Below, piece after piece: positions 1-40,912 of a DNA stretch of 40,912 nt. The position numbers and the translations under genes were made by a program. The stretch is from assembly GCA_944391815.1 (NCBI GenBank), contig CALXUV010000003.1:1-40912 (forward strand), read 5' to 3'. Origin of the DNA: an uncultured Clostridia bacterium. GTDB lineage: Bacteria > Bacillota > Clostridia > Oscillospirales > CAG-272. Position 1 is the stretch's first letter. The number at the start of each line of letters is the position of its first letter. The notes below the pieces were generated by a model, which worked only from the letters and a program-made list of their open reading frames with translations, was not told the origin of the DNA and did not search any database.

Positions 1-490
1 GCTGTTCAAGGTTGATGTACTCCGCAAAACTGAGATCAACAAGCCTTGCATTGTTTCCGTTAAGCACTATTGTGTTGTTGGTCGTTATGAAAAAGTCGTA
101 ATACTCCTGCGTGTTCAGAACGGTAGCTATCTGGCTTTCTGTATCCGCAAGTGACCCGGAATCGGTCGGCACCCATGTTATTTTAGCGTTCAGACGTGCC
201 TGAATCTTCTGGTTTCTTTCATAAACCGTCTGGTCAACCGGACTTGCTTCGGAGGAGAGGTCACCCTCTGTCTCGGAAATCTGTCCGTTACGGTAAAGAA
301 CCAGAAACTCATATCCTTCAAAATCGATATCCTCCGGAAGGTCGTCAGGTGTCGACGGTCTGCCTTCTTCATCCGAAAGCCACCATCCCTCTCTGTCGAT
401 GTCATCATCTTTATTTTCGCAGGAGAACAAAACGCTGCTCAAAACGATGACACATGCCAGTAATAAAGCCGTTTTTTTCAGAAATTTCAT
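1..490 (-). CDS. Sugar-binding lipoprotein (ABC substrate-binding type), 3' part beyond window
   Basis: The 5' part (163 codons) of an exported lipoprotein gene whose 3' end lies outside the window. The protein starts MKFLKKTALLLACV, has a hydrophobic signal and a lipobox ending in Cys24 (LFSC), then an acidic linker and a mature N-terminus with a V-Y-E-R-N-Q motif typical of family-1 extracellular solute-binding proteins. It closely resembles the gene at 582-2096 throughout. The reading frame from ATG at 490 is open to the edge, and GAAAGGAG sits about 7 nt upstream of the start. It lies 91 bp downstream of its paralogue and is probably co-transcribed with it. Role inferred: capture of an oligosaccharide outside the membrane for an ABC importer not seen here. 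Substrate unknown. Confidence 0.82.
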   Translation of the reverse strand, partial: MKFLKKTALLLACVIVLSSVLFSCENKDDDIDREGWWLSDEEGRPSTPDDLPEDIDFEGYEFLVLYRNGQISETEGDLSSEASPVDQTVYERNQKIQARLNAKITWVPTDSGSLADTESQIATVLNTQEYYDFFITTNNTIVLNGNNARLVDLSFAEYINLEQ

Positions 491-581
491 AAATTGCTCC
501 TTTCAGTATTTTTGTTATATTTGTATCTCAAACGTCTGAGAAGCCGGCTGACGTCACCGAAAGCCAATTTTCTCACTCCGT

Positions 582-2096
582 TCAATATGCCTGCATTGTT
601 TTCAGAGTGTCACCGATAAATGTGTTGATCTTATTCTGCGCTGCGTCAGCTTTGGATGCTATTGCGGTCGCCACCGAAGTCTTGCCGTAAATTGAACTGT
701 AAAGAGTTCCCGCAATATTTCCTGCCTGACTGCCGTACTCGACGATAAAGCTTTTGTGTGCCGACTCATAAATAAGATCTATCATTCTTGAAGCGTTATC
801 GTCTCTTGCATACTTGTTTTTCAGTGCGACATTGTAAAATGCCTCCGTGGTATATCTGTACGCCTCGGCACAAAGAGCCTCGATACATATTCCGACCTTA
901 TCCAGCACTCTTTCCGCAACCTGCGGGGCAAAAATACATGTGGATGAATCCTGTATATCCGAGATATATTCGTCTCCCTCTGACATAAGCGGATAAGGAA
1001 TTATACCGTAATCCGTTTCCATGTCACGCATATAGTCCGTGGTGGCTGCGGTAAGTCTCTGCGGCAAAAACACATATTTGCCTTCGGAAAACTCCTGTAT
1101 TATCTTTCCGTCAAACGTTCCGGACGGCATTGCTGAATAATCAAGCACTCCGCTGTTTTCATGCAGCAATTTTGTCATCATCTCCACCAGCGTCACTATA
1201 TCATCGTTACCCTTGAAGTTCAGGGTTATCGTCCTGCCGTCTGCCGAACGGGTGTAGAGCTGATCAGCTACTCTTGTTGACCACAAAAACTGGTTTACCG
1301 TTTCTCCACCCGTCCACGGAAACGCATAACTGTCGTTTTCGTCCTCACGCTGATCGCCGTTCAGATCCTTGAAGCAGCTTCTTGAAAGCTGATCGAGGAT
1401 TTCTATCGTCCACTTCTTTTCGTCTACCAGATTATAGAAATATTCCGGACTTTTCCGCAACCGTTCCTCAATCAGGTCGAAATTGAAGTAAAAAGCACTC
1501 ATTTTCGTGATATTCACAATGTTCATATCACCGACAAGAAAATTAATCGTGCTTCCGTCAAAGGAAATCTCGTTTATTACATCCTGCCACCACCACGGCT
1601 GGTTAAGGTTGATATACTCCGCCATACTGAAATCGATAAGTTTGGCGTTATTACCGTATGAAACTGCAGTATTATTGGTTGTCAGAAAGAAATCGTAGTA
1701 CTCCAGAGAGTTAAGAATCTGAGTTATCTGTGATGCCGTCTCTACCCGTCCGCCGTTGTTGCTCGGCACCCATGTTATTTTGGCGTTGAGACGCGCCTGT
1801 ATCTTCTGGTTTCTCTCATATACCGTCTGATAAACCGGATTCACCTCAGACGACAAATCGCCCTCGCACTCATAAAAGTTCAGCCAGTCACCGGCACGGT
1901 AGAACACGAAAAATTCATATCCCTCGAAATCGATATCCTCCGGTAGGTCATCGGGAGTTGACGGTCTGCCTCCTTCATCGGAAAGCCACCATCCCTCTCT
2001 GTCGATGTCATCATCTTTATTTTCGCAGGAGAACAAAACGCTGCTCAAAACGATGACACATGCCAGTAATAAAGCCGTTTTTTTCAGAAACCTCAT
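582..2096 (-). CDS. Extracellular sugar-binding lipoprotein (ABC substrate-binding type)
   Basis: A 504-residue exported lipoprotein. Residues 1-23 form a signal peptide and Cys24 (LFSC) is the lipidation site. The mature part is rich in aromatic residues (for example PWWWQD near residue 170) and has the two-lobed size and late Trp/Tyr pattern of carbohydrate-binding proteins of ABC importers. An AAAGGAGG lies 6 nt upstream of ATG 2096. It is divergent from fucI (287 bp gap), so the two may share regulation; this suggests a fucose- or arabinose-containing substrate, which is inference. It is the first gene of a tandem duplicate pair; 110 bp at its 5' end (1981-2090) are identical to the downstream copy. 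No permease or ATPase gene is in view. Confidence 0.83.
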   Translation of the reverse strand: MRFLKKTALLLACVIVLSSVLFSCENKDDDIDREGWWLSDEGGRPSTPDDLPEDIDFEGYEFFVFYRAGDWLNFYECEGDLSSEVNPVYQTVYERNQKIQARLNAKITWVPSNNGGRVETASQITQILNSLEYYDFFLTTNNTAVSYGNNAKLIDFSMAEYINLNQPWWWQDVINEISFDGSTINFLVGDMNIVNITKMSAFYFNFDLIEERLRKSPEYFYNLVDEKKWTIEILDQLSRSCFKDLNGDQREDENDSYAFPWTGGETVNQFLWSTRVADQLYTRSADGRTITLNFKGNDDIVTLVEMMTKLLHENSGVLDYSAMPSGTFDGKIIQEFSEGKYVFLPQRLTAATTDYMRDMETDYGIIPYPLMSEGDEYISDIQDSSTCIFAPQVAERVLDKVGICIEALCAEAYRYTTEAFYNVALKNKYARDDNASRMIDLIYESAHKSFIVEYGSQAGNIAGTLYSSIYGKTSVATAIASKADAAQNKINTFIGDTLKTMQAY

Positions 2097-2179
2097 ATTT
2101 TCCTCCTTTTGTTAACTTGCACAAATAAATGTGACCGCTGTATGCAAAAAGACAAATACGCAAATGTGTAAAAAAAAGG

Positions 2180-2208
2180 TTGACTTTTTGCGGGAAAAAG
2201 ATTAAAAT
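2180..2208 (+). promoter_or_regulatory. Candidate sigma-70 promoter for fucI
   Basis: TTGACT (2180-2185), 17-nt spacer, TAAAAT (2203-2208). Transcription would start near 2215, leaving a leader of about 165 nt before fucI at 2384. The leader carries a 7-bp inverted repeat, TGGTATT/AATACCA, at 2260-2280. Confidence 0.55.
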
Positions 2209-2259
2209 ACACTTGGATGCACTGCGGGACCGTTTTCTGTAAAACCAAGCCCTCACTGA

Positions 2260-2280
2260 TGGTATTTTAACACAATACCA
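2260..2280. promoter_or_regulatory. Inverted repeat in fucI leader, possible operator
   Basis: A perfect 7-bp inverted repeat TGGTATT-N7-AATACCA lies downstream of the proposed fucI start site and between the two divergent genes. It could be a regulator site or a small hairpin in the leader. No matching copy was noticed upstream of the other sugar genes. Confidence 0.3.
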
Positions 2281-2383
2281 CCCGGTTTTCAAGTATTTTC
2301 GGAACTCGGTGCATAGAAAATAACATTAAATAATTGTGCATTTCAAACAAATCAGCATAAAAATTTCGGAGGAAAATGAATAA

Positions 2384-4183
2384 ATGGCAGAAAACAGATA
2401 CATAGGCGAGTATCCGGTTATAGGAATACGCCCCACAATTGACGGCCGCAGAGGCGTGCTGAAAGTCCGTGAATCGCTTGAAGACCAGACAATGGGTATG
2501 GCAAAGGCGGCGGCAAAACTCTTTACTGAAAATTTAAGATATTCAAACGGTGAACCGGTAAAAGTCATAATTGCCGACACCACTATCGGAAGAGTGGCTG
2601 AAAGTGCCGCTTGCGAAGAAAAATTCCGCCGCGAAGGTGTTGCAATTACCCTTACCGTAACCCCATGCTGGTGCTACGGTGCGGAAACCATGGATATGGA
2701 CAGAAATACAATAAAGGCTGTCTGGGGATTCAACGGAACGGAACGCCCGGGAGCGGTTTACCTCGCTTCAGTGCTCGCTACACATGCGCAGAAAGGACTT
2801 CCGGCTTTCGGAATTTACGGAAAAGATGTTCAGGATATCGACGCAACTTCGGAAATCCCCGATGACGTAAAGGAAAAGCTTCTCAGATTCGGACGTGCCG
2901 CTGTCGCTGCTGCAACAATGAGAGGAAAATCATACTTGCAGATAGGCTCAATGTGCATGGGTATCGGCGGCTCGATAATCGATTCCGGAATGATTGAAGA
3001 ATACCTCGGCATGAGAGTCGAAAGCGTAGACGAGGTGGAAATCATCAGAAGAATGACGGAAGAGATATACGACAAAAAGGAATTTGAAAAAGCTCTTGCC
3101 TGGACAAAAGCAAAATGCAAAGAGGGCTTTGACAAAAACCCCGAAAATCTCCAGAAATCACGCCGGAAAAAGGACGAGGAATGGGAATTTGTCGTTAAGA
3201 TGATGATAATCATCAAAGACCTCATGAACGGCAACAAAAATCTCCCCGCAGGCTGCGAGGAAGAAGCAGTCGGACACAATGCGATTGCCGCCGGATTCCA
3301 GGGACAGCGCCAGTGGACAGACTTTTATCCCAACTGCGATTTTGCGGAATCACTTCTCAATACTTCTTTTGACTGGAACGGAGTACGTGAGCCGTACATA
3401 CTGGCAACTGAAAACGACGTGCTCAACGGTCTGGGAATGCTGTTCATGAAGCTTCTCACCAACCGCGCACAGATATTTGCCGATGTCCGTACCTACTGGT
3501 CGGCTGACTCTGTAAAGAGGTGCACCGGATACACCCTCGAAGGAAAAGCAGCTGAGTCCGGAGGATTTATCCATCTCATCAACTCAGGCGCTGCTTGTCT
3601 TGACGGCTGCGGAGCAGCAGTCGGAGCCGACGGCAAGCCGGAAATGAAGAAGTGGTACGAAATGACCGATAGTGACTGCGACGCAATTCTCGAAAAGACA
3701 ACCTGGAACTACGCCGACCTCGGATATTTCAGAGGAGGCGGATTCTCGTCAAGATTCCTCACAGATGCCGAAATGCCCTGCACAATGATCAGACTTAACC
3801 TTGTACACGGACTCGGTCCGGTACTCCAGATAGCAGAAGGATATACGGTTAAGCTTCCCGACGAGGTCAGCGACAAACTCTGGAAGAGAACCGACTACAC
3901 CTGGCCCTGCACCTGGTTTGCACCGAGACTTACCGGAAAAGGAGCATTTACTTCCACGTATGACGTAATGAACAACTGGGGAGCTAACCATGGCGCCATC
4001 AGTTACGGACATATCGGAGCGGATCTGATAACCCTTTGCTCTATTCTTCGTATTCCGGTTTCAATGCACAACGTTGACGAAAAAGACATTTTCCGTCCCG
4101 CCTGCTTTAACGCTTTCGGCACCGATAAAGAAGGACAGGACTACCGTGCCTGTGCTGCATATGGACCTATGTACAAAAAGTGA
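2384..4183 (+). CDS. fucI: L-fucose isomerase (also D-arabinose isomerase type)
   Basis: A 599-residue protein matching L-fucose isomerase over its whole length (family usually 590-600 residues). It interconverts L-fucose and L-fuculose in the cytoplasm, and members also act on D-arabinose. The Mn-binding/catalytic acids are visible as Glu343 (ATEND) and Asp367 (FADVRT), spaced 24 residues as in E. coli FucI (337/361), with the late His in [14 protein letters not shown] (His536 or His543). Start ATG 2384 is chosen because GGAGG at 2369-2373 precedes it with good spacing; an ATG at 2376 is out of frame and soon stops. It is followed by a terminator at 4301 and sits in a fucosidase cluster. No fuculokinase or aldolase is in the window. 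Confidence 0.95.
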
Positions 4184-4300
4184 TATACAAAAAGAAACAT
4201 CGGACGTTTATTGCTTAAAAAGTTTTTAGCTACGCATATTATTGCTTAAAACTCCTCGGAAAATATCCGGATTTACGATAATACTGTCACTCATAAAAAA

Positions 4301-4339
4301 GCTGTTTGAATACTTCTAATAGTACTGAACAGCCTTTTT
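4301..4339 (+). terminator. Rho-independent terminator after fucI
   Basis: GCTGTT at 4301 pairs with AACAGC at 4328-4333, with further pairing of ACT/AGT inside, followed by CTTTTTA. It lies 118 bp after the fucI stop and just before the first repeat array, so genes beyond the array probably need their own promoter. Confidence 0.6.
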
Positions 4340-4912
4340 ACTTACTTTTTTGAAAAAAAGTACGCAAAAAACTTTTCCGGCGTCAGGTCTTGTGTAAATT
4401 TATGTGTTCCGGGAAGAGAATGAACTATAAAATCTGACGAAGCAGTAAAGACTCCAACAAATCCAATGTAGAGAAGTTTTTGACCCACTTTTTTTAAAAA
4501 GTGGGGAGAAGTTTTCCGCTTTTTCCAAAAAGCTCGTACTTTTTTGAAAAAAAAGTACGCAAAAAACTTTTCCCGCAACAAGGTCTTGCTTAAATTTAAA
4601 TGTTCCGGGAAGAGAATGAACTATAAAATCTGACGAAGCAGTAAAGACTCCAACAAATCCAATGTAGAGAAGTTTTTGACCCACTTTTTTTAAAAAGTGG
4701 GGAGAAGTTTTCCGCTTTTGTCAAAAAGCTCGTACTTTTTTGAAAAAAAAGTACGCAAAAAACTTTTCCCGCAACAAGGTCTTGCTTAAATTTAAATGTT
4801 CTGGGAAGAGAATGAACTATAAAATCTGACGAAGCAGTAAAGATTCCAACAAATCCAATGTAGAGAAGTTTTTGCCAAGCTTTTTTCAAAAAGCGGGGAG
4901 GAGGAAAAATAA
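4340..4912. repeat. Repeat array 1: three ~196-bp tandem units with hairpins
   Basis: Three head-to-tail units. The landmark ACTTTTTTGAAAA begins at 4344, 4538 and 4734, and a core CAAATCCAATGTAGAGAAG begins near 4458, 4654 and 4850, giving a 194-196 bp period. Each unit has two hairpins: a GTACTTTTTT/AAAAAAGTAC palindrome and a CCCACTTTTTTT/AAAAAGTGGG palindrome. The last core is followed by AAGCTTTTTTCAAAAAGC (4877-4894), and the tail GGGGAGGAGG forms the Shine-Dalgarno of the GH172 gene at 4914. Units 2 and 3 are nearly identical; unit 1 is more diverged. No plausible coding sequence. The array is related to the one at 8640-9656. Confidence 0.9.
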
Positions 4913-4913
4913 G

Positions 4914-5996
4914 ATGAAAACTATATTTGATACAATGAATTTGTCAGTTTTAACAGAATCAGTCACACGATCGGTAAGTCCGGAAAATTTTTCAGGCGAA
5001 CCCGGAAAGGGTGGCGCAGCGACTGACGGAACCGGAAAAGCCTGTGCAAGAGAGCTCGGCACGGGCTGGAAAATATCACCCAGCGTAAATATTGAGGCGG
5101 GAAAAGAATTTATACTTGCCGACATTGCGGGAACCGGAATGATAAAAAGCGTTTGGATGACGGGACAAATTTCCGAAAAAAGCATTCTGAGAATATTTTG
5201 GGATGAAAGCGAAAAACCATCGGTAGAAGTCCCTCTTCCGGCATTTTTCGCGCTGTTCACCAACAGCATAAAAAACGGCAACGGTACTTTTCCGATTATT
5301 TCTTCGCAAGCGGTTATGGTTACTCCATGCAGAGGTTTCAGCTGCTTCTGGCAAATGCCATTTCGTAAAGGCTTTCGGTTTACTTTGACTAATCTTTCCG
5401 ACAAAACTCAGACAATTTACTATCAAATTAACTATGAAATCGGTGAAATACCGGAAAATTGCGCTTACTTTCATGCTCAGTACAGACAAAGCTGCCCGGT
5501 TAATGGCGGCATACATACAATTCTTGATGGCGTAAACAGTAAGGGACACTACGTCGGCACCGCAATGTATGTCGGTCTTAACGGAGAAGGCGGTTGGTGG
5601 GGCGAAGGCGAATTCAAATTCTATATGGACGGCGACACAGAGTTTCCCACAGTGTGCGGGACAGGTACGGAAGACTATTTTCTCGGCGCGTACAATTGGG
5701 ACTGCAACGGAAAATATCAGACTTACTCGGGACCGTATGCAGGTATGTTTCAGTACATACCGCCGGACGGATTATATTGTTCTCAGTCCAGATTTTCTAT
5801 GTACCGCTGGCACATAACTGACCCTGTCCGATTCCACAGCGGAATAAAAGTTACCGTACAGAATCTCGGTTGGCGCAGCGGTGGGAGGTATCTCGTACGT
5901 CGTGACGACATAAAAACGGTTGCGTACTGGTATCAGACCTTACCGTCCCCGGAATTCCCTAAGCTTCCGTCCGCGGACGAACTCGAACTATTATAG
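4914..5996 (+). CDS. GH172 (DUF2961) glycoside hydrolase
   Basis: A 360-residue protein of the DUF2961/GH172 family. The family signature is clear: GWWGEGEFKFYMDGD at 227-241, then PTVCGTGTEDYF ending at 256; the Glu residues of these motifs are the expected catalytic ones. Characterised GH172 enzymes act on alpha-D-fructofuranosides (difructose dianhydride I synthase/hydrolase) or release D-arabinofuranose. There is no signal peptide, so it is cytoplasmic. The start at ATG 4914 follows GGGGAGGAGG at 4894-4905; an upstream in-frame TTG at 4872 lies inside the repeat array and is rejected. The position between fucI and fucosidases is suggestive, but the substrate is unknown. Confidence 0.85.
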   Translation: MKTIFDTMNLSVLTESVTRSVSPENFSGEPGKGGAATDGTGKACARELGTGWKISPSVNIEAGKEFILADIAGTGMIKSVWMTGQISEKSILRIFWDESEKPSVEVPLPAFFALFTNSIKNGNGTFPIISSQAVMVTPCRGFSCFWQMPFRKGFRFTLTNLSDKTQTIYYQINYEIGEIPENCAYFHAQYRQSCPVNGGIHTILDGVNSKGHYVGTAMYVGLNGEGGWWGEGEFKFYMDGDTEFPTVCGTGTEDYFLGAYNWDCNGKYQTYSGPYAGMFQYIPPDGLYCSQSRFSMYRWHITDPVRFHSGIKVTVQNLGWRSGGRYLVRRDDIKTVAYWYQTLPSPEFPKLPSADELELL

Positions 5997-6031
5997 GACT
6001 CACACAGATCATTCGGGATAATTGCAACGCA

Positions 6032-6080
6032 AAATTTACCGCCGGACGTATAACGCTCCGGCGGTAAATTTGATTTTTTA
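6032..6080 (+). terminator. Terminator after GH172 gene
   Basis: A perfect 15-bp stem (AAATTTACCGCCGGA, 6032-6046, with its complement at 6057-6071) and a 10-nt loop, followed by GATTTTTTATT. Strong rho-independent terminator. Confidence 0.9.
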
Positions 6081-6319
6081 TTACCTTTTAAACAGATGCA
6101 CGGGATCATTTCGATATCATTCAAGCGTAATATCGTTGTAATTGCTATTATTATAACGATATAGGCGTTTTATTGCGATTTTATTTATTGATAACAACTG
6201 AAAGTAAATATAGGACCTTTTTACGGCGGGATCAAACTAGTTTAGTATAAGTATCTTTTGATTTCCGTTTGTTCAGGGAAATAAGCATTTTGACAAAAGT
6301 CTATTCAGCAAAACACGAT
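6081..6319. other. Non-coding gap between GH172 and AraC genes
   Basis: AT-rich spacer between convergent genes. It holds one small inverted repeat, ATATCGTT (6130-6137) and AACGATAT (6155-6162). I see no gene here. Confidence 0.5.
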
Positions 6320-7135
6320 TCATATCTGTCGCATTCTGATACGTCTGAACTCCCTCGGAGTCAAACCCGTTTCTGCGCTGAATTTTCTTGAAAAATAAAA
6401 CTGATCGCAAAAACCGAGACTGTCGCTGATTTCACCTATGCTCAGTTCACTGTATGTGAGCAGAGTTTTGGCTTTACTCATCAGCATTTCGTCAATATAT
6501 TTTGTAACACTCTGTCCTACCTCGTCTTTGAACAGTCTGCAAAGTTTACTTTCCGAGCAAAGCGCCGCTCTCGCTACATCTGAAACCCTTATACCGGCGT
6601 TAAGATTGCTCATTATAAACGATTTGGACTTGACAACAGCGTCAGAAAAGGTTTTTTTATGACTGTTTTTTCCCGCAAGCAATCGATAAAACCGGCATAC
6701 CGTTCCGAATATTTCACTTTTTAATATCATCAGCTCTCCCGGGTCATCCGATAAGTACGATTCAATAAGTTTTTGAGTTTCCATGACAGGATACGGCAAC
6801 CAACCGAAATCAACACAGTTCTGAAAAGCGTCTCCATGTCCCTCGCTAACCTTAATGTTGATATGAAAAAACAGCTTCGAAACAGAAGGCGTACTGTAAT
6901 AACCGTACTTTTTTCCGCACGGAGCGAAATATACATTCCCTGGCTTCATTTCAATGTCTCCCTCCGCAGATGTCAGAAATCCGCTCCCACCTGTTACAAA
7001 ATAAAGCCTGGAAAAAGGTGCATAAAGCGGAGACTGCTTCCATTCGCTGTCGGTGTTGACGACTCCGCTCATGGAAATATACATATTCATAAAAGCATTC
7101 CCTTCCGCAAAAAGCGGTGATGTTTCAATTTTCAT
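6320..7135 (-). CDS. AraC-family transcriptional regulator
   Basis: A 271-residue regulator: an N-terminal cupin-like sugar-sensing part (about residues 20-110, with GNVYFAPCGKKYGYY) and a C-terminal double helix-turn-helix (about 164-266) ending in the AraC signature FSAETGLTPREFRR. ATG 7135 is chosen because AGAGGT lies 5 nt upstream. A longer frame from GTG 7216 has no ribosome binding site and would cover the proposed promoter of the divergent fucosidase gene. It is divergent from the GH29 gene at 7327 with a 191-bp shared upstream region, so it is the likely activator of that gene; the inducer is probably the released sugar (inference). Confidence 0.88.
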   Translation of the reverse strand: MKIETSPLFAEGNAFMNMYISMSGVVNTDSEWKQSPLYAPFSRLYFVTGGSGFLTSAEGDIEMKPGNVYFAPCGKKYGYYSTPSVSKLFFHINIKVSEGHGDAFQNCVDFGWLPYPVMETQKLIESYLSDDPGELMILKSEIFGTVCRFYRLLAGKNSHKKTFSDAVVKSKSFIMSNLNAGIRVSDVARAALCSESKLCRLFKDEVGQSVTKYIDEMLMSKAKTLLTYSELSIGEISDSLGFCDQFYFSRKFSAETGLTPREFRRIRMRQI

Positions 7136-7202
7136 AGTTACCTCTGACAAAGCCGGTTTGACGGTTGTACCGGAAAATCCATAAAAAATCCCGAAAAACT
7201 CA

Positions 7203-7230
7203 TTTTCAAAACTCACAAAAATGATATAAT
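7203..7230 (+). promoter_or_regulatory. Extended -10 promoter for GH29 fucosidase
   Basis: TGATATAAT (7222-7230) is an extended -10 with a perfect TATAAT. Only a weak -35 (TTTTCA, 7203-7208, 16-nt spacer) is present, as expected for a promoter needing an activator such as the adjacent AraC protein. The leader is about 90 nt. Confidence 0.6.
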
Positions 7231-7326
7231 GGCATCATGAGGGCAAAAAGATAATTCCCGTCTTCAAGGCTGATTTTAGCACAAAGGCGGCGAGTTGTCA
7301 ATAATTAATAAGAAAGGAATTTTCAT

Positions 7327-8637
7327 ATGTCAAGTTATGTAACCAGAAAAACACCCGGAAAAACCGACTGGTTCGTCGCTGACCGCTTCGGAATGTTCAT
7401 ACACTGGGGGCTTTACTCAATGCCCGCACGGCACGAATGGATAAAAACAAGAGAAAAAATCTCCGAAGAAAAGTATGACAAATATTTCAAATACTTTAAT
7501 CCCGATATGTTCGACGCCAAAGAATGGGCAAAGCAGGCAAAGAATGCCGGAATGAAATATGCGGTTCTTACCACAAAACATCATGAAGGCTTCTGCATGT
7601 TTGACTCAAAGTTCACCGATTACAAATGCACAAATACACCTTGCGGCAGAGACCTTGTTCGTGAATATGTCGACGCTTTCAGAGCCGAGGGAATAAGGAT
7701 AGGTTTTTATTATTCGCTTATTGACTGGCATCATCCGGAATTCCCGATAGACCAGATACATCCCCGCCGCGACGATCCCGATGCTTATGAAAAAAGCAAA
7801 GACCGTGACATGAAAAAATATGCTCAGTACATGAGAGACCAGGTTACAGAGCTCCTTACCAATTACGGAAAAATAGATGTGCTTTGGTTTGACTTTTCAT
7901 ACGCAAAAGATCCGAAATTCCCTGACTGGATGACGGGCAAGGGCAAAAACGAATGGGAAGCAGAGAAACTTATCGCAACCGCAAGAGCTCTTCAACCCGA
8001 CATTATAATCGATAACAGAACGGAAATCGAACAGGATCTCTGGACTCCCGAACAGTACCAGCCGCAGAAATGGATAACTCATCCGGAAACGGGAGAAAAG
8101 GTAGTGTGGGAAGCTTGCCAGACTTTCTCCGGTTCCTGGGGATATCACCGTGACGAATCGACCTGGAAGTCACCGGAAATGCTTATACAAATGCTGATAA
8201 ACACCGTGTCAATAGGCGGAAATCTGCTCATGAACGTCGGACCGACATCGAGAGGTTACTTTGACAAGCGTGCCGAGGAAGCACTTAAAGTATACGGGGA
8301 GTGGATGAAATACAACAGCAGATCGATTTACAACTGCACAATGGCAGAGCCGGAATTCAAGGCGCCGTTTGGTTGCAGACTTACTCAAAGTAACTGCGGA
8401 AAACGTCTGTACATACATCTCTTTGACTATCCGTACAAATTTCTTGAGCTTCAGGGATTTACCGGAAAGGTTGACTACGCTCAGTTTTTACATGACGGAA
8501 GCGAGTTGCTTTTCAGAGAAAAAACGCCCGGACATTTCAGCGAAGGTCAGTCAAACTCTGACGATCTCTTGGTGATCAGTCTTCCTGAAGTAAAGCCGAA
8601 TGTTATAGTACCTGTCATCGAACTCTTCCTCAAATAA
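7327..8637 (+). CDS. Alpha-L-fucosidase, GH29 (subfamily A-like)
   Basis: A 436-residue cytoplasmic GH29 enzyme that removes terminal L-fucose with retention. Visible landmarks are FGMFIHWG (21-28), TTKHHEGF (82-89) and the nucleophile Asp189 in VLWFDFSY; the C-terminal third is a small beta-sandwich. There is no signal peptide, so it acts on imported fuco-oligosaccharides. AGAAAGGA precedes ATG 7327. It is divergent from an AraC regulator and has its own extended -10 promoter. The gene ends directly at repeat array 2. It lacks the Asp-Gly-Ala motif of the second GH29 at 9662, so the two probably differ in linkage preference. Confidence 0.93.
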   Translation: MSSYVTRKTPGKTDWFVADRFGMFIHWGLYSMPARHEWIKTREKISEEKYDKYFKYFNPDMFDAKEWAKQAKNAGMKYAVLTTKHHEGFCMFDSKFTDYKCTNTPCGRDLVREYVDAFRAEGIRIGFYYSLIDWHHPEFPIDQIHPRRDDPDAYEKSKDRDMKKYAQYMRDQVTELLTNYGKIDVLWFDFSYAKDPKFPDWMTGKGKNEWEAEKLIATARALQPDIIIDNRTEIEQDLWTPEQYQPQKWITHPETGEKVVWEACQTFSGSWGYHRDESTWKSPEMLIQMLINTVSIGGNLLMNVGPTSRGYFDKRAEEALKVYGEWMKYNSRSIYNCTMAEPEFKAPFGCRLTQSNCGKRLYIHLFDYPYKFLELQGFTGKVDYAQFLHDGSELLFREKTPGHFSEGQSNSDDLLVISLPEVKPNVIVPVIELFLK

Positions 8638-8639
8638 TC

Positions 8640-9656
8640 CCCGCTTTTTGAAAAAAGCTTGGCAAAAACTTTTCTCGCAAACAAGATTGGGAGAAATTTG
8701 ATGTTTTGGGGAGAAATTGAACAACTGTTTTACGCAAATAAAAAGTATTTCATCAAATCCATGTAGAGAAGTTTTTTGCCTACTTTTTTTACAAAAAAGT
8801 AGGGGGCAAAAACTTTTCTTACGGTCAGGTTTGTAGAGGTTTTCGTTGTTTTAGGAAGAGATTAAACAACAATTTTACGCAAATAAAAACCATTCCATCA
8901 AATCCATGTAGAGAAGTTTTTTGCTTACTTTTTTACAAAAAAGTAAGGGGGCAAAAACTTTTCTCGCAAACAAGATTGGGAGAAATTTGATGTTTTGGGG
9001 AGAAATTGAACAACTGTTTTACACAAATAAAAACTATTCCATCAAATCCATGTAGAGAAGTTTTTTTGCCTACTTTTTTTACAAAAAAAGTAGGCAAAAA
9101 CTTTTCTTACGGTCAGGTTTGTAGAGGGTTTCGTTGTTTTAGGAAGAGATTAAACAACAATTTTACGCAAATTATAAGCATTTCATCAAATCCATGTAGA
9201 AAAGGAGTTTTGGAGAGATTGCTGTTTTGGGAAGAGTCTAAACAACAATTTTACACAAATAAAAACCATTCCATCAAATCCAATGTAAAGAAGTTTTTTT
9301 GCCTACTTTTTTACAAAAAAAGTAGGGGGCAAAAACTTTTCTCGCGGTCAGGTTTGTAGATGGTTTCGTTGTTTTAGGAAGAGATTAAACAACAATTTTA
9401 CACAAATTATAAGCATTTCATCAAATCCATGTAGAAAAGGAGTTTTGGAGAGATTGCTGTTTTTGGAAGAGATTAAACAACAATTTTACGCAAATTATAA
9501 GCATTTCATCAAATCCAATGTAGAAAAGGAGTTTTGGAGAGATTGCTGTTTTGGAAAGAGTCTAAACAACAATTTTACGCAAATAAAAACCATTCCATCA
9601 AATCCAATGTAAAGAAGTTTTTTTGCCTACTTTTTTTACAAAAAAAGTAGGGGGAG
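8640..9656. repeat. Repeat array 2: eight cores with 144-147 or 88-89 bp spacing
   Basis: The core CAAATCCATGTAG (or CAAATCCAATGTA) begins at 8754, 8899, 9043, 9187, 9275, 9422, 9510 and 9599, giving intervals 145, 144, 144, 88, 147, 88 and 89. Long intervals contain a palindrome, AGAAGTTTTTTGCCTAC then AAAAAAGTAGG then GCAAAAACTTTTCT; short intervals replace it with GAAAAGGAGTTTTGGAGAG. Seen as units, each long copy has inverted ends of about 23 bp. Two internal variants (CGCAAACAAGATTGGG and CGGTCAGGTTTGTAG) alternate in the first four units. The last hairpin is followed by GGGGAGG, the ribosome binding site of the gene at 9662. Non-coding, and related to array 1. Confidence 0.92.
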
Positions 9657-9661
9657 GTATT

Positions 9662-11002
9662 ATGGGAAAATTCAAAAAGTTTATTGAACAAGCAGGAGAA
9701 GTAAAGCCGAGCGAAAGGCAGTTACGAAAACTGAAAGAAAATCCGTTTTACGCTTTCATACATTTCAGCCCGAACACATACACCGGACTTGAATGGGGAA
9801 CGGGAAAAGAAGACCCGGCAATATTCAATCCCGTGGAACCGGACTGCGATCAGTGGGTCGAAGCGATAAAATCTGCCGGTATGACCGGGGCGGTCATAAC
9901 TGCAAAACACCACGACGGTTGTTGCCTTTGGCAGACAAAGTACACTGAACATTGCATAAGAAACAGTCCGTACAAAAACGGAAAGGGCGATATTGTAAAA
10001 GAATTTGCCGACGCATGCCGCAGGGGCGGTATAAAATTCGGTTTTTACCTTTCACCGTGGGACAGAAACTCAAAGTATTACGGCACGGATGAATACAACG
10101 ACTATTACAAAAAACAGCTTACCGAACTTCTTACCGGATATGGCGAGGTGTTCCACGTCTGGTTTGACGGAGCTTGCGGAGAAGGTCCGAACGGTAAAAA
10201 ACAGACTTATGACTACCCCGGTTTCATCGAACTTATCAGAAAATACCAACCGAATGCGACGATTTTCAACGATCACGGTCCGGACATACGCTGGTGCGGT
10301 AACGAATCAGGTTCGGCACGGTATGCGGAGTGGGCAGTTGTACCGAAAGAGCTTTGTTATCTGAGCGACAACGTTCAGACGGAAGCCGGACCTCTCGACG
10401 GAAGCCTTGATGTTATATATAACACCGACTCCGATATCGGAAGCCTTGAAAACATCCTCTACTCAAAAGGACTTGTTTTCTGCCCGTCTGAGATAGATAT
10501 GTCAATAAGACCCGGATGGTTCTATCATCCGAATGAAGAGCCGCATTCACTACAACGGCTGTTTGACACCTACCTGAGATCTGTCGGAGGAAACACAACC
10601 TTCAATCTCAATATTCCCCCGATGCCAAACGGCAAATTCGACGACAGAGATGTTCAGAGACTTAAAGAACTCGGAGAAAAAATCAAAACCGAATTTTCAG
10701 TGAACCTTGCAGAAGGAGCGAAGGTTACGACGGAAAAAACCGGTTTCGGTCAGGCTACCGTCGAAATCAAACTGCCCGAACAGAAAAAACTCTCTTACAT
10801 TGTACTGCGTGAAAAAATCGAACTGGGACAGCGCATAGAAAGCTTCAAAATATTCGGCAACAATCCGAAACGCACCGTATTTGATTCAAGTACGGTAGGA
10901 AATATGAAAATCTGCAAAGTAAACGCAGTCAGCGACACCGTAACGATAAAGATAACCGCCTCAAGAGGAGAACCTCTGCTGGAACCGGTAGAAATTTACT
11001 GA
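9662..11002 (+). CDS. Alpha-1,3/1,4-L-fucosidase, GH29 (subfamily B-like)
   Basis: A 446-residue GH29 enzyme. The motif HVWFDGACGEGPNGKK (165-180) with nucleophile Asp169, together with ITAKHHDGCCLWQ (79-91), is typical of the subfamily that removes alpha-1,3/1,4-fucose from Lewis-type glycans. The C-terminal ~110 residues look like a discoidin-like beta-sandwich. There is no signal peptide. ATG 9662 is used because GGGGAGG at 9651-9657 lies just upstream; an earlier in-frame ATG-like start at 9623 lies inside the repeat hairpin. No separate promoter is obvious, so expression may run through or start within the repeat array. Confidence 0.92.
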   Translation: MGKFKKFIEQAGEVKPSERQLRKLKENPFYAFIHFSPNTYTGLEWGTGKEDPAIFNPVEPDCDQWVEAIKSAGMTGAVITAKHHDGCCLWQTKYTEHCIRNSPYKNGKGDIVKEFADACRRGGIKFGFYLSPWDRNSKYYGTDEYNDYYKKQLTELLTGYGEVFHVWFDGACGEGPNGKKQTYDYPGFIELIRKYQPNATIFNDHGPDIRWCGNESGSARYAEWAVVPKELCYLSDNVQTEAGPLDGSLDVIYNTDSDIGSLENILYSKGLVFCPSEIDMSIRPGWFYHPNEEPHSLQRLFDTYLRSVGGNTTFNLNIPPMPNGKFDDRDVQRLKELGEKIKTEFSVNLAEGAKVTTEKTGFGQATVEIKLPEQKKLSYIVLREKIELGQRIESFKIFGNNPKRTVFDSSTVGNMKICKVNAVSDTVTIKITASRGEPLLEPVEIY

Positions 11003-11170
11003 AATACTGCCAATATTGCATTTGAATTTGTGTAGCAATTCATTTAATAAATAAATCAATTATCGCAAATTCAACGCAATACAGAATACCTGAACTGATT
11101 TGGTAAAGTATTTTTCAGTTTGACTAACAGTAACATGGGACATTACTGAATCTTCTGAACTGATAAAAAT

Positions 11171-11254
11171 ACCGACTTAACGCTGATGAATTGACTCGAA
11201 AGTAAGACACCTTCGGATAAGCATTTCATTATGGGTTAAGTCGGTTTTATTTTC
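11171..11254. terminator. Long-loop inverted repeat between convergent genes, possible terminator
   Basis: A perfect 11-bp inverted repeat (ACCGACTTAAC at 11171-11181, GTTAAGTCGGT at 11235-11245) with a 53-nt loop, followed on the plus strand by TTTATTTT. It lies between the fucosidase and the convergent AraC gene. The large loop is unusual for a simple terminator; a small RNA or element remnant is possible. Confidence 0.4.
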
Positions 11255-11279
11255 CCTTATAAAGAAAGAAAAGATTCGT

Positions 11280-12080
11280 TTAAAACTGTTTTTTCCATTT
11301 GCCGGGCGCTGTACCCTTGATTTTCCTGAAAACAGAAATAAAATATACAGGGTCCGAGAATCCGCATTCCATCGCGATACCGGTAATCTTCATATCCGGT
11401 TTTTCAATCATCATCCTTTCCGCCTTTCTTATGCGGAGCTGAGTAAGATATTTCGAAAAGTTAAACCCGGTAACTTTAACAAAGCGTTTCGAAAAATAAC
11501 CGGGACTCAGTCCGAATTTTCCTGCTACGGCGGAAAGACTGATATCCTCTCCGCAGTGATTTTCCATGTATTTTACAGCTTCAATTATCGTTTTCTCCGT
11601 CTTGCCGGAGGGTTGCGGACTTTCACGGTTCAGACCCGGAGAACGTGCAAGAGTCAATGCCAAAAGGTTCAGTCGGCAAAGGAGCGACTGTTCCCTGTAT
11701 ACGTTCTGCTGCGCATACTCATCAGACAAACTGAGTATCATTTCTTTTATTTCCTGGCCGCAGTTTTTCAGTACCTTACTTTCCGAAAACACCGGAAGAA
11801 GCTCCGGCATCAGTGCCTCATCCCCGAAAAAAATATTTATTCTTTCAACCCTTTTGTCTGACCTGTAAACAGTTTTGTGAAGCTCACCTTTCGGGACGAT
11901 GACTATATCTCCGTCGCTCGCCTTGTAGATCTTACCGGAAATAAAATATCCGACCTCTCCGCTTAAAAGGCAGTAAAGTTCGGTATACAGGTGGTAGTGC
12001 TGTTTTTTCATCGAATACGGGATATTTTTATTTGCTCTGTTGATTTCAATGAATTTTTCCATACAATTACCCATTTTCAT
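11280..12080 (-). CDS. AraC-family transcriptional regulator
   Basis: A 266-residue AraC regulator with an N-terminal cupin sensor (HYHLYTELYCLLSGEVGYFI near 28-47, with the cupin-like His/Glu pattern) and a C-terminal double helix-turn-helix (about 165-264) containing IAMECGFSDPVYFISVFRKIKGTAPGKW in its second half. ATG 12080 follows AGGG at about 7 nt; MEK at residue 7 is an alternative start. It has a strong divergent promoter at 12137-12164 and is divergent from the isomerase-like gene at 12259, its most likely target. It shares little outside the DNA-binding half with the AraC at 6320, so the two probably sense different ligands. Confidence 0.88.
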   Translation of the reverse strand: MKMGNCMEKFIEINRANKNIPYSMKKQHYHLYTELYCLLSGEVGYFISGKIYKASDGDIVIVPKGELHKTVYRSDKRVERINIFFGDEALMPELLPVFSESKVLKNCGQEIKEMILSLSDEYAQQNVYREQSLLCRLNLLALTLARSPGLNRESPQPSGKTEKTIIEAVKYMENHCGEDISLSAVAGKFGLSPGYFSKRFVKVTGFNFSKYLTQLRIRKAERMMIEKPDMKITGIAMECGFSDPVYFISVFRKIKGTAPGKWKKQF

Positions 12081-12136
12081 AATTTATCCCTAAGAATGCC
12101 GACGTCCTCAGTCAGTTTAAAACTTCAACTGTAATT

Positions 12137-12164
12137 ATTATAACATATTTTTTATTTTTATCAA
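12137..12164 (-). promoter_or_regulatory. Sigma-70 promoter for AraC gene
   Basis: On the minus strand: TTGATA (12164-12159), 16-nt spacer, TATAAT (12142-12137) with an extended TGT before it. Transcription would start near 12130, about 50 nt before the start codon at 12080. Confidence 0.72.
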
Positions 12165-12206
12165 GCCAAATTTTAATGTTTTAAAAACAAAACGTCCGTT
12201 TTTTTA

Positions 12207-12235
12207 TGGAAAGTATTGTTTTTTTACTGTATAAT
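12207..12235 (+). promoter_or_regulatory. Weak promoter candidate for isomerase/epimerase gene
   Basis: TATAAT at 12230-12235 lies 24 bp before the gene start at 12259. Only a poor -35 (TGGAAA, 12207-12212) is seen at 17-nt spacing, so activation by the divergent AraC regulator would be plausible. Confidence 0.35.
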
Positions 12236-12258
12236 TACACTTACTCAGGAGGTGGATT

Positions 12259-13032
12259 ATGAAATTCGGACTTTGTATTTCCTCGGATAAAGCGCTGACG
12301 GCTTACGACACCGGAGCGGATTACTATGAAATATCGGCATCCGGTGAACTTTATGAGATCACGGACTCCGAATATCAAACCCTTAAAAGCAGGGTGCTCT
12401 CAAATGAAAAAATCAAACCTTACAGCACAAACGGACTGGTTAGCGGCACGGTCAAACTTTGCGGTCCGGAAGCTGATACCGAAAAGATTTCCGGATACGC
12501 AGAAAAAGTTTTCGGAAGACTCAGCGGACTTGGCATAAAAATGCTGGTTTTCGGATCCGGCAAAGCCCGTGAAATTCCGGACGGATACCCATCTGACAAA
12601 GCGTACGGAGAACTTTTAAGGTCAGCGGATATATTTTCCGACGTTGCCGCAAAATACGGTCAGACGCTGGCTCTTGAACCCCTTCGAAAAAAAGAGTGCA
12701 ATATCATCAACACGGTAGCGGATGGCGCTGATTTTGTACGGAAGGTAGCAAAAAACAATTTTCGTCTGCTGGCAGATTTCTACCACGTTTCGGAAAGCGG
12801 AGAGGACTTCACGGCTATTGAGCAAAATTCCGATATCATAGCTCATCTTCACATCAGCAGCAGGGAAAGAAGTATAATCAAAGACAGTGACAGGGGTTAT
12901 ATAAGCGAAATTGCAGCTTTGCTGAAAAAGATAAATTACAGCGGTGCGATAAGCTATGAAGGCGGGCAAAGCACCGAAGCGCAAGAAATCAAGCATATGT
13001 TTGAAATTCTAAGGGAATATTTCGCAAGCTAA
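12259..13032 (+). CDS. Sugar phosphate isomerase/epimerase-like TIM-barrel protein
   Basis: A 257-residue protein of the xylose-isomerase-like TIM-barrel (AP endonuclease family 2) superfamily. The expected metal ligands are present: Glu140 (ALEPL), Asp173 (LLADFYH), His198 (HLHIS) and Glu234 (SYEGG). Members epimerise or isomerise ketoses, inositol derivatives or sugar phosphates in the cytoplasm; the substrate cannot be read from sequence. CAGGAGGTGG precedes ATG 12259. It is divergent from an AraC regulator and at the end of the glycan region, so a role in handling a released sugar is likely. It ends before a 35-bp tandem repeat and the shared terminator at 13141. Confidence 0.82.
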   Translation: MKFGLCISSDKALTAYDTGADYYEISASGELYEITDSEYQTLKSRVLSNEKIKPYSTNGLVSGTVKLCGPEADTEKISGYAEKVFGRLSGLGIKMLVFGSGKAREIPDGYPSDKAYGELLRSADIFSDVAAKYGQTLALEPLRKKECNIINTVADGADFVRKVAKNNFRLLADFYHVSESGEDFTAIEQNSDIIAHLHISSRERSIIKDSDRGYISEIAALLKKINYSGAISYEGGQSTEAQEIKHMFEILREYFAS

Positions 13033-13115
13033 GCTATTATCAGAGTATCAAATATTTCGGAAGATAAGCTGTCATCAGAGTACCAAATATTTCGGAAGAT
13101 AAGCTATTATCAAAT
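13031..13115. repeat. 35-bp tandem repeat, about 2.4 copies
   Basis: AAGCT[AG]T[TC]ATCAGAGTA[TC]C units begin at 13031, 13066 and 13101 (35-bp period); the third is cut short and runs into TTATCAAATAACTGATAA, a small palindrome. It begins within the last codons of the isomerase-like gene (stop at 13030-13032). Confidence 0.75.
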
Positions 13116-13140
13116 AACTGATAACTTTTATAAATTCATA

Positions 13141-13180
13141 CATAAAAAACCGTTCCGGTGTTCCGGAACGGTTTTTTATG
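13141..13180. terminator. Bidirectional terminator: end of ribosomal operon and isomerase gene
   Basis: A perfect 18-bp stem (13141-13158 with 13163-13180) and a TGTT loop, with AAAAAA on one side and TTTTTT on the other, so it works on both strands. It lies 31 bp after rplQ on the minus strand. Confidence 0.95.
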
Positions 13181-13210
13181 CTTATATGAAAATCAGCGAA
13201 ATTTAAAGAC

Positions 13211-13684
13211 TTATTCAGCCTTTTCAGACTCTGTCTCTTCGGCTTTCTCTTCAACCTTTTCTTCAGCCTTGTCCGCTTTTTCTGCGTTCTTCTTTTTGCT
13301 GTCTTTTGCGCTATTTGAGGACTCCTCTGCGGCTACGCTGACCGTTGACGCAGTGAGTGTTATCAGAGCCATCTCCGCTCCGTCTCCTCTGCGCGGTCCG
13401 AGCTTGTAAACCGCTGTGTATCCGCCGCTTACGTCAGCGAATTTGGGCGCAACTATGTCGAAAAGTTTTTTTGCCGTATCCTCGGGAAGTACTGCAAGAG
13501 CTTTACGGAAATTCGCAAGTCCGCCTTTCTTTCCCAAGGTTATAAGTTTATCGGTTACCGAACTGACCTCTTTCGCTCTTGTAAGCGTTGTTTCTATCTT
13601 ACCGTTCTCGATAAGGTAAGCCGCCATGCCGGAGAGCATACTCCTTCTGTGTGCGGTAGGTCTTCCGAGCTTTCTGGTACCCAT
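13211..13684 (-). CDS. rplQ: Ribosomal protein L17 with charged tail
   Basis: Large-subunit protein L17, 157 residues. Residues 1-112 are the normal L17 fold (MGTRKLGRPTAHRRSML start, LGPRRGDGAEMALI end). From about residue 118 there is a non-standard tail of alternating Lys, Glu and Ala that is predicted disordered. The usual bacterial length is 115-130. Last gene of the operon, 53 bp after rpoA, followed by the perfect terminator at 13141-13180. Confidence 0.97.
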   Translation of the reverse strand: MGTRKLGRPTAHRRSMLSGMAAYLIENGKIETTLTRAKEVSSVTDKLITLGKKGGLANFRKALAVLPEDTAKKLFDIVAPKFADVSGGYTAVYKLGPRRGDGAEMALITLTASTVSVAAEESSNSAKDSKKKNAEKADKAEEKVEEKAEETESEKAE

Positions 13685-13737
13685 TTGTACTTAGCCTCCT
13701 TTGTTTTACTTAAAAAATCCTGTTTCTGACAACACAC

Positions 13738-14688
13738 TTACTCTTCGTCAGCTTTGAGTCCCAGTCCGAGCGACGCCAGCTTCTGAATAACTTCGTCAAG
13801 CGACTTCTTTCCGAGATTTCTGACTTTGATCATGTCTTCCTGTGTTTTGTTTGCCAGATCTTCAACCGTATCTATGCCCGCACGCTTCAGACAATTGAAG
13901 CTTCTTACGGACAGGTCAAGTTCCTCAACGGTCATCTCAAGAACCTTTTCTTTGATTGTTTCTTCACGTTCAACCATTATCTCTGCATTAATCGCTTCAT
14001 CTGACAGATCCACGAATAATTTGAGATGTTCGTTGAGTATCTTGGCTGCAAGCGATATCGCTTCCTTTGCCGATATGACTCCGTTTGTAGTGATTTCCAT
14101 TGTCAGTTTATCGTAGTCTACCATATTACCGACTCTGGTATTTTCCACCGTGTAGTTTGCTTTGTATACCGGCGTGAATATTGAGTCCGTATATATAAGT
14201 CCTATCTGGGCGGGATTGCTCTGCTTGTTCTTTTCCTGCGAAACATATCCTCTTCCGTGTCCGAAAGTCAGCTCCATAAACAGTCTTGCGTTCTCTCCGA
14301 CAGTCGCTATAACGTGCTGCGGGTTGAGAATTTCAATATCGCTGTCCTGTTTTATGTCGCCTGCTGTTACCGTACACGGTCCGGTCACATCCAAAACCAC
14401 CGTTTTCGAGCCTTCACAGTTAAGCTTAGCCGTTATTCCTTTGACATTAAGGACTATTTCGGTTACGTCTTCCTTTACTCCGGGAACTGTCGATATCTCG
14501 TGAAGTACCCCGTCGATTTTTATACTGGTTACCGCAACTCCCGAAAGTGAACTCAGGAGTACACGGCGAAGTGAATTACCCAGCGTTGTGCCGTAACCTC
14601 TTTCGAGCGGTTCAACTACGAATGTAGCACTGCTTCCGTCCTCGCTCTGCGAGACTGTGCTTATATTTGGCTTTTCAATTTCTATCAT
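13738..14688 (-). CDS. rpoA: RNA polymerase alpha subunit
   Basis: 316 residues. The N-terminal assembly domain (about 1-230; [13 protein letters not shown] near 37) makes the alpha dimer that nucleates polymerase, and the C-terminal domain (about 245-312, with helix-hairpin-helix [14 protein letters not shown] and [12 protein letters not shown]) binds UP elements and activators. Full length with no unusual gaps. It sits 83 bp after rpsD, the largest gap in the distal part of the operon, as in many Firmicutes. Confidence 0.98.
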
Positions 14689-14771
14689 TCTAACAATTAC
14701 CCTCCTGTGTTAGTTTTCCGTATGCGCTCAAAGCGCTACTCTTTTAACAGATTCCGGTCGGGTGTTCAGTA

Positions 14772-15398
14772 TTACTTGGAGTACAATTCTACTATCAGCT
14801 GTTCCTCGAACGGGAAATCGATATCTTCTCTTACGGGGAGTGCGTCAACCGTTGCCTTTACTGCGTCTTTGTCTACTGTCAGCCATTTGGGCGCGATTCT
14901 GTTTTCGAGTCCTTCGATCAGTTCTTTGATTTTTGCAGAACTGCGGCTTTCTTCTCTAAGGGTTATTACATCGCCTTTTTTCAGCAGCATTGAGGGTATT
15001 GTTGCCTTTTTGCCGTTTATTCTGAAGTGACCGTGCAGTACCAGCTGACGGGCTTCTTTACGGCTTTCTGCCATTCCCATTCTGTAAACTGCGTTATCAA
15101 ATCTTCTTTCAAGCAAAATGAGAAGGTTATCACCGGTAACTCCTTCAACTCTGTCTGCTTCTTTGAAGTAAGACTTGAACTGTCCTTCCTGGAGTCCGTA
15201 ATATCTTTTTGCTTTCTGTTTTTCACGGAGCTGTTTTCCGTACTCTTTTATCTTTGAGTTTGCCGCGCCGTGCTGTCCGGGTGCGCTTGAACGTTTTTCA
15301 AGCGAGCATTTTCCGCTAAGGCAGCGTTCGCCTTTAAGGAACAGTTTGGTTTTTTCTCTGCGGCAAAGTTTGCATGACGGTCCGACATATCTTGCCAT
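14772..15398 (-). CDS. rpsD: Ribosomal protein S4, zinc-binding form
   Basis: 208 residues, small-subunit assembly initiator that binds 16S rRNA. The N-terminus carries Cys9, Cys12, Cys26 and Cys31, the zinc-binding form of S4. The S4 RNA-binding domain runs from about residue 97 (ERRFDNAVYRMGMA). In many bacteria S4 represses its own operon; no such site was identified here. 16 bp after rpsK. Confidence 0.98.
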   Translation of the reverse strand: MARYVGPSCKLCRREKTKLFLKGERCLSGKCSLEKRSSAPGQHGAANSKIKEYGKQLREKQKAKRYYGLQEGQFKSYFKEADRVEGVTGDNLLILLERRFDNAVYRMGMAESRKEARQLVLHGHFRINGKKATIPSMLLKKGDVITLREESRSSAKIKELIEGLENRIAPKWLTVDKDAVKATVDALPVREDIDFPFEEQLIVELYSK

Positions 15399-15414
15399 TT
15401 CTATCTTCCTCCTA

Positions 15415-15825
15415 TTAAACTCTTCTGCGCTTGGGAGGACGGCATCCGTTGTGAGGTATCGGAGTTACGTCTTTGATAAGAGTTACTTCAAGTCCTACTG
15501 CAGCGAGAGCTCTGATTGCGCTTTCTCTTCCGGCACCCGGACCTTTTACATATACCTCTACGCTTTTCATACCGTGATCCATTGCGATTTTTGCGGCGGT
15601 TTCAGCTGCCGACTGTGCTGCGAACGGAGTCGATTTTCTCGAACCCTTGAAGCCCAGCTCTCCTGCCGAAGCCCACGATACCGCATTTCCGTAAACGTCG
15701 GTTATCGTTATGATTGTGTTGTTAAAGGTTGCGCGGATATGTGCGGCGCCCTTTTCAATATTCTTGCGCTCACGGCGCTTTTTGACAACCTTTTTTCCGG
15801 CTGCTGCGCTTACTGCTTTTGCCAT
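15415..15825 (-). CDS. rpsK: Ribosomal protein S11
   Basis: 136 residues, with the S11 core [15 protein letters not shown] and the C-terminal [18 protein letters not shown]. It forms part of the 30S platform near the E site and the Shine-Dalgarno helix. Full length, 14 bp after rpsM, AGGAG upstream. Confidence 0.98.
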
Positions 15826-15839
15826 ATTCCTACACTCCT

Positions 15840-16208
15840 TTACTTCTTTTTGTTTGCTATGGTCTTTGCGGGACCTTTGCGTGTTCTTGCGTTGGTTTTT
15901 GTTCTCTGTCCTCTTACGGGCAGTCCTTTTCTGTGTCTGATTCCGCGGTAGCAGTTTATTTCCACCATTCTCTTGATGTCAAGAGCCACGTCACGTCTCA
16001 GGTCACCTTCAACCTTGTAGTTTTCCTGTATTTCGTCACGGAGCTTTGCTACTTCGTCATCGGTCAGATCCTTTGCTCTTGTATCCGGGTTTATGCCGGT
16101 TTTGGCAAGGATGTCGTTTGCGCTCTTTCTTCCTATTCCGTATATATAGGTCAGCGCTATCTCTATCCGTTTTGAATTCGGAAGATCTACACCTGCTAAA
16201 CGAGCCAT
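15840..16208 (-). CDS. rpsM: Ribosomal protein S13
   Basis: 122 residues starting [20 protein letters not shown], with the helix-two-turn-helix region and the basic tail [24 protein letters not shown]'s core that reaches the P-site tRNA. Located in the 30S head and contacts L5 across the subunit bridge. 16 bp after rpmJ, AAAGGAGG upstream. Confidence 0.98.
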
Positions 16209-16224
16209 CTGTTTTTTCCTCCTT

Positions 16225-16338
16225 TTAGCCTTGTCTCTGTTTGTGTTTGGGATTTTCGCATATTACCATGACGACTCCCTTACGCTTGATTATCTTGCAT
16301 TTATCGCAAATTTTCTTTACGGATGGTTTGACTTTCAT
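16225..16338 (-). CDS. rpmJ: Ribosomal protein L36, zinc-binding form
   Basis: 37 residues: [16 protein letters not shown] then a Cys and a His near the C-terminus. Zinc ligands are Cys11, Cys14, Cys27 and His32, the zinc-containing (C+) form. Too short for many ORF finders but unmistakable, in its normal place between infA and rpsM. Start ATG 16338, 18 bp after the infA stop. Confidence 0.96.
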
Positions 16339-16356
16339 TTTATTACCATTCCTTTC

Positions 16357-16575
16357 TTATTTTGCACGCCATGTGATTCGGCCTTTGGTAAGATCGTATA
16401 CCGATACTTCCACCGTTACTTTATCTCCGGGCAATATCCATATATAGTTCATCCGGAGTTTGCCCGATATATGGGCTGTTATTATGTGTCCGTTGGGGAG
16501 TTTTACTTTGAATGCCGCATTCGGCAGTGCTTCAAGCACTGTTCCTTCAAACTCCATTACATCTTCTTTTGCCAG
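16357..16575 (-). CDS. infA: Translation initiation factor IF-1, CTG start
   Basis: IF-1, a 72-residue OB-fold protein that binds the 30S A site during initiation. The best start is CTG at 16575-16573: the codons after it read A-K-E-D-V, matching the conserved IF-1 N-terminus (MAKED), the total is then exactly the canonical 72 residues, and GGAGG lies 7 nt upstream. The first in-frame ATG (16557) would drop six conserved residues and leave the ribosome binding site about 25 nt away. An ATT codon directly before the CTG is the only other option. C-terminal [18 protein letters not shown] is typical. Confidence 0.93.
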
Positions 16576-16602
16576 AATTATCCCTCCAAACCTTTATGAT
16601 TT

Positions 16603-17361
16603 TCAAACTGTTTCAATATCCGTCAGAAGTTCGGGGCCGTTTTCCGTTATCGCCACCGTATTCTCGTAGTGCGCGGATAGTTTTCCGTCTTCCGTCACGA
16701 CTGTCCATTTATCCGCAAGCTCTTTTACCCGGAAGGTTCCGGCGTTTATCATTGGTTCTATTGCCAGCACCATTCCTTCGTACAGTCTTGCTCCTCGTCC
16801 CGCCGTGCCGTAGTTCGGTACTTCGGGGTCTTCGTGAAGATCACGTCCCACTCCGTGTCCGACGTAACGTCTGACCACGGAAAATCCGTTCTCCTCAGCA
16901 TATTTCTGAACCGCCGCGCCTATATCGCCTATACGGTTATCGATCACTGCCTGACCGGCTCCGATGTAAAAGCATTTCCGCGTTACCTCTATGAGTTTTT
17001 CCGCTTCACTGCTTATTCTGCCGACCGGAAATGTTCTTGCGGCGTCGCCGTGGAATCCCTTGTAATACGCACCGACGTCTATCTTTACGATATCGCCCTC
17101 GTGCAGTATCTTTTTTTCCGAAGGTATTCCGTGTATAACCTGTTCGTTTACACTTATGCATGCGCTTGCGGGGAATCCGCCGTATCCGAGGAACGACGGT
17201 TTTGCTCCGCATTTTTCGATATGCTCGCGTACTATTCTGTCAAGCTGTGCAGTGGTTACTCCTTCCCGCACCGCCTGTCCTGCGAGGTAAAGCGCCTGTC
17301 CGGTTATCTGACCGGCTTTTTTCATTACCGCCAAATGTTCTTTACTTTTCAGTTTTATCAT
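16603..17361 (-). CDS. map: Methionine aminopeptidase, type I
   Basis: 252 residues, removes the initiator Met from nascent proteins. All five metal ligands are present: Asp95, Asp106, His169, Glu202 and Glu233, plus substrate His78 (VIHGIPS). No N-terminal zinc-finger extension. It starts 1 bp after the adk stop, so the two are translationally coupled; infA follows after 27 bp. The adk-map-infA order is the normal Firmicutes arrangement. Confidence 0.98.
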   Translation of the reverse strand: MIKLKSKEHLAVMKKAGQITGQALYLAGQAVREGVTTAQLDRIVREHIEKCGAKPSFLGYGGFPASACISVNEQVIHGIPSEKKILHEGDIVKIDVGAYYKGFHGDAARTFPVGRISSEAEKLIEVTRKCFYIGAGQAVIDNRIGDIGAAVQKYAEENGFSVVRRYVGHGVGRDLHEDPEVPNYGTAGRGARLYEGMVLAIEPMINAGTFRVKELADKWTVVTEDGKLSAHYENTVAITENGPELLTDIETV

Positions 17362-17362
17362 A

Positions 17363-18001
17363 TCAGTTGCCTTTTACTGCCCGAAGGGTCAGCTCCGTGG
17401 TATCCGAAACCTTTTCCTGACCTTCTACCGTTCTGAGTTTTCCCCTCTTGCGGTAAAACTCTTCCAGCGGCTGTGTCTGCTCGTGATAAACTTTAAGCCT
17501 TTCCTTTACTACTTCCGGCTTATCGTCTTCTCTTATCTGCACTTCGGTTTTGCAGAGCGGACATACAAGTTTTCCGTCCGCGGTTTCCGGCGGGTTGTAT
17601 TCGACGTGGTAAGTCGCTCCGCAGCCGGGACAGTATCTTCTGCCCGAGGAGCGCCTGACTATCACGTCGTCGGCGACATGTATATTTATCACGACGTCGA
17701 TATCCTCTCCCATATCCTCAAGAGCCTCAGCCTGCGCCACGGTTCTCGGGAAACCGTCGAGAATGTATCCGCCTTCTACCGTTTTCAGTTTTTCTTTTAT
17801 TATTCCGACAACCACATCGTCACTCAGCAGCTGTCCTTTTGCTATAACTTCCTTTGCCGCAATTCCTATGGGAGTTTCGTTTGCGATTGCCTCCCTTATC
17901 ATATTTCCCGTCGATATTGTCGGTATGCCGAGCTTGCTGCTTACCGCAGAAGCCTGAGTACCCTTTCCTGCGCCGGGGGCGCCCAAAAATATTATCTTCA
18001 T
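17363..18001 (-). CDS. adk: Adenylate kinase, long zinc-lid form
   Basis: 212 residues, catalyses ATP + AMP to 2 ADP. P-loop GAPGAGKGT at 7-15, LDGFPRT at 81-87, and a long LID with four zinc-binding cysteines (Cys124, Cys127, Cys147, Cys150), the form usual in Gram-positive bacteria. 21 bp after secY. Confidence 0.98.
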   Translation of the reverse strand: MKIIFLGAPGAGKGTQASAVSSKLGIPTISTGNMIREAIANETPIGIAAKEVIAKGQLLSDDVVVGIIKEKLKTVEGGYILDGFPRTVAQAEALEDMGEDIDVVINIHVADDVIVRRSSGRRYCPGCGATYHVEYNPPETADGKLVCPLCKTEVQIREDDKPEVVKERLKVYHEQTQPLEEFYRKRGKLRTVEGQEKVSDTTELTLRAVKGN

Positions 18002-18022
18002 GGAAATCCTTCTTTCGGTTAA

Positions 18023-19318
18023 TTACTCAAGAAAGCCTTTGTAATGACGCATTGTCATCTGCGCTTCGATTTCTCTTGCTGTTTCAAGAATTACTCCGAC
18101 AACTATCAGCAGTGAAGAGCCTCCGAACGCAAGTGAACCGAGCTGTGTACCGGAGATGATATTGACTATCAGCGGTACGACTGCGATCACACCGAGGAAC
18201 AGAGCGCCGATAAGGGTTATTCTGTTGAGTACACGGGTGATATAGTCGGATGTCGGCTGACCCGGACGAATACCCGGGATGAAGCCTCCGTTCTTCTTTA
18301 AGTTATTCGCGACTTCTATGGGATTGAATGATATCATTATATAGAAGTAAGCAAAGAGAATAATGAATATGAAGAACAGGATGGCATAGAGCCAGGAATT
18401 ATAAGAGAAAATTCCGAAAAATTTATCCCAGAATCCACCATTTTTTATTTTGCTCTGGAAAATAAGCTCTATTGTGCTGGGAATCGCCACTATCGAGTTT
18501 GCGAATATTATCGGCATAACGCCGCTCATATTCAGCTTTATCGGAAGAGTTGTGCTCTGTCCGCCGTACATTTTCCTACCGACTACCTTTTTGGCGTACT
18601 GAACCGGAAGACGGCGTTCGCTGTTGGTTATGAAAACCACGAAAGCCACTGCTGCGAGAGCCGCAAAGCCTACTACTTCAACAACAACGAGGTTCCAGGC
18701 ATCAGACATAGCATACGAAACAAGGCTGACTGCCGAAGCAGCGGCTGTTGCTATGATGTTGGCGAAAAGTATTATTGAAATACCGTTTCCTATGCCCTTT
18801 TCGTTTATCTTTTCAGCAAGCCACATGATAAGTGAAGCGCCTGCCGCATAGCAGAAAACTATTACGAATCCGCCGAATACAGTTTCACCGGTTTCGGTAA
18901 GGAAGCCTGCGCTTGACATGTAGAAATAATATCCGAGAGCTGTGAGGAACGCAAGCGCAACCGTGACAACACGGGTAATCTGAGTTATTTTTTTCTGACC
19001 TTCTTCGCCGCTTTTCGCCATTCTTTCAAGTGGCGGGAGCGCTACGGTCAAAAGCTGCATTACTATTGACGCCGTAATGTAAGGCGATATTGAAAGAGCA
19101 AAAAGCGTTGCCTTTGAGAATGCGTCACCGGAAAGTATATTCAGATACGCAAACAGGTTTCCGCCTGCGAGGGTAAACTGTTCCGCTATTGCCTCGGCGT
19201 CGGTAAACGGCACATGTATTGCCGCTCCTATTCTGTAAAGCAAAAGTATAAACAGCGTGTACAGCATTTTCTGACGCATTTCCGGTATTGACCATGCGTT
19301 TTTAAATGTCTTTAACAC
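18023..19318 (-). CDS. secY: Protein translocase subunit SecY
   Basis: 431 residues, the channel of the general secretion pathway, with ten predicted membrane helices; ALPPLERMAKSGEEGQKK is the first large cytoplasmic loop and GIRPGQPTSDYI a later conserved loop. The start is GTG (19318-19316), which directly follows the rplO stop codon with no spacer; the frame begins LKTFKNAWSIPEMR as expected. Confidence 0.97.
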   Translation of the reverse strand: MLKTFKNAWSIPEMRQKMLYTLFILLLYRIGAAIHVPFTDAEAIAEQFTLAGGNLFAYLNILSGDAFSKATLFALSISPYITASIVMQLLTVALPPLERMAKSGEEGQKKITQITRVVTVALAFLTALGYYFYMSSAGFLTETGETVFGGFVIVFCYAAGASLIMWLAEKINEKGIGNGISIILFANIIATAAASAVSLVSYAMSDAWNLVVVEVVGFAALAAVAFVVFITNSERRLPVQYAKKVVGRKMYGGQSTTLPIKLNMSGVMPIIFANSIVAIPSTIELIFQSKIKNGGFWDKFFGIFSYNSWLYAILFFIFIILFAYFYIMISFNPIEVANNLKKNGGFIPGIRPGQPTSDYITRVLNRITLIGALFLGVIAVVPLIVNIISGTQLGSLAFGGSSLLIVVGVILETAREIEAQMTMRHYKGFLE

Positions 19319-19762
19319 TTACATCACCTCAGCTTTTCCGCCGGCTGCTTCGATTTTGGCTTTAGCAGTTTCAGAAAATACAGCAGCTTTGACTGTTATT
19401 TTCTTGCTGATTTCGCCGTTGCCGAGAACTTTTAAACCGTCGCATGCTTTGCGGATTACGCGGTCGGAGAGCAGCTTGTATACATCTATCGCATCTCCGT
19501 CGCTGTACCTGTCGTTAAGAGTCTGAACATTTACTATTGCATACTGTTTTGCAAATCTGTTGGTAAAGCCTCTCTTCGGAAGTCTTCTGTACAGCGGGTT
19601 CTGTCCGCCTTCGAATCCCGGACGTACTCCGCCGCCTGAACGTGCGTTCTGACCTTTATGGCCTTTTCCTGCGGTTTTTCCGTTGCCCGAGCCGATTCCT
19701 CTTCCCTTGCGAAAACTCTTTGTTACAGAGCCTTCTGCGGGTGAAAGTTCATGGAGCTTCAT
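19319..19762 (-). CDS. rplO: Ribosomal protein L15
   Basis: 147 residues starting [12 protein letters not shown], followed by the Gly/Arg/Lys-rich rRNA-binding segment (about 18-55, [18 protein letters not shown]) and a globular C-terminal half. Late-assembly 50S protein. 43 bp after rpmD; its stop codon abuts the secY GTG. Confidence 0.98.
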
Positions 19763-19805
19763 TTTCTTTCCTCCTTTTTTATCGAGTTAATGAATTGCCG
19801 GTTGC

Positions 19806-19973
19806 TTATTTTTCAACCTTTACCAGGTGCGAAATTACCGCAACCTTTCCCATTACCGACGGACTTTCGTCTATCGTTATACTGTTTCCCGGACGTTTAA
19901 GACCTAAGGACAGTGCTGTTGCTTTCTGTTTCGGCTGTGCGCCTATCAGACTTTTCACAAGCGTTATCTTCAT
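19806..19973 (-). CDS. rpmD: Ribosomal protein L30
   Basis: 55 residues, MKITLVKSLIGAQPKQKATA and ending VISHLVKVEK, typical bacterial L30. Small, but in its normal place between rpsE and rplO, with an AGGAGG-like site upstream (18-bp gap after rpsE). Confidence 0.96.
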   Translation of the reverse strand: MKITLVKSLIGAQPKQKATALSLGLKRPGNSITIDESPSVMGKVAVISHLVKVEK

Positions 19974-19991
19974 TTCTTTTTCCTCCTCAGC

Positions 19992-20492
19992 TTAAAGTTC
20001 TTCGACGTTAAGACCGCGGAGCTGGGCTACCTCTTCGGCTGTACGGAGAGCTTTCAGTCCTTCGAATGTTGCCTTTACGACGTTCGTCACATTGCTTGAA
20101 CGCAGGCACTTTGTTCTTATGTTCTTGATGCCCGCCATCTCAATTACCGCACGGACTGCTCCGCCGGCGATTATTCCGGTTCCTTCCGGTGCCGGTTTAA
20201 GAAGAACTTTTCCTGCTCCGAACACACCGGTTATCTCGTGAGGTATTGTTGTTCCGGAAGTTGAAACCGTTATCATGTTTTTCTTTGCGTCTTCGATTGC
20301 TTTACGCATAGCTTCCGGGATCTCCGCTGCTTTTCCGAGTCCGTATCCTACGTGGCCGTTTCCGTCACCGACTATCATAAGCGCAGTGAAACGCATTATA
20401 CGTCCGCCTTTTACGGTTTTTGATACTCTGTTTACAGCTACGTTTACTTCCTTTAAGTCCAAAGTCGACGCATCTATTCTTTCTTTTATCAT
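19992..20492 (-). CDS. rpsE: Ribosomal protein S5
   Basis: 166 residues, involved in translational accuracy and mRNA entry. KH-like N-terminal domain ([23 protein letters not shown] region) and ribosomal S5 C-terminal domain. ATG 20492 is chosen: AGGAGG is 8 nt upstream and the gene then follows rplR by 13 bp. A longer frame from 20555 would overlap rplR by 50 bp and adds residues unlike S5. Confidence 0.97.
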
Positions 20493-20505
20493 TTCCTGCT
20501 CCTCC

Positions 20506-20865
20506 TCAGAACTTAAGTCCGCCCTCATGGGCGCCTTCGGCGAGCTCCTGTACACGTCCGTGATACAGATATCCGCCTCTGTCGAATACTACTTCTTCTA
20601 TTCCTTTTGCCAGCGCTCTTTCCGCTACGGTTTTTCCTATCTTTCTTGCGGCTTCTTTATTTCCGCCGTATTCGGTGAAATCCTTTTCGGTTGTGGTAGC
20701 GCTTACCAGTGTCACGCCTTGTTCGTCATCTATTATCTGTGCCGTTATATTTGCATTGGAACGGTAAACACAGAGACGGGGACGCATAGCTGTTCCGGAT
20801 ATTTTGGCTCTGACGCGTTTATGTCTTTGCAGTCTTGCTTTATTTGTATCCTTTTTTGTTATCAT
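20506..20865 (-). CDS. rplR: Ribosomal protein L18
   Basis: 119 residues, binds 5S rRNA. Basic N-terminus, then [18 protein letters not shown] and the C-terminal [26 protein letters not shown], as in all bacterial L18. 17 bp after rplF. Confidence 0.98.
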
Positions 20866-20882
20866 CTGCTTACCCTCCTGTA

Positions 20883-21422
20883 TTATTTGCCGGCTTTTCC
20901 GGACTTACGGCGTATACGCTCGTCTGCGTACTTGACACCCTTGCCGAGGTACGGTTCCGGAGGTCTCTTTCCTCTTACCTGTGCCGCTACTTCGCCTACG
21001 GTCTGTTTATCTACGCCTTTGACTATTACTATGTTCGGCTGCGGTGCTTCGAACGTTATACCGTTGCCGTCCTCGAATATTACCGGATGTGAATGTCCGA
21101 GAGTCAGTGTAAGGGTTTTACCCGATTTTGCCGCTCTGTATCCTACTCCGACTATTTCGAGCTGTTTTGAAAAGCCTTCGGTTACTCCCTTTACCATATT
21201 GGCAAGAAGTGTACGGGTAAGACCGTGAAGCGATTTGTTCTCCGCTTCGTCATCCGGTCTTTCTACTGTCATTACAGCTCCGTCGACTTTTATTATCATG
21301 TTTTTGTGCAGCTTCTGTGTTGCCGTTCCCTTAGGTCCTTTTACGGTTACGAGATTTTCCGCCTCGACTTTTACGTCTACGCCCGCGGGGATAGCAATCG
21401 GCTGTTTTCCGATTCTTGACAT
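20883..21422 (-). CDS. rplF: Ribosomal protein L6
   Basis: 179 residues with two L6 repeats; [15 protein letters not shown] start and the conserved [18 protein letters not shown] near the end, which lies near the factor-binding site of the 50S. 16 bp after rpsH. Confidence 0.98.
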
Positions 21423-21438
21423 TTCTTTATCCTCCCGT

Positions 21439-21834
21439 TTACCATACGAAGGCGAGAACTTCGCCGCCTATATTTTCTTTTCTCGCTTTCTTATCTGTCA
21501 TTATTCCTTTGGAAGTTGACACGATAGCGATTCCGAGTCCGTTCATTACCTTAGGCATATCCTCGCAGCCGGCATATATTCTGAGTCCCGGTTTGGATAC
21601 TCTTTTCAGTCCGGTTATTGCTTTCTGTTTGCCTACGTATTTCAGGGTTACTTTGATTATTCCCTGTTTGTTATCGTCAATTATCTGATAACCTTTTATA
21701 TATCCCTCGTTAACGAGAATATCAGCTATTGCCTTCTTCATGTTCGACGCGGGGATTTCCACCGATTCGTGCTTTGCATCATTTGCGTTTCTGATGCGTG
21801 TCAGCATATCGGCGATTACATCTGACATTTGCAT
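21439..21834 (-). CDS. rpsH: Ribosomal protein S8
   Basis: 131 residues, binds the central domain of 16S r[19 protein letters not shown]-terminus and the [14 protein letters not shown] motif near the C-terminus. ATG 21834 has GGAGG 8 nt upstream; Met3 (21828) is possible but further from it. In Firmicutes, as in E. coli, S8 may feed back on this part of the operon; no site identified. Confidence 0.97.
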
Positions 21835-21871
21835 TATTTAATCCTCCCTTTCTGTCCTTATTTCTTCCGGC

Positions 21872-22057
21872 TCACCATGACGCTTTGCGTACGCCCGGGA
21901 TCTCGCCCTTGTGGGCGCGTTCACGGAAGCAAATACGGCAGATGCCGAACTTGCGGAGATATCCGTGCGGTCTTCCGCAGATCTTGCACCGATTGTATTC
22001 TCTTGTCGAAAACTTCTGAGGTCTTTGCTGCTTTACTTTCATTGACATCTTAGCCAT
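21872..22057 (-). CDS. rpsZ: Ribosomal protein S14, zinc-binding type Z
   Basis: 61 residues, short S14 with Cys24, Cys27, Cys40 and Cys43 forming a zinc site; the long zinc-free form (rpsN, ~89 residues) is not in the window. C-terminal [11 protein letters not shown] is diagnostic. 14 bp after rplE. Confidence 0.97.
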
Positions 22058-22071
22058 TGCAATCTACCTCC

Positions 22072-22614
22072 TTATCTGGCAAACGGCGCGCCCATCAGAG
22101 TCAGCAGTTCTTTTGCTTCCTCGTCTGTCTTTGCCGTTGTCACGAATGCTATATCCATTCCGCGTACGCGGTCGACTTTTTCATATTCTATTTCCGGGAA
22201 TATAAGCTGTTCTTTAAGTCCCAGCGAATAGTTTCCTCTGCCGTCGAAAGCATTGGGGTTTATTCCCTTGAAGTCTCTTACTCTCGGAAGCGCTACGCTG
22301 AAGAGTCTGTCCATAAACTCATACATCTTCTCGCCTCTGAGCGTTACTTTTCCGCCGATTGCCATTCCGGCTCTCAGTTTGAAGTTTGCCACCGACTTCT
22401 TTGCTTTGGTTACGACTGCTTTCTGACCGGTTATTGCGGTGAGGTCTCCGACTATCGCTTCCATTGCTTTGGCGTTGTCTCTTTCTTCTCCGCCCGTTCC
22501 GACGTTGATAACTACTTTTTCGATTTTCGGTATCTGCATCGGGCTCTTATATGCGAATTTCTTCATAAGCGCGGGCGCGACTTCGTTTACATATAAATCT
22601 CTTAACCTTGACAT
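22072..22614 (-). CDS. rplE: Ribosomal protein L5
   Basis: 180 residues, binds 5S rRNA and contacts S13 and P-site tRNA. Contains [14 protein letters not shown] and [21 protein letters not shown], typical L5 motifs. 12 bp after rplX. Confidence 0.98.
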
Positions 22615-22626
22615 CGTCTGCCCTCC

Positions 22627-22956
22627 TTATATCTTCTCTCCGCATTTGGCGCAAACTCTTACCTTTGTGCCGTCCGCTTCGATTTTCATTTTGCTTCTTA
22701 CGCCCTTCTTGCATTTGTCGCAGTAAAGCGCAACTTTGTCCGCATAGATTGCTCCTTCGACGGTAAGTATTCCGCCGCTTTCGCCCTGCTTACGCGGTTT
22801 TACGTGTTTCTTTACAAGGTTTACACCTTTTACTATTACTTTTCTTTCTTTCGGTGATACTTCAAGTACTTCACCTATCTCACCCTTGAGATGGCGCTGT
22901 TTGTCTCCGGAAAGTACTATTACGGTGTCACCCTTCTTTACATGAAGTGTATTCAT
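22627..22956 (-). CDS. rplX: Ribosomal protein L24 with C-terminal CxxC pairs
   Basis: 109 residues, an early 50S assembly initiator. KOW fold at the N-terminus (MNTLHVKKGDTVIVLSGDK). The C-terminal third has Cys79, Cys82, Cys102 and Cys105, likely a zinc knuckle, which is absent from E. coli L24 but seen in a number of Gram-positive L24 proteins. 14 bp after rplN. Confidence 0.97.
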   Translation of the reverse strand: MNTLHVKKGDTVIVLSGDKQRHLKGEIGEVLEVSPKERKVIVKGVNLVKKHVKPRKQGESGGILTVEGAIYADKVALYCDKCKKGVRSKMKIEADGTKVRVCAKCGEKI

Positions 22957-22970
22957 CTGTGCGTACCTCC

Positions 22971-23339
22971 TTACAGAACTTCGGGAGCAAGCGAAAGGAT
23001 TTTTGTGAAATCTTTTTCTCTGAGCTCTCTTGCCACAGGGCCGAATATACGGGTTCCTCTGGGTGTTTTATCTTCTTTTATTATCACGGCTGCGTTCTCG
23101 TCGAATTTGATATACGAGCCGTCGGCGCGTCTCACTCCGCGTACGGATCTTACGATGACTGCTTTTACAACATCGCCTTTTTTCACCGTTCCGCCGGGTG
23201 TCGCTTTCTTTACACAGGCTACGACGATATCGCCTATATTTCCGTACCGTCTGTCTGTACCGCCGAGTACACGGATGCACATAAGTTCTTTTGCTCCGGT
23301 ATTATCGGCAACTTTCATATACGACTGCTGCTGTAACAC
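22971..23339 (-). CDS. rplN: Ribosomal protein L14
   Basis: 122 residues, next to L19 at the subunit interface. The start is GTG (23339-23337) giving (M)[17 protein letters not shown], in register with normal L14; Met8 would cut the conserved N-terminus. AGGAGG lies 10 nt upstream. Follows rpsQ by 55 bp. Confidence 0.97.
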
Positions 23340-23394
23340 TTCGCGGTTACCTCCTCAATTTTACACGCTCTTTGACGTATTTTAGCTTGTTTGA

Positions 23395-23652
23395 TTATTT
23401 TGCTTTCTCGATTATTTCCACCAGACGCCATCTCTTGGTCTTTGACAGCGGTCTTGTTTCCATTATCATTACCTTATCGTCCACACCCGCTTCATTTTTC
23501 TCGTCATGAACGTGTACTTTGAGTGTACGGTGCATAACTTTTCCGTATTTCGGATGTTTTACGCTGTCTTCTATTGCCACTACGACGGTTTTTTCCATCT
23601 TGGAGCTTATAACGCGTCCGACTCTGGTTTTTCTGAGATTTCTTTCTTCCAT
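23395..23652 (-). CDS. rpsQ: Ribosomal protein S17
   Basis: 85 residues, OB-fold 16S-binding protein: [19 protein letters not shown] and the C-terminal [16 protein letters not shown] are typical. 20 bp after rpmC. Confidence 0.98.
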
Positions 23653-23672
23653 CTTCTTATTCCTCCTTCGCC

Positions 23673-23864
23673 TTACGCATTCTTACTTTCGTTGATAACC
23701 GTAAGCACTCTCGCTATGTCGCGTTTTACTTCGGTTATTTTGTGGGGGTTATCCAGCTGATTTATCGCAAGCTGGAAACGCAGGTGGAAAAGCTCGTCTT
23801 TAAGCTCTGTCAGTTTTGTCTGCAGATCTTCTTTTGACATTTTTCTGATTTCTGCTGCTTTCAT
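23673..23864 (-). CDS. rpmC: Ribosomal protein L29
   Basis: 63 residues, two-helix protein at the tunnel exit: [23 protein letters not shown] and [16 protein letters not shown]. 3 bp after rplP, with GAGGAGGAG across the rplP stop as its ribosome binding site. Confidence 0.97.
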
Positions 23865-23867
23865 TGC

Positions 23868-24293
23868 TTACTCCTCCTCCGCTGTTTTCTGCTTTGCTAT
23901 GAATTTGCACTTTATCGGAAGTTTGTGCATTGCAAGTCTCAGCGCTTCCTTTGCGGTTTCTTCCGTTACTCCGTTCATCTCGAACAGTATTCTTCCCGGT
24001 TTTACTACTGCTACCCAGTGGTCAACCGATCCTTTACCGGATCCCATACGGGTTTCGGCGGGTTTCTCGGTTATCGGCTTATCCGGGAATATCTTTATCC
24101 AGACCTGTCCGCCACGGCGGATGTATCTGGTCATCGCTATACGGGCTGCCTCTATCTGGTTGCTCGTTATCCATGCGGGTTCAAGCGCTACAAGTCCGTA
24201 ATCGCCGTATGCCAGCGTATTACCTCTCATCGCTTTTCCCTTCAGTCTTCCGCGATGTACTTTTCTGTATTTTGTTCTCTTTGGCATTAACAT
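23868..24293 (-). CDS. rplP: Ribosomal protein L16
   Basis: 141 residues, near the A site and peptidyl-transferase centre: [39 protein letters not shown] and [15 protein letters not shown] are diagnostic. Start ATG 24293, 4 bp after the rpsC stop, AGGAGGG 8 nt upstream. Confidence 0.98.
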
Positions 24294-24297
24294 GATT

Positions 24298-25164
24298 TCA
24301 GCCCTCCTTCTTCTGTGTTACGGGAGCGGCGCGTCTGCCGTCTGTGCTGAATCTCGGCTTGTCGTTTCTGTCGAATCTGCGGCCCTGGCCGTTTCTTCCG
24401 TCTCCGCTTCTTCTGTCGCCTCTTCCGTCACCTCTGCCGTCTCTTCTGCCGTCTCTGCGATCGCCTCTTCTGTCGTTTCTGCGATCCTTTCTCTCGGCAC
24501 TTTCAAGCGATCTCTTGGGACCGTTTCCGGCTGCGAGGACTTCGCCTTTGTATATCCATACTTTGACGCCGATCTTTCCGTAGGTGGTATTTGCCTCCCA
24601 GAAACCGTAATCGATATCCGCTCTTATTGTCTGAAGCGGAATGGTTCCCTCGTGGTAGTGTTCGGTTCTGGCTATTTCGGCTCCTGCAAGTCTTCCTGCG
24701 CAGGAGATCTTTATTCCTTTTGCACCGAGATGCATGGCTCTTGAAATTGCCATTTTCATTGCGCGGCGGAATGCTATTCTGCCTTCGAGCTTTGCGGCTA
24801 CGTTTTCTGCTACCAGCTGTGCGTTCAGATCCGGGCTCTTTACTTCAACCACGTTTATGAACACTGCTTTTTCGCCGCCGACCATCTTTTCGATCTGAGC
24901 TTTGAGCTTTTCGATTTCCTGTCCGCCCTGTCCGATTATGATTCCGGGCTTTGCGCAGTGAATGAATATTCTGATTCTTGCGCTGTCGCGTTCGATTTCA
25001 ATCTTCGGAACGCCTGCAGCCTGAAGCTTTTCTTTCAGGAATTTTCTGATCTTATAGTCGGATACCAGTGTGTCGCCGAAGCTTTCGTCTTTTTCGAACC
25101 ATCTGGAATCCCAGTCTTTTATGACGCCTACACGAAGGCCGTGAGGATTAACTTTCTGACCCAT
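24298..25164 (-). CDS. rpsC: Ribosomal protein S3 with Arg/Asp/Gly tail
   Basis: 288 residues, at the mRNA entry site and part of the ribosomal helicase. KH domain GIIIGQGG at 74-81, C-terminal S3 domain ending near 220. Residues 221-288 form a tail of repeated R-R, D-R, G-R and D-G-R steps, absent from standard S3 (usually 205-240 residues). The tail is encoded by imperfect short repeats at 24301-24490. It is likely disordered and RNA-binding (inference). 17 bp after rplV. Confidence 0.97.
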
Positions 25165-25181
25165 TCTTTTAGCCTCCTTAA

Positions 25182-25556
25182 TTACTCTGCAGCCACTGCC
25201 GCACTGCCGCTTGTTCTTTCCTTTACGGCAATGGTCACATGGCTTGTTCTCTTTAATATGCGATTGGCGCTGCCCTTTGCTCTCGGCATCATTCTCTTAA
25301 GTGTCGGACCGGGACAGACGTAGCATTCGGATACATAGAGCTTATCCGTATCGAGCTGTTTGTTGTGTTCGGCGTTTGCCACGGCGCTCTTCAGTAATTT
25401 TATCAGGTATTCCGATGCTGATTTGGGTGTATTCTTAAGAATTGCCATCGCGACGTTGACGTCTTTTCCTCTGATAAGGTCGAGAACTATCTGTACTTTG
25501 CGCGGTGAAATTCTTGCGTATTTCAGTATTGCTTTTACTTCTGTATTACCTTCCAT
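25182..25556 (-). CDS. rplV: Ribosomal protein L22
   Basis: 124 residues, lines the peptide exit tunnel with its long hairpin. [22 protein letters not shown] and the [24 protein letters not shown] stretch are typical; the C-terminus ends in an alanine-rich 13-residue tail. 69 bp after rpsS, a longer gap than most in the operon. Confidence 0.98.
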
Positions 25557-25625
25557 TCAGGTATGCCTCCTTCCGGGACGTTTCAACGCTCCGTATTTTT
25601 CTTTCTGCGAGGTTTTACCGCGCTA

Positions 25626-25907
25626 TTATTTTCCGTTGTTCGATGTCTTTGATCCGGCGTGACCTTTAAAGGTACGGGTAGGGGCGAACTCTCCGAGTTT
25701 ATGTCCTACCATATCCTCCGTCACATATACCGGAACGTGTTTTCTTCCGTCATGCACCGCTATCGTATGACCGACAAACTCCGGGAAAATGGTGGAGGCT
25801 CTTGACCAGGTCTTTATGACCTTCTTGTCTTTGGTCTCGTTCATTGCCACTATTCTGTTGTACAGTTTTACTTCAACGAACGGACTTTTCTTGCAACTTC
25901 TGCTCAT
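25626..25907 (-). CDS. rpsS: Ribosomal protein S19
   Basis: 93 residues in the 30S head: [39 protein letters not shown] and [16 protein letters not shown]. Full length; 18 bp after rplB. Confidence 0.98.
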
Positions 25908-25925
25908 TAACCTTGTCCTCCTGTA

Positions 25926-26759
25926 TTATTTGTCGTGACGACTCTTCACGATGAATTTGTTTGTTCTTGCCTTCTTGTTTCTCGTCTTATAGCCGAGTGC
26001 CGGTTTACCCCACGGTGTTACAGGCGACGGACGTCCGACAGGGGACTTTCCTTCTCCTCCTCCGTGCGGGTGGTCACACGGGTTCATTACAGATCCGCGT
26101 ACCGTAGGTCTTATGCCCAGATGACGGGTTTTTCCCGCTTTTCCGAGTTTTACCGACTCATGCTCTGCATTGGACACCGTTCCGATTGTCGCCATGCAGT
26201 CAGGTCTGACTATTCTTACTTCTCCGGAGGGAAGTCTTATCTGAGCCTGGCCGTTTTCTTTTGCCATAAGCTGTGCGCTTGAACCTGCAGAACGTACCAG
26301 CTGTCCGCCCTTTCCGGGGTAAAGCTCTATATTATAAATGAAGGTACCTACCGGTATGGAAGATATCGGGAGGGTGTTACCCGCTTTGATATCCGCATCG
26401 GCTCCGGTGTAGACTGTATCGCCGTCGGTCAGTCCTGCGGGAGCGATGATGTACTTTCTCTCGCCGTCGGTCTGTTCGATAAGTGCGATATATGCCGTTC
26501 TGTTCGGATCGTATTCTATTCCGATTACTTTTGCGCTTGTGCTTTCGTTTGTACGGCAGAAGTCGATTATTCTGTACTTTTTCTTGTTTCCGCCGCCCTG
26601 ATGACGGACTGTTATACGTCCGTAGCTGTTACGTCCCGAATTTTTCTTAAGCTTTGTAAGAAGTTTTTTCTCGGGAGTGAATTTGGTTACCTCTTCGAAG
26701 GAGGGAACAGCCATATGTCTCCTTGCGGGTGACGTAGGACTAAATTTCTTTGTTGCCAT
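25926..26759 (-). CDS. rplB: Ribosomal protein L2
   Basis: 277 residues, needed for subunit joining and peptidyl transfer. The conserved [17 protein letters not shown] segment with the essential His is intact, followed by [21 protein letters not shown]. 18 bp after rplW. Confidence 0.98.
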
Positions 26760-26777
26760 TTCCGATTCCTCCCCTTA

Positions 26778-27071
26778 TTATCTCATGCCGTCGAAGAATT
26801 CGATTGTATCCGAATCCTCTGTCAGCTGTACGATTGCTTTCTTCCAATCAGAGGTGTAACCGCTGTGCACGCCGAGGCGTTTCGGTTTCTTCTTCATGGT
26901 TATCGTATTTACGTATGCGACTTTGACTTTGAACATTTTCTCTACCGCTTCGGCTATTTCCGGTTTAGTTGCGGACTTCATTACCTCGAAAACGTATTTT
27001 TTGTTTTCGGTCATGTCCATACTTGCTTCGGTTATAAGCGGTCTTCTTATTATATCGTAGATTGTTTTCAT
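26778..27071 (-). CDS. rplW: Ribosomal protein L23
   Basis: 97 residues, docking site for SRP and trigger factor at the exit tunnel: IYDIIRRPLITEASMDM and FKVKVAYVNTITMKKKPKR. Its ATG overlaps the rplD stop (ATGA, 27071-27068), implying translational coupling. Confidence 0.98.
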   Translation of the reverse strand: MKTIYDIIRRPLITEASMDMTENKKYVFEVMKSATKPEIAEAVEKMFKVKVAYVNTITMKKKPKRLGVHSGYTSDWKKAIVQLTEDSDTIEFFDGMR

Positions 27072-27697
27072 TTGCCGTACACCTCCTCGATTACTGTGGC
27101 AGCGGCAGCTGTCATTATAAAGGTGTTACAGTTCAGCACGTCATAGACATTGAGCTGTCTTGCCTGTACCGTTTTTACGCCGGGGATATTCGCAAAACTC
27201 TTTATTACCTTTTCGTCTGCCGTGTCAAGCACTACAAGCGACTTCTTGTCTGCGTTTACCGCCTTCAGCATATCCACCATTGTTCTGGTTTTGTAGTCTT
27301 CCGTGACTATACGGTCAACCACTACTATTTCATTTCCTGCCATCTTGGAAGACAGTGCATTGAACAGTGCCACTCTCTTTGTCTTGCGATTCATCTGGAT
27401 TCTGTAATCGCGCGGCTTCGGTGCGAACACTATTCCTCCGTGTGTCCACTGGGGAGAACGGGTTGAACCCTGTCTTGCGCGTCCTGTTCCTTTCTGTCTC
27501 CAGGGCTTTTTGCCGCCGCCGGATACTTCGGAACGGGTAAGGGTTGACTGTGTGCCCTGTCTCTGATTAAGAAGGTACATTCTTACCGCTGCGTGGAGGA
27601 CTGCGCCGTTTATTTCTTCTATGCCGTAGATTTTATCGGAGAGCTCCATGCTTCCGACCTCTTTTCCGGTCATGTCAACTACTTTTACGTTAGCCAT
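27068..27697 (-). CDS. rplD: Ribosomal protein L4
   Basis: 209 residues. The tunnel loop GGKKPWRQKGTGRARQGS near 65-82 is intact. In E. coli L4 also binds the S10 operon leader to repress the whole operon; a structured leader is present here at 28740-28968, but whether L4 binds it is unknown. 20 bp after rplC. Confidence 0.98.
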   Translation of the reverse strand: MANVKVVDMTGKEVGSMELSDKIYGIEEINGAVLHAAVRMYLLNQRQGTQSTLTRSEVSGGGKKPWRQKGTGRARQGSTRSPQWTHGGIVFAPKPRDYRIQMNRKTKRVALFNALSSKMAGNEIVVVDRIVTEDYKTRTMVDMLKAVNADKKSLVVLDTADEKVIKSFANIPGVKTVQARQLNVYDVLNCNTFIMTAAAATVIEEVYGK

Positions 27698-27717
27698 TTA
27701 TGTTTTCCTCCTTCCGC

Positions 27718-28350
27718 TTAAGCTTTTACGCTGTTACGGATAAACACTATTCCGCCTTTTGCGCCCGGGACTGCTCCCTTTACCGCAATCAGGTTTTTAT
27801 CCGCAGATACTTTAACTACATCGAGATTAAGCACGGTTACCTGCTCGTTTCCGTACTGTCCCGCCATCTTCTTGTTCTTGAAGACTCTGGACGGTGTCGA
27901 GTTCGGACCCATGGATCCTACCTGACGGTGTATCGGACCTGTTCCGTGAGTCATTCTCAGAACGTGATATCCCCATCTCTTTACCGCACCGGTAAATCCG
28001 CGACCTTTTGTCACACCGGTTACGTCGACCTTTTCGCCTGCTGCAAATATGTCAGCGGCAACGGTATCGCCCACATTGTATCCGGATATGTCGTCAAGTC
28101 TGAATTCTTTCAGGTGACGTTTTACGGTAAGTCCGTTCTTTTTGAAGTGACCTGCCTCCGCTTTGCTTACTCTCTTCTCGGGAGTATCGACAAAGCCGAG
28201 CTGCACTGCGTTGTATCCGTCCGTCTCTACGGTTTTCTTCTGCGCAACCACACACGGTCCCGCTTCGATAACCGTTACCGGGATTACGTTTCCGTTTTCA
28301 TCGAAAATCTGTGTCATCCCTATTTTCTTTCCGATTATGCCTTTTACCAT
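27718..28350 (-). CDS. rplC: Ribosomal protein L3
   Basis: 210 residues, early 50S assembly protein next to the peptidyl-transferase centre: [31 protein letters not shown] and [12 protein letters not shown] are diagnostic. 80 bp after rpsJ, the longest gap in the first half of the operon; I see no hairpin in it that would stop transcription. Confidence 0.98.
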
Positions 28351-28430
28351 TTTTCTTTCCTCCTGTTTCAGTTATTGGTTGACAATCTGCCAACTTGACA
28401 TAAAACGCCATCGGGATAAGTTTTCGGAAA

Positions 28431-28739
28431 TCAGAGTTTTACGTCTATTTCCACACCTGCCGGAAGCTCAACATTCATGAGCGCATCCGCAACCTTCTGC
28501 GTGGGGCTCTGAATATCGATAAGTCTCTTATGCGTACGAAGCTCGAACTGTTCACGGCTGTCTTTGTACTTGTGGACCGCTCTCAGAATCGTCACAATCT
28601 CTTTTTCCGTCGGAAGCGGAATAGGTCCTGAAACCGTTGCTCCGTTTCTTTTGGCGACGTCTGCGATTTTGGCTGCTGCCGCATCGACGAGAGTGTGATC
28701 GTAGCTCTTGAGTCTTACTCTGATTTTTTCGCTTGCCAT
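28431..28739 (-). CDS. rpsJ: Ribosomal protein S10 (NusE)
   Basis: 102 residues: [18 protein letters not shown] and GPIPLPTEK. Also the NusE partner of NusB in antitermination and of NusG in transcription-translation coupling. Start ATG 28739 has AAAGGAGG 7 nt upstream; a longer frame to 28775 would translate through that site and is rejected. First gene of the operon; the rpsL-rpsG-fusA-tuf genes are not next to it here. Confidence 0.98.
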
Positions 28740-28968
28740 GTTTTTTCCTCCTTTAATATAGTTCGGAGTCGTCATCTTTTTTCACACGGAATCGGGTGTT
28801 TCCTTACCCGACCTAAAAATTCGTGCTGCGTTTTACCGCAACACTGCGTTAAAAAGACCGTTGCTCCGGCTGTCCTTTTTACTGACGAAAAAGGTATCCG
28901 CTGTTCCGAAGTTACCCCATAACAAGGAACTTTTATGGGCAATCTCCGAAAACACGCTTCAATCAAGC
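28740..28968 (-). promoter_or_regulatory. S10-operon 5' leader with alternative hairpins
   Basis: An about 229-nt untranslated leader between the operon promoter and rpsJ. In transcript order: CCTTTTT (28880-28874 region partner) can pair in two ways. Hairpin 1 uses 28894-28888 with 28880-28874 (CCTTTTT/AAAAAGG, 7-nt loop). Hairpin 2 uses 28880-28872 with 28859-28851 (AAAAAGGAC/GGTCTTTTT). They share the same strand and exclude each other. Further stems are TGCGG..CGCA-type near 28830-28850 and TCGGGT/ACCCGA at 28792-28811. This layout suggests control of the ribosomal operon by attenuation; no known leader family is claimed. Confidence 0.45.
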
Positions 28969-28974
28969 CTCACA

Positions 28975-29003
28975 AGTATATCACAGCCATTTTATTTTTG
29001 CAA
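28975..29003 (-). promoter_or_regulatory. Main promoter of S10-spc-alpha operon
   Basis: On the minus strand: TTGCAA (29003-28998), 17-nt spacer, TATACT (28980-28975), with an extended TGA before the -10. A near-ideal sigma-70 promoter. No other strong promoter was noticed inside the operon. Confidence 0.8.
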
Positions 29004-29325
29004 GTGTTTTTTTAATTATTTACATTTTTTTCACATTTTCAGACTCTTGCTGACCATTGTCACCTTTTTTTCACTGCGTCTTCGGAAATCATTGAACAAA
29101 TTTGCACAAGCGAAAACAGTATTAACACAGCAAAAATTAACAGGCGGCATATTTGTTTACACTTCTATTTATAAGCCAAAAACAGCCCGGAAAACTATAT
29201 TATTTGTCTGCATATATATTTGGCAAATAATATCAAATTTACATAATAAAGAGCCGCTAAAAACGACATACTTTGACACTATTACCCATCTTTGTAAATT
29301 ATTACATAATTTTACCAAAAAACTA
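29004..29325. other. AT-rich spacer between divergent promoters
   Basis: About 320 bp between the S10-operon promoter and the abrB-like promoter. Very AT-rich upstream of both; it may act as UP-element DNA. No gene or repeat recognised. Confidence 0.4.
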
Positions 29326-29354
29326 TTGCTTTTCGCTAAAAGTTGTGCTATACT
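29326..29354 (+). promoter_or_regulatory. Promoter of AbrB-family gene
   Basis: TTGCTT (29326-29331), 17-nt spacer, TATACT (29349-29354) with extended TGC. The start site is near 29361, about 40 nt before the ATG. Confidence 0.78.
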
Positions 29355-29400
29355 CGTTACACGACCGGGAAACCGGAAAAAATTTCGGAGGATAATAATT

Positions 29401-29685
29401 ATGAAAACAACTGGATTTGTTAAAAAGATAGATGAACTCGGAAGAATAGTAATACCGAAAGACATACGCAAAGCGCTCGGCGTTAACAATCTTGAATATG
29501 TTGAATTTTACTTTGATGAAGATAAAGTTGTTATAAAGAAGAGCGGCAACTGCTGCAGTTTCTGCGGAAGCGCCGACAATCTTGCTGCTTTCAAAGATAA
29601 GTATATATGCGAAAATTGTCTCTCGGAGCTTGTAAAAGAGAGCGGAGAACTCAAAAAAATCGAATCCTCACTCAAAAACATTTGA
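29401..29685 (+). CDS. AbrB/SpoVT-family regulator with zinc ribbon
   Basis: 94 residues. N-terminal SpoVT/AbrB swapped-hairpin DNA-binding domain (1-47: TGFVKKIDELGRIVIPKDIR) and a C-terminal part with Cys52/Cys55 and Cys70/Cys73, a likely zinc ribbon, in place of the usual AbrB C-terminal dimer domain. ATG 29401 follows GGAGGATAATAATT; an upstream open frame lacks a ribosome binding site. Transcribed from its own strong promoter, head to head with the ribosomal operon. Family members in Bacillus control the transition to stationary phase and sporulation; the targets here are unknown. Confidence 0.9.
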   Translation: MKTTGFVKKIDELGRIVIPKDIRKALGVNNLEYVEFYFDEDKVVIKKSGNCCSFCGSADNLAAFKDKYICENCLSELVKESGELKKIESSLKNI

Positions 29686-29774
29686 TTTAAGCCTTGTTTT
29701 TGCAAAGTAATCGTCCAAAACCCCCGATTTCGTACACAAAAAGCAGTTTTTTTATATATTTTTTATAAAAAGTA

Positions 29775-29803
29775 TTGCATTTTTTAAATAAAAATGTTAT
29801 AAT
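29775..29803 (+). promoter_or_regulatory. Promoter of repeat-bearing membrane protein gene
   Basis: TTGCAT (29775-29780), 17-nt spacer, TATAAT (29798-29803) with extended TGT. Strong match, 55 bp before ATG 29858. Confidence 0.78.
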
Positions 29804-29857
29804 CGGGTAAAGATAATCGGAATTGTAGCTTTGTAAAAGAAAGGATAGGTTTTAGCC

Positions 29858-31438
29858 ATGAAAAGACTCAGTCGCTTTTTTTCAGTTTTGCTGACAGTAA
29901 TGACACTGATGACCTTGACGGCCTTGCCGTCGTTTGCCGCTCCGCTCGACGGCGTGAATTCAGGATACGTCGCCGCAGGAGTACTGGTTATCGCGGTGGT
30001 TCTCCTTTTAATAATTGTGTTTGCGGCACGCAGCAAAAAGAAAAACTCCGAGACGCAGAACAACACAAATGAAGATCCGGCAACTGAAAATCAGGCAGAA
30101 AAAACAGAGGCAAAAGAAACCGGAATAAAAGAAACTGAGGAGATGTCTGCGGCAGATGAAACCGTGACGTCAGAAAATGCTGAAACCGAAAACAATGATA
30201 AAGAAGCCGGAGCTGTACCGCAGGCAGAGTTTTCGTCCGTGACGGAAGAAAAAGTCGCTGCCGTCGAGGCGGAAGTCAAAGCTGAGAAGCCCGCCGAGGA
30301 AGTTAAAGCAGCCGAACCGGAAGTCAAAGCCGAGGAGCCCGTCGAGGAAGTTAAAGCAACCGAAACGGAAGTAAAAGCCGAGGAACCCGCCGAGGAAGTT
30401 AAAGCAGCCGAACCGGAAGTCAAAGCCGAGGAGCCCGCCGAGGAAGTTAAAGCAGCCGAACCGGAAGTCAAAGCTGAGGAGCCCGCCGAGGAAGTTAAAG
30501 CAGCCGAAACGGAAGTAAAAGTTGAGGAGCCCGCCGAGGAAGTTAAGGCAGTCGAACCGGAAGTAAAAGCCGAGGAGCCCGCCGAGGAAGTTAAGGCAGC
30601 CGAAACGGAAGTAAAAGCCGAGGAGCCCGTCGAGGAAGTTAAAGCAGCCGAAACGGAAGTAAAAGCTGAGGAGTCGACCGAAGAAGTTAAGGCAGCTGAA
30701 AAAACTTCAAAGCCTGCCGAAGAAAAAGCTGACACCAAAAAGAAAGCGGCTGAAACTGTTGCCGAAAAACCGAGCGAACCCGCTGAAACGAAACCTGAGT
30801 TTGCCGAGTTGGTAAAGGAACCGACAGCAGCCAGAGACGTGCCGAAAGAAGCGATCGATCCCGAAACAAAGACCGTATACACATTTGATGAAAAAGGAAT
30901 ACCCGTTCCGCCGGAAGGAATGGTAATCCGTTACAAATGGAGTTTCCTTGCCAGACTGGCACAGGCAGACGCCGAGGTAAAATACCATTACCTCACACTG
31001 CGTCGAACGCTTCTCGCCTACAAGAAAATGCGTTCGAACGTCAGCTGGAACTACGACAGCTATTTCACCGGAAGAAAGACGATAGCAAAACTCAAAATAC
31101 GCGGAAAGAATCTGGTAGTATACTTCCCCATTGACCCGAAAACAATGGAAGGAACCAAATACATAGGAGAAGACTTCTCTTCCGTTTCCAGATATAAAGC
31201 GGTACCGTTTGCGTACCGTATCAACGGCACAAGAAAGTTAAAATACGCCACCGAGCTTATCGAACAGCTTATGGGCGGAAAGCCGGATGCCGAACCGCAG
31301 CTTGTTCCCGAAGAGGACGCCGAAAAGGCGCTCCCGTTTGAGGACTTCGACGCTCTTTATCTCAAAGAGCTTATAAAGATCGGTGGGTTCCTTACTCTCG
31401 GAAGTGCATCTGTCTCATCTGACGACGACGACGAATAA
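29858..31438 (+). CDS. Acidic membrane protein with 16-residue repeats, function unknown
   Basis: 526 residues. A cleavable-looking signal (1-27, ending SFAA), a membrane helix at about 36-57 followed by RSKKK, then a long acidic disordered region. Residues 139-282 are nine tandem 16-residue repeats of the type EVKAEEPAEEVKAAEP. After a linker, residues ~340-526 form a folded-looking domain with RYKWSFLARLAQ, LLAYKKMRSNVSWNYDSYFTGRKTIAKLKIRGK and an acidic C-terminus (SDDDDE). I recall similar C-terminal domains in hypothetical clostridial proteins but no function. Topology suggests the repeat and domain are on the same, probably cytoplasmic, side. AGAAAGGATAGG precedes ATG 29858. Confidence 0.85.
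   Translation: MKRLSRFFSVLLTVMTLMTLTALPSFAAPLDGVNSGYVAAGVLVIAVVLLLIIVFAARSKKKNSETQNNTNEDPATENQAEKTEAKETGIKETEEMSAADETVTSENAETENNDKEAGAVPQAEFSSVTEEKVAAVEAEVKAEKPAEEVKAAEPEVKAEEPVEEVKATETEVKAEEPAEEVKAAEPEVKAEEPAEEVKAAEPEVKAEEPAEEVKAAETEVKVEEPAEEVKAVEPEVKAEEPAEEVKAAETEVKAEEPVEEVKAAETEVKAEESTEEVKAAEKTSKPAEEKADTKKKAAETVAEKPSEPAETKPEFAELVKEPTAARDVPKEAIDPETKTVYTFDEKGIPVPPEGMVIRYKWSFLARLAQADAEVKYHYLTLRRTLLAYKKMRSNVSWNYDSYFTGRKTIAKLKIRGKNLVVYFPIDPKTMEGTKYIGEDFSSVSRYKAVPFAYRINGTRKLKYATELIEQLMGGKPDAEPQLVPEEDAEKALPFEDFDALYLKELIKIGGFLTLGSASVSSDDDDE
30272..30703 (+). repeat. 48-bp in-frame tandem repeat, nine copies
   Basis: Nine copies of a 48-bp unit encoding EVKAEEPAEEVKAAEP variants. Copies differ mainly at two positions (A/V after P; P/T at the last residue) and by synonymous changes, so copy number probably changes by slippage or unequal crossing over. 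Confidence 0.9.
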
Positions 31439-31452
31439 AATAATTCATAATC

Positions 31453-31497
31453 GGCTGACTCGAATGCAACACAGGGGCATTTGAGTCAGCCTTTTTA
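31453..31497 (+). terminator. Terminator after membrane protein gene
   Basis: GGCTGACTC (31453-31461) pairs with GAGTCAGCC (31483-31491), with AATGC/GGCATT inside, followed by TTTTTATTC. Confidence 0.9.
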
Positions 31498-31756
31498 TTC
31501 TTTTGTTGGTATTTCATAGCATTTTTCTTTTAGTTTGCGACAAGCAGCAAACTATGCAAAAATATAAAACAGGTCAAGTTTATGTGCAAGACTTGCCTCA
31601 ATGCGCATTTGCAAATTTTAAAACCTCTATCGGTTCCGCCGAAAACAACAAGATAATCCGTTGGGACACACTCCGTAAGGAAGGTGTCCCAAGGTTTTTA
31701 TATTCTGCCCTCTCAGATTGTGGATGTTACAATCCGATGCTGGCTATCTCTGTGGA
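31498..31756. other. Unassigned AT-rich segment beside the phosphotransferase gene
   Basis: A 259-bp stretch whose composition matches the next gene rather than the flanks. A plus-strand frame is open here (ATG 31554, residues QKYKTGQVYVQDLPQ) but runs antisense into the phosphotransferase gene and has no ribosome binding site, so I do not call it a gene. It contains a terminator-like hairpin at 31671-31700. Probably came in with the phosphotransferase gene. Confidence 0.4.
31671..31700 (+). terminator. Terminator-like hairpin in acquired segment
   Basis: A perfect 9-bp stem, TTGGGACAC (31671-31679) with GTGTCCCAA (31684-31692), then GGTTTTTA. The orientation does not suit any called gene, so it may be a remnant of the donor element. 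Confidence 0.5.
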
Positions 31757-32662
31757 TCAGGTGACACATGCTTTATATTTTTTGTTTATAACTCCTTTGT
31801 ACCAAGTCGGAACTGACTTTGTCATATTATCATACCAATTTAATACATCTTTCGCTTGATTTAGCATTACTTGAATTTGGCTTTCTCCAAAAGAAATAGC
31901 CCAAGGCAAAGAAGATAAAGTATTACTACTGATATAAAGTGCGAGCAACTTCCAAAACTGAACAGGAACATCATTATCAAAGTACCCGTTTACCATTCCT
32001 GTTGCAAATAAAGGAGCAGCTTGAGCACACCACACAATGCGGTTAAATTCTTCCCACGGATCTCCGAAGTCATTTCTGTTAAAATCAATAACGTAGAGTT
32101 GCTTATCGTTTCCTATCATCATATTGCCAATATGGTAATCTCCGTGCTGATAGGTCTGAGGGCGACCTCTGAGTAAATATCTGTGAGCATTAATGTAATT
32201 AATGAAAGCTTGCCCATTCTCGTACTTGACAGGACATTCTTCATACATTTTGATTTTGCGGTCTGCTTTACGATTAAAATAAATTTCCCAATCCTCTATT
32301 CCTTTGTGAGCGGGGATTTTATGAATATTCTTCAGTATTCTGCCCGCTTCAAAACCATAAGAATATTGTTCTTCGCATGTTGAATTATGTATACTTTCTT
32401 CTGCATCAACGCCATCTATCCAAGTTTGAATAAAATATACTCCTTCATCGGATGTGCCGAATTCTAAAGGTTTGCACATTGGCACACCGAGAGCTGCTAC
32501 CTGACTGATAAGCTCATATTCACTTTTCTTCCTTTCATACTGTTCGATCGGAGAAACACGAAGCAGAAATTTATTCCCTTGCTCATCAGTAACACAGTAT
32601 TTTTTATCTTCTGACCAACCTTTATTTATCGGTTGCTTTGTAATAAACTTATGTTGAGGCAC
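31757..32662 (-). CDS. Aminoglycoside-phosphotransferase-family protein
   Basis: 301 residues of the APH/choline-kinase-like fold. The catalytic loop is QHGDYHIGN (His173-Asp175, Asn180) and the metal-binding motif is VIDFNRND (Asp193), as in antibiotic kinases; the N-terminal part has the FLLRVSP ATP-lysine-like strand. Such proteins phosphorylate aminoglycosides, macrolides or unrelated small molecules, so resistance is possible but not shown. The start is GTG 32662 with AGGAGGG 7 nt upstream. The gene is clearly AT-richer than its neighbours and stands alone between ribF and a membrane-protein gene, which suggests horizontal gain. Confidence 0.85.
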   Translation of the reverse strand: MPQHKFITKQPINKGWSEDKKYCVTDEQGNKFLLRVSPIEQYERKKSEYELISQVAALGVPMCKPLEFGTSDEGVYFIQTWIDGVDAEESIHNSTCEEQYSYGFEAGRILKNIHKIPAHKGIEDWEIYFNRKADRKIKMYEECPVKYENGQAFINYINAHRYLLRGRPQTYQHGDYHIGNMMIGNDKQLYVIDFNRNDFGDPWEEFNRIVWCAQAAPLFATGMVNGYFDNDVPVQFWKLLALYISSNTLSSLPWAISFGESQIQVMLNQAKDVLNWYDNMTKSVPTWYKGVINKKYKACVT

Positions 32663-32760
32663 AGTCTTTCCCTCCTATAAATAGCAAATAGTCATTTGCT
32701 CATCGAAAATTATTATATGCAAAATGATTTTTCCGTACCCCGGTCATTTTGACGGCTTAC

Positions 32761-32802
32761 AAAAGAAAAAGGGAGATGGCTTCCTTATGAAGTCTCTCCC
32801 TT
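32761..32802 (-). terminator. Terminator after ribF
   Basis: On the minus strand AAGGGAGA (32802-32795) pairs with TCTCCCTT (32776-32769), followed by TTTCTTTT. It separates ribF-proB from the phosphotransferase gene. Confidence 0.8.
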
Positions 32803-32908
32803 AAGATGACCTTGCTTTATATTTTGTTTACAAGAATCCGCGGAAATTCACTCCGAAAAACCATGTTTTTTATAATGAAAGCCAACCGCAAAGTACGATT
32901 TTTGTCTC

Positions 32909-33838
32909 TCACATTCTTTTTCTGAAAGAACTGACGCTCCGCTCTATATCTCTTTCTATCTGATCCCGTAGCTCCTGAAGGGAATCAAATTTCTTTTCTT
33001 CACGCACATAGTCGCAAAATTCAACGGCTACTATTTTTCCGTAAAGATCGAGTTTCTGTCCGATAATGTGCGTTTCACAGTTCACATCAGTGCTTTCTCC
33101 GGAAACAGTCGGGCGTGTTCCCACATTGGTGATCGCCGGATATTTGATGGAATCAACGATACACTCAGTTTCGTACACCCCGTGCTTCGGAATTATCCTT
33201 CCGTTTTCAAAACGCTGATTAAGAGTCGGCACCTGAATGGTTCTGCCGAGATTATTGCCGCTTACCACCACGCCGACAACCGAAAATCTTCTTCCGAGAA
33301 GTTTTTCCGTTTCAACCATTTTTCCTTCGGAGATCATTTTCCTGATAAGCGTCGAGCTTACCTTCAGTTTTTCCTCTCCTATCTGTGCGTAAACCGGCTC
33401 CTTGACCGTCACCGACATTCCGAGAGCCGGAGCCTCCCGGCGAATAAAATCAACGTCCCCTTCTCTGTCTTTACCGAATCTGAAATCGCTTCCGCAGACT
33501 ATGCGCTTTACATTCAGATTTGCCGACAGATAAGTAAGAAAAGAAAGTGCACTCATATCCTTGACTTTTTCGTAACTTTCGCATATTGCGAATTTGACTC
33601 CGAGATCAGACAGTATGTGAAGCCTGTCCTCAACTCTTTCGATAAACGGCTTTGCAAGCGGCTCGGAAAAAGTCCAGACAGCACTTGTAAGTCCGTTTCT
33701 GTCGGCGAGTATCTCGTCAATAAGTGCGCGGTGTCCGATATGTACTCCGTCAAAGCATCCGAGAGCGCAGACAAGCTCCGTTTCCGGCGGTATCATTACC
33801 TGCCTTAAAGATCTGCTTCCGTTAAGTAAAAATTCCAT
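32909..33838 (-). CDS. ribF: Bifunctional riboflavin kinase / FMN adenylyltransferase
   Basis: 309 residues, makes FMN and then FAD from riboflavin. N-terminal adenylyltransferase domain (about 1-170) with GCFDGVHIGH at 27-36 and VSSTLIRKMI; C-terminal kinase domain (about 184-309) with GRTIQVPTLNQ and NVGTRPTV. The kinase motif reads IQVPT where LGFPT is usual, a small variation. Ends at a strong terminator; 28 bp after proB, so the two form one unit. Genes that usually precede ribF (truB, rbfA) are not here. Confidence 0.96.
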   Translation of the reverse strand: MEFLLNGSRSLRQVMIPPETELVCALGCFDGVHIGHRALIDEILADRNGLTSAVWTFSEPLAKPFIERVEDRLHILSDLGVKFAICESYEKVKDMSALSFLTYLSANLNVKRIVCGSDFRFGKDREGDVDFIRREAPALGMSVTVKEPVYAQIGEEKLKVSSTLIRKMISEGKMVETEKLLGRRFSVVGVVVSGNNLGRTIQVPTLNQRFENGRIIPKHGVYETECIVDSIKYPAITNVGTRPTVSGESTDVNCETHIIGQKLDLYGKIVAVEFCDYVREEKKFDSLQELRDQIERDIERSVSSFRKRM

Positions 33839-33866
33839 TTCCCCATCTTCTCTTCTCTTTTATATT

Positions 33867-34652
33867 TCAGTGAGCGGCAAAATAGGTGCCTATATGTTTT
33901 CCGTCTACGGCTTTATAAAGCACCTCAGGATCTTCACCGTTCATTATAAACATCGGAACACCGTGCTCCGTCGCTATCTGAGCGGCGTGAAGCTTGGTTA
34001 TAAGTCCGCCTGTGCCTCTGTTTGACTGCGAACCTCCCGCGTATGCCAGAATTTTTTCATCTATGCTTTCAACGGTCGGGATCAGCTTTGCATCCGGATT
34101 TTTATGCGGATCCGAATCGTAAAGCCCGTCAATGTCACTGAGTATCACAAGCGCCTGTGCGTGGCACAGTACCGCAACATAGGCAGAAAGCGTGTCGTTG
34201 TCACCAAACTCAATCTCCTCATACGCTACCGAGTCATTTTCGTTTACGATCGGGATACAGCCCATTTTCAGCAGAGTTGCGAAGGTGTTCTCAGCATTTT
34301 TTCTTGCCTTCGGGTTTTCCATTATGTCGCGTGTTACCAGTATCTGGGCAACAGTATGACCGAACATGGAAAAGAAATGCTCGTATATCCTCATAAGCTC
34401 GCTCTGACCTATTGCCGCCAGTGCCTGCTTGTCCTCTATTTTTTCCGGACGGTGATCAAGTCCGGTTTTTGCAATTCCGGCACCTATCGCCCCGGAAGTG
34501 ACGAGCACTATATTTTTCCCCATGTTTTTCAGATCGGAAAGCGTTCTTGTAAGCGCTTCTATTCTGTAAAGATTCATTCTGAAATTCTGGTGCGTGAGAG
34601 TGGAGGTTCCCACCTTGACAACCACGGTCCCGGCATTTTTGATTATATCCAT
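33867..34652 (-). CDS. proB: Glutamate 5-kinase, short form without PUA domain
   Basis: 261 residues, first step of proline synthesis (glutamate to glutamyl-5-phosphate). Amino-acid-kinase fold: VVVKVGTSTLT near the start, VTSGAIGAG, IPIVNENDSVAYEE and GTGGLITKLHAA. The C-terminal PUA domain of E. coli ProB is absent, as in many Clostridia. Start ATG 34652 (GGGGT 8 nt upstream) is preferred over GTG 34685, which has no ribosome binding site. proA is not adjacent, which is less usual. Confidence 0.94.
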   Translation of the reverse strand: MDIIKNAGTVVVKVGTSTLTHQNFRMNLYRIEALTRTLSDLKNMGKNIVLVTSGAIGAGIAKTGLDHRPEKIEDKQALAAIGQSELMRIYEHFFSMFGHTVAQILVTRDIMENPKARKNAENTFATLLKMGCIPIVNENDSVAYEEIEFGDNDTLSAYVAVLCHAQALVILSDIDGLYDSDPHKNPDAKLIPTVESIDEKILAYAGGSQSNRGTGGLITKLHAAQIATEHGVPMFIMNGEDPEVLYKAVDGKHIGTYFAAH

Positions 34653-34757
34653 CAGTTTTACCCCGTTATATTTGTATTCGCACACATGCCTGATTTATGT
34701 ATGCCCGTCAAAAATAAAAAATTTACAGTTATATTTTTGCAAAACCCTTTATTTTTT

Positions 34758-34775
34758 TGATAATATGTATTATCA
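34758..34775. promoter_or_regulatory. Palindrome TGATAATA-TG-TATTATCA between proB and zapA
   Basis: A perfect 8-bp inverted repeat with a 2-nt centre in the divergent proB/zapA spacer. Its arms match the ferric-uptake (Fur/PerR) half-sites TGATAAT/ATTATCA, but the spacing is 4 rather than 1. A candidate operator only. Confidence 0.35.
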
Positions 34776-34918
34776 TTAAGCTTGAAGTTATATATAAAGA
34801 CTTAGTCAGCCGTAAAAGCGCAGTCAGAGGCCCCTTTACAAGCGCACATAGATATTATATATCAATTCCGTGTAAATTTCAAGTGTTTTTTTTATTTTTC
34901 AGCAAAAGGAGAATCAAA

Positions 34919-35326
34919 ATGCCGAGAGAAAAAATAACCGTCGATATAGCCGGCGTCAAACTTAATCTCATTACATCATCCGGCAAGGAAGTTATGCGTA
35001 TGGCAAACTCTCTTGAAGCTTCCGTAAGAAAAAAGATGAAAAAAACTTCGGTAATGCCTGAGGCGGCGCTTGTTCTGCTTCTTCTCGAACAGACCGAAAC
35101 TCTCAAAAAAAACACTGCTCTGATACACAGTCAGCAACAGCAGATATTTGCGCTGACCGAGAAAAACAGCGCTCTACTCGGAGAAATGCCGGAATGCGGT
35201 CCGATAAAGAAGGCGGAAAATGCGCTCATGTCGGAAAATGCGAAACTGCGGGAGGAAATTGACAGACTCTGCGACGAAATAACAAGGCTCCGCAGTCTTG
35301 CGGAAGACGGAAAGGAAAACGTCTGA
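34919..35326 (+). CDS. zapA: Cell division protein ZapA-like
   Basis: 135 residues. The N-terminal ZapA domain (VDIAGVKLNLITSSGKEVMRMANSLE) is followed by a long coiled coil with a Gln-rich stretch. ZapA cross-links FtsZ filaments at the division site. AAAGGAG lies 7 nt before ATG 34919; the longer upstream frame has none. Its stop overlaps the U32 start by one base (TGATG), the usual zapA-U32 pairing in Clostridia. Confidence 0.87.
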   Translation: MPREKITVDIAGVKLNLITSSGKEVMRMANSLEASVRKKMKKTSVMPEAALVLLLLEQTETLKKNTALIHSQQQQIFALTEKNSALLGEMPECGPIKKAENALMSENAKLREEIDRLCDEITRLRSLAEDGKENV

Positions 35327-37026
35327 TGGGACTGCCGGAACTTCTTGCGCCGGCAGGCTCCGCAGAAGCGGTGAAAGCCGCCCTGAAAGCGGGCGCCGAT
35401 GCGGTTTATGTCGGCGGGAAACTGCTTAACGCCCGTATGAACGCAAAAAACCTGACGGAAAGCGAGCTTGCCGACTGCATAAAGCTCTGTCATGAAAAAG
35501 GCGCAAAACTTTACGTTACCGTGAACACTGCCGTGCTTGACCGTGAGCTTGCAAATGCAGTGGAATACACCGATATGCTTTACATGATCGGAACAGATGC
35601 CCTTATCGTATCAGACACCGGGCTTGCCTCGCTCATAAAAGACAGATATCCCGGAATGGAACTGCACGCCAGCACTCAGGCAGGCGGACACAATGCAGAC
35701 TGCGCAAAAGCACTTGAAAAACTCGGTTTTTCAAGGATGGTCTGCGCCCGTGAGCTTTCCTGCGATCAGATAAAAAAACTCTGTATGAAGTCCCCGATTG
35801 AAATCGAACAGTTCGTTCACGGGGCAATGTGCGTCAGCCAGTCGTCTCAGTGTATGGCAAGCGCAGTGATGGGAGGCAGAAGCGGAAACAGAGGCTCCTG
35901 CGCCCAGCCGTGTCGGAAATGCTATAACGGCAAATACCCTCTCAGCCTGAAAGATATGTGTCTTGCCGGACACGTTCCGCAGCTTATCGAAAGCGGCGTG
36001 GCTTCACTTAAAATAGAGGGGCGCATGAAAAGTCCGGCATACGTTTACGAAGTGGTAAAAACCTACCGCACCCTGCTTGATGAAGGCAGAAACATTACCG
36101 GAAAAGAAGCGGAAAAACTGAAAAGCGTTTTTTCACGGAGCGGTTTTACCGACGGGTATTACACAGGGAAAAAGGACAGTGACATGCTGGGGGTGCGTAC
36201 CTCGGAAGATAAAAACAGCACGCTTGCGGTAAAAACCGACTTTGTAGAAATTCCTCACCGTTTGCCGCCGATAACGTTAAGCGAAAGGCACCGTCCGATG
36301 CCGGTTACACTGCCGTCAAACGCCGGTAAGATTTCAAGAAACAAACCTTATCCGACCGCAAGGTTTTATGACGCAAAACAGATAACCGGCAGAGACTTTT
36401 TCAGGCATATCTATCTGCCTCTCGAAAAGTTTGAAAGCGGGGTATGCGACGGGGTTGTACTTCCTCCGGCGGTTTTCCCGGGAGAAGAGAAAAAACTTGC
36501 TGAAATGCTTTCGGATGCGGTGAAAAAGGGAGCTACCGATGCACTGATAACTCATATAGGTCAGCTTGAAACGGTTCTTAGCTTCGGACTTAAAGCGCAC
36601 GGTGATTTCAGACTGAACATTTTTAATTCGGCTGCGGCGCGCTACTGTGTGTCAGAAGGAATGACGGAGGTAATGCTCAGTCCTGAGCTTACCCTGCCTC
36701 AGATGCGGGATATATCCGCACCCAAATCAGCCATTGTTTACGGCAGACTGCCGATTATGCTGCTTACAAAGCCGCTGGGCTCAGGGGCGCTTACCGACGC
36801 CACAGGAGCAAAATTTCCGGTAATAAAGGAAGCCGGACTTGAAATTCTGCTCAATTCTGTCCCGATATATATGGCGGACAGGCAGAAAGAGCTGCGTGAT
36901 TTCGGTATTATAGGTCAGCATTTTATATTCACAACCGAAAGCAGAATGCAGTGCGAAGAGATAGTTGAAAGTTACAAAAACGGAAAAGCACCGTCTTTTA
37001 AAAAATTCAGGCGCATTTTGAAGTGA
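35326..37026 (+). CDS. U32 family peptidase / tRNA-rRNA hydroxylation-type protein
   Basis: 566 residues. N-terminal barrel (PELLAPAGSAEAVKAALKAGADAVYVGG) and the U32 signature EQFVHGAMCVSQSSQC (161-176). Cys169, Cys176, Cys192 and Cys196 are positioned like the iron-sulfur ligands of RlhA/TrhP, which install hydroxyl groups on rRNA or tRNA rather than cut proteins. The C-terminal half has the U32 extension. It is one base into zapA and may be co-transcribed with it. The real role is more likely RNA modification than proteolysis, but this is an inference. Confidence 0.9.
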   Translation: MGLPELLAPAGSAEAVKAALKAGADAVYVGGKLLNARMNAKNLTESELADCIKLCHEKGAKLYVTVNTAVLDRELANAVEYTDMLYMIGTDALIVSDTGLASLIKDRYPGMELHASTQAGGHNADCAKALEKLGFSRMVCARELSCDQIKKLCMKSPIEIEQFVHGAMCVSQSSQCMASAVMGGRSGNRGSCAQPCRKCYNGKYPLSLKDMCLAGHVPQLIESGVASLKIEGRMKSPAYVYEVVKTYRTLLDEGRNITGKEAEKLKSVFSRSGFTDGYYTGKKDSDMLGVRTSEDKNSTLAVKTDFVEIPHRLPPITLSERHRPMPVTLPSNAGKISRNKPYPTARFYDAKQITGRDFFRHIYLPLEKFESGVCDGVVLPPAVFPGEEKKLAEMLSDAVKKGATDALITHIGQLETVLSFGLKAHGDFRLNIFNSAAARYCVSEGMTEVMLSPELTLPQMRDISAPKSAIVYGRLPIMLLTKPLGSGALTDATGAKFPVIKEAGLEILLNSVPIYMADRQKELRDFGIIGQHFIFTTESRMQCEEIVESYKNGKAPSFKKFRRILK

Positions 37027-37049
37027 TTTTTATTTTAATACCAAATATG

Positions 37050-37245
37050 CCAATATGCCTGCCGGGCTTAACACAGCCGTCAAAACCGTCAGACTGAATT
37101 TCTTCCCTGTCGGGGATTAGAGTAGTCGGTAAAGCCGAAAGACTGGATTTGTTTCCCTGCGGGGCTTAAAGTAGCCTGTAACTCCGGCAACCTGACTTGC
37201 TCCCCTGTCGGGGATTAACGCAGCCGGTAAATCCGGAAGAAACAA
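37050..37245. repeat. Four degenerate ~48-bp repeats with small palindromes
   Basis: CCTGYCGGGG-type motifs begin at 37058, 37105, 37155 and 37203 (intervals 47, 50, 48). Each unit reads roughly CCCTGTCGGGGATTA then AGCCGGTAAATCCGG then a T-rich stretch. Each has two short palindromes (CCCTGTCGGGG and CCGGTAAATCCGG). The sequence between the CCCTG motifs is also conserved, so it is not a CRISPR array. The rest of 37027-37413 is AT-rich with no gene. Confidence 0.75.
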
Positions 37246-37413
37246 CTTCGATGACAATTATTTATCAAATAAAATCAGATTATCTTTTTTTCTGTCCGGA
37301 TTCCGGAAGAACAAAACAAAAAGGTTTTCACATTACAAATTTTTATCAAACGGATATCTTGAACACGGTCAGAAACCCAAAAAATCAGACAGTTATGAGA
37401 AAGGATTGAGTAT

Positions 37414-38973
37414 ATGCCGATAATCAGCGGAAAGTGTCCGAACTGCCATGCTAAAATCGAACTTTACAGTACACACGCCTTTGGCGTATGCTCTTACTGC
37501 GGTAAACGTTATCTTACCGAACAGGCACTGAGCGAAAAAGAGTCATCAGGCACTTCCGAAATCAAAAAAACAGACTCCGGAGCTGCCGTAAAATCTCCTG
37601 ATAGCCCGACTGTTATTTCCTCTGCTCCGAACGGTGCCATCGGTATCAGTGATATAACCGCAAAACCGCCGGTTGAATATGCTTCCGGTAACGTTGTTTA
37701 CAGGGAAAACGAAAGCGTTCCCGAGCCTGCGCAGGATTACTTTCTTTCAGGCTCTTCTTTCCTTGCGCTCGGAGATTTCGAAAAAGCCGCCCAGCAGTTT
37801 CTTCAGGCGGCAAAACTGTCTCCCGGTAACCCTAAATACTGGCTTTACCTGCTGTGTGCGGCAACAGACAAATTCACACGTCTTTACCGTCTGTGCGGGG
37901 ATTCTGAAACCGTAAAGGTCGGCACCAGACGCATCTACTGCTCGAAAGTTTATAAAAATTTTCTTTCAACAGCCGAAAATGATGACTTCATTTTTGTTAA
38001 AGGACAGTTCGGCGTTGATCTCTCGCCTGAAAGCGGCGAAGTCTGGGAAAACATACTGACTTATGTCATAAGAAAGAAAAATCTTCCGTTCGGCTTACTT
38101 CGTGCATCGGAAATTGCAGTATTCGCTTTCGGCAAGCTCTCGGCTCTTGCACCGGAAAAAGCCGAAATTTACAGAGACGCCCTTTGCAGACGCTTGAATC
38201 CCGAAAAAGACGGGGTACTTGAAATAAACACTCTCTGCTTTTACCCCGAACCCGTAAACGGCGTATTTTCGGCTTATGAAAATGCAGATACTGTCGAGTT
38301 TGCGTCGGACAATATGACGGGAAGCGAAAAATACAAGGCTTTTCTGCTCAAAAACAGCGTCGAAACGATCGGCATTCACTTCCCTTTCGAACAGCTTATA
38401 ACCGACAGCGACGTCGAAAAAATACCGGATAAGCTTATCTGCTTCTGCGGAAAGCTGCGCAAAGTGACATTGAGTGAAAAAGTGACTTCTGTGGGAAAAA
38501 GTGCTTTTGAGGGATGCATTAATCTTTCAGTGGTGGAAAACACCGAAAATCTGAGAGAAATATCAGACAGAGCCTTTTTCGGCACGTCGATAAGGGTTCT
38601 CGATATTCCCGGCAGTGTCCGAAAACTGGGGAAAGAAATTCTCGGGTGCGGTCCGAAGGCAAGCGAACAGTGTGAAATTGAAAAATATCTGATAAAACTT
38701 GACGCTTCGCTTGCGGCAAAAAGCAAGGGCTTCAATAATGTCGGAGCGCACAAATGCGGTTACATAGTAAGAAAAAAAGGAAAACTGCGGCTTTGCTACC
38801 CGATGAAGTCGGTAAAAGGGAGCTACAAACCTGTAAGCGAACGTGAAAAAATGATATTCAAAGCTCTCGCTTATACCAGCATAGATAAAGAGGATATAGA
38901 GCTTGTAAAATCGGAAAGTAAGCTTCAGAAGATTACGGATAAACTGAAATCGCTTTTCAGACCAAAGGAGTAA
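37414..38973 (+). CDS. Zinc-ribbon, TPR and BspA-type leucine-rich-repeat protein
   Basis: 519 residues of unknown function. Zinc ribbon Cys8/Cys11...Cys26/Cys29 at the N-terminus, a disordered linker (35-105), one or two TPR-like helices (DYFLSGSSFLALGDFEKAAQQFLQAAKLSPGNPKYW, about 107-145), a middle alpha-helical part, and a short BspA/TpLRR stretch near 370-430 (KVTSVGKSAFEGCINLSVV...). No signal peptide, so cytoplasmic. Clostridial proteins with this zinc-ribbon/TPR/LRR mix are common but uncharacterised. ATG 37414 follows AGAAAGGATTGAG. It begins 387 bp after the U32 gene and is followed by maf after 4 bp. Confidence 0.82.
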   Translation: MPIISGKCPNCHAKIELYSTHAFGVCSYCGKRYLTEQALSEKESSGTSEIKKTDSGAAVKSPDSPTVISSAPNGAIGISDITAKPPVEYASGNVVYRENESVPEPAQDYFLSGSSFLALGDFEKAAQQFLQAAKLSPGNPKYWLYLLCAATDKFTRLYRLCGDSETVKVGTRRIYCSKVYKNFLSTAENDDFIFVKGQFGVDLSPESGEVWENILTYVIRKKNLPFGLLRASEIAVFAFGKLSALAPEKAEIYRDALCRRLNPEKDGVLEINTLCFYPEPVNGVFSAYENADTVEFASDNMTGSEKYKAFLLKNSVETIGIHFPFEQLITDSDVEKIPDKLICFCGKLRKVTLSEKVTSVGKSAFEGCINLSVVENTENLREISDRAFFGTSIRVLDIPGSVRKLGKEILGCGPKASEQCEIEKYLIKLDASLAAKSKGFNNVGAHKCGYIVRKKGKLRLCYPMKSVKGSYKPVSEREKMIFKALAYTSIDKEDIELVKSESKLQKITDKLKSLFRPKE

Positions 38974-38977
38974 ATCA

Positions 38978-39577
38978 GTGACAAACGCACCCGGAATCGT
39001 ACTTGCTTCAAATTCGGCAAGACGAAAAGAAATACTTATTCACCTCGGACTTGATCCGAAAATCATTGTTTCCGACGCAGATGAGACGGTAAAAACACCG
39101 CTGCCTGCCGATATTCTGACAATGGAGCTTGCAAAGCGTAAACTCAACGCCGTCATAAACAAAACAAAAGACGATGAGATAGTGCTGGCTGCCGATACGG
39201 TCGTGGAAAAAAGCGGAATTGTTTTCGGAAAACCCAAGGACGTACCGTCGGCACTTGAAATGCTCCGTACGCTTTCCGGAAGCACACATAACGTAGTCAG
39301 CGGAATTGCGGTACGTTATCAGGGGAAAACAGTGACTTCGTTTGAGCAGACCAAGGTGACTTTCAGAAAAATAGATGATGACGAAATAATGAGTTATATT
39401 GAGAGCGGCGAGCCGTTCGATAAAGCCGGCGGTTACGGTATTCAGGACAAAGCCTCGGTTTTCGTGAAAAAAATAGACGGGGATTACTTTAACGTAGTCG
39501 GACTCCCGGTTTTTAATTTTTTCTCGGTTCTTAAAAACGACTTCGGACTTGACGGCTTTTCTCTTTTCCGCCGCTGA
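38978..39577 (+). CDS. maf: Maf-like nucleotide pyrophosphatase
   Basis: 199 residues, the Maf/YhdE family that hydrolyses non-canonical or dTTP/UTP nucleotides to monophosphates. SNSARRKEIL (11-20), catalytic Asp73 in AADTVV and GKPKD (84-88) are typical. GTG 38978 is preceded by AAAGGAG 7 nt away, which overlaps the end of the previous gene, so the two are coupled. Followed by a terminator at 39579. Confidence 0.92.
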   Translation: MTNAPGIVLASNSARRKEILIHLGLDPKIIVSDADETVKTPLPADILTMELAKRKLNAVINKTKDDEIVLAADTVVEKSGIVFGKPKDVPSALEMLRTLSGSTHNVVSGIAVRYQGKTVTSFEQTKVTFRKIDDDEIMSYIESGEPFDKAGGYGIQDKASVFVKKIDGDYFNVVGLPVFNFFSVLKNDFGLDGFSLFRR

Positions 39578-39578
39578 G

Positions 39579-39613
39579 CGGATAGTTTTTATACGTAAAA
39601 AATCCGTTTTTTC
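39579..39613 (+). terminator. Terminator after maf
   Basis: CGGAT (39579-39583) pairs with ATCCG (39602-39606), and TTTTTA with TAAAAA inside around a TACG loop, then TTTTTT. Confidence 0.75.
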
Positions 39614-39775
39614 AACAACAGCAAGCCGACGTTTTTAACCGAGACGCCTGACATTATGAAAAGCATAAAAATCCGGGCAAGAAACTGCGGCGCTGTAAAA
39701 CAAAAACCTGATCTTTAAGAATGCATTTATTGATCGGGAAAAATTCTGCATAGGCAGTAAATGAAGGAGATTAAC

Positions 39776-40156
39776 ATGAGGAGTATCAAACCCGGCAGAG
39801 GTCCGTCTGCTTTAAGCGGGATAATAGGAATTTTTATGATCGGATTCGGCATTGTATGGACAGTGCTGGCATCTCAGATAAGCGGTATTGTCGCATTATT
39901 CGGTATCCTTTGGACGGGAATCGCCGTTGTGACCACAGTTTACAATTTTAAAAACGCTTCGCAAAAAAACCGTTATTCCACTTTTGACATAACCGACGAC
40001 CGTGAAGAGCCGGATCCGCTTAATCTGAAATTCGGAAACACCGGAATTACGGAAGAAAAACAGCCTGATACCGTAAGCAGATTCTGTCCCTACTGCGGAG
40101 CTGAAGTCGGCAAAGATTTTCAGTTCTGCAATAACTGCGGCAGAAAGCTCCCCTGA
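39776..40156 (+). CDS. Small membrane protein with C-terminal zinc ribbon
   Basis: 126 residues of unknown function. Two membrane helices (about 12-33 and 37-57) and a C-terminal zinc ribbon, Cys104/Cys107 and Cys118/Cys121 (FCPYCGAEV, CNNCGRKL), on the cytoplasmic side if the helices form a hairpin. ATG 39776 is chosen: AAGGAG lies 6 nt upstream, inside the alternative longer frame from 39761. The zinc-ribbon plus two-helix layout is common in Clostridia but uncharacterised. Confidence 0.85.
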   Translation: MRSIKPGRGPSALSGIIGIFMIGFGIVWTVLASQISGIVALFGILWTGIAVVTTVYNFKNASQKNRYSTFDITDDREEPDPLNLKFGNTGITEEKQPDTVSRFCPYCGAEVGKDFQFCNNCGRKLP

Positions 40157-40266
40157 AAAGCCCGGGCAGATCTCCCGAATATATCAGGAAACGTCTTTCA
40201 GCAACGTAATATTCAGAAATGTAAAACTGCAATCACAGCAAAAAACTGCGATACCGGAGGAAAAAA

Positions 40267-40912
40267 TTGAGCAAAAAGAACGATAAACAAAAAATGTCGG
40301 AAATCATTTCTATTCTCGAAAAAAACGTACGCAGTGACTGCGCTCTCGAATACCGAGGCGATCCGTGGAAGCTGGCAGTAATGGCGAGACTTTCCGCACA
40401 GTGTACAGACCTGAGGGTAAATCAGGTTTGTGAAAAACTTTTTGAAGTTTACCCGGAAGCAGAGTCAATGGCAAACGCCGATCCGGAAACACTTGAAAAA
40501 CTTGTGATGCCATGCGGACTTTACCGCGTCAAAGCCGCCAATATAAGGGAAATGTCAAAAATAATAGCCGAAAACTACGGGGGAAAAGTGCCGTTCCAAA
40601 TGGAAGATCTGCTTAAACTTCCGGGAGTAGGAAGAAAAATAGCAAATCTTATACGAGGTGATCTTTTCGGGCTTGGCGGTATTGTCGCAGACACCCACTG
40701 CATAAGAATATGCGGACGCCTCGGATTTTACCCGCAGTCGCTAAAAGATGCCGTAAAAGTCGAAAAAATTCTCACTCCTCTTGTCCCTGTCGAAAAGCAG
40801 ACCGACTTCTGCCACCGTCTGGTTTGGTTTGGCAGAGAAACCTGCAAAGCTCGTAGCCCGCAGTGCGGAAAGTGTCCGCTTTCAACGCTCTGCTCTGCAT
40901 TTAGTGGAAAAA
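40267..40912 (+). CDS. nth: Endonuclease III, 3' end beyond window
   Basis: A DNA glycosylase/AP lyase for oxidised pyrimidines; 215 codons are visible, with no stop before the edge (family ~210-220). Helix-hairpin-helix LPGVGRKIANL with catalytic Lys124, catalytic Asp142 (VADTH), and the iron-sulfur Cys193-x6-Cys200-x2-Cys203-x5-Cys209 are all present. The start is TTG 40267, with GGAGG about 6 nt upstream; the first ATG is nine codons later and lies far from it. Some substitutions (for example IANLIRGDLFG for TANVVLNTAFG) set it slightly apart, but it is complete in all key residues. Confidence 0.93.
   Translation, partial: MSKKNDKQKMSEIISILEKNVRSDCALEYRGDPWKLAVMARLSAQCTDLRVNQVCEKLFEVYPEAESMANADPETLEKLVMPCGLYRVKAANIREMSKIIAENYGGKVPFQMEDLLKLPGVGRKIANLIRGDLFGLGGIVADTHCIRICGRLGFYPQSLKDAVKVEKILTPLVPVEKQTDFCHRLVWFGRETCKARSPQCGKCPLSTLCSAFSGK

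Follow-up and report, generated by a model that had tools for sequence, protein, structure and literature searches.

A tandem array between two fucosidase genes as a probable locus of a dispersed, modular intergenic repeat in an uncultured Clostridia bacterium

The array of short tandem repeats between two alpha-L-fucosidase genes of an uncultured Clostridia bacterium is probably one of many loci of a modular non-coding repeat, BOX- or MIRU-like and MITE-like in character, that is dispersed in the genome, spreads between gaps, and expands in tandem. The array lies in the window, that is, the whole 40,912-nt stretch of DNA that was analyzed. Arrays of the same unit are found in many intergenic gaps, usually oriented like the genes on either side, and orthologous gaps of a related species differ in the presence, orientation, and copy number of the arrays. 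Copies within one genome are alike across distant arrays. The family is apparently new; its kind, bacterial intergenic repeats such as BOX, is already known. Hereafter, G000 denotes the genome of the window (a draft assembly, 94.5% complete) and G002 a relative of the same genus (also a draft).

A repeat search recovered eight cores in the window array, at start-to-start distances of 145, 144, 144, 88, 147, 88, and 89 bp (Table 1), as the first-pass annotation had reported. It had ascribed the two spacings to a palindrome module, and a hairpin module is indeed present in the long spacings and absent from the short ones; the arms at 9056-9080 and 9083-9107, for example, are 25 nt long and 88% complementary. 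The quantised spacing is real in that 145-bp and 88-bp classes exist, but these are not exclusive: other arrays, built from the same modules, have a wider set of steps, from 76 to 196 bp, and one listed step of 375 bp spans degenerate cores. Since the spacings of the window array are not all multiples of three, the repeat is not a coding one. The repeat search also listed a ninth member at 9737, where 17 nt within the fucosidase gene match at 82%. The array was also said to fill the whole space between two fucosidase genes, and this holds: it begins one base past the stop codon (8635-8637), its last hairpin stops about 11 nt short of the next ATG at 9662, and both neighbors belong to PF01120. 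Tandem Repeats Finder covers the array with rows scoring 687, 891, and 407. Its GC content is 31.7%; AT-richness belongs to the definition of MITEs, taken here from the accessible text of PMC3049150.

Table 1. Coordinates of the two arrays and their flanking genes in the window; z values are those of hairpin modules folded alone, against dinucleotide shuffles.
Feature	Position	Strand	Folding z
Second window array, three cores at 196-bp spacing, between L-fucose isomerase (fucI) and DUF2961 gene; G002 sequence type	4341..4900	+	
Alpha-L-fucosidase (Pfam PF01120), 5' of window array	7327..8637	+	
Left end of window array, CCCCGCTTTTTGAAAAAAGCTTGGCAAAAACTTTTCTCGC, one base after fucosidase stop codon	8639..8678	+	
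Core 1	8701..8773	+	
Hairpin module 1, CCTAC/GTAGG tip	8761..8825	+	-5.0
Core 2	8845..8918	+	
Hairpin module 2, CTTAC/GTAAG tip, changes in both arms, pairing preserved	8906..8970	+	-5.1
Core 3	8989..9062	+	
Hairpin module 3, nearly perfect palindrome	9050..9115	+	-6.2
Core 4, followed by short linker without hairpin	9134..9206	+	
Core 5	9222..9295	+	
Hairpin module 4	9283..9350	+	-3.6
Core 6, followed by short linker	9369..9441	+	
Core 7, followed by short linker	9457..9530	+	
Core 8	9546..9619	+	
Right end of window array, end sequence and hairpin, continuing into the following gene's ribosome-binding site, GGGGGAGG	9610..9651	+	
Alpha-L-fucosidase (PF01120), 3' of window array	9662..11002	+	

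No Rfam model matched the window at its gathering score; at E up to 5, the stretch 4300-9700 gave 18 hits, each far under the cut-off and mostly to microRNA or snoRNA models. CRISPR, which requires near-identical short repeats with unique spacers, was ruled out, in agreement with the first-pass annotation, since the cores vary and the linkers are themselves repeated. Other repeats of the window are of different kinds. Tandem Repeats Finder reported short tandem repeats with 35-bp and 49-bp units at 13016-13112 and 37094-37240, whose consensus is unlike the arrays. A 526-aa protein without Pfam match (29858-31438) shows, by eye, a hydrophobic N-terminal stretch; it also contains some nine repeats of 16 residues, mainly E, A, K, P, and V, which are underlain by 48-bp DNA repeats at 30270-30701.

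The repeat unit consists of a linear core of about 65-74 nt between hairpin-forming ends. In an alignment of 69 cores of G000, the core consensus is TGTTTTGGGGAGAGATTGAACAACAATTTTACGCAAATAATAAGnATTTCAACAAATCCAATGTAGAGAAGTT, with a mean column identity of 79%. Alignment-based folding gave no consensus RNA structure in the core. Three cores folded singly were no better than dinucleotide shuffles (z 0.1, 2.0, and 1.5), and for 88 nt of linker plus core z was -0.4; the strong folding lies in the hairpin modules (Table 1). The 87 hairpins include tips of the types CCTAC/GTAGG (21), CAAGC/GCGGG (11), CCCAC/GTGGG (10), and CTTAC/GTAAG (7). All four inner positions are paired in 39 of the 87, whereas 2000 rounds of shuffled arms averaged 12.9 and never exceeded 25; the second commonest type, CAAGC/GCGGG, pairs at only two of the four. 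In the array between radC and a topB-like topoisomerase gene, the outer ends are mutual inverted repeats, CCCGCTTTTTGAAAAAAGCTTGGCAAAAACTT, with 32 bp exact and 35 of 40 positions identical. The other arrays have variant hairpin ends. Each inner hairpin would accordingly represent the junction of a right end and a left end, in many cases with some central sequence lost. Inverted, hairpin-forming ends agree with the earlier description of tandemly joined miniature elements.

A sequence-model search of the core found at least 76 matches in G000, grouped into 14 arrays and spread over 7 of the 81 contigs; this is a lower bound, as 150 of 1427 first-look candidates were scored. One stretch is counted twice among the 76, since contigs C8 and C2 share a 117-bp overlap. 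The first-pass annotation had named uniqueness to this site as an outcome against it, and the unit is not unique. The arrays lie on C2/C8, C3, C9, C41, C61, and C66, and the C8/C2 overlap falls inside one of them. The number of cores per array ranges from 1 to about 11, the maximum being at radC/topB-like; a variable tandem number between end modules is also a feature of BOX. Adjoining genes include recA, mnmG, mnmE with jag, ftsK, pnp, the topB-like gene, radC, an AMP-ligase gene, 5-FTHF ligase, yceG, and the fucose genes. Arrays often adjoin essential genes, and the adjacent genes scanned share no obvious common function. The idea that arrays mark fucosidase or other sugar genes was dropped given this functional mixture.

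Among called genes of more than 100 codons, the core sense equals the transcription sense in 10/10 same-strand gaps of G000. Three of the remaining four arrays are in convergent gaps, one is without a called gene on its 5' side, and none is in a divergent gap. Several arrays continue directly into the ribosome-binding site of the next gene. At one single-unit array (L009, 4555-4620), the preceding gene terminates inside the repeat, so that the hairpin end supplies the coding sequence of its C-terminal tail; the homologous G002 genes overlap.

Beyond G000, the core was found in one relative. Core searches of the genus, with 150 candidates scored per genome, gave 31 matches in G002 and none in G001, G003, G004, G005, and G006; the core is present in 2/7 genus genomes. 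A further core match from the genus search lies at 3242-3314 of G002 contig C140. At the family level (25 candidates scored per genome), 14/196 genomes, own included, matched at E 0.01, and strong repeated matches occurred only in G000 and G002. At 8 weak-match loci read by eye (400 bases each) among the 12 other genomes, no tandem cores were seen; one weak-match locus, L048, has a hairpin of similar style. In a sample of the order (12 candidates scored per genome), 1/394 genomes, the own one, matched at E 1e-4, and G002 was either not drawn or missed. A species-collection scan with a 23-base core pattern, from which own-genome records were possibly excluded, returned two stretches, both in assembly CALWJW, and among viral contigs a 22-base core pattern had 0 exact matches. 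On its own, the hairpin end sequence is more widespread, being found in 9/38 relatives besides the own genome; the core was not seen at ten of these hairpin-end loci. The recA gap of the five other genus members has a different sequence and no core match. Other repeat-like sequence was noticed in recA gaps L069 (G006), L070 (G005), and L072 (G003), and in L052 and L053; some of it shares the hairpin end, not the core. No description of the family was seen in a literature search that reached few of the subscription papers.

Orthologous gaps were compared between two assemblies of two species, G000 and G002. G002 RecA is 95% identical to that of G000, compared with 81-87% for the other genus members. 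Copy number differs between the relatives, as the first-pass annotation had anticipated for strains: the fucosidase gap holds 8 cores in G000 vs 2 in G002, the recA gap 4 vs 2, and the ftsK-DJ1 gap 2 vs 2. Arrays occur in both species at the fucosidase pair, fucI, recA, mnmG, ftsK-DJ1, and heparinase-pnp, and also at a peptidyl-prolyl isomerase gene, at an AMP-ligase/hydrolase pair, and behind the topB-like gene; a contig end cuts off one side of the G002 array at fucI, mnmG, the isomerase gene, and the topB-like gene. Arrays in G000 only are those at radC/topB-like, at 5-FTHF ligase/yceG, and between a 169-aa and a 185-aa gene (whose homologues overlap in G002). Those in G002 only are at dnaA/dnaN and in a gap that spans contigs C36-C123. 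The dnaA/dnaN gap of G000 (L012, 15440-16000) has a different degenerate direct repeat with, by eye, CATTCGCTGAA-type and GCCGTGTGTTAAAA-type units; the G002 array there is antisense.

Orientation is also variable. The cores of the AMP-ligase/hydrolase gap are antisense in G002, where its two contigs overlap by 48 bp, and sense in G000. The array behind the topB-like gene is probably also oriented differently in G002, whose contig ends there. Sense cores were found in 4/6 same-strand gaps of G002, two of these gaps spanning contig ends. Given the dnaA/dnaN and AMP-ligase arrays of G002, an absolute orientation rule was dropped. On C122, G002 has an array with a single known flank, a polysaccharide gene that points the opposite way and has the array on its 5' side, so a divergent or antisense setting is possible; for the arrays on C47 and C100, too, a single flank each is known. 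Neither a target-site duplication nor a clean empty site was readable in the compared gaps, which are diverged or replaced.

A tree of 69 G000 and 30 G002 cores splits by species, not by position, with one exception, the fucI array of G000. With that array left out, identity across species is 64.2% for cores at orthologous positions and 62.8% for non-orthologous ones, and between arrays of a single genome it is 73.7% (G000) and 79.3% (G002). Within one array, the values are 80.6% and 83.9%, respectively. Because the cores group by species and not by position, the arrays have been homogenised within a genome; exact stretches of up to 101 bp are common to different arrays. The cores of the G000 fucI array share 82.0% identity with those of G002, compared with 63.8% with the remaining cores of G000. 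At the end of fucI towards the array, a 200-column block is 98% identical between G000 and G002, whereas blocks inside fucI are 75-87% identical. This tract (window 4137-4340 vs L036, about 9750-9990) takes in the last part of fucI as well as the intergenic DNA behind it. One block further on, within the array, the alignment falls to just 56% because the arrays are out of register. Judged from these identities, the short tract and its fucI array were most likely exchanged between the two lineages. Copying between arrays by recombination suffices for the homogenisation and the shared exact stretches, but not for the first arrival in a new gap.

Among known repeats, BOX of Streptococcus pneumoniae is the nearest kind, compared by description and not by sequence. 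The accessible text of PMC3049150 describes BOX as modular, expandable, and MITE-like, its end modules enclosing a variable number of tandem internal modules, and as possibly lying in transcribed regions; the present family shares the modular intergenic form and the variable internal module. The host and the hairpin type are different, and the present arrays reach about eleven cores. In the same text, BOX ends are proposed to match an IS, whereas no such IS was found for the present family. MITE-like traits, by that source's definition, are the AT-richness, the inverted ends (32 bp exact at radC/topB-like), the strong hairpins, and the presence or absence at orthologous gaps. Unlike a MITE, the family showed no target-site duplication and no parent transposon, and tandem arrays dominate. 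MIRU of Mycobacterium have the same orientation as the flanking co-directional genes, whereas sense orientation is frequent and not absolute in the present family (10/10 in G000, 4/6 in G002), and the present units bear long hairpins. Their position is similar, since the part of PMC4213456 available to us places tandem MIRU units of 77 and 53 bp between two genes at senX3-regX3. Triplex repeats were rejected, as the motif given in the accessible part of PMC4666352 is G/C-rich and different from the present unit.

The sense bias together with the hairpins makes an RNA role possible. The units might be cis-acting RNA elements, cotranscribed with the flanking genes, whose hairpins stabilize or attenuate mRNA and whose copy number tunes the next gene. 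The orientation of the cores in both genomes, the arrays that run directly into ribosome-binding sites, and tips that vary with pairing kept (39/87 vs at most 25 in shuffles) are consistent with this, and a stabilizing or attenuating effect of the hairpins is possible. As an account of the units themselves it is unlikely. The core has no consensus structure, the CAAGC/GCGGG type is only half paired at the inner positions, the array is absent or inverted in some orthologous gaps, and the scanned neighbor genes have no obvious common function. A terminator-like hairpin, seen by eye, separates gene from array at fucI and in the heparinase/pnp gap of G002. Palindromes can also keep their arms matched through DNA-level correction. 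Predicted terminators number 1 in the window array (0.7 expected) and 2, both antisense, in the second array (0.5 expected). The arrays are also clustered: 7/14 lie within about 76 kb around dnaA/dnaN, on C9 and C61 (a join based solely on synteny with G002), whereas none of 20,000 random placements put 7 of 14 arrays in any 76-kb stretch. The identities of dnaA, dnaN, gyrA, and gyrB were confirmed. The window carries a ribosomal-protein cluster, which is usually near the origin in Bacillota. Together with the linear, conserved, and unstructured core, this would suit tandem DNA sites for a chromosome-organizing or origin-linked protein. We regard such a function as improbable, since the core is in just 2/7 genus genomes, the array orientation on C9 is mixed, and local spread from one array to its neighbors would cluster arrays too.

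Mobilization as REP- or REPIN-type elements by a Y1 (RAYT or IS200) transposase would fit the intergenic palindromes, the hairpin ends, and the absence of an evident target-site duplication. Clustered intergenic palindromic repeats are indeed shared with REP, BIME, and REPIN, but the present units are direct and tandem with a linear core, and a Y1_Tnp match was found in 0/7 genus genomes (drafts), whereas the same search was positive in 5/14 control genomes. We therefore give this origin very little credence, as did the first-pass annotation, which had set REP aside. It had also proposed a phase-variable expression switch, acting by inversion or copy number. Inverted ends and the inverted array of the AMP-ligase/hydrolase gap, probably joined by that behind the G002 topB-like gene, would suit a switch, but these differences are between species, with none shown within a strain. 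A general scan found 9 promoter-like sites in the window array, compared with 2.7 in shuffles, six of them being the same antisense pair in repeated cores. Tested per core, the 69 G000 cores gave 16 sense and 17 antisense sites (12.7 and 12.2 expected) and the 30 G002 cores 0 and 3 (3.9 and 2.7 expected). A promoter in the core was thus rejected, there being no clear excess over shuffles on either strand, and a switch is very improbable. An assembly artefact is barely credible. Contigs do end inside arrays (the C8/C2 overlap), so some copy numbers may be wrong, but no exact repeat within the window array is longer than 73 bp, which is below the 117-bp contig overlap (in the second array, exact repeats reach 119 bp), and the same fucosidase gap holds an array in the G002 assembly.

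For the dispersed modular repeat that we favor, a unit would reach a new gap by a transposase acting in trans on its ends or by copying from existing arrays. Once direct repeats were in place, unequal recombination or slippage could add or remove units, and loss or retention of hairpin modules would give the two spacings. In transcribed arrays, the hairpins would probably shape the untranslated RNA slightly. Self-multiplication of the unit, which gaps tolerate, would most likely be the main driver, in line with a proposal made for BOX repeats. A parental element was not found in the G000 assembly, where 20/20 end-sequence matches (up to 2 mismatches) lie inside arrays. The sense orientation in all ten same-strand gaps of G000 and the persistence in several orthologous gaps could also fit a function, and count against pure multiplication. 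A further scenario, which we consider quite doubtful, is a lineage-specific, origin-proximal repeat that was copied between arrays without a Y1 transposase, settled in the sense of transcription, and replaced the whole leaders of recA, mnmG, mnmE, and the topB-like gene, the host now being dependent on a shared leader module or binding site.

Small intergenic repeats are known best from a few cultured bacteria; the present family is large and was found in two related species only. Its orthologous gaps exist in several states (absent, few, many, inverted, and exchanged), which makes spread, expansion, and uniformity directly testable. The clustering near the origin and the occupation of core-gene leaders by the repeat are points worth pursuing. 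They raise the question of how the cell copes with nearly the whole leader of recA or of a topoisomerase gene as repeat DNA.
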